Assembly: GCA_017454765.1 (NCBI GenBank)
Contig: JAFTCJ010000026.1
Span: forward strand, 1 to 64,000
DNA length: 64,000 nt
Direction: 5' to 3'
From: Erysipelotrichaceae bacterium
GTDB taxonomy: Bacteria > Bacillota_I > Bacilli_A > Erysipelotrichales > Erysipelotrichaceae
This document shows, one piece after another, positions 1-64,000 of the stretch (the stretch's first letter is position 1; every line of letters starts with the position of its first letter). The notes below the pieces were generated by a model. The model was not told the origin of the DNA. It searched no databases and worked only from the letters and a program-made list of their open reading frames with translations. Both the position numbers and the translations under genes were made by a program.

Positions 1-107
1 AGACACTGCAGATTCACTCTCCTTTAAGTAGATAAACCACACAGCGAAATAAGAGTACTGAGGTCTCATCTACATTCTATAGAAGGCTGGAAAGGAAAGC
101 GATACTT

Positions 108-1340
108 ATGTACGGCAAGGTACGTATGTATCATACAAGCAGCAATATGGGAATCAGGTTTGCGAAGTCGATCAAGATCGGCAATTATCTCAGGATCAAT
201 TTCAACAGAAACGGCATCAGTGCGACCATCGGCAAGAGAGGTGCATCCGTCAATATCGGCACCAAGGGAACTTATCTCAATCTTTCTCCCTCAGCCGTCG
301 GTGTGACCGGGACCGGTCTTTCCTACCGGCAGAAGATCGCCGGAGGTATTCTGGGCAACAAGAAGAAAAAGAACAAAGCGGCTTCCAAAGCTTCCAAGAA
401 GAAGACATATATTTCTGCCGATGAGGTCAATCAGAAGAAGGCTTCCTCTCTGAAGAAGAAGGAAGAGGAGATCAAGGAGACGCTCCCGATCCAGAGTGAA
501 GTCGAAGAAGAAACGCTCGATGTCGTCGAGGAATACGAAAACAATCAGGAAGCGATCGTCAATCTGCATAAGTATACTGATCCTGTCATGAGCAAGAAGC
601 AGTACCGCAAATATGTGGATGAACTGGATTCCCAGGCGATGAAGGAGCTCTGTGAATATGCGATCGAAGGCGATGAGGATACGATCGAGAACATGGTCTC
701 TTCTTTCATGAACAAGCTGGAACTGGCTTACGATGTCAGAGTCAATTATGAACTGGAAGACAATATCCTTTATGTCGACCTGGATCTGCCGGAGATCGAG
801 GATCTTGACAGACAGTATCCCGCTTACAACAACGGCAGGATCGTATATAAGAGAAAGACCAATGCGGATATGAAGGAAGAATATGCAAGGCTTGTATTGA
901 GCCTGGGTGTTTTTCTGACCGCTAATTATTTCAATGTCTCATCCTACATCGATGAAGTCGTCATGTCGGCTTTCACGACTGTCAGGGACAAGACCGGTGA
1001 TCTGGTTGACCAGTATCTGTATTCCGTCAAATACATGAGGGAAGCATTTGAAAACTGTGACTTAAGCGAAGTTGACGATCTCTATCAGTTCCTGCTCCAG
1101 TTTGAAAACAGGATCAACATGTCTTCCGCCTATACCTTCAAGGCGATAAAGCCTTACGAGATGGAATCGGTCATCAAGACCAACGAACTCGTGGATGATG
1201 CCCTGAAGGCGCTCAAGGAACTCGGTTACAAGCAGGCCGAACTCAAGAGCATTGCGGAAAAACTGAACGAATACCGCTATGAAACAGCGGGTGAATATCT
1301 CAAGGAAGGTCTGCGCCTTCTGAAGGAAGAGAAAAAATAA
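108..1340 (+). CDS. DUF4236 domain protein
   Basis: The N-terminal part, about residues 14-75, matches the DUF4236 pattern: a basic 'MGIRFAKSIKIG' opening followed by short Gly/Asn-rich beta segments ending near 'GTGLSYR'. A Lys-rich linker (about 85-125) leads to some 270 residues of acidic, mostly helical sequence that I do not recognise. There is no signal peptide or membrane segment. The start at 108 has an AAAGGAAAG ribosome site eight bases upstream; the DUF4236 similarity begins at the in-frame ATG at 147, which has no such site. The family has no settled function. The gene lies nine bases before a lipoprotein gene, so the two may be co-transcribed. Confidence 0.75.
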   Translation: MYGKVRMYHTSSNMGIRFAKSIKIGNYLRINFNRNGISATIGKRGASVNIGTKGTYLNLSPSAVGVTGTGLSYRQKIAGGILGNKKKKNKAASKASKKKTYISADEVNQKKASSLKKKEEEIKETLPIQSEVEEETLDVVEEYENNQEAIVNLHKYTDPVMSKKQYRKYVDELDSQAMKELCEYAIEGDEDTIENMVSSFMNKLELAYDVRVNYELEDNILYVDLDLPEIEDLDRQYPAYNNGRIVYKRKTNADMKEEYARLVLSLGVFLTANYFNVSSYIDEVVMSAFTTVRDKTGDLVDQYLYSVKYMREAFENCDLSEVDDLYQFLLQFENRINMSSAYTFKAIKPYEMESVIKTNELVDDALKALKELGYKQAELKSIAEKLNEYRYETAGEYLKEGLRLLKEEKK

Positions 1341-1349
1341 AAGGAGAAT

Positions 1350-2327
1350 ATGCCTCTTTCCTTTGTGCCTGAAAGAAACAGCCAGATGAAGCTCATGAAG
1401 ACAATGATGAGCTTCTTCTTGTTGCTGTGTCTGTTTGCCTGCGGCGGTGAAAGCCAGGAAGCAATACCGGTGAAGGAAGAGGAAACGCCTGAAGCGCCCA
1501 AGGAAAAATACAAGGTACCGGAATTTGCGGAATCCGTGTTTGACAAAGATGCCGCTGAAGGAAGAAACGGCGCCTATATCGATCTCTCGCATACATCTGA
1601 AGGCTATGTCGCGGTATCGGCGACATCGGATCAGCGTCTGAAGTTTCAGGTGCTGACGGAAGAGACTTACAACTACGATCTTTCCATGGACGGAGATGTC
1701 GGTATCTTCCCGCTGCAGTCGGGAGACGGTGACTATATCTTCCGGGTCCTGAAGAATGTTTCGGAAAACAAGTATGCGATCCTGTTTGAGACATCGGCGA
1801 CAGTGACGCTGGCCGATGAATTCCAGCCCTATATCCGCAGCAACAATTATGCTGCCTATTCAAAGGATTCCGAGTGTGTGAAGCTGGCTTCCTCGTTCTC
1901 GGATCAGTCATCAAGTGCGGTCGATGTCGTCAAGATGGTCTATGACCATGTCTGCGCCAACATCACGTATGACAGGGACAAGGCGGCGGATGCCAAGGCA
2001 GGTTCCCTGTCGGGATATCTGCCCGATCCGGATGAGACATTAAGCAGCGGCAAGGGCATCTGTTTCGATTATGCATCACTCACGGCAGCGATGCTGCGCT
2101 CGCAGGGCATACCCGTCAAGGTGATATTCGGTTATGTCCGTCAAAGCAGCGGTGATGTCTATCATGCATGGAATATGTTTTATACAAAAGAAGAGGGCTG
2201 GGTGACGGTCGAATTCAAGACCAATGAAGAGGACTGGAACCGTATCGACCTGACATTCTCTGCCAACGGTGCCGATCCGACGTTTATCGGCGACGGCAGC
2301 AATTATGCACAGGTCTATCAGTATTAG
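1350..2327 (+). CDS. Transglutaminase-like lipoprotein
   Basis: The protein opens with a lipoprotein signal: a hydrophobic stretch ending in the lipobox LFAC, followed by Gly-Gly-Glu. It is therefore expected on the outer face of the membrane. The C-terminal half carries a transglutaminase-like core: Cys238 in 'GKGICFDYASL' and His272 in 'YHAWNMF'. At the position where the family usually has Asp (VPVD), this protein has Glu288 (VTVE), so the triad may be Cys-His-Glu. Such domains act as cysteine proteases, transglutaminases or inactive binding modules. AAGGAG precedes the ATG at 1350; an alternative ATG at 1386 would give a more typical signal length. It sits ten bases before the pilus-like operon and may work with it. 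Confidence 0.75.
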   Translation: MPLSFVPERNSQMKLMKTMMSFFLLLCLFACGGESQEAIPVKEEETPEAPKEKYKVPEFAESVFDKDAAEGRNGAYIDLSHTSEGYVAVSATSDQRLKFQVLTEETYNYDLSMDGDVGIFPLQSGDGDYIFRVLKNVSENKYAILFETSATVTLADEFQPYIRSNNYAAYSKDSECVKLASSFSDQSSSAVDVVKMVYDHVCANITYDRDKAADAKAGSLSGYLPDPDETLSSGKGICFDYASLTAAMLRSQGIPVKVIFGYVRQSSGDVYHAWNMFYTKEEGWVTVEFKTNEEDWNRIDLTFSANGADPTFIGDGSNYAQVYQY

Positions 2328-2336
2328 GAGGTTATT

Positions 2337-3383
2337 ATGGCAAACAAAGGAAAACTGAGTCTTCTGGGGATCTCTGCTTTCTGTGAAAGCATGGCCGGCA
2401 TGCTGTCGGCAGGGATCGATCTCTCGGAAGCAGTATCATTGCTGAAGCAGAAGGGGAAAAACAGCGGAACGCTCAATGAAGGCATTGAAGTCATGCGAAG
2501 CAGCATCGAGGAGGGTTCTACGTTCTCTGAAGCAATGAAGAAAAGCGGACTTTTCCCTGACTATGTCCTGGATATGGCTGAAGCCGGTGAAACAACCGGA
2601 AAGAGCGAGGATGTTTTCAGAAGGCTTTCGGATTATTATGCCAGACAGCATAATCTGTCAGAAAAGATCAGGGCGACGATCGTCTATCCTCTGGCCATGA
2701 TCATCCTGATCATCATCGTGCTTTATCTGATGCTGAAGATGGTCCTGCCTGCTTTCTCCAATGTATATGAGACGCTGACGGGCAGTCTGAGCGAAAGCAG
2801 TTTTGCCTATATCGATTATGCCTTCCTGTTCTGCCGGATCGCTCTGATCGTTATGATCGTTCTGGTCGGGGCAGTCGCTGTTCTCTACTTCCTGTATAAG
2901 GGTTCAATGAAGAAACAGATACAGAAGCTTTTAAGCGCCGTACCCGGTTTCAGATCGATCATGGAAAATCTGGCTTTATATCGTTTTACCTCCGCATATG
3001 AAGTCTATCTTTCCAGCGGCAGCATGCAGGATGAGGCTCTGGAAAAGGCGGCGAAGATGGCGGACTATGATCCTGTCTTAAGCAAGATCGAAGCCTGCGG
3101 CAGGCAGATGGAAGAGGGCCACGGCTTTGCGGTAAGCGCCAATGAAGCGGAACTCTATGAACCGATCTATGCCAGGATGCTGATACCGGCAGAGAAATCA
3201 GGCAATACCGAGAGCACTCTCAACAGACTGGTCGATCTGCTTTCGGAAAGCGTTGTGAGCAATGCCGACCGTCTGCTGAATACATCGGAATCCGTGCTTT
3301 CGGGAACACTGATGGTCACGGTTGCGATCGCTTTACTTTGTGTCATGCTGCCGCTGATCGGCATCATGAATTCCATCGGATAG
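2337..3383 (+). CDS. Type II secretion/type IV pilus inner-membrane protein (GspF/PilC family)
   Basis: This is a polytopic membrane platform protein of the GspF/PilC/ComGB family. The two halves are the repeated T2SSF helical domains (about 10-130 and 205-340), with membrane segments near 115-135, 165-190 and 320-345. The motif 'AEAGETTGKSEDVFRRL' and the later 'IPAEKSGNTESTLNRL' are the two family signatures in their expected places. At 348 residues it is slightly shorter than PilC (about 400). AGGAGG lies just before the ATG. It would seat the pilus-like fibre and couple it to the ATPase encoded at 4896. Family assignment is firm; whether the machine makes a pilus, a pseudopilus or something else is unknown. 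Confidence 0.88.
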   Translation: MANKGKLSLLGISAFCESMAGMLSAGIDLSEAVSLLKQKGKNSGTLNEGIEVMRSSIEEGSTFSEAMKKSGLFPDYVLDMAEAGETTGKSEDVFRRLSDYYARQHNLSEKIRATIVYPLAMIILIIIVLYLMLKMVLPAFSNVYETLTGSLSESSFAYIDYAFLFCRIALIVMIVLVGAVAVLYFLYKGSMKKQIQKLLSAVPGFRSIMENLALYRFTSAYEVYLSSGSMQDEALEKAAKMADYDPVLSKIEACGRQMEEGHGFAVSANEAELYEPIYARMLIPAEKSGNTESTLNRLVDLLSESVVSNADRLLNTSESVLSGTLMVTVAIALLCVMLPLIGIMNSIG

Positions 3384-3387
3384 GATT

Positions 3388-3702
3388 ATGTATCACGACA
3401 GTAAAAGAAAAACACTGCTGATCTTCCTTATCGTGCTGCTTGGCTTTACAGCATTGTTTTCTGCGTATTCTTCTTTCAGAAAGAGGGCAGGAAGCGATCT
3501 TTCGGATGAAAGTGCAGCGGCGATCAAGGAGGCCATTGAACATGCAGCCTTGCAGTGTTATGTCGTGGAAGGAGCTTATCCGGTCAACCTGGATTATCTG
3601 AAAGAGAATTACGGTCTCAATATCAATGAGAAGAATTACTATGTCGTATATAACGCCTATGCGGAAAACCAGGCTCCGGATATCCGTATTGTAAAGAAAT
3701 AG
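3388..3702 (+). CDS. Small single-TM protein, pilin-like
   Basis: A 104-residue protein with one N-terminal membrane segment (about 9-28) and a short outside domain. The stretch 'AIEHAALQCYVVEGAYPVNLDYL' region resembles a pseudopilin, where a helix is followed by a Tyr-Pro-x-x-Leu turn. It lacks a recognisable prepilin peptidase site: there is no Gly followed by a hydrophobic core with Glu at +5. Position between GspF/PilC and PilT genes is the main argument for a minor pilin-like role. Exact family not recognised. Confidence 0.6.
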   Translation: MYHDSKRKTLLIFLIVLLGFTALFSAYSSFRKRAGSDLSDESAAAIKEAIEHAALQCYVVEGAYPVNLDYLKENYGLNINEKNYYVVYNAYAENQAPDIRIVKK

Positions 3703-3706
3703 ACTT

Positions 3707-4159
3707 ATGAACAGAAAAGAAAGTTCCGGAAAAATCAGTCTCATGATCATGACAGCATTCTTCATGCTGAGTTTTCTGCTGCTTGTGATCTTCGGGACGC
3801 AGATCTACAGAAATATCGCGCTTTCTCAGGAAGAGAGTTCTCTTTCAAGGACGCTTTCTTCCTATCTGCATACGGCTTCCAAGATGAACGAGGCAAGGAT
3901 CGGGACAAAGACCATGGAGGGAAGAACAGTCCTGGTCATCGAAGATTCGGATACCGGTTTCGGCAACCGCATCTATTTGGAAGACGGTTATCTGGTCGAG
4001 GATTTCTCTTTGCTGGATGATGAGCTTCATACGGCATCGGCGACACGGATCGGAAAGACGGATCTGTTTGAAACAAAATGGATCCGGGATGATCTGCTTG
4101 AGGTCACGACCAGTGACGGTATTGTCTATATCACGCTCATGAAAGGAGACGGACGATGA
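3707..4159 (+). CDS. DUF4860-like small membrane protein of the pilus-like operon
   Basis: A 150-residue protein with one N-terminal membrane helix (about 11-30) and an outside domain rich in beta strands. The layout, with 'GTQIYRN' just after the membrane helix and a Ser-rich helix 'SLSRTLSSYLHTASK', resembles DUF4860 proteins that accompany GspF/PilT genes in Bacillota. Its stop overlaps the next start by four bases (ATGA), indicating co-translation. No classical prepilin cleavage motif is visible. A minor pseudopilin or assembly factor role is inferred only from context. Confidence 0.6.
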   Translation: MNRKESSGKISLMIMTAFFMLSFLLLVIFGTQIYRNIALSQEESSLSRTLSSYLHTASKMNEARIGTKTMEGRTVLVIEDSDTGFGNRIYLEDGYLVEDFSLLDDELHTASATRIGKTDLFETKWIRDDLLEVTTSDGIVYITLMKGDGR

Positions 4160-4566
4160 AAAAGAGATCCAATCTGTCTCTGGGTATTGAGATCATTGCC
4201 ATACTTGCTGTCTTCATCATGTCGATCACCATCCTGAGCAAGGCTTTCGTGACGGCCAGGGGAAAGAGCGTTTCTGCGGCAAGGCTGTCCGATGCGGTGA
4301 CACTGGCATCCAACGGTGCCGATGTCTTCCTTTCCTGTGAAGATGATAAAGAGATTTATGAAGTGCTCAATGAAAACGGAAATGCACAGCTGAAAGAAGA
4401 TGTCAGTGTCTTTTACGATGATGATCTGAAAGCCGATCCAAACGGTGCATTCCGTATGGATATCATCAGCAAAGAGAACGGTGATTTCATTGATGCCGAT
4501 ATCATCGTTTATTACAATGAAGAAGAGATCTACAGGATCAATACCGGAAAAGGAGCAGGACGATGA
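4156..4566 (+). CDS. Small pilin-like membrane protein
   Basis: A 136-residue protein with an N-terminal membrane helix (about 8-30) preceded by a basic leader, then a mixed alpha/beta outside domain ending in strands such as 'ADIIVYYNEEEIYRI'. The leader 'SLGIEIIAILAVF' looks vaguely like a class III prepilin, but Glu is at +2 rather than +5 from the Gly, so cleavage by a prepilin peptidase is doubtful. It overlaps both neighbours by four bases. Function is inferred from the operon only. Confidence 0.58.
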   Translation: MKKRSNLSLGIEIIAILAVFIMSITILSKAFVTARGKSVSAARLSDAVTLASNGADVFLSCEDDKEIYEVLNENGNAQLKEDVSVFYDDDLKADPNGAFRMDIISKENGDFIDADIIVYYNEEEIYRINTGKGAGR

Positions 4567-4892
4567 ATACGGGCAGACTGAGACTTGGTTTATTATCGAT
4601 ACTTCTGAGCGTGATCGTCATCTGCATGAGCGTGCTTTCACTGCTGTCTTTTGCGACTTCCATGGCGGATATGCGTCTGGCCCAGCGTTATGCCAGGACC
4701 GTGGAGATCCGCTATCAGCTGGAAAAGCAGGGCAGACAGCTGATTCAGCAGCAGGGTGCCGTGAATACGGAGATCGAACTGGAAGGCTACAGGCTGATCA
4801 TCGAAAGCGATGAGAACGGTGAGATCAAGACCTGGTGCATAGAAAAGATCTGGCAGCAGGATGAAAGTATAGATGATTTGTGGGAGGGGTGA
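4563..4892 (+). CDS. Small pilin-like membrane protein
   Basis: A 109-residue protein: basic leader, membrane helix (about 8-31), then an amphipathic helix and beta-rich tail. The order 'helix - RYARTVEIRYQLEKQ - beta strands' is what a short pseudopilin would look like, but the canonical Glu5 is missing. ATGA overlap with the previous gene and a three-base gap to the PilT-type ATPase gene place it inside the operon. Exact family not recognised. Confidence 0.58.
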   Translation: MNTGRLRLGLLSILLSVIVICMSVLSLLSFATSMADMRLAQRYARTVEIRYQLEKQGRQLIQQQGAVNTEIELEGYRLIIESDENGEIKTWCIEKIWQQDESIDDLWEG

Positions 4893-4895
4893 AAC

Positions 4896-5948
4896 ATGAG
4901 TATTGAGGAAATTCTGAAAAATGCGGTTGCAGCAGATGCGTCGGACATCTTCCTGATCGCCGGCCTGCCGCTGACTTATAAATGCAGCGGTTCGCAGAAC
5001 CGTATCGGCGACAAGATGCTTCTGCCGGAAGACATCAAGGCGCTGATCGATGAGATCTACGAGATCTCAAAGAGACAGAGGGACAATCTGGACCGCGGAA
5101 CTGATGATGACTTTTCATTTTCGATCTCTCATTTAGGCAGGTTCCGTGTCAATGTCTTCAGACAAAGGGGTTCCCTGGCTGCGGTCATCAGAGTGATCCG
5201 ATTCGGTATCCCCGATCCGGTCAAGATGAACATCCCGGAGAGTGTGCTCTCCCTTGCGGATAATAAAAAGGGTCTGGTGCTGGTGACCGGTTCCGCCGGT
5301 TCCGGCAAGTCCACGACCCTGGCCTGCATGATCGACAGGATCAACAGAAACAGGTCCTGCCACATCATCACGATGGAAGATCCGATCGAATTCATCCACC
5401 GTCACGACAAATCGATCGTGACCCAGAGAGAAGTGTTCATCGATACGCCGAGCTATCTGGAATCACTTCGTTCTGCGCTCCGTGAAAGTCCTGATGTCAT
5501 CCTTCTTGGCGAGATGAGAGACTATGATACGATCTCGGCAGCGATTACGGCTGCGGAGACAGGAACACTGCTGATATCGACACTGCATACTTCCTCCGCC
5601 GTCAATACGATCAACCGTATCGTCGACGTCTTCCCGGCTTCCCAGCAGCATCAGATCAAGATCCAGTTGTCGCAGATCTTAAAGGGCATCGTTGCCCAGC
5701 AGCTGGTCACGGGAGCGGACGGGGAACTGATCCCGGCATTTGAAGTGCTCAAGATCAATTCCGCCGTTCAGAACATGATCAGGGAGGACAAGCTGCATCA
5801 GTTACCTTCCGTGATGCAGTCATCGGCTGCCGAAGGCATGTTTACGATGGATTCCTATCTGCTCGATCTGTATAAGCAGGGCAAGATCACAAAGGATGAA
5901 CTCCTGCTGTCCTGTGTCAATTACGACACTGTCAGCAAGAAGCTGTAA
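4896..5948 (+). CDS. PilT/GspE-family secretion ATPase
   Basis: A hexameric-type AAA-like motor of the PilT branch. Visible are Walker A 'GSAGSGKST' near residue 132, the Asp box 'MEDPIEF', Walker B with 'DVILLGEMRD' near 200-209 and the His box 'STLHTSSA' near 228. The N-terminal PAS-like domain is present and 350 residues is the usual PilT length; the longer N-terminal domain of PilB/GspE is absent. In known systems PilT powers pilus retraction next to a separate extension ATPase. Here it is the only ATPase in the operon, so it may drive both movements or something else. AGGGG precedes the ATG. Confidence 0.9.
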   Translation: MSIEEILKNAVAADASDIFLIAGLPLTYKCSGSQNRIGDKMLLPEDIKALIDEIYEISKRQRDNLDRGTDDDFSFSISHLGRFRVNVFRQRGSLAAVIRVIRFGIPDPVKMNIPESVLSLADNKKGLVLVTGSAGSGKSTTLACMIDRINRNRSCHIITMEDPIEFIHRHDKSIVTQREVFIDTPSYLESLRSALRESPDVILLGEMRDYDTISAAITAAETGTLLISTLHTSSAVNTINRIVDVFPASQQHQIKIQLSQILKGIVAQQLVTGADGELIPAFEVLKINSAVQNMIREDKLHQLPSVMQSSAAEGMFTMDSYLLDLYKQGKITKDELLLSCVNYDTVSKKL

Positions 5949-5951
5949 GAA

Positions 5952-5975
5952 AAACCGGGAATTCATTCCCGGTTT
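5952..5975. terminator. Bidirectional hairpin terminator
   Basis: An 11-bp perfect stem, AAACCGGGAAT with ATTCCCGGTTT, loops over two bases between convergent genes. A-rich and T-rich flanks allow it to act on both strands. Confidence 0.75.
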
Positions 5976-5980
5976 CCTGT

Positions 5981-7291
5981 TTACTGAGCCTTGACCTCGG
6001 CCGATCCGAGGTCTTTTCCTTCGTTGAACCTCATTGCATTTTCCATCGTCTGTACGGCGATCGCCTGCATGGCTTCTCTGGTGAAGAAGGCCTGATGGGA
6101 TGTCAATACCAGCTGCGGGAACATCTGCAGTCTGGCGGTGATAGAGTGAGGCATCGCTTCATCGGATCTGTCGGTATAGACGTTTTCATCTTCGCCTTCA
6201 TAGACATCCAGGGCAACGGCCTGGAACTTGCCGGCTTTCAGGGCGGCGATCAGCGCTTCGACATCGATCAGCGGTCCTCTGGCGGTGTTCACCAGCATGA
6301 CCCTGTCTTTCATCTTGGCGATGGCTGCTTCGTCGATCAGATGATAGGTGCCGCCTTCGCCCATGATCAGCGGTGCGTGTAAGGAGATCAGATCGGCCTT
6401 GGACAGCAGTTCGTCCTTTGTGACATAAGTCAGCAGGCCCTCTTCCTCCAGCCGTTTATTGGGATAGGCATCCCAGCCGATGGCCGTCATGCCGTAGCCT
6501 TTGGCGATTCTCGCGAAGCATTCGCCGATCTTTCCGGTGCCCATGACACCGCAGACTTTGTTGTGCAGATCGACTCCCAGCAGTCCCGAGAGAGCGAAGT
6601 TGTTTTCCCTGACTTTGCGGTCAGCCCTGTGGAGCCTTCTGTTTGCTTCCTGCAGGATCGCCATCGCATGTTCCGCCACTGCATAGGGCGAGTAAGCCGG
6701 AACTCTGGCGACTTTGATGCCGTATTCCTTGCAGGCATTCAGATCCACGTTGTTGAAGCCCGCACAGCGAAGCAGGATCAGCCTGATGCCTTCTTCATGC
6801 AGGACATCGATGACTTCTTTGGGTGCTTCGTCATTGACAAAGATACAGACGGCATCATGACCGGAAGCCAGTCTTGCGGTTTCCAGGGTGAGCCTTGATT
6901 CAAGATAATCGATCTCGACATTGAAGGTTCCGGGACCTTTTTCTTTTTCCAGTTCTGAAAAGAAGATGCGGTCATAGTCTTTGGTGCCGAAGAAGGCGAT
7001 CTTTAAAACACTGGTCTCATTTTCTTCGATGCAGTCACCGTCGGTGCATATGGCTTCCTTTACCTTGGGAGCATCCTCTTCTTCATGGATCCCTTCAACG
7101 GTCACGTCCAGCACATCGCCTTTCTGAGCTTTCAGTGCCAGGATCTGCAGGACATCGTTGCCGTTGGCAGTCCTGCCGTTGCAGCTGATGGTGACAGAAC
7201 TTTTCAGTCCGACACACAGCTGGGCGATCTTTGATGCCGGTCTGGCATGGATGCCGATCGGGCTTTCTACGACACAGCGGAATTGTTTCAT
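5981..7291 (-). CDS. HPr domain fused to D-2-hydroxyacid dehydrogenase (D-lactate dehydrogenase-like)
   Basis: Residues 1-90 form an HPr-like domain. His15 sits in 'GIHARPAS', the exact site phosphorylated by enzyme I of the PTS. The regulatory Ser46 of Gram-positive HPr is replaced by Asp46 ('GRTANGNDVLQ'). From about 96 to 430 follows a D-isomer 2-hydroxyacid dehydrogenase: nucleotide fold 'GTGKIG' at 251-256 with Asp274 selecting NAD, Arg338 in 'NTARGP', Glu365 in 'LDVYE' and His399 in 'TSHQAFF'. The pattern is closest to fermentative D-lactate dehydrogenases reducing pyruvate. Fusion suggests that PTS phosphorylation state senses or tunes the fermentative step; that is inference. GAGGAAA precedes the start. 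The gene is transcribed after the HAD gene upstream. Confidence 0.85.
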   Translation of the reverse strand: MKQFRCVVESPIGIHARPASKIAQLCVGLKSSVTISCNGRTANGNDVLQILALKAQKGDVLDVTVEGIHEEEDAPKVKEAICTDGDCIEENETSVLKIAFFGTKDYDRIFFSELEKEKGPGTFNVEIDYLESRLTLETARLASGHDAVCIFVNDEAPKEVIDVLHEEGIRLILLRCAGFNNVDLNACKEYGIKVARVPAYSPYAVAEHAMAILQEANRRLHRADRKVRENNFALSGLLGVDLHNKVCGVMGTGKIGECFARIAKGYGMTAIGWDAYPNKRLEEEGLLTYVTKDELLSKADLISLHAPLIMGEGGTYHLIDEAAIAKMKDRVMLVNTARGPLIDVEALIAALKAGKFQAVALDVYEGEDENVYTDRSDEAMPHSITARLQMFPQLVLTSHQAFFTREAMQAIAVQTMENAMRFNEGKDLGSAEVKAQ

Positions 7292-7338
7292 ATTGTGTTT
7301 CCTCTATCTTTCTTCAGTTTCATCTTAACATAAAAGAA

Positions 7339-7353
7339 AGAGGCATGGCCTCT
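7339..7353 (-). terminator. Short hairpin at the end of the HAD gene
   Basis: AGAGGC/GCCTCT pair over a three-base loop; on the minus strand the stem is followed by CTTTCTTTT. The stop codon (TAG) of the upstream gene lies at the edge of the stem. A weak terminator. Confidence 0.4.
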
Positions 7354-8011
7354 AATCATAATACTGATATTCTTCGCAATCCCTGGGATCTTCGATCTCC
7401 TGCAGGAATTTGTTCAGATACTGCGGTTTTTTCAAGATCAGGGCTTTTCCGCCCAGCATGATCATCGGTTTGGCATCCACATCGAAACGGTCGCCGATGG
7501 ACAGTGTCTCTTCCGGTCTGACATCATATTCCTTCATCAGTTTTTCCATTAGCACGGCTTTGGTGGGCGACTTGTTTTCATTCTCATTGCACATGATCTC
7601 GGTGAAGATATCTTCGGATACACCGATCTGATTCAGGACATGGGAGACGTTGATGCGGGTATTGTTTGTCAGAAGCACCAGAGGTGCGATATCCGCGAGT
7701 TTTTTCAGCATCTCTTCAGTCATGGCTTTTTCCTTCACGATCAGCGGATAGCCGAAATGTACGCTGCGGTAGGAATCCCAGTGATAGATATCGATGAAAC
7801 GGGAGAGGAAAAACTGGGTCGTCGATCTGGCATCGGCAGCGACATAGGGATAGATGTGATTGTCGTTCAAAGTCTTTATCGCATCCTCTTTTTCGAATTC
7901 GTAGAACTTCATCATATAGGCGACGGCCGTATCAAAACCGTCGGCGATCAGATCCGCCATATCGTAGAGGGTACCGTCCATGTCGATAATGATCAATCGT
8001 ATGTTTTTCAT
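7352..8011 (-). CDS. HAD-superfamily hydrolase
   Basis: A 219-residue haloacid dehalogenase-type phosphatase. Motif I is 'IIDMDGTLYDM' near the N-terminus (nucleophile Asp plus acid Asp), motif II is 'VLLTNNT', the motif III Lys is in 'NKSPTK', and motif IV is 'SIGDRFDVDAKP'. A helical cap lies between motifs I and II. The reading frame stays open upstream, but the HAD fold begins at this ATG, and a longer start would run into the divergent gene. Substrate is unknown; the family includes phosphoglycolate- and sugar-phosphatases. It is divergent from the glycerol-phosphate operon, 27 bases apart. Confidence 0.82.
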   Translation of the reverse strand: MKNIRLIIIDMDGTLYDMADLIADGFDTAVAYMMKFYEFEKEDAIKTLNDNHIYPYVAADARSTTQFFLSRFIDIYHWDSYRSVHFGYPLIVKEKAMTEEMLKKLADIAPLVLLTNNTRINVSHVLNQIGVSEDIFTEIMCNENENKSPTKAVLMEKLMKEYDVRPEETLSIGDRFDVDAKPMIMLGGKALILKKPQYLNKFLQEIEDPRDCEEYQYYD

Positions 8012-8025
8012 CTCTATTTCTATTT

Positions 8026-8031
8026 TATAAT
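8026..8031 (+). promoter_or_regulatory. -10 box placed for a leaderless transcript
   Basis: A perfect TATAAT ends seven bases before the ATG at 8039. Transcription would begin at or next to the start codon, and no ribosome binding site is present. No good -35 is visible. It also lies inside the 27-bp divergent gap. Confidence 0.5.
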
Positions 8032-8038
8032 AAGATTG

Positions 8039-9460
8039 ATGACAGATATAACGATAATCGGAGCAGGGATATGCGGTTCCCTTATCGCTCACAGACTGAG
8101 CAAAACTGATTTGCGGGTTTTGGTTCTGGAGAAGGAGAGTGATGTTGCGGAAGGTGCCACCGGAGCGAATTCGGCGATGGTGCATTCAGGTCATGATCCG
8201 AAACCCGGCACTTTGAAGTGCAGATACAACCTAAGAGGCAATGAACTTTATCCCGATCTGTGCAAGGAACTTCAGACAGCCTATGTACCGATCGGCGCTT
8301 TTGTCGCGGCCGGATCGCCTGAAGAAGAGACGGTTCTGGACAAGCTGATCGCCCAGTGCGAGGAACGCAGAGTTCCCTATGAAGTGCTGAGCGGCGAACA
8401 GGCCAGAGAACTTGAACCCAATCTTGCCGACCGCATCAGCAAGGTCCTTTCGCTTCCGTCGACCGGCATCGTCACACCTTTTGAAGTGACCATCGCCGCC
8501 ATGGAAGAGGCCATGCTCAACGGTGTGGAACTGAAACTCAACTATGAAGTGAAAAAGATCGAACGCAGGGATGATCACTTCCTCATCAATGATGAGATCG
8601 AAACGAAGCTGATCGTCAACTGTGCCGGTGCGCATTGCGATGATATCACGGAGATGCTCAGGGAAAGTCCTTATCACGTAGAAACAAGGAAGGGCGAGTA
8701 TTTCGTCCTGGATCATCTCAACGGCTCTTTCGTGAAACATGTGATCTATCCGGTACCCAGTGCCAAGGGCAAGGGCGTGCTGGCAGTTCCGACGGTCCAC
8801 GGCAACGTGATGCTGGGACCGAATTCCGATTTTGCCGCCAACAGGGATGATGATGCCACGGGCGACGGTCTTGACTTTGTCCGTTCTGAGATCAGCAGTA
8901 CGATGAAGAACATCCCGTTCAACAGGATGATCCATACGTTTGCGGGCTTGAGGCCGCATATCGATCTGAATGATTTCTATATCCGTGAGGATGAACAGAT
9001 CCCCGATTTCATCCATGTTGCCGGTATCGAATCTCCGGGACTCACGGGTGCTCCGGCGATCGCCGAAGATGTCTGTGACAATATCATCCTGCCGAAATTC
9101 GAATATCACAGGAAAGAGGATTACATACGCAGAAAAGCGTTTATCAATATGGAAAAGATGAGCGAAGAGCAGATCAATGAGCTCATCCGAAAGGATCCTT
9201 CTTTCGGAAGGATCGTCTGCCGCTGTGAGAAGATCTCAGAGGGACAGATCAGAGATGTGATCCGCAGGAAGTGCGGCGCAAGAACAATCAAGGGCGTCAA
9301 GATGAGATGCCGTCCGGGCATGGGCAGATGCCAGGGAGGCTTCTGTGAACCGGAAGTGCTTAAGATCCTGGCAGAAGAGCTGCATGAGGATGTCAGGGAC
9401 ATTGAACTGGACAGAAAAGGTTCCGCTGTTTTAATCAGCAATGCCAAGGAGGAACTGTGA
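8039..9460 (+). CDS. glpA: FAD-dependent glycerol-3-phosphate dehydrogenase (GlpA-like) with BFD iron-sulfur domain
   Basis: A 473-residue flavoprotein of the DAO family. The FAD-binding motif 'IIGAGICGSLIAHRL' is at the N-terminus. A C-terminal BFD-like [2Fe-2S] domain shows Cys394, Cys396, Cys431 and Cys436 ('VCRCEK', 'GRCQGGFC'). This is the architecture of anaerobic GlpA-type enzymes oxidising glycerol 3-phosphate to dihydroxyacetone phosphate. Its partners follow directly: a GlpB-like flavoprotein and a DUF1667 protein. The open frame extends far upstream, over the antisense HAD gene, but the FAD motif fixes the start here. The gene appears leaderless. Stop and next start share TGATG. 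Substrate is inferred from family and neighbours; L-2-hydroxyglutarate oxidase-like relatives exist. Confidence 0.82.
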   Translation: MTDITIIGAGICGSLIAHRLSKTDLRVLVLEKESDVAEGATGANSAMVHSGHDPKPGTLKCRYNLRGNELYPDLCKELQTAYVPIGAFVAAGSPEEETVLDKLIAQCEERRVPYEVLSGEQARELEPNLADRISKVLSLPSTGIVTPFEVTIAAMEEAMLNGVELKLNYEVKKIERRDDHFLINDEIETKLIVNCAGAHCDDITEMLRESPYHVETRKGEYFVLDHLNGSFVKHVIYPVPSAKGKGVLAVPTVHGNVMLGPNSDFAANRDDDATGDGLDFVRSEISSTMKNIPFNRMIHTFAGLRPHIDLNDFYIREDEQIPDFIHVAGIESPGLTGAPAIAEDVCDNIILPKFEYHRKEDYIRRKAFINMEKMSEEQINELIRKDPSFGRIVCRCEKISEGQIRDVIRRKCGARTIKGVKMRCRPGMGRCQGGFCEPEVLKILAEELHEDVRDIELDRKGSAVLISNAKEEL

Positions 9461-10695
9461 TGGAAAGACATCAGCTGGTCATTATAGGCGGCGGATCTGC
9501 CGGCATCGCAGCCGCCCTGGGTGCGTATGAAAACGGATTGAGAGATATCCTGGTCGTGGAACGGGAAAGCGAATACGGCGGCATCCTGCAGCAATGTATC
9601 CACAACGGTTTCGGACTGCATACGTTCAATGAAGAGCTTTCCGGTCCGGCCTATGCGGAGAAATATTTTGATCTGATCAGGGACAACGACTGCATTCATT
9701 TCGTCTATGATACGGCAGTCACAAAGATCAAAGATAAGACACTGACCCTTCAAAGCAAAGAGGGTTTAAGGCATGTGGAAGCCGATGCGATCATCCTGTC
9801 GACCGGATGCCGGGAGAGACCTGCCGGTGCCATCGGCATGAAAGGCAACCGCTGTGAGGGCGTCTATACGGCCGGTACGGCACAGAAATATCTCAACAAG
9901 GAAGGCTATCTTGTGGGCAGGAGAGTCTTCATCCTCGGTTCCGGAGACATCGGTCTGATCATGGCCAGAAGGATGACGTTAGAAGGTGCCAAGGTCATCG
10001 GTGTCGCCGAGCTGCAGCCTTATTCCAACGGTCTGGCCAGAAACATCAAACAGTGTCTGGAGGACTTCGATATCCCGCTTTACTTGTCCCATACCGTTGA
10101 AGCGGTGCACGGCTCATCCAGACTGGAATCGATCACCCTGATCGAAGTGGATGAGAAACTGAAAAAGATCCCGGGCAGCGAACAGGAGATCCCCTGTGAC
10201 TGTCTGCTTCTGTCTGTCGGTCTCATTCCGGAAAATACCCTGATCGAGGATCTGGGCGTGAAACTGGATCCGCGTACCAGAGGGGCTGTCGTGGATGATC
10301 GATATATGAGTTCCGCTGAAGGCATCTTTGCCTGCGGCAATGCCTTACATGTCCACGACCTGGTCGACTATGTTTCGATCGAGGGAAAAAAAGCCGGAAT
10401 GGCGGCTGCCGATTATGTCAACGGCATAAGACCTGAAGGAGAAGCGATACGGAATGTCGTTTCCGGCGGCGTCTCCTACATGGTCCCGCAGTCTTTCCAC
10501 AAAGGAAGGGATCTGGAATTCATGTTCCGGGTCAACAGGGTATTCAAGGACTGCTTCATCCATGTCTACGGCAAGGGCCTGGATAAGAAGATCAGAAAGA
10601 CGGGCATCGTACCCAGCGAGATGCAGAAGGTCCTGTTAAAGAAAGATGAGATCGAATCACTTGAAGGTGAACTGAACTGGGAGGTAGTCGAATGA
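9460..10695 (+). CDS. FAD/NAD(P)-binding oxidoreductase, GlpB-like partner
   Basis: A 411-residue two-dinucleotide-fold flavoprotein: FAD motif 'IIGGGSAGIAAAL' at the N-terminus, 'STGCRERP' in the middle, a second Rossmann motif 'ILGSGDIGLIMARR' and a C-terminal FAD motif 'GIFACGNALHVHDLVD'. In Bacillota such proteins lie between GlpA-like and DUF1667 genes, and the three are thought to form an anaerobic glycerol-3-phosphate dehydrogenase passing electrons to NAD or another acceptor. AAGGAGG lies seven bases before the ATG at 9460; a GTG three bases earlier is possible but less likely. The gene overlaps its neighbours on both sides. Confidence 0.8.
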   Translation: MERHQLVIIGGGSAGIAAALGAYENGLRDILVVERESEYGGILQQCIHNGFGLHTFNEELSGPAYAEKYFDLIRDNDCIHFVYDTAVTKIKDKTLTLQSKEGLRHVEADAIILSTGCRERPAGAIGMKGNRCEGVYTAGTAQKYLNKEGYLVGRRVFILGSGDIGLIMARRMTLEGAKVIGVAELQPYSNGLARNIKQCLEDFDIPLYLSHTVEAVHGSSRLESITLIEVDEKLKKIPGSEQEIPCDCLLLSVGLIPENTLIEDLGVKLDPRTRGAVVDDRYMSSAEGIFACGNALHVHDLVDYVSIEGKKAGMAAADYVNGIRPEGEAIRNVVSGGVSYMVPQSFHKGRDLEFMFRVNRVFKDCFIHVYGKGLDKKIRKTGIVPSEMQKVLLKKDEIESLEGELNWEVVE

Positions 10696-11042
10696 AACTG
10701 ATATGTATCAACTGCCCGCGGGGCTGTCATCTGGAAGTTGAGAATATCAACGGTGAGGTCAGTGTCAGCGGCAACTTCTGCCCCAGAGGCAAGACGTATG
10801 CCGAAAGCGAGATGCTCAATCCTTTGAGAACACTGACGACGACGCTTCCGATCGTTTCAAAGAAATACCGCCGTCTGCCGGTCATGACATCTGAGCCGAT
10901 CCCCAAAGGCAAGGTCATGGATGCCATGAAGGCGCTGAAGGATGTTTCTGTTGAAGCGCCTGTGAAAATGGGCGATGTCATCGTCAAAGGCATCATCGGA
11001 CTGGATGCCGACATCATCGCCTCCAAAACCATAGAAGAATGA
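10692..11042 (+). CDS. DUF1667 domain protein
   Basis: A 116-residue protein with Cys5, Cys8, Cys12 ('CINCPRGC') and Cys30 ('NFCPRGK'), a pattern like the iron-sulfur N-terminus of molybdopterin oxidoreductases and typical of DUF1667. It probably holds an iron-sulfur cluster and serves as the small electron-transfer subunit with the two flavoproteins upstream, a gene trio seen widely in anaerobic Bacillota. Start overlaps the preceding stop by four bases; its own stop overlaps the lipoprotein start. Confidence 0.82.
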   Translation: MKLICINCPRGCHLEVENINGEVSVSGNFCPRGKTYAESEMLNPLRTLTTTLPIVSKKYRRLPVMTSEPIPKGKVMDAMKALKDVSVEAPVKMGDVIVKGIIGLDADIIASKTIEE

Positions 11043-11572
11043 AAAAACCGTTTTTGTTATTACTGATAGCGACATTGCTGAGCGGCTGTATGCTCGTGAA
11101 GCCCGAAAGAGAAGATTTCTATATCTTTTCTTTTGATGATTTCACGATCGCTCCCGGTTATGATGACGTGGAATTCATGCGTCTGGTCTTTGATCTGGAT
11201 CTGCCGGATCAGCTGGCTGCAAAAGAAAAGCTGAGTGAACGGGAGGTCTTTTTCTGGGACCGCTATTTCGCTGAAGTCGATATCGAAAATAACAAAGACG
11301 AAGAAACTGATATCTCCGAAGCTGTCATTACCAGATTTGTTTATTATCTGAGCAATTATCCGGCTTCGGTTTATAAAATCAATGATATCGAATTATGTGA
11401 CAGTGTGAAGCAAAACTGTGAGATGTTTAGCGGGGAGTATATCGAACGCAACGGATACGCCTGTGCCTTCGGCCAGAAGAGTGCAGGACGCAATCAGACC
11501 GTCATCCTCTACGGCGATATCTTCGGAATCGATCAGGACAAACTGGACCATGTCGAAATCACTGTTGAATGA
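11039..11572 (+). CDS. Lipoprotein of unknown function
   Basis: A 177-residue protein starting with a classical lipoprotein signal: Lys-Lys, hydrophobic core, then lipobox LSGC at about 14-17. The mature part is acidic, alpha/beta, with no motif I recognise. Two later cysteines (in 'ELCDSVKQNCEMF') could form a disulfide. It overlaps the DUF1667 gene by four bases and the glycerate kinase start by 23 bases, so it belongs to this operon, yet nothing in the sequence links it to glycerol or glycerate metabolism. Confidence 0.6.
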   Translation: MKKPFLLLLIATLLSGCMLVKPEREDFYIFSFDDFTIAPGYDDVEFMRLVFDLDLPDQLAAKEKLSEREVFFWDRYFAEVDIENNKDEETDISEAVITRFVYYLSNYPASVYKINDIELCDSVKQNCEMFSGEYIERNGYACAFGQKSAGRNQTVILYGDIFGIDQDKLDHVEITVE

Positions 11573-12800
11573 TGCGAAGACGATCTGTCTGAGTGCGATC
11601 GCATCCTGCCTTCCCGAAGAAGGGGTGAAGAAAGCACTGACGGATCTCAATATCGGAAAAGAGGTATATCTTGTCTCTGTCGGCAAGGCGGCTTTTTCGA
11701 TGGCCAAAGCGGCCAGCGAAGTCCTGAAGATCAAGGAAGGCATCCTTATCAGCAAGTACGGACACATCCCTTACGATCTCGAGCATATCGAAAGCTGCGA
11801 GGCCGGCCATCCGGTACCGGATGAAAACAGCATTGCCGCAACGGAGAAGGCGATAAGGATGTGTTCTTCCCTGAAGGAAGATGACATTGTCGTATTCCTT
11901 TTATCAGGAGGGGCCAGCGCTCTGTTTGAAAGTCCGCTCATCGATCTTCAAGAGCTGCAGGAGATCAACGAAGAGATGCTGAAGAAGGGTTTGAGCATCT
12001 TTGAGATCAACACGATACGAAAGAAACTCTCCAAGGTAAAGGGAGGAAGGTTTGCGGATCTGTGCAAGCCGGCAAAGGTCTATTCGATCATCCTTTCCGA
12101 TGTTTTGTCCGACCGTCTGGATACGATCGGCTCGGGTCCCACGGTAAAGGATGAAAGCGATCCAAATGAAGCGCTGAAGCTGATCGACCGCTATGGGATT
12201 CATATCAGTGAAAAGTGCCGGAAACTGATCGGCGAGAGCAAAAGCGGAGAAGCCGATAATGCAAGCAATATCGTCATCGGTTCTGTCAGGATATTATGTC
12301 AGAGTGCAGTGAAGGAAGCAGAGAAGCTGGGATACAGGGCCATCCTGATCGACGATCATATCGACATCGAAGCCAGGAAAGCTGGTGATCTGCTGTATGA
12401 GGAGATATTGAAGTGTCAGGGTTCTGATGAGGATATCGCCCTGATCATGGGCGGAGAGACGATTGTCCATGTGAAAGGAAAAGGAAAGGGCGGCAGGAAT
12501 CAGGAACTGGTCTTTTCCCAGATCGGGAATCTCAAGGGCATGGACAATGCGCTGATCATGTCTCTTGGTTCTGACGGGACTGACGGTCCCACTGATGCGG
12601 CAGGAGGATATGTCGACGGCTCCTCCTATGAAAAACTGAAAGACCAGAGTCTTGACTGGATTGAGATCCTGGATGACAACAACTGTTATTACGGTTTGAA
12701 GATGATCGATTCTCTGATCATCACCGGTCCAACCGGTACCAATGTGAATGATATTACGATCGCTCTGATCGAAAGATGGAAGGAGGAAGTTCATGCGTAA
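11550..12800 (+). CDS. Glycerate 2-kinase (MOFRL family)
   Basis: A 416-residue protein of the GckA/TtuD/MOFRL glycerate kinase family, which phosphorylates D-glycerate to 2-phosphoglycerate with ATP. Family marks are 'VSVGKAAFSMAKAA', 'GHPVPDENS', 'LLSGGASALFE', the substrate-binding 'INTIRKKLSKVKGGR', and 'MGGETIVHVKGKGKGGRNQE' with 'SLGSDGTDGPTDAAGG' in the C-terminal MOFRL domain. The open frame begins at 11418, but family length and N-terminal homology place the start at ATG 11550, inside the upstream lipoprotein gene. With the GlpA-like genes it could feed three-carbon compounds into glycolysis. Confidence 0.85.
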   Translation: MSKSLLNDAKTICLSAIASCLPEEGVKKALTDLNIGKEVYLVSVGKAAFSMAKAASEVLKIKEGILISKYGHIPYDLEHIESCEAGHPVPDENSIAATEKAIRMCSSLKEDDIVVFLLSGGASALFESPLIDLQELQEINEEMLKKGLSIFEINTIRKKLSKVKGGRFADLCKPAKVYSIILSDVLSDRLDTIGSGPTVKDESDPNEALKLIDRYGIHISEKCRKLIGESKSGEADNASNIVIGSVRILCQSAVKEAEKLGYRAILIDDHIDIEARKAGDLLYEEILKCQGSDEDIALIMGGETIVHVKGKGKGGRNQELVFSQIGNLKGMDNALIMSLGSDGTDGPTDAAGGYVDGSSYEKLKDQSLDWIEILDDNNCYYGLKMIDSLIITGPTGTNVNDITIALIERWKEEVHA

Positions 12801-14382
12801 ATTCATCAATGTATTGCTTTGTCTGTCAATGGTTCTGCTTCTGTTCGGATGCAGTACAAGCCAAAGCGAAGCACCGGTGCAGAAAGAAGAAAACAAGACC
12901 GCCGAAGGTCCGGCATCATTCTATGAAACACTGGTCAGTGACTATGGCTATATCGATATGTACAACAACCTTTCTGCCAGAAAGGCTTACACGAAGTACA
13001 GGGAATTTGCTTCCCGTTATCTGCAGAATGCCGCTTCGGTGAATGAGAATGAGATCATGTCGCCTCTATCTCTTTATTATGTCCTGGCGATCCTGAGCAA
13101 CGGTGCTTCAGGCAATACCAGAGCGCAGATCGAAAATGCGCTGGGCATGTGCACGGAAGATCTCAATGCTTTCTTGAGAGATGTGAATCAGATCGATCTG
13201 GGCGGATATGAAAAGATGTATTCGATGAGCAATACGCTGTGGTTCAACACAGCCAAAGGCCTGTCTTTGAAGCAGGACTTTGTCGATACGATCAACGAAT
13301 ACTACGGAAGCGGTGCTGAAGAATATGATTTCGGGGATGCTTCAGGCCTTGTTCAGAAAGCCAATGACTGGGCAAAACAGAATACCGACGGCAGTATCGA
13401 TCACATCCTGGATGACAACGATGTGGATGATTCCACGATGTTCCTTTTGCTCAATGCCCTGGCTGCAGGTTCTAAGTGGGCTTATCAGTTCGACAGTGCC
13501 GATACGTTCTATCAGGAATTCAACTGTTATGACAGACAGGTGAATGTGACAGAGATGATGCATCAGGAATTCGGCGGTTACTGGCATCTGGATAACTGCG
13601 AGGGTTTTGAGAAATATCTGGACTGCGGTCTGACGTTTGTGGCGATGCTTCCAAACGGAAATACCGATATCTATGATTTTGTCAGTTCTTTAAACGGAGA
13701 TACGCTCAAGGATTTCTTTGAGTCTTATACGGAATGGGACAACGAGACAAATGATGACAAGGGCTGCAGTGCCGACTATCACATCACTAAACTGGCTTTC
13801 CCGAAGTTCAAATACGAGAAGGAATATGAGCTCAGGACAGCCCTGTCCAGAATGGGGCTGGAGGATATCTTCAATTATCAGACGGCCGATTTCTCTGCAA
13901 TGGCACAGGGCGATGAATCACTGATCTCGCTGCTGGAACTCAAAGAAGTCAAACAGAAGTGTTCGATCGAAGTCAACGAGGAGAAAGTGGAGGCCGCAGC
14001 TGTCACGGCAGCGATCGGCGGACTGGGAGCCGGCGGATGCGATGTCCGTGATTACATCTATCATGAGATCACGTTTGACAGACCCTTCGTATTCTTCATC
14101 GTTGAAAACGGAAGGGATCTGACGATGCCGTTATTCATGGGCATCGTGACCAAACTGGGCGAACCGGTCGAAAAGGCGATGCTGATCGAGAACATCACCG
14201 GCAAGATCAATATCCGTTCGATGCCTTCCACCAAGGGAGAGAAACTGGGCAGCTTTGCCAAGGGCGAGACTTACTACTGCCTTGAGAAGCAGGAAAACGA
14301 AGGCTACACCTGGTATCGGATCGGAGAAAACAGATGGGTCGCCGACAAGAACGGAGAGTGGATCAAGGAGATCGCTCACTGA
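12793..14382 (+). CDS. Serpin lipoprotein with C-terminal SH3-like domain
   Basis: A 529-residue surface lipoprotein: signal with lipobox LFGC at about 17-20, then a serpin fold. The breach and shutter regions are visible as 'EIMSPLSLYYVLAILSNGA' and 'NTLWF'. The hinge 'NEEKVEAAAVTAA' near 395-407 matches the EEGTEAAAAT consensus required for an inhibitory serpin, followed by a Gly-rich reactive loop ('IGGLGAGGC') and the closing 'FDRPFVFFIVE'. About 469-528 is an SH3-like domain ('INIRSMPSTKGEKLG' ... 'RWVADKNGEWI'). Serpins trap serine or cysteine proteases; the small-residue loop suggests an elastase-like or subtilisin-like target. It is the last gene of the operon and is followed by a strong terminator. 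Confidence 0.87.
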   Translation: MRKFINVLLCLSMVLLLFGCSTSQSEAPVQKEENKTAEGPASFYETLVSDYGYIDMYNNLSARKAYTKYREFASRYLQNAASVNENEIMSPLSLYYVLAILSNGASGNTRAQIENALGMCTEDLNAFLRDVNQIDLGGYEKMYSMSNTLWFNTAKGLSLKQDFVDTINEYYGSGAEEYDFGDASGLVQKANDWAKQNTDGSIDHILDDNDVDDSTMFLLLNALAAGSKWAYQFDSADTFYQEFNCYDRQVNVTEMMHQEFGGYWHLDNCEGFEKYLDCGLTFVAMLPNGNTDIYDFVSSLNGDTLKDFFESYTEWDNETNDDKGCSADYHITKLAFPKFKYEKEYELRTALSRMGLEDIFNYQTADFSAMAQGDESLISLLELKEVKQKCSIEVNEEKVEAAAVTAAIGGLGAGGCDVRDYIYHEITFDRPFVFFIVENGRDLTMPLFMGIVTKLGEPVEKAMLIENITGKINIRSMPSTKGEKLGSFAKGETYYCLEKQENEGYTWYRIGENRWVADKNGEWIKEIAH

Positions 14383-14406
14383 TCTTCAGAAAAAGAAGGA
14401 AGAGAG

Positions 14407-14433
14407 AAGCAGACAGAAATGTCTGCTTTTTGT
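14407..14433 (+). terminator. Intrinsic terminator after the serpin gene
   Basis: AAGCAGAC and GTCTGCTT form an eight-bp stem over a six-base loop, followed by a T-rich run. The next promoter's -35 box begins immediately after. Confidence 0.8.
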
Positions 14434-14462
14434 TTGACATATCATAATACAGATAATACAAT
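14434..14462 (+). promoter_or_regulatory. Promoter of the GntR-ABC operon
   Basis: TTGACA (14434-14439), a 17-base spacer, and TACAAT (14457-14462): a near-consensus housekeeping sigma promoter. The spacer, -10 and initial transcribed region lie inside four tandem 9-bp repeats. Confidence 0.8.
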
Positions 14463-14479
14463 TAATACAGTTAATACAG
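14444..14479 (+). repeat. Four tandem 9-bp repeats, probable operator
   Basis: Four head-to-tail copies of WTAATACAR: ATAATACAG, ATAATACAA, TTAATACAG, TTAATACAG, with no gap. They cover the -10 box and start region of the operon that encodes a GntR/YtrA-type repressor, so autoregulation is likely. Tandem rather than simple palindromic arrangement is unusual for this family, although the unit TTAATACAGTTAA has partial dyad character. Confidence 0.7.
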
Positions 14480-14492
14480 ATTGGAGGTAAAG

Positions 14493-14855
14493 ATGTTCCT
14501 TATAAATCTGCAGGGGAAAGAATCGATCTATGAACAGATCCGCTCACAGATCGAGAAATTCATCGTTACGGGGATCCTGAAACCCGATGACAGACTGCCT
14601 TCGGTCAGGACACTGGCCCAGGAGCTGGGAATCAATCCCAATACCGTCATGAAGGCTTATCAGGAACTGGAGAAAAACGGCTATATCTACACGCTGAACA
14701 AGAAGGGTGTCTTTGTTGCGGGAAGAAGCGAGAATATGGATGAAAAGACCCGCAGGGATGCCCTGCATATGCTGAAGGCTCTGAAGGATGAGGGTTTTTC
14801 AAAAGAAGAACTGAGTGAACTTCTGAGTGAAGTCTACAAGGAGGAATTATGCTGA
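14493..14855 (+). CDS. GntR-family (YtrA-type) transcriptional regulator
   Basis: A 120-residue regulator with a winged helix-turn-helix ('KESIYEQIRSQIEKFIVTG' opening, then 'LPSVRTLAQELGINPNTVMK' with its recognition helix, and the wing 'YIYTLNKKGVFV'). Only a short helical dimerisation tail follows, as in the YtrA subgroup, which represses linked ABC transporter genes and often responds to cell-envelope stress. GGAGGT lies five bases before the ATG; a TTG at 14481 is less likely because it would overlap that site. The stop overlaps the ABC ATPase start. Tandem repeats at its promoter are the probable binding site. Confidence 0.87.
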   Translation: MFLINLQGKESIYEQIRSQIEKFIVTGILKPDDRLPSVRTLAQELGINPNTVMKAYQELEKNGYIYTLNKKGVFVAGRSENMDEKTRRDALHMLKALKDEGFSKEELSELLSEVYKEELC

Positions 14856-15733
14856 AGATCAACAACGTATATAAAGGATTCGCAGAAAAGAGAGTACTGA
14901 ATGACCTCAGTCTGGAGATCAGTGAAAGTTCGATCTTCGGACTGGTCGGTGTCAACGGTGCCGGCAAATCCACATTGTTAAGATGCATTGCGGGTATTTA
15001 CCGCTGTGATGCGGGGAATGTGGAATTCAACGGTGAGGACACTTATCTGAACGAACAGATCAGAAAGGATATCTTCTTTGTGAATGACGATCCGTATTTT
15101 CCGCTGGCTGCCAATATCAAGTCACTGAAGGAATTCTATGCTTCCTACTATCCAATCGATGAAGAAGCTTACTACAAGGCATTGAAGATGTTCGACCTGG
15201 ATGAAAACAAGCAGATCTCTTCTTTCTCCAAGGGAATGAAGAGACAGACTCTGTTGCTGTTTGCCCTGGCGATCAGGCCGAAACTCTTATTGCTGGATGA
15301 GGCGTTTGACGGACTGGATCCAATCGTCAGGTACCATCTCAAGCGCAGTCTCTATGAATTCATCGAGGACAATGATGCGATCGTCATCATTTCTTCACAC
15401 AACCTCAAGGAGCTGGAGGATATCTGTGATTCCTACGGCATCCTGGAAAAAGGCAGGATCTCCACTTATGGCGATCTGCTGGAATCCAAGGCCAACATCA
15501 ACAAGTATCAGCTGGCATTCAAAGGAAAGATCGACGAATCATTCTTTGATCAGTTCGATCTGCTGCATCAGTCGAAAGAGGGTTCCGTCTATACCCTGGT
15601 CATCAAGGGAGACAGGGATGAGATAGTCAAGAAGCTGAATGAGCTTCAGCCGCTGATCCTGGATACGCTGGCAGTCAATTTTGAAGAGCTGTTCATCTAT
15701 GAACACGAAGGAGGCAGACAGGATGTTCTCTAA
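14849..15733 (+). CDS. ABC transporter ATP-binding protein
   Basis: A 294-residue ATPase: Walker A 'GVNGAGKST' at 34-42, signature 'SFSKGMKRQ', Walker B 'LLLLDEAFDGLDP', and the switch His in 'IISSHNLKELED'. The signature has Lys in place of the second Gly of SGGQ (S-K-G), as seen in YtrB/CcmA-type exporters. The C-terminal extension (about 215-294) is typical of ABC-2-type systems. It pairs with the membrane protein encoded next and is repressed, by inference, by the YtrA-type regulator upstream. Its end overlaps the start of the permease gene. Confidence 0.87.
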   Translation: MLKINNVYKGFAEKRVLNDLSLEISESSIFGLVGVNGAGKSTLLRCIAGIYRCDAGNVEFNGEDTYLNEQIRKDIFFVNDDPYFPLAANIKSLKEFYASYYPIDEEAYYKALKMFDLDENKQISSFSKGMKRQTLLLFALAIRPKLLLLDEAFDGLDPIVRYHLKRSLYEFIEDNDAIVIISSHNLKELEDICDSYGILEKGRISTYGDLLESKANINKYQLAFKGKIDESFFDQFDLLHQSKEGSVYTLVIKGDRDEIVKKLNELQPLILDTLAVNFEELFIYEHEGGRQDVL

Positions 15734-17159
15734 AGAATATTTCAAATATCTGTTCAGATCGAAGAAGTATCTTCTGCTTCTGATCGCTCTGATCACGCTG
15801 ATGAACGTCATCGGCAATCAGTCTGACGGCATCATGCTGCTGATACAGGTCTTCTTTACGATGGTCCTATCTTTTGCGATGCCGATGGATGTTTTCTATC
15901 ATGTGCACAACAGAAAGGCAGTGGATACGTATTTCTCCATCCCGGTTTCAAGAAAGGCCCTGATGGTGACAGGCTGTGTTTTTTCAGCATTGGTGACGTT
16001 CTTTCCGGCTGCCTGTGCCATCATCCGCAACACACTCGGTGACAGGGATATCAGCACCCTGCTGCTTCTGGCGGAGACGCTTCTGGACTGTGCTTCTGTC
16101 ACGGTATTCAATTCCGTTCTGTATCTGATCGGCAACAACATCATCGACGGCGTGGTCATGATGGGTGCCTATACCTTCATGCCGCTGGCGATCATCGGGA
16201 TTCTCAACAGTTTTGTCTATTCTTATATTGCGGGTCTCAGAAGCATCGAATTCTTTGAAGCGCGTCTGCTTTCCCCGCTCTATATGGGATTCTATCTGCT
16301 GGACAGTTCCTGGAACGGGAATATCGATTATCTGAGTCTGATCGGACTGATCGTCGTACTGATCCTGTTCTCATATCTCTTATACCGTTCTTATGTGAAA
16401 AGGGCAGCGGAGCGGGCTGACAGTCAGTCGACACAGTTTCTGTCTTACCCGTTCGTGATCAATTTCTATCTGATCAGCTGTCTTTTCCTGATCGCATCGT
16501 TCTATAACTATAATTACGGGAATCTCGGCATCTTCGTAAAGGATTATTTCTTCCTTTATGTCCTGCTGTTTGCGGTCTTCGTTGCGGCTTACTTCCTTTA
16601 CCGCCGGAAGTTCTACTTCAATTACAGACTGCCGCTCTTCTATGTGATCGTGATGCTGATATCGCTTCTGTGCGCAGGGGTCTGTATGAAATATGATGGC
16701 TTCGGTCTTTCCGGATGTTATGAAAAGGCTAAGGGCAAGGATTACTGCACCATCAGTGCCTGGGTGGATTATCATAACGGAATTTATGAGTATGTGAAGG
16801 AAGAAACGGGTGAGGATCCGCAGTATGTGCAGATTTTCATTGAAGTCGGAGGAGATGATGCGTCTTTCCATCCGGCGATGAGTGAAAAAACTTCCGATCT
16901 GATCGAAGAGATCCGCAAGAAGGCAATTGACTATTTCTATGACGACAGAGACGATCTTTCCGATATCGGTGTCCTGTATATCAGCGGCAAGGACAGCAGG
17001 AAGTATTATCAGTATGATCTGAATGAAGGCCTGGATCTGCAGACAATCGTGGAATTTGCGAAGGATCCGGCCGTCACGGTGATGATAGGGACATACAATA
17101 AGGAATATCAGCTGATGACTGACGGTTCCCTGAGAGTTTCTCAAGTCTATGAACAGTGA
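15723..17159 (+). CDS. ABC-2-like transporter permease
   Basis: A 478-residue membrane protein with roughly eight to ten hydrophobic segments: six in the first 240 residues and three or more near 255-335, followed by a soluble C-terminal domain of about 140 residues. The basic opening 'MFSKEYFKYLFRSKKY' is typical of ABC-2 permeases linked to YtrA-type regulators. GAAGGAGG precedes ATG 15723, which lies inside the ATPase gene. Substrate is unknown; relatives respond to peptide antibiotics or envelope stress. The C-terminal outside domain is not recognised. Confidence 0.75.
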   Translation: MFSKEYFKYLFRSKKYLLLLIALITLMNVIGNQSDGIMLLIQVFFTMVLSFAMPMDVFYHVHNRKAVDTYFSIPVSRKALMVTGCVFSALVTFFPAACAIIRNTLGDRDISTLLLLAETLLDCASVTVFNSVLYLIGNNIIDGVVMMGAYTFMPLAIIGILNSFVYSYIAGLRSIEFFEARLLSPLYMGFYLLDSSWNGNIDYLSLIGLIVVLILFSYLLYRSYVKRAAERADSQSTQFLSYPFVINFYLISCLFLIASFYNYNYGNLGIFVKDYFFLYVLLFAVFVAAYFLYRRKFYFNYRLPLFYVIVMLISLLCAGVCMKYDGFGLSGCYEKAKGKDYCTISAWVDYHNGIYEYVKEETGEDPQYVQIFIEVGGDDASFHPAMSEKTSDLIEEIRKKAIDYFYDDRDDLSDIGVLYISGKDSRKYYQYDLNEGLDLQTIVEFAKDPAVTVMIGTYNKEYQLMTDGSLRVSQVYEQ

Positions 17160-17195
17160 TCTGTGACGCAGACTTAAGAAAAATTTAGTAGATAT

Positions 17196-17229
17196 TTAAG
17201 AGGAACACGCGTTCCTCTTAACATATAAT
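17196..17229 (+). promoter_or_regulatory. Perfect palindrome next to a -10 box
   Basis: TTAAGAGGAAC / GTTCCTCTTAA, an 11-bp perfect inverted repeat over ACGC, fills the place of the -35 element. TATAAT follows two bases later (17224-17229). Without a T-run it is a poor terminator, so an activator or repressor site for the PASTA-ABC operon is more likely. Confidence 0.5.
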
Positions 17230-17260
17230 AGAGAGTGAGAGTAATGAAGGAGGATGGATT

Positions 17261-18766
17261 ATGCCTGATGATAAAAACTTTCTGGATCAGTTTTCCGACA
17301 GCGGGAAACCGGCCAGTTTTCAGGAAGAAGAAAGAGTCCCGGTAGTCAGACAGAGAAAACCGCTGAATGTCAAGGTGCTGATCATTGCAGCTATTGCCCT
17401 GATCGCTTTGGCGATCGCAGCTTATTTCCTGTTCCTGGCACCGAAGATCGTCATGCCCGATTTTGTCGGCAAGACCAGGAGCGATGTCGCTGCCTGGGTC
17501 AAGCAGCAGGGCATTGAGGCAACAGGCGTCGTTTTTGACGACACTTATGATTTTGACAGCGATGAGGGTACCATCCTCACCCAGAATGTCGCTGCCGGAA
17601 AGAAAGTCAGAAACAACGTCAAACTGAATTTCACACTGTCTCTGGGACCCGATCCCGATGAGCGGATCAAGGTTCCCGATCTCGAGACCATGACCAAGCA
17701 GGAGATCCAGGAATGGATCGCTGAAAACAAACTGCTCAAGACCAAGACCATCACCGCCTATAACGATTATGTCGTGGAAAACAATGTCATCGATTATTCG
17801 TTCAGCGGCTGTGAAGAGGATTCTTTCACCAGAGGCTGTACTCTGAAGATCAACGTATCCAAAGGACCGGCTCCGGCAGGAAAGGTCACGATGGAAGATT
17901 TCGAGAAGAAGCCTTATGCGAGCGTAGAAGCCTGGGCAAAATCCAAGAAGATCGATCTGATCAGGGTCGACCAGTATTCGGATAAGGTCGATGCGGAATA
18001 TGTCATCTCCCAGTCGATCGCTTCCGGAAAGACGATCAAGGAAGGCGATTCGCTGACGGTCGTCGTCTCTTTGGGACAGGCGGTCTACATGCCCAATATG
18101 GTCGGCTGGAGCAAGAAACAGGTCGATGCCTGGGTCAGAAAGAATCCGAGCGTCTATCTGGATATGTCAAAAGAGGTCTATTCATCCGAGGCCAAGGATG
18201 TGATCCTGAGTCAGTCCAAGGCAGCCGGCGCGCTGATCAATCCGGAAGATCTGATCGAGCTGACTGTTTCTTTAGGCAATATCGTCGATGTACCGGCAGG
18301 CTTTGAGGGAAGCGAGTATCATGACCGCAACGGTCTGCATGACTGGAAGGATGCACAGAACGAACTGGGCGCCGGTATCACCGTCAACCAGATCAAGGAG
18401 TTCTCCGATGATTATCCGGTCAATACGATCGTCCGTTATGACAACGGTGTCTATGTCGGCGGCACTTTGAACGTCTATATCTCCAGAGGAAGGAACATCC
18501 TGCTGGAGGATTATACCAATCCTGACGGCAAGCTGCTGAAGTGGACCGATCTGGAAGCAGGCAATCTGACAGAAGACGAGGCCAGAGAACTGTGCGATGC
18601 ATTAAAGATCAACTACGAAATATCATATACCTACAAGGCAGGAAAGAATAACGGTGAAGTCATCTCGGCAAGACGCTGGGATAACAAGCCGATCAAGGCC
18701 GGTACTTATCTGCCGGAAGACATCGTTGTCTATATCACAGTCAGCGATGACAGTTACAAGAACTAG
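17261..18766 (+). CDS. PASTA-repeat membrane protein without kinase domain
   Basis: A 501-residue protein: about 45 cytoplasmic residues, one membrane helix (about 45-65), then tandem PASTA-like modules outside. Each shows the 'MPDFVGKTRSDVAAWV' type opening and the closing strand of the 'LTVVVSLG' type; I count four clear copies (about 68-128, 133-205, 207-270, 272-335) and one or two degenerate ones. PASTA modules usually bind peptidoglycan fragments or lipid II in Ser/Thr kinases and PBPs. Here no kinase or transpeptidase domain is present. AAGGAGG precedes the ATG. It starts an operon with a MacB-like ABC permease and ATPase, so it may be the sensing partner of that transporter. Confidence 0.82.
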   Translation: MPDDKNFLDQFSDSGKPASFQEEERVPVVRQRKPLNVKVLIIAAIALIALAIAAYFLFLAPKIVMPDFVGKTRSDVAAWVKQQGIEATGVVFDDTYDFDSDEGTILTQNVAAGKKVRNNVKLNFTLSLGPDPDERIKVPDLETMTKQEIQEWIAENKLLKTKTITAYNDYVVENNVIDYSFSGCEEDSFTRGCTLKINVSKGPAPAGKVTMEDFEKKPYASVEAWAKSKKIDLIRVDQYSDKVDAEYVISQSIASGKTIKEGDSLTVVVSLGQAVYMPNMVGWSKKQVDAWVRKNPSVYLDMSKEVYSSEAKDVILSQSKAAGALINPEDLIELTVSLGNIVDVPAGFEGSEYHDRNGLHDWKDAQNELGAGITVNQIKEFSDDYPVNTIVRYDNGVYVGGTLNVYISRGRNILLEDYTNPDGKLLKWTDLEAGNLTEDEARELCDALKINYEISYTYKAGKNNGEVISARRWDNKPIKAGTYLPEDIVVYITVSDDSYKN

Positions 18767-18774
18767 GAGCAATT

Positions 18775-20388
18775 ATGAATTTTATAAACAGAGCATTCAA
18801 GAATGTGACCAGGAGGCTGTCGAAGACGATCCTGCTGGTACTTACTTTTTTCCTGATCGGAAATCTGGTGATCATCGGTCTGGGCATATCAAGTGCTTCG
18901 AAAAGTGCGAAGATCCTGACCAGACAGAAGATGAGAGCCGTCGTTACCTATCAGGTCGATTATGAGAAGGTCTGGCGCTATGCCGACACCATCGAAGATG
19001 AGGATGAACTGCAGAAGTTCTATGAGAATTATCCCAGAGTCAAGGTAGAGGACGTCACCGAATTCCTGAAGGATGAAAGAGTGAAGATGGCCAATTCCAT
19101 CTCTTCCAACATGTGGTATTCCGATGAGAACAATTCGCTGGATTTCGTTCATCTGGGCAATACCAGGGAAGAGAACATGGATGATACCGGTCAGAGCTGC
19201 TGGTATGATGAAAGCGGTGCGATGCAGTGCGAGACATACAAGGAGCCGATCTTCTTCGTCAAGAGCAACATGTATCCGGGCATGATCGAATTTGAAGACG
19301 GCGATTATCAGATCGTCAGCGGCCGATTCTACAACCAGGATGAGATTGACAACGGCTCGATGGTCTGTGTGATCTCTCAGAATCTGGCTGCGACGAACAA
19401 TGTCACCGTCGGCGATGAGATCGTTCTGGCGACTTCTTATATGTCAACTTATATGAAACAGAGCGGTGTCGAGGCTTCGGATATCGAGAATTCTTTTGAA
19501 GTCATCGGTATCTATTCCCATAACAATCCGCTGACACCGGACAATTCCAACTATGACTATGCTTCGCCGTACGAGAATCCGGACAACATGATCTTCATGC
19601 CCAGCACGACCGTCTATATGGCACAGCTGCCGGCGAATGAGAAGACCTTTGATTATTACGCACAGATGTATCCGGAAGAGGAATACTATCAGAATCCGGA
19701 CAACCGTCCCAGCATCGAGAACATGGATAAGAACATGAATATCGACAATGTGACATTATTGCTGGATGATCCGCTGAATGTCGATCAGTTCGTGGAGGAT
19801 CATCAGAATTCCCTGTCACAGTTCACTTCTCTGGATGCCAACAACGACGAGTTCAACCGTCTGGCCAAGCCTCTGGACACTTTGAGCATGTATGCGAACT
19901 TTATTGTCTGGCTGGTCGTCATCAATGCGATCGTCATCATCACCCTGGTCACGGCACTGACGCTCAAGACCAGAGAGTATGAGATCGGTGTCTTACTTTC
20001 CGTCGGCGCCAGCAAGCTGAAGGTCATTGCCCAGTTCTTTATCGAACTGGCGATTGTGGCGATCATCGGCTTCACCATGGCTGTGGTATCGGGTTCCCTG
20101 ATCTCCCGTCAGATCGGCAACAAGGTCCTGGAAGCCCAGATCGCTTCCAGCGAAATCAATGAGGAAGAAGACGACTACGGATACAACTACATCGATCCCT
20201 GGTCAACGGATTACACGACCGACATCACCCTCGATGACCTGGTTTCCGAATATGAAGTGACGGTATCGCCGTTAATCATTGCGGAGATCTACATCCTGGG
20301 ACTGGGTATCGTGCTGATCTCCGTCATCATTCCTTCGTTCATGATCATGCGTTACAATCCCAAGAAGATCCTGATGAATCAGAACTAG
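18775..20388 (+). CDS. MacB/FtsX-like ABC transporter permease
   Basis: A 537-residue protein with the four-helix MacB/FtsX plan: a membrane helix near 20-42, a large outside domain (about 45-365), then three helices near 370-395, 420-445 and 500-525. The cytoplasmic loop 'LTLKTREYEIGVLLSVGASK' after the second helix is the FtsX-family coupling signature. An acidic loop rich in Tyr and Asp separates the last two helices. Such permeases move signals or lipoproteins/peptides by mechanotransmission rather than classical transport. The ATPase follows after nine bases. Substrate unknown. Confidence 0.83.
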   Translation: MNFINRAFKNVTRRLSKTILLVLTFFLIGNLVIIGLGISSASKSAKILTRQKMRAVVTYQVDYEKVWRYADTIEDEDELQKFYENYPRVKVEDVTEFLKDERVKMANSISSNMWYSDENNSLDFVHLGNTREENMDDTGQSCWYDESGAMQCETYKEPIFFVKSNMYPGMIEFEDGDYQIVSGRFYNQDEIDNGSMVCVISQNLAATNNVTVGDEIVLATSYMSTYMKQSGVEASDIENSFEVIGIYSHNNPLTPDNSNYDYASPYENPDNMIFMPSTTVYMAQLPANEKTFDYYAQMYPEEEYYQNPDNRPSIENMDKNMNIDNVTLLLDDPLNVDQFVEDHQNSLSQFTSLDANNDEFNRLAKPLDTLSMYANFIVWLVVINAIVIITLVTALTLKTREYEIGVLLSVGASKLKVIAQFFIELAIVAIIGFTMAVVSGSLISRQIGNKVLEAQIASSEINEEEDDYGYNYIDPWSTDYTTDITLDDLVSEYEVTVSPLIIAEIYILGLGIVLISVIIPSFMIMRYNPKKILMNQN

Positions 20389-20397
20389 GAGGTGTCT

Positions 20398-21072
20398 ATG
20401 TCAGAAATATTGAAACTGGAAAATATCAATTATTCCTATATCGACGGCGGCTACGAAAGACAGATCCTGAAGGATCTCTCCTACAGTTTTGAACAGGGGA
20501 AGTTCTACACGATCTTAGGTCCTTCGGGTTCCGGCAAGACGACATTGCTGTCGATCATCGCCGGTCTGGATACGCCCAACAGCGGCGAGATCTGGTTTGA
20601 AGGCAAGAACATCAAAGAGATCGGACTGCACAAGTTCAGAAGGAATGCGATCTCGATCGTCTTCCAGCAGTACAACCTGATCTCTTATCTGACAGCAGTG
20701 GAGAATGTCTTATTGGCCATGTCGGAAACAGACAATGAACTGCCCAAGGGCAGAAAGAACGTTGCCTATAATCTGCTGCAACGTTTCGGTATCGTGAGAA
20801 GCAAGGCTGACCGTATGGTCAATCAGCTCTCCGGCGGTGAACAGCAGAGAGTGGCCATCGCCAGATCCCTTGCCAGCAACGTCAACCTGATCTTTGCGGA
20901 TGAGCCGACCGGAAACCTGGATACAGCGACCGAAAAGGAGATCATCGGTATCTTCAAGGAACTCTCCCATGAATTCGGCAAGACGATCATCGTCGTCACC
21001 CACTCCGATACAGTCTCGGCCATGTCCGATCAGAGGATATTGCTGAAAGACGGAAAGCTCACAGATCTGTAA
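20398..21072 (+). CDS. MacB/LolD-type ABC transporter ATP-binding protein
   Basis: A 224-residue ATPase with Walker A 'GPSGSGKTT', signature 'LSGGEQQRVAIARSLA', Walker B 'LIFADEPTGNLD' and switch His in 'VVTHSD'. 'DEPTGNLD' is characteristic of the MacB/LolD/FtsE branch, matching the permease just upstream. AGGAGGT lies five bases before ATG 20398; a GTG two codons earlier overlaps that site and is less likely. It closes the PASTA-ABC operon and is followed by a terminator. Confidence 0.9.
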   Translation: MSEILKLENINYSYIDGGYERQILKDLSYSFEQGKFYTILGPSGSGKTTLLSIIAGLDTPNSGEIWFEGKNIKEIGLHKFRRNAISIVFQQYNLISYLTAVENVLLAMSETDNELPKGRKNVAYNLLQRFGIVRSKADRMVNQLSGGEQQRVAIARSLASNVNLIFADEPTGNLDTATEKEIIGIFKELSHEFGKTIIVVTHSDTVSAMSDQRILLKDGKLTDL

Positions 21073-21080
21073 ACAAATGA

Positions 21081-21104
21081 AAAGCCCGGTTTATACCGGG
21101 CTTT
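21081..21104. terminator. Bidirectional terminator
   Basis: AAAGCCCGGT / ACCGGGCTTT, ten bp over TTAT, between convergent genes. Confidence 0.78.
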
Positions 21105-21128
21105 GTAAATTGATGGAATCTTTAATTA

Positions 21129-21722
21129 TTATTCTTCTTCCTTCGGTTCTTCTGCCACAACTTCCTCAACTGGAGCTTCCTCTTTTGCAGGAGCTTCTTT
21201 GGGCTCTAAAGCTTTCTTCAGGCCTTCGACACCTTTTTCAGCGATGTTGATGGTCTTGACTTTAGCCTTGTTGATGACTTCCTGAACTTCAGGTTTGTTG
21301 AAGTAATCATTGATCTTTTCAACCAGATTGTTGAGCACTTCAGCTGTTTTCTTGTAAGCATCTGACTCTTTGACCTTGTCGAATTCAGCCATGATGTCTT
21401 CACCTAATTTGTCGAGTTTGTTTTCCTTGTCGACTTTCTTGGTCAGTTCGCCGACTTTCTCTTTGGTGAAATCAACAGCTTCCATTGATTTTGCTTTCAC
21501 TTTGTCAAGGAATTCGTCCAGCTTTTCATCTTCCTGTACATCATTGATGATGCCTTTGACTTTTTCTATAGATGACTTAATAGCTTCTTCGGTCTTTTCG
21601 ACGAGTGCTTTTGCTTTTTCCTTACCGGCTTCATCTAACTGGTCAGCCTTTTCAGCAAGATCTTTTTCAAGTTCTTCAACCTGAGATTCCATTTCTTTTA
21701 CAGTATCCTCAAATTTTGTCAT
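21129..21722 (-). CDS. Highly charged helical protein of unknown function
   Basis: A 197-residue protein of almost pure amphipathic helix with alternating Lys and Glu, and a Pro/Glu/Ala/Val-rich tail ('EEAPVEEVVAEEPKEEE'). The pattern of 11- to 22-residue periodicity resembles apolipoprotein-, phasin- or LEA-like proteins and coiled coils; no catalytic motif is visible and there is no signal peptide. Codon use favours A/T endings more than the neighbours. A strong AAGGAGG lies before the ATG. It is monocistronic and faces away from the TIR-cluster genes. Function not known. Confidence 0.6.
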   Translation of the reverse strand: MTKFEDTVKEMESQVEELEKDLAEKADQLDEAGKEKAKALVEKTEEAIKSSIEKVKGIINDVQEDEKLDEFLDKVKAKSMEAVDFTKEKVGELTKKVDKENKLDKLGEDIMAEFDKVKESDAYKKTAEVLNNLVEKINDYFNKPEVQEVINKAKVKTINIAEKGVEGLKKALEPKEAPAKEEAPVEEVVAEEPKEEE

Positions 21723-21881
21723 ATCAGAATACCTCCTTTACATTTATTATATAAAAAATTGTGAAGTCAATGTGAATAATATGATAATTTAGCACTCGTT
21801 TATTACTCTCTTTCTCAAAGACGGGATAGGGTTTTTTCCCTGCAGACTTTGTTATAATTAGAAAAGAAAGAAGAAGTCTGT

Positions 21882-22202
21882 ATGGAGATAAAAGATGAGC
21901 TTCCAATGAAGCTGGAATACCAGCGTATGCGGGAGTATTCCGCGTACGGGGAAAGTGAAGATCTTGAGCTGATACAGGATGTTCTGGATGCGCTGAGATC
22001 TCTTGAGATCGGAAGAGCAACGGACATCGCTGTTGAAGATTACGGCGATATCATTCGTTTTATTTATGCAGACGGATCAGAAAAGACTTTTGAATTTGAA
22101 GACAGTATCATCGTCACGGGAAGGAATGAACGTTTTGAGGTCGAAGGCGATCTTTCCCGTGTCAGACGGCTGTTAAGCGTATTGACAGAAGGAGAAGAAT
22201 GA
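21882..22202 (+). CDS. Small protein of unknown function, first gene of the TIR cluster
   Basis: A 106-residue acidic protein: an N-terminal helical part and a beta-rich C-terminal part ('GDIIRFIYADGSEKTFEFED'). No signal peptide or membrane segment and no family recognised. A TATAAT at 21853-21858 lies 24 bases before the ATG, with a purine-rich AGAAAGAAGAAG as ribosome site. The stop overlaps the start of the next gene by four bases, so it is translated together with the 399-residue protein. Confidence 0.6.
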   Translation: MEIKDELPMKLEYQRMREYSAYGESEDLELIQDVLDALRSLEIGRATDIAVEDYGDIIRFIYADGSEKTFEFEDSIIVTGRNERFEVEGDLSRVRRLLSVLTEGEE

Positions 22203-23398
22203 TGAGCGAAATAAAGGATTTCAGAGACCAGAACGGCAATATTCTGGCACATGCGGCGATTGCCGACGGATATACGATCGGCGGGTCGCTCAATGACGGT
22301 TTCCAGCATGAGAATGTTCCGTTTTTCATTACGGCACATGCGGTCAACAATCAGACCAATGCGATGATCATCGCCTTGAGCGATGAGAAGTTCACGACTT
22401 ATAAGAACGCCATGATCAAGATGACGCTCAAGGCCATGGCCGATGTCAAATGGAACTCCATCAGGGATTTCATCGAACCGGAGGATTATCTGCAGCAGTT
22501 TGCGGAAGCGATGTCGCAGATGAAACTGACGGTCGTCGGAGAGGCCGACATGCCCAGTGTCTGCGGCGCAAATCCCCAGCAGACTTATCAGGAATTCATG
22601 TCGTTCTACCAGGCGGCATTCGACAGGGATGCCCAGCTGGGTACGGAGACCAGAGCCAACAACGTCCTTGTCCGCTCGTTCATGAGAAGATATGAGGGAA
22701 CCGCCAAGAGCGGTGTGAAATGTACGGTGGTCGCCGGTATGGATTATAACGGTATCGAATACTACTCGCCCCAGAGCATCTTAAGCGCCATCAATCCGCT
22801 GGCCGGACTCTTCGGACAGGCAGTCAAGGAGAAGGAAGCGGAAAAGAGTTCAAAGCAGTTCGGACAGGGTTCACCCTGCGACGGCATCGATTGGGGTGCC
22901 AAAAACAAGTTCCTGCTGCTTTGTCCGAAGGAATATGAAAAAGAGGCTTTCCGTGATTTCATGGAATTCGTACAGACGTTCCATATGGATGACAGACTGC
23001 GTCAGAGATACTATGAACTGATCAGCCAGAGAAGCATGATGCGTCTTCAGGAGACGCTGCAGTTCCAGGGCATGGCTCAGGCCAACATGCAGAGCCTGAT
23101 GTATAACCAGCAAAAGCTCACGCAGACACTGGCACAGAACAGCGCCCAGATGTCTGCCGGCATCATGGATTCCTGGAACCGGAAGATGGCATCCGATTCC
23201 AGGATCTCGCAGGCCAGAAGCGAAGCGATCAGAGGCGTCAATGTCTATCAGAACAGCTACGGCCAGAATGTGGATGTATCGGTAGCAGCCGATCATGTCT
23301 ATCAGAATCAGTACGGGGATGTCTATGGCGTATCCGGAAACGCTCTGGATCAGGATGTCCTGAACAAGATCAACTGGACGGAGCTGAATAAGAAATGA
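22199..23398 (+). CDS. Unknown protein, distant paralogue of the following gene product
   Basis: A 399-residue soluble protein of no family I recognise. Residues 1-270 form an alpha/beta domain with a hydrophobic stretch near 185-205; about 275-335 is a Gln/Met-rich helix; the tail (about 335-385) carries 'SDSRISQARSEAIRGVNVYQ' and 'AADHVYQNQYG'. The next protein has the same order and a clearly related tail ('MDDRIQRWRHESMMGVETYE', 'RADRVFENN'), so the two arose by old duplication. The tail may be a targeting or assembly signal. ATGATG gives two possible starts. ATGA overlap joins it to the next gene. Confidence 0.68.
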   Translation: MMSEIKDFRDQNGNILAHAAIADGYTIGGSLNDGFQHENVPFFITAHAVNNQTNAMIIALSDEKFTTYKNAMIKMTLKAMADVKWNSIRDFIEPEDYLQQFAEAMSQMKLTVVGEADMPSVCGANPQQTYQEFMSFYQAAFDRDAQLGTETRANNVLVRSFMRRYEGTAKSGVKCTVVAGMDYNGIEYYSPQSILSAINPLAGLFGQAVKEKEAEKSSKQFGQGSPCDGIDWGAKNKFLLLCPKEYEKEAFRDFMEFVQTFHMDDRLRQRYYELISQRSMMRLQETLQFQGMAQANMQSLMYNQQKLTQTLAQNSAQMSAGIMDSWNRKMASDSRISQARSEAIRGVNVYQNSYGQNVDVSVAADHVYQNQYGDVYGVSGNALDQDVLNKINWTELNKK

Positions 23399-24600
23399 GC
23401 AGAATCTTCACGGACAGAAATACAGGGCAGCCACTCCTGGAAGCGATACTGCCTGAGGATTTTGTGCTGGACGCCTATCTGAAGGTCGAACAGTATCCTC
23501 TGAACCAGAAAGTCAGGATCTACGGCAAAGCCGTGAAAGACAGCTGTTTCATTTATTATCAGTCGGGCGATACTTATCTTCTGAACAAGGATTCTTCCGT
23601 TCTCTACAATCAGTATATCGATCCCAGCGGATCAAAAGACCAGAGCGGGAATTATTATACCCGGGTCTTTCCGTCGATCCAGAAAGAACTGGATGGTTTT
23701 GCCTCATCACTTTCCGACAAGGTCAAGACACCCGGAAGCTATTTTGAGTTTTCCGATCCCTTAAGAGAAAAGGCGGAAGCGGAATTTCAGCATCAGATCA
23801 GTGAGACATTAAGTGAGATGCAGCTGGGAGCACAGATCTCTTCAATGTCAGTCACGACACTGGTGAGGAATTATCTGCTGGACGGAGGTCTGGCTGCCTA
23901 TGAGACTGACAAGGGCATCGTAGCTGTATGTCTTTACCGCATCGGTCTGGAGAGCGATATCCTGCAGGGTCCGGCGATCATTGAAGAGAATCTGAGCGAT
24001 AAACCCTTCAGCAAGGCTGAAGTCACTTTTGGAACAGTGCGATCTTCGGCAGCCTGGAGCATTCCTTATATCGTCTATATGGTCTCCGATCGGAAAGAAG
24101 ATCTGAGTGTATTCATGAATTTTGCGGAGAGTGTCGATCTTTCCGCACAGGTCAAAGCCTACAGTCAGCAGCTGCATCAGCAGGTCGTCGCCTATCAGAC
24201 ACAGATGGCACAGATGCAGACGGCCCAGACACAGGCCCAGATCAACACGATGTGGGCTCAACAGCAGCAGGCCTGGGCGGCATCGGACAGACTCAGGGAT
24301 GCCATCCATCAGGATCTGGACAACTTTCACAACAACCTGAATCAGACGATGGCGGAAAATGACAGGCGTTTTTCCTTTAACAGCCAGTCGGAAAGCATGG
24401 ATGATCGGATACAGCGCTGGCGCCATGAATCCATGATGGGTGTGGAGACTTATGAAAGAAATGACGGTTCCGCTGTCGAATATGACAACAGGGCGGACCG
24501 CGTCTTTGAGAACAACCTGGATCAGACCCAGTATTTCGGTACGAGGCATTATTATGATGACTATGTACCCGAGGGCTGGCACGAAATAAAGAAAAAATAG
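23395..24600 (+). CDS. Unknown protein, distant paralogue of the preceding gene product
   Basis: A 401-residue protein with the same plan as its upstream neighbour: alpha/beta domain (about 1-255), a long Gln-rich helix (about 260-325, with 'QTQMAQMQTAQTQAQ' and 'WAQQQQAW'), and a conserved tail with 'RIQRWRHESMMGVETYE' and 'NRADRVFENN'. Similarity can also be followed at the N-terminus (Leu-x-x-Ala, then Lys/Asn-Ala-Val) but is low. No catalytic motif, signal or membrane segment is evident. It is three bases upstream of the TIR-domain gene, which lacks a good ribosome site of its own and is probably translationally coupled. Confidence 0.68.
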   Translation: MSRIFTDRNTGQPLLEAILPEDFVLDAYLKVEQYPLNQKVRIYGKAVKDSCFIYYQSGDTYLLNKDSSVLYNQYIDPSGSKDQSGNYYTRVFPSIQKELDGFASSLSDKVKTPGSYFEFSDPLREKAEAEFQHQISETLSEMQLGAQISSMSVTTLVRNYLLDGGLAAYETDKGIVAVCLYRIGLESDILQGPAIIEENLSDKPFSKAEVTFGTVRSSAAWSIPYIVYMVSDRKEDLSVFMNFAESVDLSAQVKAYSQQLHQQVVAYQTQMAQMQTAQTQAQINTMWAQQQQAWAASDRLRDAIHQDLDNFHNNLNQTMAENDRRFSFNSQSESMDDRIQRWRHESMMGVETYERNDGSAVEYDNRADRVFENNLDQTQYFGTRHYYDDYVPEGWHEIKKK

Positions 24601-24603
24601 TTT

Positions 24604-27600
24604 ATGAGCAATCAGACACATTACAGCGCATTCATCTCTTACCGGCATACGCCGCGGGATATCGAGACGGCCAAGCATATCCAGTCAAAGCTGGAACTCT
24701 TTCATATTCCTGCTTCGATCAGAAAAGAGTACGGGATCGATCATTTCGACCGCCTTTTCCGCGATCAGGAGGAACTGGAGATCACCGATGATCTTTCTGC
24801 AAAGATCACCCAGGCACTGGATAATTCGGATTATCTGATCGTCATCTGTTCCCCGGCCTACAATGAATCGAAATGGTGTCTTCTGGAGATCGAGAATTTC
24901 CTGAAGACTCATGACCGTTCCCATGTGCTGTGTGTCTTGTCGGAAGGAGAACCGCCGGCGATCTTCCCGAAGACTTTATGTGAGTATCAGAAAACGGTCC
25001 TTGATGAGAATGGGAAAGAGGCACTTGTCGATGTGTCAACGGAGCCTCTGGCCTGTGATTTCCGCGGTGACTGGAAACAAGCCGACAGGATCGAACTGCC
25101 CCGTCTGGCCTGCGCCCTGATCGGCTGCGGCTATGATGAGCTGGTCATGCGTCAGGAGAAATACAGACGCAAGAGGATGGCCATCATCCTGAGCTGTGTT
25201 TTGGCGGCATCGGCCATCGCCATTTCCTATCTGCTTTACTCCAATGCGAGGATCAGCGCAAACTACCGTCAGTCTCTGATCAACGAATCAAAGCTGCTGT
25301 CAAGGGAAGCGCTGAACGATCTGGAAGAGGCGAACCGCTATGATGCGCTCAACAGCGCTTTGAAGGCATTAGAAAACGGGAGGCCGGAAACGGATGATGC
25401 GGTCTATGCCTTAAGCAAGGCTGTCAATGCCTATCTGACGCCGTATCAGTATAAGGAGTCCTGGCACATCGATGCTTCGGCGGATGTGACGGATTATTTC
25501 ATCAGCAAGGACGGTGTCTATGTCGTATACCGTGATTCTGATTCTCTTTTCCATTGTGTTTCTCTGCGTAACAGGGAAGAGAAGTCTGTGTTCTCACTTT
25601 ATCCGGACATGACGGCTTTTGAAGAAGCAGGAGAGAGAAAACTGATCGGCTATGGCAACGGGTGTCTGGTCTGTGCCGATTATCTCAGCGGTGAGATCCT
25701 GTTTGAAGTGCCGATGAAGTATCAGACGATCGGCATCAGCCATATGAGCCCCAGCGGGAAATATATCGGTACGGCCGATTCTTTTGCGGTGCAGATCACC
25801 GACAAGGAGGGAACGCCTTTCCTGAGCCTGCCGATACCGGATGAGTTCAACGGCTATCTGACGGATTTCTGCTGGTCGAATGATGATTCCTATCTGGCAA
25901 TAAAGTTAAAAGACTACGACGGCAATTACAGTATCGGTGTATTTGATTTTGAAACATCTGCCTACCGGCAGGTATCCGAGGGAAAGAAAGAGATCCTGTC
26001 TTACGGTTTCCTTTCTGATGACCGGCTTTATGTGGTAGATGATGACAACGAATTTGTTTCGAACGCATCTGCGAACATCTATACCCGTTATGAGAATGCG
26101 TATGTTTTTTCCGTCTATGATCCGTGGAATAAGTCTTTTGAAAACACCGTCAGTCTCAGCGGTATCCTTTATTCACCGCACGTGATCGAATGCGGTGAAG
26201 ATCTGTGCCTGACCCTGGCCGACAGGGTTCTGGTCTATGATACAGAAGGCACGTTAAAGAAGGAGTACAGTCTGGAAGACAGTGTGATCGAAGTGCTCAA
26301 TCACACGGATTCCTATCTGGATCTGGTGACGGCTGACGGATATCGGGGAACGCTGTGGCTGGAAGACGGCAGCAGTTCCATGTCCCGCACTTTCCCGAAG
26401 GAAAGCGAAGCGATCAGAGTGTCGCCGGCGATCGCCATGATCGACAGCACCTATGTCTTAAAGAAAAACGGCAATCTGCATTTCTATGAGAGCGTCTATG
26501 ATGAAAGCCTTGAAGTCATCGGCAAGTACGGTTTCTATTATCCGCCGGAGAGTTCTTTGTGCACTGAAAAATGGCTGGCCGTAAAAGCGGAGAACGAAGT
26601 CCTGGTTTATTCCTGTGAAAACCGTCAGGAAGAAAGCAGGATCACATTGCCGGAGGGCCATGCCTATCATCTTCTGGAAACAGCCAATGATCAGATCTTC
26701 ATCCTGAAGATCGATGCGCTAAACAGTCAGCTGTCTGTGTTAAGCTGTTCGCCCCAGACGGGTGAGATCAGTGAGACACCGCTTCCGTTAAGCGAACCTT
26801 ATATCCGCAACGGCTATCTTGCCTATCCTTTAAGCAGGGCCGAATCGATCTTCCTGGATTCGCGTTATGCCGGAATTTCTTCAATGTGTATGGTGAATCA
26901 TCGTCTTTATTTCCATGATGACACTGAAGACGGACACATCGTCATATTCGATCTGAATACTTCTGAGCTGAGTGAGATGAAGCTCAATGTCAAAGGATAT
27001 GATCTGCACAACAATTACCGGGCCGGAGAGATCGTCGTTTCAGAGGATGAGAAAAAACTGATGGCTTACGGCTATCGAAACGGTGAACTGTGCGGTCTGC
27101 TGTATGATCTGAAGTCGGGCGATATGACGGAAATCCCGGGCAGGATCTCGGAAAACAGAACAGCTGCCGTCGATGATGTGATCGTCTGCGCCGTTGAAGC
27201 CGGACTGAATGTATATGATCTGAACGGCAACCTGCTTTATTTCATCGGACTGGATAACTGTTCGGCCGTGACGATGAAGCTGCATGACGGGTATCTCTAC
27301 TGCGTCTGCGATGATCAGATCTTAAGGATCTATCAGAAAGAGAAACTGATCAGAAGCGTGAAACTGTCTTTTGACGAGCATTCTTTCCAATCGGCTGTGA
27401 TGTTCCGTTTCTGTTTCAGCGATGACAGACTGTATCTGTATGATGATGACGCAATGGATGTCATCCATCTCGGTTCTGACAGTTCAATGCCTATGTATCA
27501 TGTGGAGAATTCCGTCCTTTCTTTCAATGAAAAAGAGAACACCCTGTATGTGTGCAGCTATGATCCTCAACTGCGCGATCTGAATTACTATGTCGGTGTT

Positions 27601-27672
27601 TTCGATCAGTATGATACTATGACGCTGATTGAAACAGCTGAAGAGATCTTAAGCAGATACAAACCGCAGTAA
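24604..27672 (+). CDS. TIR-domain protein with one membrane helix and a large C-terminal repeat domain
   Basis: A 1022-residue protein. Residues 5-135 form a TIR domain: 'SAFISYRHTPRD' opening, 'FRDQEEL' BB-loop region, and 'SPAYNESKWCLLEIENF', in which Glu95 sits at the catalytic position of NAD-cleaving TIRs. A basic stop and membrane helix follow (about 192-211). The remaining ~800 residues contain many short beta units of the kind 'VYDTEGTLKKEY' and 'VYDLNGNLLYFIGLDN', consistent with one or two beta-propellers outside the cell. This suggests a receptor with an inside TIR and an outside sensor, or the reverse topology. It is the last gene of the first unit and ends in a terminator. Confidence 0.82.
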   Translation: MSNQTHYSAFISYRHTPRDIETAKHIQSKLELFHIPASIRKEYGIDHFDRLFRDQEELEITDDLSAKITQALDNSDYLIVICSPAYNESKWCLLEIENFLKTHDRSHVLCVLSEGEPPAIFPKTLCEYQKTVLDENGKEALVDVSTEPLACDFRGDWKQADRIELPRLACALIGCGYDELVMRQEKYRRKRMAIILSCVLAASAIAISYLLYSNARISANYRQSLINESKLLSREALNDLEEANRYDALNSALKALENGRPETDDAVYALSKAVNAYLTPYQYKESWHIDASADVTDYFISKDGVYVVYRDSDSLFHCVSLRNREEKSVFSLYPDMTAFEEAGERKLIGYGNGCLVCADYLSGEILFEVPMKYQTIGISHMSPSGKYIGTADSFAVQITDKEGTPFLSLPIPDEFNGYLTDFCWSNDDSYLAIKLKDYDGNYSIGVFDFETSAYRQVSEGKKEILSYGFLSDDRLYVVDDDNEFVSNASANIYTRYENAYVFSVYDPWNKSFENTVSLSGILYSPHVIECGEDLCLTLADRVLVYDTEGTLKKEYSLEDSVIEVLNHTDSYLDLVTADGYRGTLWLEDGSSSMSRTFPKESEAIRVSPAIAMIDSTYVLKKNGNLHFYESVYDESLEVIGKYGFYYPPESSLCTEKWLAVKAENEVLVYSCENRQEESRITLPEGHAYHLLETANDQIFILKIDALNSQLSVLSCSPQTGEISETPLPLSEPYIRNGYLAYPLSRAESIFLDSRYAGISSMCMVNHRLYFHDDTEDGHIVIFDLNTSELSEMKLNVKGYDLHNNYRAGEIVVSEDEKKLMAYGYRNGELCGLLYDLKSGDMTEIPGRISENRTAAVDDVIVCAVEAGLNVYDLNGNLLYFIGLDNCSAVTMKLHDGYLYCVCDDQILRIYQKEKLIRSVKLSFDEHSFQSAVMFRFCFSDDRLYLYDDDAMDVIHLGSDSSMPMYHVENSVLSFNEKENTLYVCSYDPQLRDLNYYVGVFDQYDTMTLIETAEEILSRYKPQ

Positions 27673-27690
27673 TGTCAAATTACTGCTTTT
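27666..27690 (+). terminator. Terminator containing the stop codon of the TIR gene
   Basis: GCAGTAA / TTACTGC, seven bp over a seven-base loop, then CTTTTTC-like T-run. The TAA stop (27670-27672) lies within the 5' arm. Confidence 0.72.
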
Positions 27691-27707
27691 TCATTCTGCG
27701 ATGATGC

Positions 27708-27713
27708 TATAAT
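27708..27713 (+). promoter_or_regulatory. -10 box for an almost leaderless transcript
   Basis: TATAAT ends nine bases before the ATG at 27723; transcription would start within about three bases of the start codon. No ribosome site is present. No clear -35. Confidence 0.5.
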
Positions 27714-27722
27714 AGAAATGTT

Positions 27723-28691
27723 ATGAGAAGAAGAAGAGGCGGTATCGGTATATTCGGTTTTATCATCATCATGACGATCCTTGATGCGCTGATCGACAGC
27801 GGCGGATTGTTCCTGTTTGGTCTGGTGATTCCGGGTATCATGACAGCATTTGTTTTTTACGGTCTGTTTAAATTTGTCAGACTGCTTTTCGGTGAGGAAG
27901 AACAGAGATCAGGCAGGGTATCCTACAACAATCGCAGGAATTCCAACGTCAAGTCAAACAAGTCGACCAGTTATGTCAAGAGCGCAAAGTATGCGGAGAT
28001 CGACAGAGTACTGAGTCAGTACTTCAAGGGCAATGTTTCCCTGATCCTGTTTGACAATATCTCCATCTCGACCCAGAGCGGAACTTATACGACAGTCGAT
28101 AATCTGTATATCTCTTATTTCGATGAGAAGATCTGTCAGCTGAAGGAATTCAAGTCTTATTATCCGGAAGCTTATGACAAGGTCATTTCGGCTCTGGCTC
28201 AGCTGGCCAAGAAGGGCGGCAAGGTCAAGGAGGAAAAGAAGGCCGAGGTCAAGAAAGAGACAGAAAAGTTCTCCGATGCGGAGAAGTTCATCGATCAGAT
28301 CAACAATTTAAACAAGGGCCTTTCCAATGAAGAAGTCACCAACGGTCTGTATCAGACCTGTGAGCTGCTCAAGCAGATCGACATCGTCGACAGAGAAGAC
28401 GGTACAGTCGATCCCAAGCTCAATAAACTGTACGAATATTATCTGCCGATCCTGACCGGCATTCTGGAAAACTACAAGCGTCTTTCCGAATCGGCTGTCA
28501 AGGGCGATGAATTCAAGAAGTGTGAAACACAGCTGGTCAAGACGATCAAGCTGATCAACGAAGCATTGAAGACGATCTATAATTCTCTGCATGAGTCCGA
28601 TTATATGAATCTGTCTGCGGATATCAACACGCTGCAGTCTCTGCTGAAGCAGGACGGTCTTGTTGAGACACCGTTCAAGGAGGTCAAGTAA
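27723..28691 (+). CDS. XpaC-like membrane protein
   Basis: A 322-residue protein: two adjacent N-terminal membrane helices (about 8-28 and 32-55), a basic Ser/Asn-rich linker, a small alpha/beta domain (about 90-165), a charged linker, and a helical C-terminal domain (about 175-315). The last part, with 'YYLPILTGILENYKRL' and the ending 'INTLQSLLKQDGL', matches the XpaC/5-bromo-4-chloroindolyl phosphate hydrolysis family. XpaC usually lies next to TelA (toxic anion resistance); here no telA follows, but a small unknown protein and a double AAA+ protein do. It appears to be leaderless. TAATG links its stop to the next start. Confidence 0.7.
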   Translation: MRRRRGGIGIFGFIIIMTILDALIDSGGLFLFGLVIPGIMTAFVFYGLFKFVRLLFGEEEQRSGRVSYNNRRNSNVKSNKSTSYVKSAKYAEIDRVLSQYFKGNVSLILFDNISISTQSGTYTTVDNLYISYFDEKICQLKEFKSYYPEAYDKVISALAQLAKKGGKVKEEKKAEVKKETEKFSDAEKFIDQINNLNKGLSNEEVTNGLYQTCELLKQIDIVDREDGTVDPKLNKLYEYYLPILTGILENYKRLSESAVKGDEFKKCETQLVKTIKLINEALKTIYNSLHESDYMNLSADINTLQSLLKQDGLVETPFKEVK

Positions 28692-29206
28692 TGGCTGGAA
28701 AAAATGTCGATATGTTCAAACTGGTCGAACAGGTTGAAAAGCAGAAATCGATGGATATTGACGATATTTTCTCTACGCTTGATTCTGTCAAGGCGGATGA
28801 GGATGTCAGAAAAGAGGAGATCAAGGTCCATTCCTATACCAATGTTGCCGATCCTTCCATGATCTCAAGACCGCGTATTCCCGATCAGATCGGTCAGTAT
28901 CAGACCAGGTTTGAGGCTTTCAAGGGCATCGTCGAGAATGTTGCCTACGGCACTAAGAACGTCAATGCCTATGTGGAAGGCCACAGGGATGCGCTGGAAA
29001 AGTATTACGGCGATGCCTACAAGAATTCTCAGGATCTCTATGTCATCGAGGCAAGAGTGAATGACGAACTCAACAGATTCAATTCCCATTCCGGTCTTTA
29101 CGAAAAGGGTTACTACGACGGACTGGCTTATGTGCTGAAGGCTCTGAAGCGTTCCAAGGAACTGTTGATGTCAAGAATCAATTCTGAAATAATCAGGAAT
29201 CTCTAA
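28691..29206 (+). CDS. Small helical protein of unknown function
   Basis: A 171-residue soluble, mostly helical and charged protein. The middle contains 'IPDQIGQYQTRFEAFKGIVE' and the end 'YDGLAYVLKALKRSKELLMS'. I recognise no family; it is not a WXG100 or TelA protein. Start shares TAATG with the XpaC-like gene and the stop is one base from the AAA+ gene, so the three proteins are made together and probably work together. An adaptor or substrate role is conceivable but not shown. Confidence 0.62.
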   Translation: MAGKNVDMFKLVEQVEKQKSMDIDDIFSTLDSVKADEDVRKEEIKVHSYTNVADPSMISRPRIPDQIGQYQTRFEAFKGIVENVAYGTKNVNAYVEGHRDALEKYYGDAYKNSQDLYVIEARVNDELNRFNSHSGLYEKGYYDGLAYVLKALKRSKELLMSRINSEIIRNL

Positions 29207-29207
29207 T

Positions 29208-31235
29208 ATGTCAAAACATGATGAAAAAGAAAAGATGATGGAAGAGCTCTTTTCCAAGAGAAGAAGCAGTTTTTCCAATATCTACAACGATTCAGTCGAT
29301 ATCCTGAAGGATACCGAAAGTGAGCTCAACAAGATCCTCATGCAGAATCAGAAGGATCTTGAGGAGATGACCAAGAAATTCAATTATTCCGATGAGGATC
29401 TCAAGAAACTAAAATCGGATATCGAAAAGGATTTCAATATTCAGATCGATACACCGGAGACGGTGGTTTTAGGCAAGGCTTCCAAGGAAGTCTTTGAGAA
29501 TATCTACAAGGATCTTTCGGAAACGATTATTGGCGAAGACGAAGCCTGCAAGGCATTCACGACTGCGTTCAGGAGACCTTATGTCGTCGGTTCCGATCCG
29601 CAGAAGATCCGCAACAGCATCATCCTTTACGGTACCAACGGTACGGGCAGACACCAGATGGTCTATACCATGGGCAACCTGCTCAAGAAGTACGGTCTGA
29701 CAGTATCCAATGAGGTCATTGAACTGGATATGTCCAGATATCAGTCAAGCTCTCAGGAAGTGCTTTTCCTGCAGGATGTCTACGTTGCCCTTACGGGAAA
29801 GAACCCGATCGTGCTGATCGAGAACTTCGAAGAGGCTTCACCGATCTTCAACAGGATGCTGTCGGAACTGGTACTGGAAGGCAACTGTGTCCTGAACAAG
29901 CGTTATACATTAAAGAACAATCAGCTGGTGGAAGTCACCAATACACTGACCGGCGATATCATCGACCGTCTCAACGGCAATGACAAGGTGCTGGTATTCG
30001 TATCGGAGAAGAATCCGACCAAGATGATGGATATCTTCGGCAAATCTTTCATCGAGAAGATCGATGACAAAGTTAAGACCGAAAAGCTGGATGAGGCGTC
30101 TTTGATCAGGATCATCGATCAGCTGGTCGAATCCCTGGTCACCAGATGTGCCAATCAGCTGGAAATGCAGGTGGAAGTGGATGATTCGATCAAGGATTAT
30201 CTCAAGTCCATCTATGAACCCAATGACGGTATCGATTCACTCTCGCCGACGGTCAAGAAGATCTACAACGAGATGGTCGATGTCGCACTGAAACATGATG
30301 AATGCGAAAAGGTGAAGATCTCCTATGACGGAGACGTCAAGGCGCTCTTCAACGAGATCGCTCTGGATCTGGACATCATCGATGACGCCAGAGCGGAGAG
30401 AGAAGAGATACAGAAGGAACTCGATGACGTCGTCGGTCTGGAAGATGTCAAGAACTATCTGCTGTCTCTGGAGAATCTGATCAAGATCAACCAGATCAGA
30501 AAGCAGAAGGGTCTCAAGACCAACGAGATCTCCAAGCATATGATCTTTACGGGCAATCCCGGTACCGGCAAGACGACGATCGCCAGACTGGTATCCAGGA
30601 TGATGAAGGCCTGCGGTATCCTGAAACAGGGCCAGCTGGTCGAAGTGACCAGGGCGGATCTGGTCGGCAAGTATGTCGGCCATACCGCACCGCTGACCAT
30701 GTCGGTCATTCAGTCGGCTCTGGGAGGTGTCTTGTTCATCGATGAGGCATATTCGCTGTACAGAGGCAAGGATGATTCATTTGGTCTGGAGGCGATCGAT
30801 ACTCTGGTCAAAGCCATGGAAGACCACCGTGACGACCTGATCGTCATCCTGGCGGGTTATACCAAGGAAATGAAGGATTTCCTGGAGGCCAACTCCGGTC
30901 TGAAGTCCAGATTTGCGAACATCATCGAATTTTCCGACTATACCGGTGAAGAGTTGATGCTGATCAGCAAGTCCATCGCCAAGGGCAAGGATTACGTGAT
31001 CGCCGAAGATGCCTTAAGACCTCTTCAGGATTACTTCACCCTCATTCAGAGCCGCAACGATCCCAACTCGGGCAACGGCCGTCTGGCAAGGAACCTGGTC
31101 GAGGACGCCATCCTGAATCAGTCCAAGAGACTGCTTGAACATCCCGAGACTCCGGAGGATCAGATGAATGTTCTGGAGCGGGTCGACTTCAATCTGAGTG
31201 AAAACAAATTTTCCGGCAAAAAGGCTTCTGAATGA
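29208..31235 (+). CDS. Double AAA+ ATPase: degenerate N-terminal module plus CbbX-like C-terminal module
   Basis: A 675-residue protein. After a coiled N-terminal region, residues about 105-360 look like a Clp/Hsp100-type AAA+ module, but Walker A is 'GTNGTGRHQ' (142-150, no Lys-Thr/Ser) and Walker B reads 'IVLIENFEE', so it is probably not an ATPase. Residues about 400-665 are a complete CbbX/CfxQ-type AAA+ module: Walker A 'GNPGTGKTT' from 449, 'GKYVGHTAP' pore-like loop, Walker B 'VLFIDEAYSLY' from 508, sensor region and Arg finger Arg568 in 'LKSRFA'. CbbX relatives remodel protein complexes; EccA of type VII secretion has the same C-terminal module. Target unknown, presumably the two proteins made with it. 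Confidence 0.85.
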   Translation: MSKHDEKEKMMEELFSKRRSSFSNIYNDSVDILKDTESELNKILMQNQKDLEEMTKKFNYSDEDLKKLKSDIEKDFNIQIDTPETVVLGKASKEVFENIYKDLSETIIGEDEACKAFTTAFRRPYVVGSDPQKIRNSIILYGTNGTGRHQMVYTMGNLLKKYGLTVSNEVIELDMSRYQSSSQEVLFLQDVYVALTGKNPIVLIENFEEASPIFNRMLSELVLEGNCVLNKRYTLKNNQLVEVTNTLTGDIIDRLNGNDKVLVFVSEKNPTKMMDIFGKSFIEKIDDKVKTEKLDEASLIRIIDQLVESLVTRCANQLEMQVEVDDSIKDYLKSIYEPNDGIDSLSPTVKKIYNEMVDVALKHDECEKVKISYDGDVKALFNEIALDLDIIDDARAEREEIQKELDDVVGLEDVKNYLLSLENLIKINQIRKQKGLKTNEISKHMIFTGNPGTGKTTIARLVSRMMKACGILKQGQLVEVTRADLVGKYVGHTAPLTMSVIQSALGGVLFIDEAYSLYRGKDDSFGLEAIDTLVKAMEDHRDDLIVILAGYTKEMKDFLEANSGLKSRFANIIEFSDYTGEELMLISKSIAKGKDYVIAEDALRPLQDYFTLIQSRNDPNSGNGRLARNLVEDAILNQSKRLLEHPETPEDQMNVLERVDFNLSENKFSGKKASE

Positions 31236-31245
31236 AGCCTTTTTC
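31218..31245 (+). terminator. Terminator containing the stop codon of the AAA+ gene
   Basis: AAAAAGGCTTC / GAAGCCTTTTT, 11 bp over five bases. The TGA stop (31233-31235) spans loop and 3' arm, so the last codons of the gene encode the 5' arm. Confidence 0.82.
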
Positions 31246-31259
31246 AATCATAAAAACTG

Positions 31260-31288
31260 TTGAGGCTTTTTTCTGGATTCACTATAAT
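31260..31288 (+). promoter_or_regulatory. Promoter of the PTS operon
   Basis: TTGAGG (31260-31265), 17-base spacer, TATAAT (31283-31288). The 5' leader would be about 48 bases. Confidence 0.65.
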
Positions 31289-31342
31289 AATGTATAGAAG
31301 CATATGTGCTGGTATTTGAAATAGGCAATAGAAAGATCAGAG

Positions 31343-31798
31343 ATGTTTTCAGGTGCAGAGATGGAAGAATTAGTCAGTATCGATAAAATCAGGGTCCAGC
31401 TGGAAGCGGATGACTGGAAAGATGCGATCCGCAAGGCGGGTGATCTTCTGATTGCTTCCGGGGACATCGAAGCGTCCTACATCGAAAACATGATCGCTTC
31501 AGTGGAACAGCTGGGTCCCTACATGGTGATCGCCAAAGGTTTTGCCCTGGCGCATGCGGCACCCTGTGAGGCAGTGAAAAACAACGCTGTCTCCCTGATC
31601 AATTTGAAGGAAGGCGTCGATTTCGGCAGCAGCAACGATCCCGTGAAAGTCGTCATGGCTCTGGCCTGTACGGATAAGGAATCGCATATCGCTTCATTGT
31701 CCAAGATCGCCATGCGGCTGATGAAGGAAGGAATGATCGCAAAGCTCGCTGACTGTGAAAGTGCAGAAGAGCTTTACGGACTGATAAACAGAGATTAG
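31343..31798 (+). CDS. PTS EIIA component, ascorbate/mannitol-type
   Basis: A 151-residue cytoplasmic phosphocarrier of the PTS EIIA type 2 (mannitol/fructose/UlaC) family. The phospho-acceptor is His71 in 'GFALAHAAP', preceded by 'IENMIASVEQLGPYMVIA' as in UlaC. It would receive phosphate from HPr and pass it to the IIB protein encoded next. Two in-frame ATGs (31343, 31361) are possible; the second has AGGTG five bases upstream and fits the family length slightly better. First gene of a compact IIA-IIB-IIC operon with no catabolic enzyme attached. Confidence 0.83.
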   Translation: MFSGAEMEELVSIDKIRVQLEADDWKDAIRKAGDLLIASGDIEASYIENMIASVEQLGPYMVIAKGFALAHAAPCEAVKNNAVSLINLKEGVDFGSSNDPVKVVMALACTDKESHIASLSKIAMRLMKEGMIAKLADCESAEELYGLINRD

Positions 31799-31810
31799 GA
31801 GGAGTGTTAT

Positions 31811-32101
31811 ATGAAAGTACCAAAAGTACAGTGCGTCTGCGGTTTCGGATGCGGATCATCGCTGATGCTGAGAATGGCGATCGATGATATCCTGCGCAAA
31901 CTGGACATAGAAGCCGATACCTTCTGCGGAGATGTCGGTACCTGTCTTTCCAATCCGTGTGACGTGATCTTCATTTCCAAGGAACTCTCGGAACTGATCA
32001 TGGACCGTGCTCAAGTACCGGTCATCATCATCGAGAATTTCATGGATTCCGCGGAAGTGGAGGAAAAAGTGAAGGCCTATATGGATTCACTGGAAGCTTA
32101 G
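31811..32101 (+). CDS. PTS EIIB component, ascorbate-type
   Basis: A 96-residue EIIB of the UlaB/lactose-like Rossmann fold. The phosphorylated Cys lies in the opening loop 'VCGFGCGSSLMLR', followed by 'DIEADTFCGDVGT' and the switch 'CDVIFISKELSELI'. Start preceded by AGGAGGAG. It transfers phosphate from EIIA to the sugar carried by the UlaA-like IIC downstream. Confidence 0.86.
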   Translation: MKVPKVQCVCGFGCGSSLMLRMAIDDILRKLDIEADTFCGDVGTCLSNPCDVIFISKELSELIMDRAQVPVIIIENFMDSAEVEEKVKAYMDSLEA

Positions 32102-32147
32102 TTCAAAAAAGGGGAATTATAAGTAAACAGAAAAGGAGGCTATACTT

Positions 32148-33413
32148 ATGGCAATTCTCAACTTTATTATCAACGAAATCTTTGGTCAGGGTTCGATCTT
32201 CCTGGCGCTCGTCGCTATGGTCGGCCTGATCCTGCAGAAGAAATCCGTATCTGAAGTTGTCAGAGGAACTCTGATGACCGCAATCGGTTTCTTCGTACTG
32301 AATACCGGTACGGGACTGATCACCGGCAATTCGATCGACGGTATCATCAATGCATTCAACACGCTGATGCCGGGTGCAGGCGGCGGTGCCAACGTCGATA
32401 TCGGCGGTCAGTATGGTACACAGATCGGTATCGTTATGATCCTGGCGTTTGCGATCAACCTGCTGGTTGCCCGCTTCACTCCGTGGAAGTCAGTCTTCCT
32501 TACAGGTCATATGCTGTACTGGTTCCCGTATGTCTTCATCGCAGCCGGTGTTGACGCAGGTCTGACAGGCGGCAAGCTGATCGGTCTGGCAGCTGTATTC
32601 ACAGCTCTGTACATGATCGTTGCTCCGAACCTGATGAGACCGTTAGTCAAGGATGTTACCGGTAAGGATGATTTCACGATCGGTCACCCGACGACGACTC
32701 TGTCCGTACTGGCAGGCATCATTGCCCCGTTGGTCGGCGACAAGTCCAAGAGCTGCGAAGACCTGAAACTTCCGAAATCCTTAGGTTTCTTAAGAGAAGT
32801 ATCCATCACCGGTTCCATCGCTATCTCTCTTGTCTACATCGTCATGTACTTCGTTCTGAAGGCAAACGGTCTCTCCCCTGCTGAGGTATTCGGCTACAGC
32901 GGAAGCTTCTTCAGCTACTGGTTCATCCACTCCGTATACTTCGGTGTCGGTGTCACTGTCATGCTGCAGGGTGTCCGTATGCTGATTGCCGAGATCGTTC
33001 CGGCATTCAAGGGTGTTGCCGAGAAAGTCGTTCCGGGTGCTATCCCGGCTCTGGACTGCCCGGTCCTCTTCGGTTACGGTCCGAACTCTCTGCTGATCGG
33101 CTTCATCGTTGCTGTCATCACTTCAACGATCACGATCCTTGTCACCAGAGGCATGTTCCCGACAGTCATCATTCCGCTGATCTTCACCTGCTTCTTCGAG
33201 AACGGCTGTGCTGCCATCGTTGCTAACGCAAAGGGCGGTATCAGAGGTACGATCATTGCCTGTGCGATCAACGGTATCGTCATGGTATTGCTGGTAGGCT
33301 TCGGTGCTTACTTCTTCAACAACACCATCCAGCCTTGGATGCTCGTCTACGGCGGCCAGGACTTCTCACTCTTCGGTATCATCGAAGGTCTGATCGCAAA
33401 ACTCTTAAGCTAA
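32148..33413 (+). CDS. PTS EIIC permease, ascorbate family (UlaA/SgaT-like)
   Basis: A 421-residue membrane protein with about ten to eleven hydrophobic helices and the hallmarks of the UlaA/SgaT family, such as 'RGTLMTAIGFFVLNTGTGL' near the N-terminus, 'ARFTPWKSVFLTGHM' and 'FENGCAAIVANAKGG'. The family carries L-ascorbate or related acids, but the usual ascorbate catabolic genes (ulaD, ulaE, ulaF, ulaG) are absent here, so the substrate is open. Codon use is biased toward preferred codons, which suggests strong expression. AAAGGAGG precedes the start; a long terminator follows. Confidence 0.87.
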   Translation: MAILNFIINEIFGQGSIFLALVAMVGLILQKKSVSEVVRGTLMTAIGFFVLNTGTGLITGNSIDGIINAFNTLMPGAGGGANVDIGGQYGTQIGIVMILAFAINLLVARFTPWKSVFLTGHMLYWFPYVFIAAGVDAGLTGGKLIGLAAVFTALYMIVAPNLMRPLVKDVTGKDDFTIGHPTTTLSVLAGIIAPLVGDKSKSCEDLKLPKSLGFLREVSITGSIAISLVYIVMYFVLKANGLSPAEVFGYSGSFFSYWFIHSVYFGVGVTVMLQGVRMLIAEIVPAFKGVAEKVVPGAIPALDCPVLFGYGPNSLLIGFIVAVITSTITILVTRGMFPTVIIPLIFTCFFENGCAAIVANAKGGIRGTIIACAINGIVMVLLVGFGAYFFNNTIQPWMLVYGGQDFSLFGIIEGLIAKLLS

Positions 33414-33450
33414 GTCTTGCCTGAGACAGGCTGAATAGGCTATCATAGAA

Positions 33451-33497
33451 AACGTCCGCAACGGTCCTGTGAAAGGATCGAAGCGGACGTTTTTTTG
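33451..33497 (+). terminator. Long hairpin terminator after the PTS operon
   Basis: AACGTCCGC / GCGGACGTT outer stem with an inner TCCT/AGGA pair, then seven Ts. Confidence 0.8.
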
Positions 33498-33504
33498 TGA
33501 AAGA

Positions 33505-33535
33505 AAAAGCGTCCCGTTTCCGGGACACTTTTTTC
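33505..33535. terminator. Second hairpin, terminator of the minus-strand gene
   Basis: GTCCCG TTTC CGGGAC with AAAAAG-like and CTTTTTT flanks; it works for the minus-strand DUF1508 gene and perhaps in both directions. Confidence 0.72.
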
Positions 33536-33543
33536 GATCAGAC

Positions 33544-33927
33544 TTATTCCTTTGCTTTGGCTGTTTTTTCGATTTCAGCTACAGCGTTCTTCTTGACTGA
33601 CTTGATGCCGTTCTTGCAGGCAGCAATCGTGTTGTATCCTTCGGATACACCGATTGTCTTTGCATTTGCAGCAATCAGTCTGAAGTAAGACTTACCGTCT
33701 TTGCCTTCGAAGATTTCGAACTTCGGATTCTTTGCTTCGACGACGTTCTTTGCAGTCAGGTCAACGACCGGTGCTTCCGGAGCGTTCTTTACTACGCTTC
33801 TGATACCTTTGACAGCGCCTTTTCTGGCTGCATACATCTGAGAAGAAAGGATCGGTTCACCGTTGCCGGCAAGAAGGTTGAAATGATACTTGCCTTTCGG
33901 ACTGATCGTAATGACATACTTACCCAT
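33544..33927 (-). CDS. DUF1508 (YegP-like) protein with two repeats
   Basis: A 127-residue protein with two copies of the YegP/DUF1508 unit: about 4-52 ('KYHFNLLAGNGEPILSSQMY' ... 'KKG..SV') and about 66-115 ('SYFRLIAANAKTIGVSEGY' ... 'IKSVKKNA'). Each unit is a three-strand sheet with a helix. The second half ends in a Lys/Ala-rich tail. Function of the family is unknown; it is small, cytoplasmic and often stress-linked. AGGAGG precedes the ATG and a promoter is visible upstream. Confidence 0.85.
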   Translation of the reverse strand: MGKYVITISPKGKYHFNLLAGNGEPILSSQMYAARKGAVKGIRSVVKNAPEAPVVDLTAKNVVEAKNPKFEIFEGKDGKSYFRLIAANAKTIGVSEGYNTIAACKNGIKSVKKNAVAEIEKTAKAKE

Positions 33928-33973
33928 AGTTTTCCTCCTGAATTATGAATGAGATATAATTTCTGCTACTTTC

Positions 33974-34003
33974 ATTTTAAAATGACAGGTAGTCTTTTTT
34001 CAA
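33974..34003 (-). promoter_or_regulatory. Promoter of the DUF1508 gene
   Basis: On the minus strand TTGAAA (34003-33998), an 18-base spacer, then TAAAAT (33979-33974). The -35 overlaps the end of the upstream aldolase gene. Confidence 0.55.
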
Positions 34004-34677
34004 GTTTTCAGTACATCTTTTAGATGAGAATGAGTACCTGTAAGCTCATAGAAATCATTGTTGAATGTTCTGGTGACCTCATCGATTTTCTCATGGTCAC
34101 ACAGCTGGGCAAATACAGCGGGTGACAGGGTCATGGCTTCGATGCCCAGTGCCGCAACTTCAGCGGCCTGTTTTTCGGTTTTGAACGAGGCTGCCAGTAT
34201 CTTCGTATCCGTTTCTTCCAGTACTTTTTTCATGCTGAGGATGACCTCTTTGCCGTCCATACCTTCATTGCAGATGCGGTTGTAGTAGGGGGCGATGTAG
34301 TCCACACCGATTCCTGATGCCAGCAGGGCCTGGGAGACATAGTAGATCGCTGTAGCTGTGATGTGAAAGCCCTGGGCTTTCAATGCCTTCATTGCTTTGT
34401 ATCCTTCTTTTGTCGCCGGGATCTTGATGAAGACATCTTCTCCAAGGACCTCTCTGACAGCCAGGGCATCATTGACATATTCCTCACTTGTCTCGCCGAT
34501 CACCTGTACATGCATTTCATCTTCTGCGATGATCTTTCTGATCTGTTTCAGGATCTCGGCGGGATCTTTGCCTGCGCGTTTCAGGATCGTGGGATTGGTC
34601 GTCACTCCGCAAACCGGAGCGTATTCATAGATGTTTGTGATCGCCTCAAGGTCGGCGGAATCGATCAGCAGCTTCAT
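34000..34677 (-). CDS. Fructose-6-phosphate aldolase / transaldolase-like protein
   Basis: A 225-residue TIM barrel of the TalC/FSA family. Schiff-base Lys85 lies in 'DVFIKIPATKEG', with Asp6 ('LIDSADL'), Asn28 ('TTNPTIL'), Gln58 and the FSA-type Tyr in 'DYIAPYYNRI'. That Tyr distinguishes FSA from classical transaldolase (Phe/Glu). It could cleave fructose 6-phosphate or a related ketose phosphate into dihydroxyacetone or glyceraldehyde 3-phosphate, or act as a short transaldolase. Proximity to the PTS operon, on the opposite strand, may be coincidental. AGGAGGAA precedes the start. Confidence 0.85.
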   Translation of the reverse strand: MKLLIDSADLEAITNIYEYAPVCGVTTNPTILKRAGKDPAEILKQIRKIIAEDEMHVQVIGETSEEYVNDALAVREVLGEDVFIKIPATKEGYKAMKALKAQGFHITATAIYYVSQALLASGIGVDYIAPYYNRICNEGMDGKEVILSMKKVLEETDTKILAASFKTEKQAAEVAALGIEAMTLSPAVFAQLCDHEKIDEVTRTFNNDFYELTGTHSHLKDVLKT

Positions 34678-34722
34678 GGTTCTTCCTCCTATTTCATTCT
34701 ATTACAAAAGACCTTTTTAGGC

Positions 34723-34728
34723 TAAAAT
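34723..34728 (+). promoter_or_regulatory. -10 box for a leaderless mnmE transcript
   Basis: TAAAAT ends eight bases before the ATG at 34737 and no ribosome site is present. Transcription is expected at or within a base or two of the start codon. Confidence 0.48.
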
Positions 34729-34736
34729 GATAGTGT

Positions 34737-36047
34737 ATGCTGAATGATACGATCTGTGCGATCTCCACAGCTTTGAAAGACGGTGCCATTTCGATTGTCA
34801 GGATGTCCGGTGACGGGTGTTTTGATATTGTGAAAAAGATATCCGATGTCAAGGATATCAGGGGCAATACAATCGTTTATTCCCATATCTATGATGAGGG
34901 CGAAATGATCGATGAAGTACTGATCTCTTTCTTTGAGAAAGGGAAATCCTATACCAGGGAAGATATGGCGGAGATCAACTGTCACGGCGGTGTCTATGTG
35001 ACAAGGCTGATCCTGAACCTCTTATTAAAGAACGGCTGCCGTCTGGCGGAACCGGGTGAGTTCACCAAACGGGCTTATCTCAACGGCAGAATCGATCTGT
35101 CGGAAGCGGATTCGATCAACGACATGATCAGGGCGGAAAGCGCCATCCAGGCCAGATCGGCGATCCGGGGCATCAGCGGATCGATCGAAAGGCTGATCAC
35201 GCCGCTGATGGATGAGATGAGAGATGTCATCTCGATGATCGAAGTTAATATCGATTATCCGGAATATGAGGATGAAAGGCAGATGTCGAATGAAGTCATC
35301 AAGCCTTATGTGAAAAAGTGGATCGATGAGGCTGAAGAGATGGTCGACAAGGCGGAGCGTTTCCGTCTGGTCAAAGACGGTCTTGATACGGTCATCATCG
35401 GCAAGCCCAATGTCGGCAAGTCATCTCTGCTCAATGCCCTGCTGGAAAAAGACAAGGCGATCGTCACCGATATCGCCGGTACGACCAGGGATCTTGTTGA
35501 AGGAAAGGTCAATCTCAAGAACATCACTCTGAACCTGATTGATACGGCAGGTATCAGGCATACGGAAGAGAAGATCGAAAAGATCGGTATCGAGAAGACG
35601 ATGGAGGCGATCGAGGAAGCGGACCTGATCCTGCTGGTCGTCGATGCAGCGGATATCGATGAGGAAGACAGGGAGCTCATGGAGCGCTATAAAGACCGCA
35701 ATCTTGTCGTCGTCTACAACAAGTCCGATCTGAAACAGATGGATGGGATATCGATCTCGGCTTTAAACAAAGAGATCTCTTCACTGACTGATTATCTCAA
35801 TGAACGTTATCAGGATGATATTTCCCTGGTGGACGAAGATGTCCTGAACAACGAAAGACAGATCGCCCTGATGAAGACCTGTTTAGGCCAGCTGAAAGAG
35901 ATGTATGAGAATATCGATGACAATTCTCTGGATATGGTGGTCACGGATCTTGACGGTGCCTATCATGATCTGTGTCAGATACTGGGAAAGGAGTATCAGG
36001 AGGATCTGATCGATCATATGTTCAGAAACTTCTGTCTTGGTAAATGA
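34737..36047 (+). CDS. mnmE: tRNA uridine-5-carboxymethylaminomethyl GTPase MnmE
   Basis: A 436-residue MnmE (TrmE). The N-terminal formyl-THF-binding domain begins at 'TICAISTALKDGAISIVR'. The G domain shows G1 'GKPNVGKSSL', G3 'DTAGIR' and G4 'NKSD', and the protein ends in the conserved 'FCLGK', whose Cys is essential. With MnmG it builds cmnm5U at the tRNA wobble position. It is about 20 residues shorter than most homologues, mainly in the loop after the G domain. The start appears leaderless. It overlaps tatD by four bases and begins the housekeeping run mnmE-tatD-(membrane)-pth-mfd-rqcP. Confidence 0.95.
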   Translation: MLNDTICAISTALKDGAISIVRMSGDGCFDIVKKISDVKDIRGNTIVYSHIYDEGEMIDEVLISFFEKGKSYTREDMAEINCHGGVYVTRLILNLLLKNGCRLAEPGEFTKRAYLNGRIDLSEADSINDMIRAESAIQARSAIRGISGSIERLITPLMDEMRDVISMIEVNIDYPEYEDERQMSNEVIKPYVKKWIDEAEEMVDKAERFRLVKDGLDTVIIGKPNVGKSSLLNALLEKDKAIVTDIAGTTRDLVEGKVNLKNITLNLIDTAGIRHTEEKIEKIGIEKTMEAIEEADLILLVVDAADIDEEDRELMERYKDRNLVVVYNKSDLKQMDGISISALNKEISSLTDYLNERYQDDISLVDEDVLNNERQIALMKTCLGQLKEMYENIDDNSLDMVVTDLDGAYHDLCQILGKEYQEDLIDHMFRNFCLGK

Positions 36048-36805
36048 TGAACTGGCTGGATTCACATTGTCACATCAACGATGAAGCCTTCCGGGATGAT
36101 CTGGATGATGTTTTAAACAGGATGATCGAAGCAGACGTGACAAAGGCTATGATCATCTCTTCCTACCTGGATGATTATGATTTCGCTTTGAGGATCACAA
36201 AATCCGGTATTTCTTTCAAACACTCTCTGGGTGTCTATCCGGGAGATGTCAATGAACTGGATGAGGAGCTGTTTGAAAAATATGCTTTCCGCATGAAGGA
36301 AGATGACTGTGATGCGATCGGCGAGATCGGTCTGGATTATCACTGGGACAAGGAAAACAAGGAGAGACAGAAGGAAGTCTTTGAAAGACAGCTGAAGCTG
36401 GCGCAGGAACTGGGCAAGCCGGTTATCATCCACAGCCGGGATGCCATTCAGGACACCTATGATCTGATGAAACAGAATCCGGTGAAAGGCGTGATGCACT
36501 GTTACTCGGATTCGGCAGAGATGGCAAAGGAATTTGTGAAGCTTGGCTGTTATATCTCGATCGCCGGTCCTGTCACCTGGAAAAATGCCAGGGAACCGCT
36601 GAACGTGATCCGCGCCGTTCCTGTTGAGAGACTGCTGATCGAGACCGACTGTCCCTACCTGACACCGGTCCCTAAGAGGGGTTTAAGAAACGAACCTTCC
36701 TATGTCGTCTATACCGGGAAACAGATCGCTGAGGAACTCGGTATCAATGAGGAAGATTTCAAAAAGCAGATTAATGAAAACTATCACAGGCTGTTTGGGT
36801 TATAA
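36044..36805 (+). CDS. TatD-family metal-dependent hydrolase/DNase
   Basis: A 253-residue TIM-barrel hydrolase. Metal ligands are visible in 'DSHCHIND' near the N-terminus, 'GEIGLDYHWD', 'VIIHSRDA', 'GVMHCYSD' and 'ETDCPYL'. The family acts as 3'-5' exonuclease or deaminated-base repair nuclease. ATGATG offers starts at 36044 and 36047; both overlap the mnmE stop. The TAA stop of this gene is part of a possible -10 (TATAAT at 36801-36806) for the next gene. Confidence 0.92.
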   Translation: MMNWLDSHCHINDEAFRDDLDDVLNRMIEADVTKAMIISSYLDDYDFALRITKSGISFKHSLGVYPGDVNELDEELFEKYAFRMKEDDCDAIGEIGLDYHWDKENKERQKEVFERQLKLAQELGKPVIIHSRDAIQDTYDLMKQNPVKGVMHCYSDSAEMAKEFVKLGCYISIAGPVTWKNAREPLNVIRAVPVERLLIETDCPYLTPVPKRGLRNEPSYVVYTGKQIAEELGINEEDFKKQINENYHRLFGL

Positions 36806-36832
36806 TATTGATTGAATCAGGGGAGAAATAAT

Positions 36833-37603
36833 ATGGAAATCATGTTTTTTGTATCGATGTTCGCTCTGCTGGCGTATGTGACGTATCGCAATGTGCAGCT
36901 GATCTCACGCTACAGACACAACAAGGAATATATCGAATGTTACAAACAGATGCTGAATCAGTCGGAAAGCGCTTATGAGCGTACCTGCAATTATATCGCA
37001 AATGAGAAATCCGAGGAATTCAGAAACAAGGGACGGGTACTGAAACTGTATCAGCAGCTGGGCAGAAACGAAGACTGCACCGATACGCTGGAAGCTCTGG
37101 ATTTCAGGGAGATCTTCTACCGCAAGGGCAAGTATTCCAAGCAGCAGCTTCTGATGAGCTCAGACATCTTTGTCTGGATCTATCTGGTACTTGCCAGAGC
37201 GAGAAAGCTCTCCAAGTTCGATGTGCTCAACGGTGTCTATGACAAGTTCATCGAACTGGATCAGATGAATAACCGTGTAGAGTATCAGCTGACCAAAGCC
37301 ATCTACAATGCCTTATGCGAAAAGGAAGATGCCGGTGTGGAATTCCTTTCTTCACTTCTGGACGGCGGCTTTGCGTCCTATGAATATGAAAAGAGCCTGA
37401 TCGGTCTCTTCAAGCGTTTTGCTGCGGCAACGCTGGCTTATTCAGGAGAACCGATGGAGGATTACTATAAAGAGGACCTGCATGGTTTTGCGGCAACGCA
37501 GATCGGCAAGGCCTATATGAATGATCTGGAGATCTTTGAGAAGTATCTGCCTAAGACAGAGACGGAATCAGAGGATCCTTTAAAAGAAAACGAAGAAAAA
37601 TGA
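36833..37603 (+). CDS. Membrane-anchored helical protein of unknown function
   Basis: A 256-residue protein with a single N-terminal membrane helix (about 2-18) and a cytoplasmic, helical domain with a TPR-like feel: 'EFRNKGRVLKLYQQLGRN' and 'EYQLTKAIYNALCEK'. No catalytic motif. The start at ATG 36833 has AGGGGAG eight bases upstream; a TTG further upstream is unlikely. It lies between tatD and pth and overlaps pth by four bases, so it is a constant member of the run. Family not recognised. Confidence 0.65.
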   Translation: MEIMFFVSMFALLAYVTYRNVQLISRYRHNKEYIECYKQMLNQSESAYERTCNYIANEKSEEFRNKGRVLKLYQQLGRNEDCTDTLEALDFREIFYRKGKYSKQQLLMSSDIFVWIYLVLARARKLSKFDVLNGVYDKFIELDQMNNRVEYQLTKAIYNALCEKEDAGVEFLSSLLDGGFASYEYEKSLIGLFKRFAAATLAYSGEPMEDYYKEDLHGFAATQIGKAYMNDLEIFEKYLPKTETESEDPLKENEEK

Positions 37604-38154
37604 AACTGATCGTCGGTCTGGGAAATCCGGGAACTGAATATGAAAAAACTCGTCATAACGCGGGTTTTTTACTCATAGACCGACTCTGTGAAAAACTGGA
37701 TGTGGTGCTTGATAAAAACAAGTGCCGGGCTCTTTACGGTATTTACCGTTACAAGGGCGACAAGATCATCATCGCCAAGTCGATGACCTATATGAATCTT
37801 TCCGGTCAGGCCGTTTCTTCTCTGATGCATTTTTACGGCATTGGTGTTGAGGATCTCATCGTCGTCCATGACGATCTGGATCTGCCGGTAGGGAAGCTGC
37901 GTCTGCGCAGTCAGGGTTCTTCCGGCGGTCAGAAAGGCATGGGCAGCATCATTCAGCAGCTGGGCACTTCCAAGATCAACCGCATCCGTATCGGCATTTC
38001 CAATGACAGAAGCATCGAGACTGTCGATTATGTCCTGGGAAAGTTTTCCAGAGAGGAGAGAAAGATCCTCGATGCCGTACTGGATAAGGGTTCCGATGCC
38101 CTGATTTATTCTTTCGACCATGATTTTGATCTGGTCATGTCCAAATTCAACTGA
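37600..38154 (+). CDS. pth: Peptidyl-tRNA hydrolase
   Basis: A 184-residue bacterial Pth: 'GLGNPGTEYEKTRHNAGF' with catalytic His19, 'MNLSGQAV', the Asp in 'VVHDDLDLPVGKLR' and 'GGQKGMGSI'. It releases peptides from stalled peptidyl-tRNA. ATGA overlap with the previous gene and TGATG overlap with mfd, the same pth-mfd neighbourhood as in Bacillus. Confidence 0.96.
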   Translation: MKLIVGLGNPGTEYEKTRHNAGFLLIDRLCEKLDVVLDKNKCRALYGIYRYKGDKIIIAKSMTYMNLSGQAVSSLMHFYGIGVEDLIVVHDDLDLPVGKLRLRSQGSSGGQKGMGSIIQQLGTSKINRIRIGISNDRSIETVDYVLGKFSREERKILDAVLDKGSDALIYSFDHDFDLVMSKFN

Positions 38155-41100
38155 TGAAATCTCTGAATATCCTGCAGTATGTTGAAAAAGCAATGAATGA
38201 CTCCGTTCATTCTTTTTTAAGTTACAATTCCCTGACTGAAGAAGCACTCAAGATCGCTGTGACAGTCAAAGACAGCAAGGAGCCCCTGATCATCGTCAAG
38301 GAGAATGCCTACATGGCCAACCGGCTCAGGGATATCCTTGTTTCTTACTTCGAGGAAGATGAGATCTGCGTCTATCTGCCGGAAGAATCATTGCGGGCAG
38401 AGGAGATCGCTTCCTCATATGAAAACAGAGCTGCCAGATTAAGCAGTCTCTACAAGATGATCACCTGTGATTCTCTCAAGGTCATCATCGTATCGCCGTA
38501 CGGACTGATACGTCATCTGCCGGAAAAGGAAGAACTCTTAAGCAGGATCATTACGGTCAGGAAAGATGATGTATTGAATAAAGAGGAACTGATCGATCAG
38601 CTGCTGAAACTGGGTTATGAGAAGACCAGCCACGTCGAAACGCCGATGAGTTTTGCCTCAAGGGGTTTTATCGTCGATGTCTTCTCGGTCAACTATGACA
38701 AGCCGATCCGTATCGAGTTCTTCGATGACATCATCGATTCGATCCGTTTCTTTGACAACAGCAGCCAGCGGACGCTGGAAAAGACCGATGAAGTGCAGAT
38801 CTGTTTTGCGAAGGATGTCTTTTTCTCTGAAGAAGAGAAGCAGCATCTTTCGGAGAACGTGAAGATCGAAAGCGGCCAGATGGAACTGGATATGGAATAT
38901 ATCAGGAACGATGTATACCGCCAGTCCCAGTATTTCTATTATTCCTATTTCGTCAAATCACACCTCAAAGACTACTTTGAAGATGCCTGTATCTATCTGA
39001 GCGATGAGGAGAAGATCGAATCCCATCTGAAGATGCTGAGCGATGAGACGATCGCATACATCCAGGAGATGCACGATGAACACAGACTGCCGCTGCGTTT
39101 CTATGTTTTTGCGGAATTCAAGCGCGAGATCGCCGGCAGGAAACTGATCAGAGGCGAGCCGTTCAAGGAGGCGCCGAAGATCACGGAGATCGAATTTCCT
39201 TACGGAACGATCGACTATGCGGCCAATGTCTTAAGCAACGAAAAGAGCCGCTACAAGCTGGTCGTTCTGGATGAGAAGCACTGCGAAGAGATCATCGAAT
39301 CCTTCATCAGACTTTCGATTCCTTATACCATCTATACGGATACTTTGAAGGAAGGCATCAATGTCGCCTATGGCGATGTTTTCGGCGGTTTCGAGATCAA
39401 GGATCAGGATCTTTCGGTCTATACCGTAAGGGAACTGTTCAAGCAGCGTCAGCACAGCGGCAGATATGCCAGCCGCTATGCCGAAGCCAGGACTCTCAAC
39501 TCTTATGAAGAACTCAACAGAGGCGACTACGTGGTCCATGATCAGTACGGTATCGGCCAGTATGTGGCAATCGAATCCAGGACCGTCAACGGCATCGAAT
39601 GTGATTATCTCAAGATCATCTACAAGGGAAATGACGAACTGCTGGTACCGCTGTCGCAGTTCTCGCTGGTCAGGAAGTATGTCTCCAAGGAAGGCGTGGT
39701 GCCCAAGCTTCACAAGCTGGGTTCCAAGGAATGGGAAAAGACCAAGCAGAGAGTTGAGGAAAGCGTCAATGACATTGCCCTGAAACTCATCGAACTTTAT
39801 TCGATCCGGGACACGGACATCGGTTTTGCCTTCTCCAAGGATACGCCGATGCAGAAAGAGTTCGAGGATACGTTTGAATATGAACTGACCGATGATCAGA
39901 TCACGGCGATCCGGGAGGTCAAGGAAGATATGGAGAAGCCCAGACCGATGGACAGGCTTTTATGCGGCGATGTCGGTTTCGGAAAGACGGAAGTCGCCAT
40001 CAGGGCTTCTTTCAAAGCCGTCAATGACGACAAGCAGGTCGCTTATCTGTGTCCGACGACGATCCTTTCTTTCCAGCATTACGATACCTTCAGGAAACGT
40101 TTTGAGAATTTCCCGGTGAGGGTGGAGATCCTCAACAGATATATTCCGGAAGACAGACAGAGAGCCATCATCAGGGATCTGAAGGAAGGAAAGGTGGATA
40201 TCCTGATCGGTACCCACAGGATCCTTTCAAAAGATATCGAATACAAGGATCTGGGTCTGCTGATCATCGATGAGGAACAGCGTTTCGGTGTCGAGCACAA
40301 GGAAAAGATCAAACAGATGAAGAATTCCATCGATGTGCTTTCTCTTTCGGCGACGCCGATCCCCCGTACTTTACAGATGTCCCTGGTGGGCATCAGAGGC
40401 ATGTCGACACTGGATACTCCGCCTCAGAACCGTTATCCGGTCCAGACCTATGTCGTTCACAAGAACGACAATCTGGTGGAAGAGGTCATCATGAGAGAAC
40501 TGGAACGCAACGGTCAGGTCTTTTATCTGTACAACAATGTCGATCTGATCTATTCAATCGCCAGGAAACTGCAGGAGAGGATCCCTTATGCCAAGGTGGG
40601 TGTTGCCCACGGGCAGATGGACAGGACACAGATCGAAGACATCATGTACAAGTTCTACGAGAATGAGATCAACGTTCTGATCTGTACGACGATCATCGAG
40701 ACGGGACTGGATATCCCCAACGCAAATACGATCATCGTCGACAACGCGCAGAATTTCGGCCTTTCGCAGCTCTATCAGATCAAGGGAAGAGTCGGCAGGT
40801 CGGACCGTGTGGCTTATGCCTATCTGATGATCCCGGAAAAGAAACAGCTCAACGAGAATTCGATCAAGCGTCTGGAGGCGATCAAGGAATTCACTTCCCT
40901 GGGTTCCGGATACAAGATCGCCATGCGTGACCTGACGATCAGAGGTGCCGGTGATCTTCTGGGAGAGAAGCAGTCCGGTTTCATCGACAACGTCGGTCTG
41001 GATCTGTATCTGGCGATGCTGAACCGGGCGATCAGAAAGGCAAAAGGCGAAGAGGTCGAAGAAGAGAAACCGAAGACCAATGTCAATGTGCCGATCTCCA

Positions 41101-41531
41101 GCTATATCCCGGATTCTTTCTCGGACAACGACTATGACAAGCTTGCTTTGTATCATGAGCTCTATGACATCGATTCCAAGGAAGCGTTGTTTGATTATTA
41201 CCTGAAGATCTGCGATGAGTACGGCAAACTGCCCAAGCAGGTCGAAGCGCTCTTTGACAAGAAGAAGCTGGAACTTTTATGCAACCTCAATCTGGTGGAC
41301 AAGGTCTCCAACCTCAAAGGGAAGTTTACGATCACTTTATCAAAAGAGTATTCCGATCACATCGACGGCGTGAAGCTGTTTGAATACGTCAATTCACTGT
41401 CAAAGGATATAGTCATCACTTACCGCAATTCGAAGCTGGCGATCTCTTTGGACAATCAGAAGGAAAACATCGCCAAGATGTTGCAACTGGTCGATAATTT
41501 GGATAAGCTGGAGAAAGATGAGAATCGATAA
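38154..41531 (+). CDS. mfd: Transcription-repair coupling factor Mfd
   Basis: A 1125-residue Mfd. The UvrB-homologous N-terminal region is followed by the RNA polymerase-binding domain ('LNRGDYVVHDQYGIGQY'), the SF2 translocase motor (Walker A 'LCGDVGFGKTEVAIRA', DEEQ box in 'IIDEEQRFGVEHKEKIK', motif III 'LSATPIPRTL', motif VI 'QIKGRVGRSDR'), and the C-terminal TRCF domain. It removes stalled RNA polymerase and recruits UvrA. Slightly shorter than the ~1150-1180 usual length. Overlaps pth (TGATG) and the S4 gene (14 bases). Confidence 0.97.
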   Translation: MKSLNILQYVEKAMNDSVHSFLSYNSLTEEALKIAVTVKDSKEPLIIVKENAYMANRLRDILVSYFEEDEICVYLPEESLRAEEIASSYENRAARLSSLYKMITCDSLKVIIVSPYGLIRHLPEKEELLSRIITVRKDDVLNKEELIDQLLKLGYEKTSHVETPMSFASRGFIVDVFSVNYDKPIRIEFFDDIIDSIRFFDNSSQRTLEKTDEVQICFAKDVFFSEEEKQHLSENVKIESGQMELDMEYIRNDVYRQSQYFYYSYFVKSHLKDYFEDACIYLSDEEKIESHLKMLSDETIAYIQEMHDEHRLPLRFYVFAEFKREIAGRKLIRGEPFKEAPKITEIEFPYGTIDYAANVLSNEKSRYKLVVLDEKHCEEIIESFIRLSIPYTIYTDTLKEGINVAYGDVFGGFEIKDQDLSVYTVRELFKQRQHSGRYASRYAEARTLNSYEELNRGDYVVHDQYGIGQYVAIESRTVNGIECDYLKIIYKGNDELLVPLSQFSLVRKYVSKEGVVPKLHKLGSKEWEKTKQRVEESVNDIALKLIELYSIRDTDIGFAFSKDTPMQKEFEDTFEYELTDDQITAIREVKEDMEKPRPMDRLLCGDVGFGKTEVAIRASFKAVNDDKQVAYLCPTTILSFQHYDTFRKRFENFPVRVEILNRYIPEDRQRAIIRDLKEGKVDILIGTHRILSKDIEYKDLGLLIIDEEQRFGVEHKEKIKQMKNSIDVLSLSATPIPRTLQMSLVGIRGMSTLDTPPQNRYPVQTYVVHKNDNLVEEVIMRELERNGQVFYLYNNVDLIYSIARKLQERIPYAKVGVAHGQMDRTQIEDIMYKFYENEINVLICTTIIETGLDIPNANTIIVDNAQNFGLSQLYQIKGRVGRSDRVAYAYLMIPEKKQLNENSIKRLEAIKEFTSLGSGYKIAMRDLTIRGAGDLLGEKQSGFIDNVGLDLYLAMLNRAIRKAKGEEVEEEKPKTNVNVPISSYIPDSFSDNDYDKLALYHELYDIDSKEALFDYYLKICDEYGKLPKQVEALFDKKKLELLCNLNLVDKVSNLKGKFTITLSKEYSDHIDGVKLFEYVNSLSKDIVITYRNSKLAISLDNQKENIAKMLQLVDNLDKLEKDENR

Positions 41532-41790
41532 ATATCTGAAGGTCGCAAGGATCCTGAAACGCAGGGAAGTCGGAAAGCAGCTCGCTTTGAATGAGCGCCT
41601 TTTCATCAACGGCAGGGCAGCGAAACCATCAAGTGAAGTGAAGATCGGGGATGAGATCAGGATCGTCTTCGGTACCAGACAGATCCTGATCAGGGTCGCT
41701 GATCTGCGTGATTCCGCTTCCAAGGAACAGGCTTTTTCGATGTACGAGATCCTGGAAGAGATCAAGGAAGAATACAAGGCAGAGGATTAA
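41518..41790 (+). CDS. rqcP: RqcP/HslR-type S4 RNA-binding protein
   Basis: A 90-residue S4-domain protein: 'MRIDKYLKVARILKRREV', 'LNERLFINGRAAKPSSEV' and 'GDEIRIVFG'. In Bacillota this gene (yabO) follows mfd; the protein RqcP works with RqcH in adding alanine tails to nascent chains on obstructed ribosomes. Length and position fit. The start lies within the last codons of mfd. Confidence 0.9.
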   Translation: MRIDKYLKVARILKRREVGKQLALNERLFINGRAAKPSSEVKIGDEIRIVFGTRQILIRVADLRDSASKEQAFSMYEILEEIKEEYKAED

Positions 41791-41939
41791 AACGTTTTTT
41801 CTGTAAACGGAGTGTAGATAAATAATATTTTTTCATTATGCATAAAGTTATCATTTTGATAGAAAGTGTTTTTCTGCGGGCAAAACAGGATCATAACACC
41901 TGAAAATGCAAATAAAACGATCGGAAAGGGGGAGAAACG

Positions 41940-43679
41940 ATGTTTAAGATATTGGCGGGCAGAATCGGCGAATATAAGAAAGCAACGATCCTGACACCTT
42001 TATTCATGGTCGGTGAAGTCGCGATGGAAGTCATCATTCCGACTGTCATGGCAGTGCTGATCGACCATATGGGAACAGAATCGCTTGCGGATATCGTCCG
42101 CTACGGTCTGCTGCTGCTCGGACTGGCTTTTGTGTCGCTGTTCTGCGGCATGAAGTCGGCCAGATACGGAGCGACGGCATCGACCGGTTTTGCGAAGAAC
42201 CTGAGAAGAGATCTTTTCTATAAGACTCTGGACTTTTCTTTTGAGGATGTCGATGAGTTTTCCAGCTCATCGCTGGTCACCAGACTGACCAATGACGTCT
42301 CGCAGCTGCAGATGGCATTCCAGATGCTGATCAGAATGGCGGTGAGGACACCGCTGATGCTGGTCTTCTCGGTCCTGATGTCATTCCGCATCAACCACAG
42401 GATGTCGCTGATCTTTCTGATGATCATTCCTTTCATGGGGACCTTCCTCTGGCTGATCTTCCATATCTCACATCCGATCTTCCGCAGGATCTTCAAGCGC
42501 TATGATGCCCTGAACAATTCCGTACAGGAAAATGTCGCCGGCATCAGAGTCGTCAAGTCTTTTGTCCGTGAGGATTATGAGATACAGAAGTTCAAGAAGA
42601 CTTCGGAAGAAGTCAGAAACGATTTCGTCCATGCGGAAAAAGTCATGGCTCTGAACAATCCGTTCAACATGCTGTGCATCAAGACGACGATACTGCTTGT
42701 CTGTTACTTTGCGGCAAAGATCATCATCAATACCCATTCGACAGAACTGACGACCGGTCAGCTTTCATCTCTGATCAGCTACGGCGTTCAGATCCTGACG
42801 GCGATGATGATGATGTCGATGGTCTTCATTCAGGTGACGTTCTCCACCGAGGCGGCAAGCAGAATTTCAGAGGTCCTGGATCATTCTTCCCGTCTGGTAT
42901 CTCCGGAAAACGGGATCACGGAAGTCAAGGACGGCAGCATCGTTTTCGATCATGTCTTCTTCAAATACGGTGAGCACAGCAGGAACTACGCACTGAGCGA
43001 TATCAATCTAGATATCAGGTCCGGACAGACGATCGGCATCATCGGTGCAACCGGTTCGTCCAAGACTTCGCTGATCCAGCTGATCTCCAGACTCTATGAT
43101 GTCACTGAGGGTTCAGTCAAAGTCAGCGGTCACGATGTCCGTGAATATGACCTGAAATCACTCAGAGACCAGGTCGCAGTCGTTTTACAGAAGAACGTCC
43201 TGTTCTCCGGAACCATCAAGGACAATTTAAGATGGGGCAACAAGGATGCGAGCGATGAGGAGATCAAGAGGGTATGCAGGCTGGCACAGGCAGACGAGTT
43301 CATCGAACAGTTCCCCGACAAGTATGATACGATGCTCAGCCAGGGCGGTACCAATGTTTCCGGCGGTCAGAAGCAGAGGCTCTGTATCGCCAGGGCTTTA
43401 CTGAAGAAACCGAAGATCATCATCCTGGATGACTCGACGAGTGCTGTCGACACCAAGACGGATGCTCTGATCAGACAGGCGTTCAAGAAGGAAATACCGG
43501 ATACCACCAAGATCATCATCGCCCAGCGTGTCAATTCGATCGAGGAATCCGACCAGATCATCGTTCTGGATAACGGAAAGATTGTTGAACACGGTACACA
43601 TGATGAACTGATGAAACTGAAGGGAATCTACTATGAAGTCTATGATTCCCAGACCAGAAGAAAGGGGGATGATCTTTAA
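41940..43679 (+). CDS. ABC exporter subunit with degenerate ATP site
   Basis: A 579-residue half-transporter: six membrane helices (about 15-320) and a nucleotide-binding domain. Walker A is 'GATGSSKTSL', with Ser where Gly is usual before Lys; signature 'VSGGQKQRL'; Walker B ends in Asp-Asp ('IIILDDSTSAVD') rather than Asp-Glu; the switch His position reads Gln ('IIIAQRV'). These changes mark the degenerate partner of a heterodimeric exporter, as in TM287/288 and BmrCD. The full partner follows at once. GGGGGAG precedes the ATG. Substrate, probably drugs or lipids, is unknown. Confidence 0.88.
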   Translation: MFKILAGRIGEYKKATILTPLFMVGEVAMEVIIPTVMAVLIDHMGTESLADIVRYGLLLLGLAFVSLFCGMKSARYGATASTGFAKNLRRDLFYKTLDFSFEDVDEFSSSSLVTRLTNDVSQLQMAFQMLIRMAVRTPLMLVFSVLMSFRINHRMSLIFLMIIPFMGTFLWLIFHISHPIFRRIFKRYDALNNSVQENVAGIRVVKSFVREDYEIQKFKKTSEEVRNDFVHAEKVMALNNPFNMLCIKTTILLVCYFAAKIIINTHSTELTTGQLSSLISYGVQILTAMMMMSMVFIQVTFSTEAASRISEVLDHSSRLVSPENGITEVKDGSIVFDHVFFKYGEHSRNYALSDINLDIRSGQTIGIIGATGSSKTSLIQLISRLYDVTEGSVKVSGHDVREYDLKSLRDQVAVVLQKNVLFSGTIKDNLRWGNKDASDEEIKRVCRLAQADEFIEQFPDKYDTMLSQGGTNVSGGQKQRLCIARALLKKPKIIILDDSTSAVDTKTDALIRQAFKKEIPDTTKIIIAQRVNSIEESDQIIVLDNGKIVEHGTHDELMKLKGIYYEVYDSQTRRKGDDL

Positions 43680-45604
43680 TGCCACCCAGACCGCAAAGAT
43701 TTGTAAGCGACAAAAAGATTGATATGAAATCCCTGAAGCGTCTGATGTCTTATGTGTTGAGACGCTATGGCATGCGTTTTGTCGTCGTATTCATCTGTAT
43801 CTGTTTAAGTTCGGTATCCACCGTCATCGTCAACAACTTCATGGCGAAACTGATCGATACCGTCATCATTCCCGGTCTGGATACCGGTTTTGATGCGATC
43901 AGAGATAAACTGTATCAGATCATCTTCAATATGCTCATATTCGATATCCTGGGTCTTGCTGCAGCCGTGATCTATCCTCAGATCATGGCAGTCGTCGGCC
44001 AGGGTACCATCAAGTCTTTAAGAGACGATATGTTTGAAAACATGGAAACACTGCCGATCCGTTACTTTGACCGGCATGCCCACGGCGAGATCATGTCGAC
44101 ATACACCAATGACGTCGGAACGATCCGTATGCTGGTGGGACAGACGATCCCGCAGGCTCTGTCTTCGCTGCTGTCGATCGCCGTCATCCTGTTCTCGATG
44201 GTCAATTACAGCATCTGGCTGACAGTATTCGTCCTGCTGGTCGCTTATCTGATGTTTGTCATCACGAAGAAATTCGGCGGCAAGTCCACCAAATATATGG
44301 CTGCCCAGCAGAAGTCCATCGCTGAAGAGGAAGGTTTCATCGAAGAGATGATGGAAGGTCTCAAGGTCGTCAAGGTCTTCACGCATGAGGAAGAAGCGAG
44401 AAAAGATTTTGACAGGGTCAACGAACAGTTGTTCAGAGACTCCGAAACAGCCAACGCGACAGCCAACTCACTGATGCCGATCCTGGCCAATGTCGGCAAC
44501 ATCATGTATGTCGTCCTGGCGATCGTCGGCGGTCTGCTGGTCGTCATGAAGATCCCGAACCTCTCACTCAAGGGCGTCTCGACGATCTCGATCGGTGTCA
44601 TCATCTCCTTCCTGTCTCTTTCCAGACAGCTCTCACATACGATATCCCAGGTTTCCCAGCAGGTATCGGCCATTGCCATGGCTCTTGCCGGAAGCGACAG
44701 AGTGTTTGCACTGATTGATGAAAAGCCGGAAGAGGATGAAGGCTATGTTATGCTGGTGAATGCCTACAAGGATGAAAACGGTGAGCTTCATGAAGCCGAT
44801 CACCATACCGGTCTCTGGGCCTGGAAACACTACCATGCACAATCAGACCATTCCACGACTTATGTGGAACTGAAAGGTGATATCCAGATGGTCGATGTCG
44901 ACTTCGCCTATGAACCGGACAAGCAGGTCCTCTTCGATGTATCGCTCTATGCCCATCCGGGTCAGAAGATCGCCTTTGTCGGTGCAACCGGTGCCGGCAA
45001 GACGACGATCACCAACCTGATCAACCGTTTCTACGATATCCCTGACGGCAAGATCCGTTATGACGGCATCAACGTCAACAAGATCAAGAAGCCTGATTTA
45101 AGAAGATCGCTGGGCATGGTCCTTCAGGATGTCAACCTGTTTACCGGAACGGTCATGGACAATATCCGCTACGGCAAACTGGATGCGACCGATGAGGAAT
45201 GTATCAATGCCGCCAAACTGGCAAATGCCCATGATTTCATCATGAGACTGCCGGAGGGCTATGATACGATGCTGACAGGAAACGGCCAGCAGCTCTCACA
45301 GGGTCAAAGGCAGCTGCTGTCGATCGCCAGAGCGGCGGTCGCCGATCCTCCGGTCATGATCCTGGATGAAGCTACTTCTTCGATCGATACCAGGACCGAG
45401 GCCCTGGTCCAGAGGGGCATGGACAACCTGATGGAGGGCAGAACGGTCTTCGTCATCGCTCACAGACTCTCTACGGTCCGCAACTCCGATGCGATCATGG
45501 TCCTTGATCACGGTCATATCGTTGAAAGAGGAACCCATGAGCAGCTTCTGGAGCAGAAGGGCATCTACTATCAGCTCTATACCGGAGCATTCGAACTCGA
45601 ATAG
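43679..45604 (+). CDS. ABC exporter subunit with catalytic ATP site
   Basis: A 641-residue half-transporter: six membrane helices and a canonical motor with Walker A 'GATGAGKTT', Walker B 'VMILDEATSSID' and switch His in 'VIAHRLST'. Its signature reads 'LSQGQRQLL' instead of LSGGQ, as expected for the subunit whose signature faces the degenerate Walker site. A linker of about 50 residues between membrane and motor domains ('YKDENGELHEADHHTG' region) is an insertion. TAATG coupling to the upstream subunit confirms the heterodimer. Confidence 0.88.
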   Translation: MPPRPQRFVSDKKIDMKSLKRLMSYVLRRYGMRFVVVFICICLSSVSTVIVNNFMAKLIDTVIIPGLDTGFDAIRDKLYQIIFNMLIFDILGLAAAVIYPQIMAVVGQGTIKSLRDDMFENMETLPIRYFDRHAHGEIMSTYTNDVGTIRMLVGQTIPQALSSLLSIAVILFSMVNYSIWLTVFVLLVAYLMFVITKKFGGKSTKYMAAQQKSIAEEEGFIEEMMEGLKVVKVFTHEEEARKDFDRVNEQLFRDSETANATANSLMPILANVGNIMYVVLAIVGGLLVVMKIPNLSLKGVSTISIGVIISFLSLSRQLSHTISQVSQQVSAIAMALAGSDRVFALIDEKPEEDEGYVMLVNAYKDENGELHEADHHTGLWAWKHYHAQSDHSTTYVELKGDIQMVDVDFAYEPDKQVLFDVSLYAHPGQKIAFVGATGAGKTTITNLINRFYDIPDGKIRYDGINVNKIKKPDLRRSLGMVLQDVNLFTGTVMDNIRYGKLDATDEECINAAKLANAHDFIMRLPEGYDTMLTGNGQQLSQGQRQLLSIARAAVADPPVMILDEATSSIDTRTEALVQRGMDNLMEGRTVFVIAHRLSTVRNSDAIMVLDHGHIVERGTHEQLLEQKGIYYQLYTGAFELE

Positions 45605-45623
45605 AAAAGAAAAAAGTCAAAGA

Positions 45624-45655
45624 AAAAGGAAGTCTGCCGAAGCAGACTTCCTTTT
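45624..45655. terminator. Strong bidirectional terminator
   Basis: AAAAGGAAGTCTGC / GCAGACTTCCTTTT, 14 bp over CGAA, between convergent genes. Confidence 0.85.
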
Positions 45656-45665
45656 GTTTCCGTGA

Positions 45666-46628
45666 TCAGATGTATTTGTCCAGCCAGTCGCAGCACAGAT
45701 CCGCCCATTTGGTGATATGGGGGATATTCATGGCCAGATCGTTGTGTCCGTCGGCCATTGCCAGACCGTGTACGCCTTCCGGGAACAGATGCATCTCAAA
45801 GGGGATGCCGACAGCTGTCAAGGCATAACCCATCGTAAAGGAATTACGCGGGTCATCGCTGTTGGTCTGCCAGATGAAGAAGGGCGGGGTCTCTCTTGTG
45901 ATGTTGACTTCCGGTGAGTAGTAGATCAGCTCTTCCTTGCTGGCGAAGAAGGGATTGCGGATCTGATCGGAGAAGGGATCGACGAAGAATCCGCCTGTCT
46001 GGCCGGCGAAGCAGAAGGCACCGTAGCCCATGACGATACCGTCAGGTCTGCAGGATTGTCTTTCGATCGGATCCTCACTGTCTTTGTTTCCGTAGTCGAA
46101 GTGGGTCGCAGCATTTCCTGAAAGCATACCGCCGGCAGAGAAGCCCATGCAGATGACTTTGTCACTGACACCGAACTCTTCTTTCTTTGCCCTGATGAGA
46201 CGGATCGCTCTGTGCATATCGTCGAGAGCATCCTTTCTGCCGTAGGGCTGCAGACGGTAAGTCAGGATCGCTGTGTTGTAGCCTCTTTGCGCAAAATATC
46301 CGGCAGCGTTGAAACCTTCGCATCCTGTTCTGGTGGAGAATCCGCCGCCGCAGGCAACGATGATCGTTCCGGCATTTTCTTTTCTGTCTTTGCCCGGGAC
46401 AAAGATGATCGATGGTTCGATCTGCAAAGGATCACGGTCATCAAAGTTCGGAGTCTTTCCTTTTTCCCAGAGCGGGGTCACATTGAAACGCTCAACCGCC
46501 TTGTTCCAGGTGCTGAGGTTCTGCTCAATGTTCATCGAACCGTCCGGTTTGCGGTGTTTCGATATATTGATGACGACAGCATCTTCTTCGATGACTTTCA
46601 TCAGTTCATTGTAGTTTTCCTGATACAT
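45666..46628 (-). CDS. Alpha/beta hydrolase, acetylesterase-like
   Basis: A 320-residue cytoplasmic serine hydrolase (no signal peptide). The nucleophile elbow is 'CMGFSAGGML', the oxyanion loop is 'ACGGGFSTR' and the C-terminal His lies in 'EGVHGLAMADGH'. The family includes acetyl-xylan and other carbohydrate esterases (BD-FAE-like). The frame is open further upstream but AAAGGAG lies just before ATG 46628. It follows the MsmX-type gene on the same strand after a hairpin terminator, and its presence begins a region with seven such esterases. Confidence 0.8.
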   Translation of the reverse strand: MYQENYNELMKVIEEDAVVINISKHRKPDGSMNIEQNLSTWNKAVERFNVTPLWEKGKTPNFDDRDPLQIEPSIIFVPGKDRKENAGTIIVACGGGFSTRTGCEGFNAAGYFAQRGYNTAILTYRLQPYGRKDALDDMHRAIRLIRAKKEEFGVSDKVICMGFSAGGMLSGNAATHFDYGNKDSEDPIERQSCRPDGIVMGYGAFCFAGQTGGFFVDPFSDQIRNPFFASKEELIYYSPEVNITRETPPFFIWQTNSDDPRNSFTMGYALTAVGIPFEMHLFPEGVHGLAMADGHNDLAMNIPHITKWADLCCDWLDKYI

Positions 46629-46643
46629 ATTCAGCTCCTTTTG

Positions 46644-46672
46644 AAAAGATCCATACTTTCGTATGGATCCTT
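46644..46672 (-). terminator. Hairpin between MsmX-type gene and esterase
   Basis: GATCCATAC / GTATGGATC, nine bp over a four-base loop; on the minus strand it is followed by TTTTC. It would lower read-through into the esterase gene. Confidence 0.7.
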
Positions 46673-46678
46673 GTTTCT

Positions 46679-47884
46679 TTAGATCAGATTCTCTTCCGTA
46701 GCGGAATCGAAGCAATGGATCAGTGTCGGGTTGAAACTGAAGGTGAAGTCTTTGCCTAAGGCCACCTTCTCGAGATCCATATTGGCTGTCGGGATGACGG
46801 CAACGATGTCGTCTCCGTTGAGGTCGATGTGCAGATGTACCTCTGAACCCATCATTTCGGATACTTCGATCTTGCCTGTGAATCCGTCTTCCGCCATTTC
46901 GATATGGACCGGTCTGACGCCGACGATCAGTGTCGTTTCCGGCTGATTCTTTTCTTTCAGGGCTTTCTGATGTCTGTCATCCAGCTTGATGTCTCTGCCC
47001 TGGATCGTGATATAGTAGTCGCCGTTCTTGATGCTTAACGGTACATTGTGGAAGAAGTTGATCTGCGGTGTGCCGATGAATCCTGCTACGAAGACATTGA
47101 CCGGATGATTGAAGACTTCCTGCGGAGTGCCTACCTGCTGGATGAAGCCGCCTTTCATGACGACGATCCTGTCACCTAAGGTCATGGCCTCGATCTGGTC
47201 ATGGGTAACGTAGACGAAAGTCGTATCGATCTTCTGACGGAGTCTGATGATCTCGGAACGCATCTGTCCTCTGAGCTTGGCGTCCAGGTTGGACAGCGGT
47301 TCATCCATCAGGATGACCTGCGGCTGTCTGACGATGGCACGGCCGATGGCGACTCTCTGTCTCTGACCGCCGGAAAGAGCCTTGGGCAGACGGTCGAGGA
47401 TCTGAGTGATCTCCAGCGTCTTGGCTGCTTCCTTGACCTTCTTGTCGATCTCTTCTTTCGGCATCTTTGCCAGCTTGAGCGAGAAGGCCATGTTTTCATA
47501 GACCGTCATATGAGGATAAAGGGAATAGTTCTGGAAGACCATCGCGATGTTACGGTCACGCGGTGCGATGATGTTGGAAAGCTTGTCGCCGATCCAGAGT
47601 TCACCGTCGGTGATCTCTTCAAGACCTGCGATCATACGCAGAGTCGTTGACTTGCCGCAGCCTGAAGGACCGACCAGTACGACGAATTCCTTGTCCTTGA
47701 TTTCAAGGTTGAAATCCTGTACGGCTACGACGCCTTCATCAGTGATCTGCAGATTTGGGACGAAACCGTCATCGGGTTCCGGAGCAACCTCTTTTCTTTT
47801 CCTGGCTGCTTTCTTGTTCTGCTTCACTTCTTCGGATGTGATCGGATAGATCTTCTTGATGTTTTTCAGTGTAATACTTGACAT
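46679..47884 (-). CDS. Multiple-sugar ABC transporter ATP-binding protein (MsmX/UgpC type)
   Basis: A 401-residue importer ATPase: Walker A '[19 protein letters not shown]', signature '[14 protein letters not shown]', Walker B '[16 protein letters not shown]', switch His in '[14 protein letters not shown]', and a C-terminal TOBE/OB domain (about 270-400). Such ATPases serve several sugar importers encoded elsewhere. A Lys/Glu-rich insert of about 35 residues lies between 'IKKIYP' and '[10 protein letters not shown]', a place where homologues have fewer than ten. The start at 47884 matches the family N-terminus but lacks a ribosome site; the leader upstream carries one for a tiny ORF. Confidence 0.9.
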
Positions 47885-48031
47885 TGAAAGTACTCTGACA
47901 GCTCGGCCTCCGCCTAACTGCCTCATCCCGTACCGACATAAAGATACGGGACATTTTCAGCATGTCTCCACTATGCTGACCCGCGAGTCACGGAATTCCT
48001 CCTTTTCTTTTACCGCCTGAAATCGGTGGAG
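47885..48031 (-). promoter_or_regulatory. Structured leader of the MsmX-type gene, class unknown
   Basis: On the minus strand the leader holds: CTCCAC (48031-48026) able to pair with GTGGAG (47971-47966); a CAGCAT/ATGCTG hairpin (47978-47958) whose loop contains that GTGGAG; a TCCCGTA/TACGGGA hairpin (47951-47926); and further Gly-rich pairing near 47900-47920. A perfect AAGGAGG (48004-47998) precedes GTG-ACT-CGC-GGG-TCA-GCA-TAG (47991-47971). I cannot match it to a known riboswitch. The rest of the gap to 48200 is A/T-rich with no gene seen. Confidence 0.4.
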
Positions 48032-48200
48032 CGCAGTATTCTAAGTTTATTATGCCAATTCGGAGAATAAATTCCTTATAAATATGTAATCATCTCTTTC
48101 AAAATAGTTAAGAAGAGAAAATTATAAATCAATGCATTTATTTTGATTTTTATGTCATATGGGCTTTGTTATGCTGAAAATGAAAAAGAGGGGTTTTACT

Positions 48201-49061
48201 ATGCACGAAATAAAAACAATCGATGTGAACGGCGTCACTCTGGCTTACAGGGAATACGGAAGCGGTGACAAATATCTGCTTTCCACGCAGAATTTCTTCT
48301 TCAAGGACAGCCATATGGCGCTGCTGGGACAGGAGCCTTATGACTACCACTGTTTTGAGGTCTATATGAGGGGCTATGGCGAGTCTTCCCATATCTTCGA
48401 TCAGGAAAGAAGAGACTATGCCAAGATCTGGGGCGAGGATCTGATCGCCTTTGCCAAGGCCATGGGCATCGAATCCTTCTATTATACGGGCATTTCCCAC
48501 GGAAACTGGGCGGCCTGGTATATCGCCTTCCATCAGCCTGAACTGATCAGGGCTTATGTCTGTGTCGACGGTATCACCCAGTATCATGAACAGAAGGATC
48601 TGCCTGCTCCTTTAGCCAAGATGAGAGATCATGCGGAAGACTTTGTCGGCAATGAGGAGCTTCTGAAGAAGACGGCCTGGATGGAATACTGGCCGACCGA
48701 GAACCCGCAGAGACTGGCCAGAAGAAAAGCCAATTTTGAGGAGCATCTCGATATCCTGATGCACAGGAAGAAAGAGGAATTTGCCCTGCCGATGGCAGGT
48801 GATATGACGGGCTGCGAAGCCAAGAGCCAGAAGGAACTGCTGGAAAGACTCAAAGAGATCGATTTCCCGGTTATGATCTGGGAAGGCGGTCTGGATCCTC
48901 TGGCCACACCTGAAGCTGCTCTGGAAGTTGCCAAGGCGATCCCCGGCTGTCAGTATCTGATGTACCAGCATTTCGGACACGGTGCTGCCGATGAGATGCC
49001 GGAACTGGCTGCCAGGGACTGCGACCGTTTCTTCAAGGATGTTGAGGGAAGGATCTTATAA
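48201..49061 (+). CDS. Alpha/beta hydrolase
   Basis: A 286-residue cytoplasmic alpha/beta hydrolase of the epoxide hydrolase/haloalkane dehalogenase-like branch: nucleophile in 'TGISHGNWAAW', acid Asp in 'WEGGLDPLAT', His in 'HFGHGAAD'. Upstream ATG codons exist in frame, but the fold begins at ATG 48201, which has AGAGGGG seven bases before it. It is directly followed by the sialate O-acetylesterase-like gene with no gap, starting the run of esterase genes on the plus strand. Confidence 0.78.
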   Translation: MHEIKTIDVNGVTLAYREYGSGDKYLLSTQNFFFKDSHMALLGQEPYDYHCFEVYMRGYGESSHIFDQERRDYAKIWGEDLIAFAKAMGIESFYYTGISHGNWAAWYIAFHQPELIRAYVCVDGITQYHEQKDLPAPLAKMRDHAEDFVGNEELLKKTAWMEYWPTENPQRLARRKANFEEHLDILMHRKKEEFALPMAGDMTGCEAKSQKELLERLKEIDFPVMIWEGGLDPLATPEAALEVAKAIPGCQYLMYQHFGHGAADEMPELAARDCDRFFKDVEGRIL

Positions 49062-50594
49062 ATGAAACTGCAGCCTGCGCTGATATTCGGCGAACATATG
49101 GTGCTCCAGCAGGGAACGAAGATCCCGGTCTGGGGAAGAAGCGCCAAAAACGATGAAGTCACGGTGGAACTGGGCGATGCCAGAGAGACAGCGATTGCCG
49201 TCAACGGCGAATGGATGGTGACACTGCCGGCTTTTGAAGCCTGTGAACAGACCGTGATGAGGATCTCTTCAAAACTGACGGGCGAGAAGATCGTCTTTGA
49301 AGATGTGGCGATCGGTGAAGTCTGGCTGGCCGGAGGTCAGTCCAATATCGAGTTCATCATGAAGTATGATTTCGATGCGCCTGAGACACTGAAAAGTAAA
49401 GATGATCAGGATCTGCGTTATTTCTGTTTCCCGAAGACTCCGTTTCTGGGTTATCTGGAAAAGGAGCCCTGCAGTGATCAGGGTTTCTGGAGAAGATGGG
49501 AAGGCGAAGAAAACAAGAAGATGTTTTCGGCAGTCGGCGCCTATATGGGGAAGATTTTAAGAGAAAAGCTCGATGTACCTGTCGCTGTCATCGGCTGCAA
49601 CTGGGGCGGCACACCGGCGTCTGCCTGGACCTCGATGGAGGACCTGAAAAATAACGAAAAGCTCAAGAGAGTCCTGGAAGAGTATGAAAACAACTGTTCC
49701 CTGATCGACTGGAGAAAGTATATCGAAACTTCGGAACGTCCGATCCCGATCCCTACGGAAAAGCAGCTGGAATTTGAAGACCGTTTCATGATGGGCGAGG
49801 ATATGAGCGAGTTCTTCAAGAACTTCGAGAATATGCCAAGACCCGATATCAGTGTCTGGTCGACATATCCTCTGGCGCCAAGAAGCGCCACGAGACCCGC
49901 CGGAGTCTACGAGATGATGCTGAAAAGAGTCGCACCGTATGCGATCAGAGGCGTCATCTGGTATCAGGGTGAAGATGACGATGCCAGGGGCTGGCAGGAT
50001 TTCTACGATGAAAGCATGATCACGATGATCAGATGCTGGCGGAAACTGTGGGGCTTTGATTTCCCGTTCTATCAGGTGGAACTGCCGCCTTTTGAAGGTG
50101 TCGGCATGACCGGAGCCAAGGATTATGCCCTGATCCGTCATCAGCAGGCCAAGGCAGCTGTTTCTTTGGATGATGTCTATGACGTCTGCATCCTGGATGC
50201 GGGTGAAAAGCTCAATATCCATCCCCGTCACAAGAAGATCGTCGGTGAAAGGCTCGGCAGGATCGTGATGAAACATACTTATGGGGATGAGAGTCTGACT
50301 GCTGACTGTCCGATATTTGAAAAAGCGGAAAGAAAAGATGATGAGATCCTGATCCGTTTCTCAAACTGTGCCGATGGACTGGCCGAAAAAGGAAACTTAA
50401 GAGACAGGCTGTTTATCAAGTCCGGAGAGAAAGATCTGGATTATGAATATGAGATCAGAGGTGATGTCCTGAGAATGAAGGCACAGCTGCCTGTTGCTGC
50501 GGTCAGTGTGGAATATTGTGAGACCAATTACTGTCCGGCTGTTTTATTCAACAGTGAGGGAAATCCGCTCTTTGGTTTCAGATGTGAGGTGTGA
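49062..50594 (+). CDS. Sialate O-acetylesterase-like carbohydrate esterase
   Basis: A 510-residue SGNH-type esterase of the sialate O-acetylesterase (SASA/CE6-like) family, without signal peptide. An N-terminal beta domain opens 'FGEHMVLQQGTKIPVWG'; the catalytic Ser is in 'WLAGGQSNIEF', block 'GCNWGGTPASAW' and 'IRGVIWYQGEDD' supply oxyanion residues, and His is in 'NIHPRHKK'. It removes acetyl groups from sugars. In this locus the substrate is more likely an acetylated oligosaccharide than sialic acid, as no sialic-acid genes are present. Confidence 0.87.
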   Translation: MKLQPALIFGEHMVLQQGTKIPVWGRSAKNDEVTVELGDARETAIAVNGEWMVTLPAFEACEQTVMRISSKLTGEKIVFEDVAIGEVWLAGGQSNIEFIMKYDFDAPETLKSKDDQDLRYFCFPKTPFLGYLEKEPCSDQGFWRRWEGEENKKMFSAVGAYMGKILREKLDVPVAVIGCNWGGTPASAWTSMEDLKNNEKLKRVLEEYENNCSLIDWRKYIETSERPIPIPTEKQLEFEDRFMMGEDMSEFFKNFENMPRPDISVWSTYPLAPRSATRPAGVYEMMLKRVAPYAIRGVIWYQGEDDDARGWQDFYDESMITMIRCWRKLWGFDFPFYQVELPPFEGVGMTGAKDYALIRHQQAKAAVSLDDVYDVCILDAGEKLNIHPRHKKIVGERLGRIVMKHTYGDESLTADCPIFEKAERKDDEILIRFSNCADGLAEKGNLRDRLFIKSGEKDLDYEYEIRGDVLRMKAQLPVAAVSVEYCETNYCPAVLFNSEGNPLFGFRCEV

Positions 50595-50596
50595 TC

Positions 50597-51457
50597 ATGA
50601 AAATACAGGAAGTCATTGACAAGATACTGGCATATCATCCGCAGTTTCCCGAAGATTATGCGGGCTGCGATGAATTCAAGACCGGTGATCCGCAGGAAGA
50701 ATGTACAGGTGTCGTAACAGCCATGGCGGCAAGCGTCGCTGTGATCAGAAAGGCCATTGAACTGGGTGCCAATCTGATCGTCGTCCATGAACCGACTTTC
50801 TATACTTCGGAAGACAAGGGCGGCTGGTACGAGACCTTCTCCAATGAAGTGTACGAAGAAAAAAGGAAACTGATCGATGAGAATCATATCACGATCTGGA
50901 GAGATCATGATCATATGCATGCCCATCATCCGGATGCGATCTTTACCGGTGTTTTAAGATATCTGGATTGGGAAGACAAGGCACTGACCGATTATGATAC
51001 AGGCTCCTTTGCCCATTACTACGTGACAGTCACACCGATGAAACTGAAGGATCTTTGTCAGTATCTGTTTGAACGCATCGGCATGAACGGCTGCCGTATC
51101 ATCGGTGATCCCGATGCTGTTGTTTCAAAGATCGCTATCGTGGGACATCTTTTCCCCGGCGAATATAAGCTGGCTGACGGTACGACAGGAGAATATTCGG
51201 TCAAGGTCATCGAGACCCTGGAAAAAGGGACCGATGTGATCATCCCGGGAGAGGTCGTCGACTGGACGGTACTGTCTTATATCAGGGATGCCAATGAACT
51301 GGGGAAAAACAAGGCGATGATCAATCTCGGCCACTTCAACTGGGAAGAACTCGGCATGAAGTACATGAAGGACTGGCTGAGTGAACTTGTGGAAAATAAA
51401 GTTCCTGTATACTATGTCGCACCCGGTGACATGTATCAGGTGATCGAGAGGAACTGA
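50597..51457 (+). CDS. Nif3-like dinuclear metal-binding protein
   Basis: A 286-residue Nif3/DUF34 protein: 'VVTAMAASVAVIRKAIELGA' and 'LIVVHEPTFYTSEDKG' at the first metal ligands, 'DHDHMHAHHPDAIFTG' in the middle and 'LGHFNWEELGM' near the end. The family forms hexameric toroids with two metals per subunit; activity is not settled (GTP cyclohydrolase I type 2-like annotation is common). This subgroup lies inside sugar loci in several gut bacteria. Start at ATG 50597 with GAGGTG upstream; a GTG six bases earlier is possible. Confidence 0.8.
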   Translation: MKIQEVIDKILAYHPQFPEDYAGCDEFKTGDPQEECTGVVTAMAASVAVIRKAIELGANLIVVHEPTFYTSEDKGGWYETFSNEVYEEKRKLIDENHITIWRDHDHMHAHHPDAIFTGVLRYLDWEDKALTDYDTGSFAHYYVTVTPMKLKDLCQYLFERIGMNGCRIIGDPDAVVSKIAIVGHLFPGEYKLADGTTGEYSVKVIETLEKGTDVIIPGEVVDWTVLSYIRDANELGKNKAMINLGHFNWEELGMKYMKDWLSELVENKVPVYYVAPGDMYQVIERN

Positions 51458-51458
51458 T

Positions 51459-52409
51459 ATGAAATTTGCGGAGCAGTTATGTGAAAGGACCGGATTCGTC
51501 TATGATCCGGATGCCTATCTTTATTACAAGGAAATAGACGGCTATCAGTTTGCGATGTCTTTCTACAGCAGTCAGTTTTATCTAATGAGCTGTGTCTGTC
51601 TTGACGGTGCCGTGCCTCAGGCCAAGCAGATCAAAAAAGATGTCAAAGAAAACGATGAAGTGAAAAAGGCGATCAAGGATGTCAGTGTTCAGGGTTACCG
51701 CACTGTGTATATCATCAAGCCGGCTTTTTCCCAGGCGAAACTGATCGAAAATATCTGCAAAGCGATCAGATTCGTTCCGGCTTACTACAGGGAAAAGGGT
51801 TATCAGAACTGCTGCGAATACTGCGGCAAGGTCATGGATACCGGCATCTACAAGTTCGGCAATGCCGCAAGATTCCTGTGCGATGATGACTACAGGACCA
51901 TGTCGGAAAAGGTGTTTACGGCCATGGCGGAAGCGGAACAGGTCGAGGGCTCCGTACTGGCGGGAAGCGTCGGTGCGTTCTTAGGAAGCCTGATCGGCGC
52001 AGCAGCTATCGTGCTGTTCGGCCAGCTGGGTTTTGTCTCGGTATTGTCCGGTGTCATCATGGGCGTCTGCGCATTACGCGGATATGAGCTCTTAGGCAAG
52101 AAGATGAACGTTGCCGGAGTCATCATCAGCTGTCTGATCATGGTCGCCATGTGTTATTTTGCGAACCGTCTGGACTGGTCGATCGCCGTTGCCAGGGCTC
52201 TGGAATGGAATATCGCCGATGCGTTCATGCAGTGCGAGGATGTCTGCCGTTACAGCGAGGTGATCGGTTCCTATTATGCTTCGCTGGCGCAGATACTGCT
52301 GTTCACGCTGCTGGGTGCTCTTCCGCAGGCATTGAGTGCTATCAGAACCAGGAAAAATGAAACGATCGTTTCTGTCATAAGTGCTGCCAAGAAGGGGGTA
52401 GAAGAATGA
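51459..52409 (+). CDS. Membrane protein with N-terminal soluble domain and Cys-rich knuckle
   Basis: A 316-residue protein. About 1-165 is soluble, with a possible zinc knuckle ('NCCEYCGK' at about 116-123 and a later Cys in 'ARFLCDDD'). Then come four or five membrane segments (about 167-187, 190-207, 214-232 and 270-292). I recognise no family. It sits between the Nif3-like and SGNH esterase genes, four-base overlap with the latter, so it is part of the operon; a role in transport or sensing is possible but unsupported. Confidence 0.62.
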   Translation: MKFAEQLCERTGFVYDPDAYLYYKEIDGYQFAMSFYSSQFYLMSCVCLDGAVPQAKQIKKDVKENDEVKKAIKDVSVQGYRTVYIIKPAFSQAKLIENICKAIRFVPAYYREKGYQNCCEYCGKVMDTGIYKFGNAARFLCDDDYRTMSEKVFTAMAEAEQVEGSVLAGSVGAFLGSLIGAAAIVLFGQLGFVSVLSGVIMGVCALRGYELLGKKMNVAGVIISCLIMVAMCYFANRLDWSIAVARALEWNIADAFMQCEDVCRYSEVIGSYYASLAQILLFTLLGALPQALSAIRTRKNETIVSVISAAKKGVEE

Positions 52410-53503
52410 AAGTAAAAGATTTATTGCCGCTGGCCGTTGTTCACGGAAGGACGGTCTATGATGAGGAAAAGGAAGCGCTGTTCTGCAACTGGAGCCTTTC
52501 CGGTCTGACAGTGGGTGTGAAAGGAACTTACCTGAAGGTGAAGGTCCTGGCCGATCCCGATCAGATCCCGGGCATGCCGGGGATGCCGCAGCCGCCTGCC
52601 GACTGGCCGTGCATCGGCTGTGCGTCGGGAGATGAACTGTTCTATCGCCACGAGTGTTCTGAGAATGAGGAAACACTGACAGTCTGGGAAAGCGAAGAAG
52701 AGAAATCACTTGAACTCAGACTGGTGAAGGTATCTGAGAATGCCAGAGGCAAACTGGGTATCGTCGAACTGGAAACAGACGGCGAATTCTTCAAAGTCGT
52801 CTGCAGCAAGCCGCGCATGGAGATCGTCGGCGATTCCATCACCTGCGGTTTCGGAAACGAAGCTCCGAATAACGCTTTTGAATTCAGGACGAGCGAGGAA
52901 AACGGCTGGATGACCTACGGTGCACTGGCTGCTAGGGAACTGGGCTATGATCTGAACATGGTCTGTGAGTCGGGCATTGCCGCAACCAAGCCGGAACATC
53001 CGCTGTTCCCGATGCATGCGATGGAAGATATCTACACCAAAACGGATGAGCTTTATGCAAACAAGTACGGCAAAGAAAACACGGAATGGGATTTTGAAAA
53101 GAATCACAACGATATCGTCGTGCTCAATCTGGGTACCAATGATACCACTCCGATCCGTTTCTACCGTGATTTCTGGGAAGTCGATCCGATGAACGATTAT
53201 TTCCATGAAAGATACAAGGAATTTGTGAAGATGGTCAGAAAGGCCAACGGTCCCGATACGTTCATCTGCTGCACGATGGGACCGATGGAACATTATCTGT
53301 ATCACCACATCAGAGACGTCGTTGAGGAGATCAAGGCGGAAACAGGCGATCAGAAGATCTGCAGTTTCGCCTATATTCCGATCAACGTCATGATGGAAGG
53401 ATACGGTGCTGCCGGTCATCCCTCTGCCAAGACGCATCTGCGTATGGGAGTGGAGCTGGCCAACTATATCCGTAAATATGTACTGGGAGAAGGAAAATGC
53501 TGA
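52406..53503 (+). CDS. SGNH/GDSL carbohydrate esterase, CE2-like
   Basis: A 365-residue esterase: an N-terminal beta-jelly domain (about 1-140) and an SGNH domain with the Ser in 'EIVGDSITCGFGN', the Gly/Asn blocks in 'LNLGTNDTT', and the catalytic Asp/His region in 'GAAGHPSAKTH'. The two-domain plan is that of CE2 acetyl-xylan/6-O-deacetylases. No signal peptide, so it acts on imported sugars. It overlaps the following kinase-like gene by seven bases (ATGCTGA), a tight coupling that hints that deacylation feeds phosphorylation. Confidence 0.84.
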   Translation: MKVKDLLPLAVVHGRTVYDEEKEALFCNWSLSGLTVGVKGTYLKVKVLADPDQIPGMPGMPQPPADWPCIGCASGDELFYRHECSENEETLTVWESEEEKSLELRLVKVSENARGKLGIVELETDGEFFKVVCSKPRMEIVGDSITCGFGNEAPNNAFEFRTSEENGWMTYGALAARELGYDLNMVCESGIAATKPEHPLFPMHAMEDIYTKTDELYANKYGKENTEWDFEKNHNDIVVLNLGTNDTTPIRFYRDFWEVDPMNDYFHERYKEFVKMVRKANGPDTFICCTMGPMEHYLYHHIRDVVEEIKAETGDQKICSFAYIPINVMMEGYGAAGHPSAKTHLRMGVELANYIRKYVLGEGKC

Positions 53504-54411
53504 AAGAAAAACTGGAACAGATCGATCTGAACGAATGGAAAGCGCCTGAGCTGAGGCAGGACATGCCTCACGGCGACATGCCGGGAGACAAGATCAAGAT
53601 CGATGAGGGTCATGTGATCAAGGCGGAAAAGATCTTTCCGGCTCTGATCGGAAAGATGAAAGATTCCGATGCCGGAAGGCTCGTCATTTCCGTCTTCGGC
53701 GGATCCGGTGTCGGCAAGAGCGAGATCGCTTCTTTACTGGCTTATTATTTAAGGGAAGCAGGCGTCAATGCCTATGTCCTGTCGGGAGACAATTATCCTT
53801 TCCGCATCCCTCTGTATAACGATGCGGAGAGATTCTCGATCTTCAGGGCAAACGGTCTCAAGGGACTGGTCGAATCAGGTCTTTACAGCGAAGAGGTTCA
53901 GAAGAAACTGAACGAACTCTGGGAGAAGGAAACGGATCCCGATCCCAAGTCTGTCGAAACATATCCCTGGCTCAGTGAATATCAGAAGGCCGGAAGAAAG
54001 GCGCTGACTGAGTATCTGGGCACAAAGAAGGAACAGGATTATGATCAGATCAATGAGATCCTGTCCCAGTTCAAGTCCGGAAAGGAAAAGATCTGGCTCA
54101 AGCGCATGGGCAGAAGCGAGGAGGAACGCTGGTATGACGAGGTCGATTTCTCTGATACCGATGTTCTGATCATCGAATGGACCCACGGCGGAAACAAGAA
54201 CATCAGCGGCATCGACATCCCGATCCTGTTGAATTCCACGCCGGAAGAGACCAGGGAGCACAGAAGGCTGAGAGCCCGTGACGGCAAGACGGATTCCGCT
54301 TTCACGACCATGGTCCTGGAGATCGAACAGGCCGAACTGGACGATCGGGCATCCAGCGCAGCGATCATATTATCCAAGGCGGGTGAATTCATGGATCCCG
54401 CATCATTCTAG
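53497..54411 (+). CDS. P-loop kinase, sucrose-kinase-like
   Basis: A 304-residue P-loop kinase: Walker A 'GGSGVGKSE' at 68-76, a DxN motif 'SGDNYPFRIP' and 'DVLIIEWTHGG' as the second nucleotide/metal site, with a lid region near 'RRLRARDGKTDSAF'. The fold is that of uridine kinase and APS kinase, but no pyrimidine or sulfate genes are near. The closest known functional parallel is the C-terminal sucrose kinase part of gut AgaSK (alpha-galactosidase/sucrose kinase), which is found with GH13_18 phosphorylases. The gene for a GH13_18 enzyme follows after eight bases. Sugar specificity is inference. Confidence 0.72.
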   Translation: MLKEKLEQIDLNEWKAPELRQDMPHGDMPGDKIKIDEGHVIKAEKIFPALIGKMKDSDAGRLVISVFGGSGVGKSEIASLLAYYLREAGVNAYVLSGDNYPFRIPLYNDAERFSIFRANGLKGLVESGLYSEEVQKKLNELWEKETDPDPKSVETYPWLSEYQKAGRKALTEYLGTKKEQDYDQINEILSQFKSGKEKIWLKRMGRSEEERWYDEVDFSDTDVLIIEWTHGGNKNISGIDIPILLNSTPEETREHRRLRARDGKTDSAFTTMVLEIEQAELDDRASSAAIILSKAGEFMDPASF

Positions 54412-54419
54412 GAGGTTTC

Positions 54420-56087
54420 ATGGAAGAAAAGAAAATGGGCATCGGAACCCTTCTGAATGCTTACCCCGATTCTGTCGGCGGAAAGCTCTCCGATATCGTT
54501 TCTTTACTGAAAAAAGAGGAATTCAAAGATGTCTTCCGTTCTTTCTACATCCTGCCGAGCGTATTCAATACGGATCTCGACAGGGGCTTTTCGCTGATCA
54601 GCTACGACATCAGTGAAACTTATGCGGATCCCAGGGACATCGATGATCTGCATGATCTCAACATCGATCTGATGATGGACTTCATCCTGAATCACATCTC
54701 CGTACTGTCACATCAGTTCCAGGACATCATCGCGAAGGGAGAGGAGTCTGAATACAAGGATTTCTTCATCAACTGGAACAGGTTCTGGGACGGCTGCGGT
54801 GAAATGAATGAGGAAGGCTACATCGTACCGGATCAGAAATACATCAAGGACATGTTTTTCCGCAAGGCGGGCCTGCCGATCCTGATGGTCCGCTTCCCGG
54901 ATGGCAGGGATGTGCCGTACTGGAACACCTTCTATCAGGAGGTCATCTACAACAAGGTCGATCCGTTCGGACTGGTAAAGGAACTGGGCATGCAGTATGA
55001 GACGGCAGTCTCTGTCTCCGAGTGTGTCAATGAGGCTCTGGATCAGAAAAAGAAGATCGATGAGATCGATCTGGGTGAATGGCAGAAATATGAAAAAGAG
55101 GTAAAGGATTATCTCAATGCCCACAGATCTTATCTGGGTCAGATGGACCTCAATATCAAGTCGCCTCTGGTATGGGATTATTACCGCAAGACGCTGAAGA
55201 AGCTTTCCGACTACGGCGTGGCGATCGTCAGACTGGATGCCTTTGCCTATGCGCCGAAGGAAGTCGGCGAGAGAAACTTCCTCAACGATCCGGGCACCTG
55301 GGATCTGCTGCAGAAGATCGATGACATCGCATCCGAATACGGCCTGACACTGCTGCCGGAGATCCATGCGAGCTACGGAGAAAAGACATACAAGCTGCTG
55401 GCAGATAAGGGCTATATGGTATATGATTTCTTCCTGCCGGGTTTGCTGATCGACGCCTTTGTCAGGAAGAACGGTTTCTATCTGAAGAAATGGGCGGATG
55501 AGATCACTGAAAACAATATCCGTACCGTGAATATGCTGGGCTGCCATGACGGCATTCCGCTGCTGGATCTCAAGGGCCTGCTGCCGGAAGAGGATATCCA
55601 GAACGTGATCGATGCCGTCGTTTCCCGAGGCGGTTATGTCAAGGATCTGCACGGCGCCAAGAACGTCTACTATCAGGTCAATGCGACTTATTATTCGGCA
55701 CTGGGCGAGAGCGATCAGCGCATGGAGATGGCCAGGGCGATACAGCTGTTCATGCCGGGCAAGCCGCAGATCTGGTATCTGGATCTCTTTGCCGGAAAGA
55801 ATGACTACGAGGCAATGGAAAGAGCCGGTGTCGGCGGTCACAAGGAGATCAACCGCAGCAATCTGTCTCTGGAACAGGCAGAAGAGCTGTTGAAGAAGGA
55901 TGTCGTGAAGAAGCAGCTGGAACTGCTGCGTTTCCGCAATACCTGTCCGGTATTCACGGAAGATGCGGATATCAGCGTGGACTGCGATGAATCACAGATG
56001 TCCATCACCTGGCAGAACGCGAAGGGAAAGGTGTCTCTGTTTGTGGATTTTGAGAAAGAGACTTACAGGATAGAGGAGGACTACTAA
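54420..56087 (+). CDS. GH13_18 phosphorylase, sucrose 6'-phosphate phosphorylase-like
   Basis: A 555-residue family GH13 subfamily 18 enzyme. The nucleophile is Asp273 ('VRLDAFAYAPKE'), acid Glu314 ('LLPEIHASYG') and stabiliser Asp377 ('GCHDGIPLLDLKG'). 'NMLGCHDGIPLLD' and 'VSRGGYVKDLHG' agree better with what I recall of sucrose 6'-phosphate phosphorylases (Thermoanaerobacterium, Ruminococcus) than with classical sucrose phosphorylase ('THDGIG'). Product would be glucose 1-phosphate plus fructose 6-phosphate. Glucosylglycerate or glucosylglycerol phosphorylase is the main alternative, as length also fits. AGGAGG precedes the ATG. The kinase directly upstream could supply the phosphorylated substrate. 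Confidence 0.85.
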   Translation: MEEKKMGIGTLLNAYPDSVGGKLSDIVSLLKKEEFKDVFRSFYILPSVFNTDLDRGFSLISYDISETYADPRDIDDLHDLNIDLMMDFILNHISVLSHQFQDIIAKGEESEYKDFFINWNRFWDGCGEMNEEGYIVPDQKYIKDMFFRKAGLPILMVRFPDGRDVPYWNTFYQEVIYNKVDPFGLVKELGMQYETAVSVSECVNEALDQKKKIDEIDLGEWQKYEKEVKDYLNAHRSYLGQMDLNIKSPLVWDYYRKTLKKLSDYGVAIVRLDAFAYAPKEVGERNFLNDPGTWDLLQKIDDIASEYGLTLLPEIHASYGEKTYKLLADKGYMVYDFFLPGLLIDAFVRKNGFYLKKWADEITENNIRTVNMLGCHDGIPLLDLKGLLPEEDIQNVIDAVVSRGGYVKDLHGAKNVYYQVNATYYSALGESDQRMEMARAIQLFMPGKPQIWYLDLFAGKNDYEAMERAGVGGHKEINRSNLSLEQAEELLKKDVVKKQLELLRFRNTCPVFTEDADISVDCDESQMSITWQNAKGKVSLFVDFEKETYRIEEDY

Positions 56088-57778
56088 TGGCATTTGACAA
56101 GATCAGAAAAATGATCACCACGGAAAACGGTGACATCTATTACGAATTTGAAGACAAGGGTTATCAGATCCTTTATACCCAGCCGGCCAACGAGATCCAG
56201 TCCAATCTGATCAACTACGGCTTTACGGGACCGACCTTACTTTGTTTCCCGGATAAGAAATGTGACTTCGTCGGACTGAAGAATCTGATCGATGAAAGCG
56301 GTCTGAAGAGAGTCGCGATGGAAAACGGTGTAGGCATCATCCTGGTCAATCCCAGGGGCGAAAACTGGAAGGATGAGGAGGCAGGTGCCTATGAGGCTGT
56401 GACCGGCAACCTGGGCATTGCCCAGATGAATTTCCGGGACGGTCTGGCGATCATGAAGAATGATGCGATCCCTGATGAACAGTCTTACAATATCCTGGGT
56501 TCCTGTGTCAGGATGTATGTCTACGGCTTCGGCAGCGGCGCCGATTATCTGGCAAAACACTATCTGAAGAAAGTCAGCGGCAACATCACGATGGGTGACC
56601 TGGGTTCTGCCGATGTCACACCGGTCTGTGTCACTTTAAAAGATCTTTCAGTGCTGCCTGAACCGGAGAATAACGATATCCATGTGGTCTCGATCAATAA
56701 CGGCGATCAGGCCAATGCGATACTGAGAGGCAACTGCGCGGAAGTCCTGGTCAGAGAGGATATGGATCTGAAACGTGATTTCCTGGAATTCACGGGCAAT
56801 TTCCGCCGCTGGGTCGGCAGGATCATGAAGGCCTACAACTATGAGGAAGAAGGCATCATTGCCAAAGCGGAATCGGTGATGCTTCCGATCGCTCCTGACA
56901 ACGAGAGTTTCAGAAGAGGCATGCCTTTCATGAGAAACAAAGATCACAAGGTCGGTTATGTTACATTCTATGACAAGGATCTGGATGTGAAAAATGAGAA
57001 GCATCCGCTGATGCTGGTATTCCACGGCGGCGGTGATTCGGCTTATGCGACCGCATCCCTGGCGGAATGGCCGGAGATCGGACAGGAAGAAGGCTTCATC
57101 ACAGTTGCAGTCGAGATGCACATGAAGGTCTCTGCTCTGGAAGTGGCCGAACTGATCGATCATCTGAAAGAAGAATATGCGATCGACGAGGAGAGAATCT
57201 ATGCGACCGGTTTCTCGATGGGCGGCATCAAGAGCTGGGATCTCTTCCAGCAGTGTCCGGAGCGTTTCGCATGTCTGCTGCCGATGGATGCGGTGGATTA
57301 TCCGGGCAATAACTGTTTCTTCTCCAAGACCGAAAACATCAATCAGGATGTCATGGTCCCGCTCTTCTATGTCGGCGGTGTGACTTCACCGTTGGTCGAG
57401 CTGCCGTGCCACGATGAAAGAGCGATCGCCAGGATGAAGTATCTCGCTGAGGTCAATGATCTGGTGAAAACATTTGATCTGAATATTGAAAACAAGGAAA
57501 ACTGGAATGACCTGTTTGTCGGTGAGATGGGAGACAGAGTCGAGACGCTGCACGATGAGATGTTCCCGCAGAGCGACTACTATGCCCATTACTATGATTC
57601 CAAGGACGGCAACTGCTACACCTGTCTGATGGCGATCACCAATCACGGTCATGAGATCAGACCGTTCACCAACCGCTATGCCTACGGTTTTGCGAAGCGG
57701 TTCAGAAGAGTGGACGGAAAGATCGAAATACATGAAAAAGAAAGAAGTGTCTTAATCAAAGCAAAGCGGATCGACTGA
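56087..57778 (+). CDS. Tandem alpha/beta-hydrolase-like esterase
   Basis: A 563-residue protein of two related halves. The C-terminal half (about 260-545) is a complete feruloyl-esterase/PHB-depolymerase-like hydrolase: oxyanion 'LVFHGGGDSAY', nucleophile 'ATGFSMGGIKSW', His in 'ITNHGHEIRP'. The N-terminal half (about 1-250) resembles an alpha/beta hydrolase but the elbow reads 'YGFGSGADYL', with Gly where the Ser should be, so it is probably a binding or structural domain. No signal peptide. TAATG coupling with the GH13_18 gene places it in the same operon, whose end it marks. Confidence 0.8.
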   Translation: MAFDKIRKMITTENGDIYYEFEDKGYQILYTQPANEIQSNLINYGFTGPTLLCFPDKKCDFVGLKNLIDESGLKRVAMENGVGIILVNPRGENWKDEEAGAYEAVTGNLGIAQMNFRDGLAIMKNDAIPDEQSYNILGSCVRMYVYGFGSGADYLAKHYLKKVSGNITMGDLGSADVTPVCVTLKDLSVLPEPENNDIHVVSINNGDQANAILRGNCAEVLVREDMDLKRDFLEFTGNFRRWVGRIMKAYNYEEEGIIAKAESVMLPIAPDNESFRRGMPFMRNKDHKVGYVTFYDKDLDVKNEKHPLMLVFHGGGDSAYATASLAEWPEIGQEEGFITVAVEMHMKVSALEVAELIDHLKEEYAIDEERIYATGFSMGGIKSWDLFQQCPERFACLLPMDAVDYPGNNCFFSKTENINQDVMVPLFYVGGVTSPLVELPCHDERAIARMKYLAEVNDLVKTFDLNIENKENWNDLFVGEMGDRVETLHDEMFPQSDYYAHYYDSKDGNCYTCLMAITNHGHEIRPFTNRYAYGFAKRFRRVDGKIEIHEKERSVLIKAKRID

Positions 57779-57796
57779 TCCGCTTTGTCTTTTTTT
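57763..57796 (+). terminator. Terminator containing the stop codon
   Basis: AAAGCGGATC / GATCCGCTTT, ten bp over GACT, followed by a run of nine Ts. The TGA stop at 57776-57778 begins in the loop. The T-run overlaps the end of the convergent gene. Confidence 0.82.
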
Positions 57797-58219
57797 TTAC
57801 TGATGATCGATCTCGTAGAAACGTATCCAGAGACCGTCTTCTTCCACGTTGCCGGTCCCGACGAACTGGTTTCTGTGAAGCACAGGTGCCAGGATCTTTG
57901 AATCGGTGAAGAAGGTCGGTACTGTCGTGAAGGATCTGGAAGGCTTGTTTTCCATCCAGCCGTTGTTTTCGATGTAGATGTGACAGTCGTTTCCTTCCTC
58001 GTCCTTTCCGGTCAGCACATAGCGGGCCGACATATGACGGACACCGGCCTGGTTGACGACCTGTGTATCGACGCCCCAGGGTTCGACGATCCCTTTGAAG
58101 GCTTCGCAGTCCACGGTCCCGGCGAAGGGTATCATCGATACCTCACCCAGTTCCGTGATCATGCGCAAGCCTTTTTCGGCGATGTCGATGTGGATCGCCA
58201 GAATGGGTTCCTTACTCAT
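57797..58219 (-). CDS. DUF3237 protein
   Basis: A 140-residue DUF3237 (UPF0311-like) protein: 'GTVDCEAFKGIVEPWGVDTQ', 'HMSARYVLTGKDEEG', 'IYIENNGW' and the closing 'IRFYEID'. A small beta-barrel of unknown activity that often lies beside esterase or aromatic-acid genes. Its start overlaps the stop of the carboxylesterase gene upstream on the minus strand by eight bases, so the two are made together. Confidence 0.83.
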   Translation of the reverse strand: MSKEPILAIHIDIAEKGLRMITELGEVSMIPFAGTVDCEAFKGIVEPWGVDTQVVNQAGVRHMSARYVLTGKDEEGNDCHIYIENNGWMENKPSRSFTTVPTFFTDSKILAPVLHRNQFVGTGNVEEDGLWIRFYEIDHQ

Positions 58220-59813
58220 TTTCTTTGGGTGTGAAACGCGGAGCCCCGAACAGACGCACGACGTAGTTGTTGCTCAAGAGCTTGTCGTAGTAGTAATAGA
58301 ATTTCTCCTGCTGTTCAGCCGGGATCATTTCAGAATTGTTGTTGAGATTGATGATATCGAACTTGTCTTTGTATTTCTTCCATTCCGGACGGCCTTCGCC
58401 ATTGGGATCACCCGTTGCCGCAAAGCTGTACCAGTAGCCCTGGATGAGTTCCATAAAGTCGTAGTCCGCACCGACCCAGTGATAGGGGAAGAACGGATTG
58501 CGCTCGCCGTGATCGACTCTGCCGAAGACATAAGGCATTTCTGCACAGTGCGGAGAGCCGTCATTGTGTCCTCTTTCGGTCTCGTTTTCCTTGCTCATGA
58601 GCCAGATGAAGGCTTTGTTATTGCCTTTCTTATTGACGAGTTCACCCAGTTTGGCTGAACCTAACAGCATGATGTCGGAAGCGATGGTGGATACCTGTTT
58701 TGCCGCTTCGATATTGTTGGAAGCCGGATACCATCTCTTCATGTTCTCGGCGTTGTCCGGGAAGGCTTCTTCCAGATACTGATGGAAGGCTTCTACGGAG
58801 TATTCATCAACTTTGACGGCCGGGAATTCCTGGGCACAGGAGCCCATCAGGACATCGAAGTCGTTGAATTCGCCGTTATCCATGATCTCGGAATAGGGTT
58901 TCGGAATGAATTCGCCGTCCACACAGAACGAGAAGCCGAAGCCCATGGGTCCGATACCTTTTGATCTCTGGAATTCCTCGTATTTGTCGAAGAGTTCCCA
59001 GGCATCTTTTCTTCTGAGTTCATCGATGTCCTTGACGCCGATGTAGTTCATGTATTCGACACCGAGGTCTTCCATCTTCTTTCTCGGACCCGGCTGCATG
59101 AAGCCCCAGTAGATCGGTCCGGATTCAATGGATACTCTGCTGATGATGCCTTTCATCAACGGTGAGGCATGCAGAGCACCGGTTCCGGCTGCACCGCCTG
59201 ACTGACCGGCAACCGTGATGCGTTCGGGATCGCCGCCGAATTTCTCGATGTTTTCTCTGATCCAGATGCAGGCTTTGCGCATGTCATATAATGCGTAGTT
59301 GCCGCTGGTGCCGCCTGCTTCCGCTGTCAGTTCGGGATGAGCGAAGAAGCCGAAGAAGCCCAGACGGTAGTTGATGGTGACGACAACGATGTCTTTTCTC
59401 TTGGCAAAGCCGATACCGTCACAGACGACTTCACAGCCTGATCCTGCGACCATGCCGCCGCCGTGGATCCAGACGAAGACCGGGAGTTTGTCTTCCGGTG
59501 TCTTTGCCGGCGTCCAGACGTTCAGATAAAGGCAGTCTTCCTCATACTGCGATGGTGCCAGAAACTGGGGAACACCGTGGACATTTGCAGGCAGATCTTC
59601 CTGTTCCATGACGTGCTGAATGGCGGCAGCGGAATACTGCGTTGCCTTTCTGACGCCTCTCCATCTCTCCGGATCCTGCGGATGACGGAAACGGAGATCG
59701 CCGACAGGAGGTGCGGCATAGGGGATACCCTTGAAGATCTTGACGTTTTCTTCGATATAGCCCTGAAGCCATCCCTGTTTGACTTGTACTTTTGCGTTTT
59801 CAAAGTTTGACAT
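58212..59813 (-). CDS. Type-B carboxylesterase (PnbA-like)
   Basis: A 533-residue carboxylesterase/lipase family protein with the N-terminal 'GIPYAAPPVGDLRFRHP', oxyanion 'VWIHGGGMVAGSG', nucleophile Ser in 'VAGQSGGAAGTGAL' and catalytic His in 'HCAEMPYVF'. No signal peptide; length equals PnbA-type esterases. The family hydrolyses bulky esters such as aromatic or alkyl acyl groups. AAGGAGGAG precedes the ATG. It lies between another esterase gene (upstream) and DUF3237 (downstream) on the minus strand. Confidence 0.9.
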   Translation of the reverse strand: MSNFENAKVQVKQGWLQGYIEENVKIFKGIPYAAPPVGDLRFRHPQDPERWRGVRKATQYSAAAIQHVMEQEDLPANVHGVPQFLAPSQYEEDCLYLNVWTPAKTPEDKLPVFVWIHGGGMVAGSGCEVVCDGIGFAKRKDIVVVTINYRLGFFGFFAHPELTAEAGGTSGNYALYDMRKACIWIRENIEKFGGDPERITVAGQSGGAAGTGALHASPLMKGIISRVSIESGPIYWGFMQPGPRKKMEDLGVEYMNYIGVKDIDELRRKDAWELFDKYEEFQRSKGIGPMGFGFSFCVDGEFIPKPYSEIMDNGEFNDFDVLMGSCAQEFPAVKVDEYSVEAFHQYLEEAFPDNAENMKRWYPASNNIEAAKQVSTIASDIMLLGSAKLGELVNKKGNNKAFIWLMSKENETERGHNDGSPHCAEMPYVFGRVDHGERNPFFPYHWVGADYDFMELIQGYWYSFAATGDPNGEGRPEWKKYKDKFDIINLNNNSEMIPAEQQEKFYYYYDKLLSNNYVVRLFGAPRFTPKENE

Positions 59814-59827
59814 ATATTTTCTCCTCC

Positions 59828-60634
59828 TTATTTATGATTTAAGAGATATTCGATGCCTTTGTAGGCATGAGGTGTCCAGAAATCCCAGTTGTGGATGCCG
59901 GGTCCTTCCTCATAGAAGAAGTCGGCTTTCTGTTTTCTGAAGAAATCACGAAGTTTATGATTCGGTTCCAGCAGGAAGTCTTCAGTGCCGCAGGCCATGT
60001 AGATCTTCGGGTTGGGAACACCTTTCTTTTTATTTCGCTTATACAGAACTTCCGGATTGTGATCGGATTTTTCGGCCTTCTGCAGATCGCCGAAGGCATT
60101 GACATAGTATTCATAGTTGGCCATTGTCTGATCGCCCATGTCCGGTTTCATGTCTTTCAGATGATAGATGATCAGTGCCGATGACAGGGCCATGATACCG
60201 CCGAAGGTCTCCGGATACATCAGTCCGGTATGTAAGGCACCGAAACCGCCCATGGACAGGCCGCCGATGAAGGTGTCTTCTTTTTTCATGGCGATATGGA
60301 AGGTGTCGCGCAGATAATTGACGAGATCTTCACCGATGAATTCACAATAGTGATGGCCGGTGGCTTTCTTGTCCAGATAGAAATCAAGACCGCCGCTGGG
60401 CATGACGACATTGAGATTGTATTTCAGTGAGAAATCAGCTGCTGCCGAATTGTAGAGCCAGTCGGTGCAGTCACCGCTGTAGCCGTGCAGCAGGATGATC
60501 GTTTTTGCCTTGCGTTTGTAGTACGGGTTGTTGAGTTTCAGGAAATCAGGCAGATTTTTGTCTGCTAGATGAATGTAGAATTCACCGTTCCTGCCAAGGG
60601 CATTCGATCTGAATTTTACAAAATGGGTAGACAT
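59828..60634 (-). CDS. Esterase-D/tributyrin-esterase-like hydrolase
   Basis: A 268-residue cytoplasmic esterase: 'IILLHGYSGDCTDWLY' oxyanion region, nucleophile in 'FIGGLSMGGFGAL' and His in 'GPGIHNWDFW'. This is the esterase D/acetylesterase EstA-like family (feruloyl-esterase and S-formylglutathione hydrolase relatives), active on short acyl or aromatic esters. GGAGAG precedes the ATG. It heads the minus-strand operon of three genes, divergent from the solute-binding protein. Confidence 0.88.
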   Translation of the reverse strand: MSTHFVKFRSNALGRNGEFYIHLADKNLPDFLKLNNPYYKRKAKTIILLHGYSGDCTDWLYNSAAADFSLKYNLNVVMPSGGLDFYLDKKATGHHYCEFIGEDLVNYLRDTFHIAMKKEDTFIGGLSMGGFGALHTGLMYPETFGGIMALSSALIIYHLKDMKPDMGDQTMANYEYYVNAFGDLQKAEKSDHNPEVLYKRNKKKGVPNPKIYMACGTEDFLLEPNHKLRDFFRKQKADFFYEEGPGIHNWDFWTPHAYKGIEYLLNHK

Positions 60635-60708
60635 TATAAAAACTCTCCTTCAGTATCATTTTAGAAAATAGAGCGTTTCCTTTTATATCAAAAATGTGTC
60701 ATGGGCTT

Positions 60709-60737
60709 TTGACTTTCACTTTTTTGAAGGGTATAAC
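60709..60737 (+). promoter_or_regulatory. Promoter of the solute-binding protein gene
   Basis: TTGACT, 17-base spacer, TATAAC, giving a leader of about 95 bases. Just before the ribosome site AAGGAG lies a small hairpin TAGAAA-GGAA-TTTCTA (60811-60826). The rest of the 205-base divergent gap is A/T-rich with nothing else recognised. Confidence 0.6.
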
Positions 60738-60839
60738 TGTAATTATTTCTATAAATCGATGTGTTTTTTTTGAAAGAAATCACTGTCTGATCTGTGTTTA
60801 AATTATGCTATAGAAAGGAATTTCTAAAAGGAGAATAAT

Positions 60840-62336
60840 ATGAAAAAACTTTTTGTTCTTTTATTGACAGTTCTTATGCTCTTCTCCGTTGCTGCCTGCG
60901 GCAAGAAAGAAGAAGGCGGAAGTGAAGAAGTACCGACAATCACTCTTGATATGTCAACACTCTTCATCGTTCCTTCTCTCGAAGCAACTCAGAAGGTCGA
61001 AGATCAGCTCAATGACTACCTGCTGAATACCCTTCACGAAGACTTCAAAGTCCATCTCGTGATCACAGCAATCGGTGACTACTTCCAGAAGATTCCTATG
61101 GAACTCGCCAGCGGCGGTGAAGATGCACCGGATGTCGTACAGGTATTCGCAGTTTCCGACTGGGCTAACCAGGGTTACATCCTTCCGTTGGATGACTACC
61201 TCGGAAACGAGCTCAAGGGCACTTATGAATTGATCAAGCCGATCATGGGCAACGGCAGAGTTTCAGGCAAGACTTATATGATGCCTCGTTACTTTGGTAC
61301 TGTTCTTGACTGGAAGTGGATCTACAACAAGGAACTCGTTGATGCTGCCGGCATCGATGTATCCAAGATCAATGACCTGGACACTTTAGGCGATGCACTT
61401 GCTGAACTCAAGGTCAAGTATCCTGATGAGTACTTCCTTGTTTACTGCAACCAGTTCGACAGAATCCTCCAGTCCAAGTACAAGACTTCTCAGGTAGGTA
61501 CTTACACAGCTACTGTCGGTGACGACACGACTCTGTACAACTACTATGAGACTGATGCTTTCAAAGAGGCTATCTACAAGGCATATGACTTCCGTCAGAA
61601 GGGCTATGCAGATCCTGAAGGTTCCGCAAATACTCTGTCTCATGACGCTGTTGTCATGGGCGGTTCTTCAAAGGGCGTTATCATGGGTCACTCAAACGAT
61701 GTTGATTCCATCGCTGCAATGTTCACCAAGACAGCTGACTATGGCGACGGCCAGACTCATGAATTCGGTGCTGTTACGATCGCTATCGACAACCTGGCTA
61801 CAGATACATTAGGTATCGGTATCGCTCACTACTGCAAGAATCCTGACAAGGCAGCTAAGTTCATCAACCTGCTTTACACGGATCAGTTTGTATGGGATAC
61901 AATCATTTACGGTGCTGAAGGACAGGACTATGAATGGAATGAAGATCATACTATGATCAGATATCCTGAAGGCTTAGACTTCAACTCTGTACCTTACAAC
62001 TGCATTTACTCCTGCGGTATGATCGGTAACGGTTTCGACTTCTTCCTCCAGCAGGAAAGCGGAAACGAGTCCGGTTCTAACGGTGAATACGGAAAGATCC
62101 TGTTCGAATCTGCAGCAGTACCTCCTCTCTACGGTTTCATTCCTGACAGCACAAATGTCATGAACGAAGTAACAGCTGTTTCCAACGTTGTTGAGCAGTA
62201 CACCAATGTTCTGACCTATGGTGATGTCAATCCTGATGAGAGATATCCTGAATTCCTGCAGGCTCTGAAGGATGCCGGTATCGACAAGATCGTTGCTGAA
62301 TACCAGGCACAGGCTGATGCTTGGCTGAAAGGCTAA
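60840..62336 (+). CDS. Extracellular sugar-binding lipoprotein (LplA/YtcQ-type)
   Basis: A 498-residue ABC importer solute-binding protein. Lipoprotein signal with lipobox VAAC at about 17-20, then a type I/II binding-protein fold: 'LDMSTLFIVPSLEATQKVED', 'ASGGEDAPDVVQVF', 'WANQGYILPLDDYL', 'PRYFGTVLDWKWIYNKEL'. The C-terminal part resembles DUF3502-type proteins that bind oligosaccharides. Codon use is much more biased than in neighbours, indicating strong expression. No permease genes lie in the window; the MsmX-type ATPase at 46.7-47.9 kb could energise the importer. Confidence 0.88.
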   Translation: MKKLFVLLLTVLMLFSVAACGKKEEGGSEEVPTITLDMSTLFIVPSLEATQKVEDQLNDYLLNTLHEDFKVHLVITAIGDYFQKIPMELASGGEDAPDVVQVFAVSDWANQGYILPLDDYLGNELKGTYELIKPIMGNGRVSGKTYMMPRYFGTVLDWKWIYNKELVDAAGIDVSKINDLDTLGDALAELKVKYPDEYFLVYCNQFDRILQSKYKTSQVGTYTATVGDDTTLYNYYETDAFKEAIYKAYDFRQKGYADPEGSANTLSHDAVVMGGSSKGVIMGHSNDVDSIAAMFTKTADYGDGQTHEFGAVTIAIDNLATDTLGIGIAHYCKNPDKAAKFINLLYTDQFVWDTIIYGAEGQDYEWNEDHTMIRYPEGLDFNSVPYNCIYSCGMIGNGFDFFLQQESGNESGSNGEYGKILFESAAVPPLYGFIPDSTNVMNEVTAVSNVVEQYTNVLTYGDVNPDERYPEFLQALKDAGIDKIVAEYQAQADAWLKG

Positions 62337-62357
62337 TCGTTAGTTTAAATCTATAGA

Positions 62358-62390
62358 AAAAAGCGGATGGCTACGGCCGTCCGCTTTTTT
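62358..62390 (+). terminator. Terminator after the binding-protein gene
   Basis: AAAAAGCGGA ... TCCGCTTTTTT with an inner GGC/GCC pair; strong T-run. The -10 box for the next gene follows directly. Confidence 0.82.
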
Positions 62391-62391
62391 G

Positions 62392-62397
62392 TATAAT
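62392..62397 (+). promoter_or_regulatory. -10 box before the sensor kinase gene
   Basis: TATAAT ends 12 bases before the ATG at 62410, leaving a leader of only about five or six bases that contains part of an AAGGA. Confidence 0.5.
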
Positions 62398-62409
62398 GAA
62401 ATAAGGAAT

Positions 62410-64000
62410 ATGAAGAATTCATTCATACGGAAAGTTGCCATACTGCTGACGGGTGTACTGATCACTTCGCTGCTTTTTTTTGTGGCGATGGCTTTCACAT
62501 ACAAGATATTTTATGAACAGAGCGTCATGAATATTGCCGAAAACGTTGCTGTCAACTGGACCAACGACATCGACCGGCGTCTGAATACGATCTATGAACA
62601 CATTTATGATTTAAGTGCAACCATCTATAATAAAACAGCTGTTCACAGCGGCTCCGAGCAGATGGACATGAAAAAAAGGATAGAGATTCAGGACGCTACC
62701 AATTCCAAGCTGATGGCTTCCGCCGATCTTTCCGTTGTCTTTGTGAAAGATACGGAAAGCGATCTGTATTTCTATTATGGCAACAGCACACTGTCTCAGG
62801 CTCAGAACAGTGCTCTGAAGCTGTTCGTGCAGCAGTATTGTCTGGATCATAGCTCTTCGATCAACAACAAGAACTGGGAGATCGTGAGTGTTTTGAACTG
62901 CAGCTATTACTATAAGGCTGTGAAACTGGGAAAATACATCATCGGTGCCATGAGTGACTGCAAGACCTTCAGGCTCAACGACACGCCGGATTCCCTGATG
63001 AACGATACCTGCCTGATCATGTCCGGAGAGGATCTCTTCCTTTGCCAGGGCAATGAGGAGCTCAAAGAGATCATAGAAGAAGGCAGGGAAGGTTCTTATA
63101 TTTCCGGTGCTTATGCAGTCTGTGTGAATGGGCAGAAATATTCCGATGCCAAAACAGTCTATGTCAGAAAAAGCGAAGGCATCTCCATTCCCTGGAAGAT
63201 CGTATCGATCTTTCTGATCGCCGACAGCGCCCTCTGTGTGCTGCTGGTGGGTCTTTCCATATATAATCTGAACCAGAAGGTCAGGATTCCTATCAGGGAA
63301 CTGGTCAGTGCTGACAAGAAGCTTTCAGACGGCGATTTTGATTATAAGCTGAACCTCACGGATGCCGGAAGCAGCGAGTTTGAGGAACTGTACTCGAGTT
63401 TTAACGACATGTCCGACAAGATCGGCAATCTGACGATCGAGACCTATGATGCCGAGATCAAGAGACAGCAGAATCAGCTGAAGATGCTGAGGGCACAGGT
63501 CAAGCCGCATACTTTCTTAAATGCGATCAATACGATCAACAACATGACTTATACCGGCAAGCCGGAGGATATCAGAAAATATATCGCAGCCTTCGCCTCA
63601 TTTACCAGATACATGATGTACAAGGCGAAGGACTGGACTTCTTTAAGGGATGAGCTGAACAACATTGAAAGCTATGTCAGCATGCAGAAGATCAGATTCC
63701 CCAACAGCATCGAGTTCACCTATGACTGTCCTGCACAGATGCTGGAAGAAAACATTCCTTATCTGATCCTCTTCTCACTGGTCGAGAATTCTTTCAAGCA
63801 TGCCATGACGCTGGTGAACACGATGTATGTGACGATCACCGGTGAATATTATGAGGAAGAGGGTTTCAAGGGGATCCGTCTGATCGAAGAAGACAACGGA
63901 CCGGGTTTCTCCAAAGAGGCTCTGGAAAAACTGATCAGCGCCGAAGAGGATGATCCTTTCACCAAGGAACACCTCGGTCTGACCAATGTGCGTTATTCAC
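62410..64000 (+). CDS. YesM/LytS-type sensor histidine kinase (partial, runs off the window)
   Basis: At least 530 residues, open to the window end. A membrane helix (about 9-31), an outside sensor domain (about 32-265), a second membrane helix (about 268-288), a HAMP-like region ('LVSADKKLSDGDFDYKL') and a His-kinase domain of the YesM class: H-box 'AQVKPHTFLNAIN' (His conserved; usual form PHFLFN), N-box 'LVENSFKHAM', G1 'DNGPGF' and the beginning of 'GLTNVRYS'. In Bacillota such kinases with an AraC-type regulator control LplA-type sugar importers. Here it follows the binding protein, so it likely senses the same sugar. Confidence 0.86.
   Translation, partial: MKNSFIRKVAILLTGVLITSLLFFVAMAFTYKIFYEQSVMNIAENVAVNWTNDIDRRLNTIYEHIYDLSATIYNKTAVHSGSEQMDMKKRIEIQDATNSKLMASADLSVVFVKDTESDLYFYYGNSTLSQAQNSALKLFVQQYCLDHSSSINNKNWEIVSVLNCSYYYKAVKLGKYIIGAMSDCKTFRLNDTPDSLMNDTCLIMSGEDLFLCQGNEELKEIIEEGREGSYISGAYAVCVNGQKYSDAKTVYVRKSEGISIPWKIVSIFLIADSALCVLLVGLSIYNLNQKVRIPIRELVSADKKLSDGDFDYKLNLTDAGSSEFEELYSSFNDMSDKIGNLTIETYDAEIKRQQNQLKMLRAQVKPHTFLNAINTINNMTYTGKPEDIRKYIAAFASFTRYMMYKAKDWTSLRDELNNIESYVSMQKIRFPNSIEFTYDCPAQMLEENIPYLILFSLVENSFKHAMTLVNTMYVTITGEYYEEEGFKGIRLIEEDNGPGFSKEALEKLISAEEDDPFTKEHLGLTNVRYS

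Follow-up and report, generated by a model that had tools for sequence, protein, structure and literature searches.

An HPr domain fused to a D-lactate dehydrogenase-like enzyme in gut and rumen fermenters: a candidate switch read by enzyme I

Architecture of the fusion protein

The window analysed here, a 64,000-nucleotide stretch of DNA from an Erysipelotrichaceae bacterium (contig JAFTCJ010000026.1), encodes on its minus strand an HPr domain with an intact His15 joined to a complete D-lactate dehydrogenase (LDH)-like enzyme. We propose that the HPr domain may act in cis on this fermentative D-LDH as a His15 switch that enzyme I can read and that has been freed from HPrK, a functional reading inferred from sequence to which we give a probability of about one half. 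The architecture itself had been put forward in an initial annotation of the DNA and is borne out by the open reading frame, by Pfam and by its recurrence across genomes. Of 61 genomes (that of the window and 60 relatives), 32 carry the complete fusion and two more have copies cut by contig ends; the architecture is also present in named isolates, and is thus neither a chance arrangement nor an assembly error. In all, 111 distinct copies of the fusion were collected. The features of the gene and its surroundings are as follows.

5981..7291, minus strand: HPr-D-lactate dehydrogenase fusion gene (open reading frame with ATG start, 436 amino acids plus stop; Pfam domains)
7043..7291, minus strand: HPr domain, residues 1-83 (PF00381, E 8.8e-17; model pLDDT 94.5; Z 15.2 to 1opd)
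7007..7042, minus strand: variable linker, residues 84-95 (column entropy; pLDDT drop at residues 81-90)
5984..7006, minus strand: D-lactate dehydrogenase part, residues 96-436 (Pfam, sequence and fold matches, catalytic residues)
7247..7249, minus strand: codon of His15, the HPr phosphoacceptor (sequence, GIHARPAS)
7154..7156, minus strand: codon of Asp46, at the Ser46 position of Gram-positive HPr (alignment, DSSP of the model, residue counts)
7339..7353, minus strand: terminator-like stem that separates the fusion from the HAD-hydrolase gene lying upstream (weak: 5 such sites against 2.4 expected)

All Pfam domains of the window's protein exceed their gathering cut-offs, with PTS-HPr at residues 3-80 (E 8.8e-17), 2-Hacid_dh_C at residues 211-401 (E 1.4e-44) and 2-Hacid_dh at residues 123-428 (E 3.1e-30), and no further PTS domain was found in it by Pfam. 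The HPr part scores 61.4 bits against PF00381 (cut-off 23) and 62.5 bits against TIGR01003 (cut-off 47.9). Foldseek searches initiated with the whole model returned only dehydrogenases among the best 50 matches and the HPr part was therefore searched alone; the model of this domain has a mean pLDDT of 94.5 and its residues 1..85 superpose on residues 1..85 of 1opd with a Z of 15.2 and an rmsd of 1.3. The two parts are joined by a variable linker, the mean entropy of columns 81-95 over 94 fusions being 2.25 as against 1.36 for the HPr part and 0.62 for the LDH part, and the full-length model (pTM 0.58) does not fix the arrangement of the two domains with confidence.

The HPr active centre and residue 46

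The fused HPr could be aligned without gaps to Bacillus HPr from the complex with CcpA (1rzr_T) and to the S46D mutant of E. coli HPr (1opd). In the HPr part, G13, H15, A16, R17, A19, C26, V47, L53, G67 and E70 are invariant in all 94 tabulated fusions, the table comprising the distinct sequences of the first two collections, to which later additions brought the total to 111. His15 and Arg17 are surface active-site residues of HPr for which we know of no role in the fold. The surface formed by residues 47, 48 and 51, which we take to be part of the contact of HPr with enzyme I, stays hydrophobic (V47 in 94 of 94; L48 in 93, with Ile in one; L51 in 86, with Met in eight). Comparison with free HPrs, drawn from the window's order only, shows that Gly54 is kept in the canonical free proteins and variable in the fused ones, and that residue 26 (window 7214-7216) is Cys in 110 of the 111 fusions and Ala in one, whereas the 30 canonical free HPrs have Ala. 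Within the window's genus, the fused HPr is far less conserved than the free HPr.

Asp46 had been predicted to occupy the Ser46 position, and both the gap-free alignment to 1rzr_T and 1opd and the superposition on 1opd place it there. Across the 111 fusions, residue 46 is Asn in 90, Asp in 18, Ser in two and Glu in one (one copy that begins at residue 8 and has Asn46, L106, was left out of these counts by the full-length filter). Ser46 is thus replaced in 109 of 111 fusions, whereas all 30 canonical free HPrs from this order retain it; the remaining one of the 31 free HPrs fetched, L002, has no Ser at this position. Both members with Ser46 were added by the later surveys of the Mitsuokella and Bilifractor families, and not by the first scan. 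That HPrK cannot switch the fusion, as the initial annotation had it, holds to the extent that no serine stands at position 46. Judging by genome codes, 15 of the 18 Asp46 rows are from the window's own family, and on a tree of 109 fused and 4 unfused rows residue 46 changed at least six times and the Asp/Glu state at least three times. In the model of the HPr domain (DSSP), residue 46 directly precedes the helix 47-51, and Asn, Asp and Ser are the usual helix N-cap residues. Exchange among these three residues is therefore explained by a helix-capping position and phosphoserine mimicry need not be invoked. The S46D form of Bacillus HPr is termed 'impaired' in the title of 1sph, and by this analogy Asp46 would, if anything, weaken transfer from enzyme I in the window's own protein.

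The dehydrogenase part

Both PF00389 and PF02826 score above their cut-offs, which places the remainder of the protein in the D-2-hydroxyacid dehydrogenase superfamily, and the nearest solved proteins by sequence and fold are the D-lactate dehydrogenases of Fusobacterium, E. coli, Pseudomonas and Salmonella. The dehydrogenase part groups with the LdhA-type D-LDHs and not with other 2-hydroxyacid dehydrogenases, and D-lactate dehydrogenase is its predicted activity; among the 25 NCBIfam matches listed, no dehydrogenase model reaches its cut-off (the best is vanH_gen, with 194 bits against 540). We take R338, E367 and H399 to be the catalytic set and D274 to be the NAD residue. R338 and E367 are each present in 109 of the 111 fusions and H399 in 108, the remaining copies (L176, L179 and L182) being cut by contig ends. 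Where stand-alone LDHs have their start Met, all 111 fusions have another residue (Leu in 108, Ile in two, Phe in one). An independent start of the LDH part was rejected on this ground, with the reservation that 34 CTG and two TTG codons may act as weak internal starts.

A glycine-rich loop insertion at residues 308-316 of the LDH part (window 6344-6370) is seen in 98 of the 111 fusions and in none of 45 unfused relatives. It was considered as a fusion-specific feature and rejected, as it is absent from 10 of 111 fusions, and no conserved contact patch was found on the LDH of the fusions, this loop included. Pairwise comparison of ten members from the window's genus gave a median dN/dS of 0.13 in the HPr part (dS finite in 38 of 45 pairs; a rough value, as dS is near saturation) and of 0.06 in the LDH part (dS finite in 41 of 45 pairs; likewise rough, as dS is high). 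Both domains are intact and under purifying selection.

Distribution and origin

In an even sample of the phylum, the fusion was found in 11 of 392 genomes and a stand-alone LDH (E <= 1e-60) in 38 more, while surveys of two further families revealed it in 9 of 151 genomes of the Mitsuokella family (one copy being cut at residue 368) and in 13 of 397 genomes of the Bilifractor family. A scan of contigs confirmed 203 relatives, the best 80 of which all carry the HPr part (L106 from residue 8 onwards); as only these 80 were kept, the most divergent members are under-sampled. By their record titles, isolates of Sharpea, Eggerthia, Floccifex, Selenomonas, Mitsuokella and Bilifractor hold the fusion, and its presence in named isolates shows that it did not arise from faulty binning.

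When 49 fused LDH domains were placed in a tree with 45 unfused ones, they formed one clade (SH-aLRT 100) with a single change of label; the fused rows are those left after ten duplicates were collapsed and others not chosen, the unfused hits are selected ones, and the tree was built by a quick method, for which long branches make the support values less reliable. Fused sequences are 61-89% identical to the window's protein and unfused ones at most 59%. Given this one clade set against 45 stand-alone relatives, the fusion looks like the product of a single event. The Mitsuokella-Selenomonas rows nest in a group shared with Lachnospiraceae rows, and one Mitsuokella-family row (L175) sits elsewhere, beside a row of the Bilifractor family (L200). 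As the Mitsuokella-family rows are split in this way among Lachnospiraceae and Bilifractor-family neighbours, transfer of the fusion between families is likely. Loss of the HPr domain in relatives, which the initial annotation had named as evidence against its reading, was looked for and did not occur within the fused clade, where copies without the HPr part are those cut by contig ends. Some rows translated with table 4 can carry spurious C-terminal tails.

Mobile elements were also surveyed. No fused copy was found among the best ten matches each of the 521 plasmid and 36 phage records matched, and these best matches start at residue 88 or later with the exception of one, on a Caballeronia plasmid, which starts at residue 29; this candidate was rejected, as its early part crosses a stop codon and holds no HPr. 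One record labelled as a bacteriophage (MT835881.1, L226) carries a stand-alone D-LDH that resembles those of gut bacteria and is probably bacterial DNA.

PTS partners and genomic context

The window's genome (1.71 Mb in 27 contigs, 72% complete) encodes enzyme I on contig C15, HPrK on C26 and free HPrs on C15 and C19, so that the suggestion that enzyme I may read the fused HPr is a possible one here. Enzyme I is above cut-off in 58 and HPrK in 60 of the 61 related genomes. Of the 38 genomes that were reached by way of fused loci, 35 have enzyme I above cut-off and the other three yielded only fragments or distant relatives of it; these three and one more fused genome with no match above cut-off (G034) are all, as far as their records indicate, fragmented or incomplete assemblies. 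HPrK was found in 33 of 40 fused genomes, the seven with no match including all five Mitsuokella-family genomes examined, and enzyme I is present in four of four HPrK-less genomes of that family examined for it. At least one further HPr match occurs in 30 of 32 fused genomes. The second free HPr of the window's genome, on C19 (L002, 1486-1749), is the one that lacks Ser46; it has Cys26 and adjoins genes that by eye resemble IIA, IIB and IIC of a galactitol-type PTS, and the window's fused HPr shares more residues with it (31 identical) than with canonical HPr (21). L-LDH is present in 20 of the 61 genomes and was not found in the incomplete genome of the window. Replacement of L-LDH by the fusion was rejected, as L-LDH occurs in 8 of 32 fused and 12 of 29 other genomes, with no clear trade-off.

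Genes next to the fusion are not conserved, the commonest neighbour cluster occurring in 11 of 70 loci analysed (11 of the 81 loci, comprising the window and L034-L113, were dropped as the fusion frame was lost in the open reading frame filter). An operon partner was rejected since neighbours differ between loci, and the link to the PTS is thus the HPr domain itself. In the window, plus-strand genes at 108-5948 face the fusion and include T2SSE/PilT-like and pilus-like small proteins, a run that lies beside the fusion in only about five or six of the 70 loci. The genes at 7640-11042 are divergent from the HAD and fusion genes: the first resembles type 2 glycerol-3-phosphate oxidase and includes a BFD-like domain, and behind it lie genes for an oxidoreductase and for a small cysteine-rich protein. 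The stem at 7339..7353 weakly suggests a separate transcript for the fusion, the region having 5 terminator-like sites where 2.4 are expected from shuffles. A Rex operator upstream was considered and rejected (mean of the best sites over 111 loci 9.20 against 9.05 for shuffled sequences, of a maximum of 14), and no Rfam element reached its gathering cut-off between 5500 and 8500 of the window.

Proposed role of the fused HPr and its alternatives

We envisage that enzyme I and the built-in HPr would exchange phosphate at His15, by which the fused HPr would report the PEP-to-pyruvate balance and the flux of PTS sugars (we draw here on E. coli work, Hogema 1998, as cited in PMC13426487). During influx of PTS sugars, PEP would fall and pyruvate would rise, leaving the HPr domain unphosphorylated and the dehydrogenase at its most active or with a higher affinity for pyruvate; when sugar is scarce, phosphorylation of His15 would lower its activity. 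The loss of Ser46 would remove the input from HPrK and CcpA. The least certain step is the direction, with the unphosphorylated form as the active one, which is suggested by analogy with Vibrio, where free HPr stimulates pyruvate kinase: PMC5987630 describes stimulation of V. vulnificus PykA by dephospho-HPr, which lowers its Km for PEP. The fuller picture, in which the fused HPr is a dedicated PEP/pyruvate sensor that regulates a non-PTS enzyme in cis, is deaf to HPrK, arose once and has since passed between distant families of the gut and rumen, is one that we offer tentatively, as possible and somewhat short of an even chance.

The main rival to the His15 switch, which sequence does not separate from it, is that HPr docks the LDH on enzyme I or on PTS permeases as a scaffold, so that pyruvate would be reduced on the spot and phosphorylation would govern docking only. 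Enzyme I makes pyruvate with each charging of HPr (textbook knowledge), the hydrophobic 47/48/51 surface is kept, and a variable linker with an uncertain domain orientation is what a tether would be expected to have; yet pyruvate generally diffuses fast and LDH is usually abundant, and none of the observations points to docking in particular. We regard this reading as unlikely. An alternative in which HPr is a structural relic that stabilises or oligomerises the enzyme, with His15 kept only as part of the fold, would accommodate the faster change of the HPr part (entropy 1.36 against 0.62; dN/dS 0.13 against 0.06) and the existence of stand-alone relatives without HPr (the 45 unfused rows). 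It is rendered improbable by the invariance in 94 of 94 fusions of His15 and Arg17, which are not known to have a role in the fold, and by the failure to find domain loss inside the fused clade.

The intact His15, the loss of Ser46 in 109 of 111 fusions and the presence of HPrK in 60 of 61 related genomes would also fit an extra phosphocarrier that serves IIA domains or other targets, which HPrK cannot shut off and for which the LDH is a passenger, but 30 of 32 fused genomes have at least one more HPr match and a carrier needs no fusion to an LDH, nor always to the same LDH, which makes this quite improbable. We consider it very improbable that Asp46 is a natural phosphomimic by which the domain, as a decoy or co-repressor, engages CcpA. 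Asp46 does match Ser46 in position, as it does the Asp of the S46D mutant 1opd, but most fusions (90 of 111) have an uncharged Asn, seven of 40 fused genomes gave no HPrK match, and position 46, where Asn, Asp and Ser would all serve as helix N-caps, precedes the helix 47-51. The residue counts and the repeated changes along the tree, of which the Asp/Glu state needs at least three, led us to reject a conserved, family-wide phosphomimic, and the decoy idea of the initial annotation finds no support in a family with mainly Asn at this position.

If the His15 switch is real, the D-LDH would gain a read-out of sugar flux comparable to that which fructose bisphosphate gives L-LDHs; many L-lactate dehydrogenases obtain such a direct read-out from this metabolite. 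The carriers of the fusion are gut and rumen fermenters, in which, through the built-in HPr, the pace of D-lactate production could be governed directly by sugar uptake. According to PMC5069950, the D-lactate dehydrogenase gene of Sharpea azabuensis is 12-fold more expressed in low-methane sheep. The S. azabuensis genome holds the fusion (L052) and its other listed matches (G048) are weak 2-hydroxyacid dehydrogenases, for which reason this gene is probably the fusion. A switch on D-lactate set by the PTS would, if true, bear on rumen lactate and methane.

Comparison with known systems

No paper on an HPr-LDH fusion was found in the open-licence literature searched, and it is in this sense only that we call the fusion undescribed; the main text of a classification of 2-hydroxyacid dehydrogenases (PMC6303947) does not mention PTS, phosphocarrier or phosphotransferase. 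The fused domain shares with free HPr (PtsH; PF00381, TIGR01003) the fold, the His15-Arg17 active centre, the length and the register over residues 1-85, and differs from it in the attached enzyme, the replacement of Ser46 (109 of 111), the variability of Gly54 and the presence of Cys26 (110 of 111). It stands apart from the HPrK-controlled HPr of Gram-positive bacteria, which is defined by Ser46, with Asp46 in the window's protein and Ser in two of 111 fusions. The LdhA-type D-LDHs of E. coli, Pseudomonas and Fusobacterium (5z1z, 5z20, 5z21) have the same fold and catalytic set as the dehydrogenase part at about 42-45% identity (Foldseek), but the solved enzymes lack the HPr part, whereas in the fusion an HPr stands in front and the LDH has another residue in place of its start Met (Leu in 108 of 111).

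HPr domains within larger proteins are found in FPr and DhaM, where the partners are PTS phosphotransfer domains; in the fusion the partner is an NAD-dependent dehydrogenase with no other PTS domain. Crh (catabolite repression HPr) of Bacillus shares the HPr-like fold but has Ser46 and lacks His15, and the fusion, with His15 kept and Ser46 lost, is its reverse. HPr likewise acts in trans on enzymes of central metabolism, namely PykA of V. vulnificus, which like the fusion is located at the pyruvate node, and glycogen phosphorylase of E. coli (complex 9s8b). Control by HPr is thus known in trans, whereas in the fusion HPr is a covalent part of the enzyme, a conserved arrangement that makes such control testable in one purified protein.
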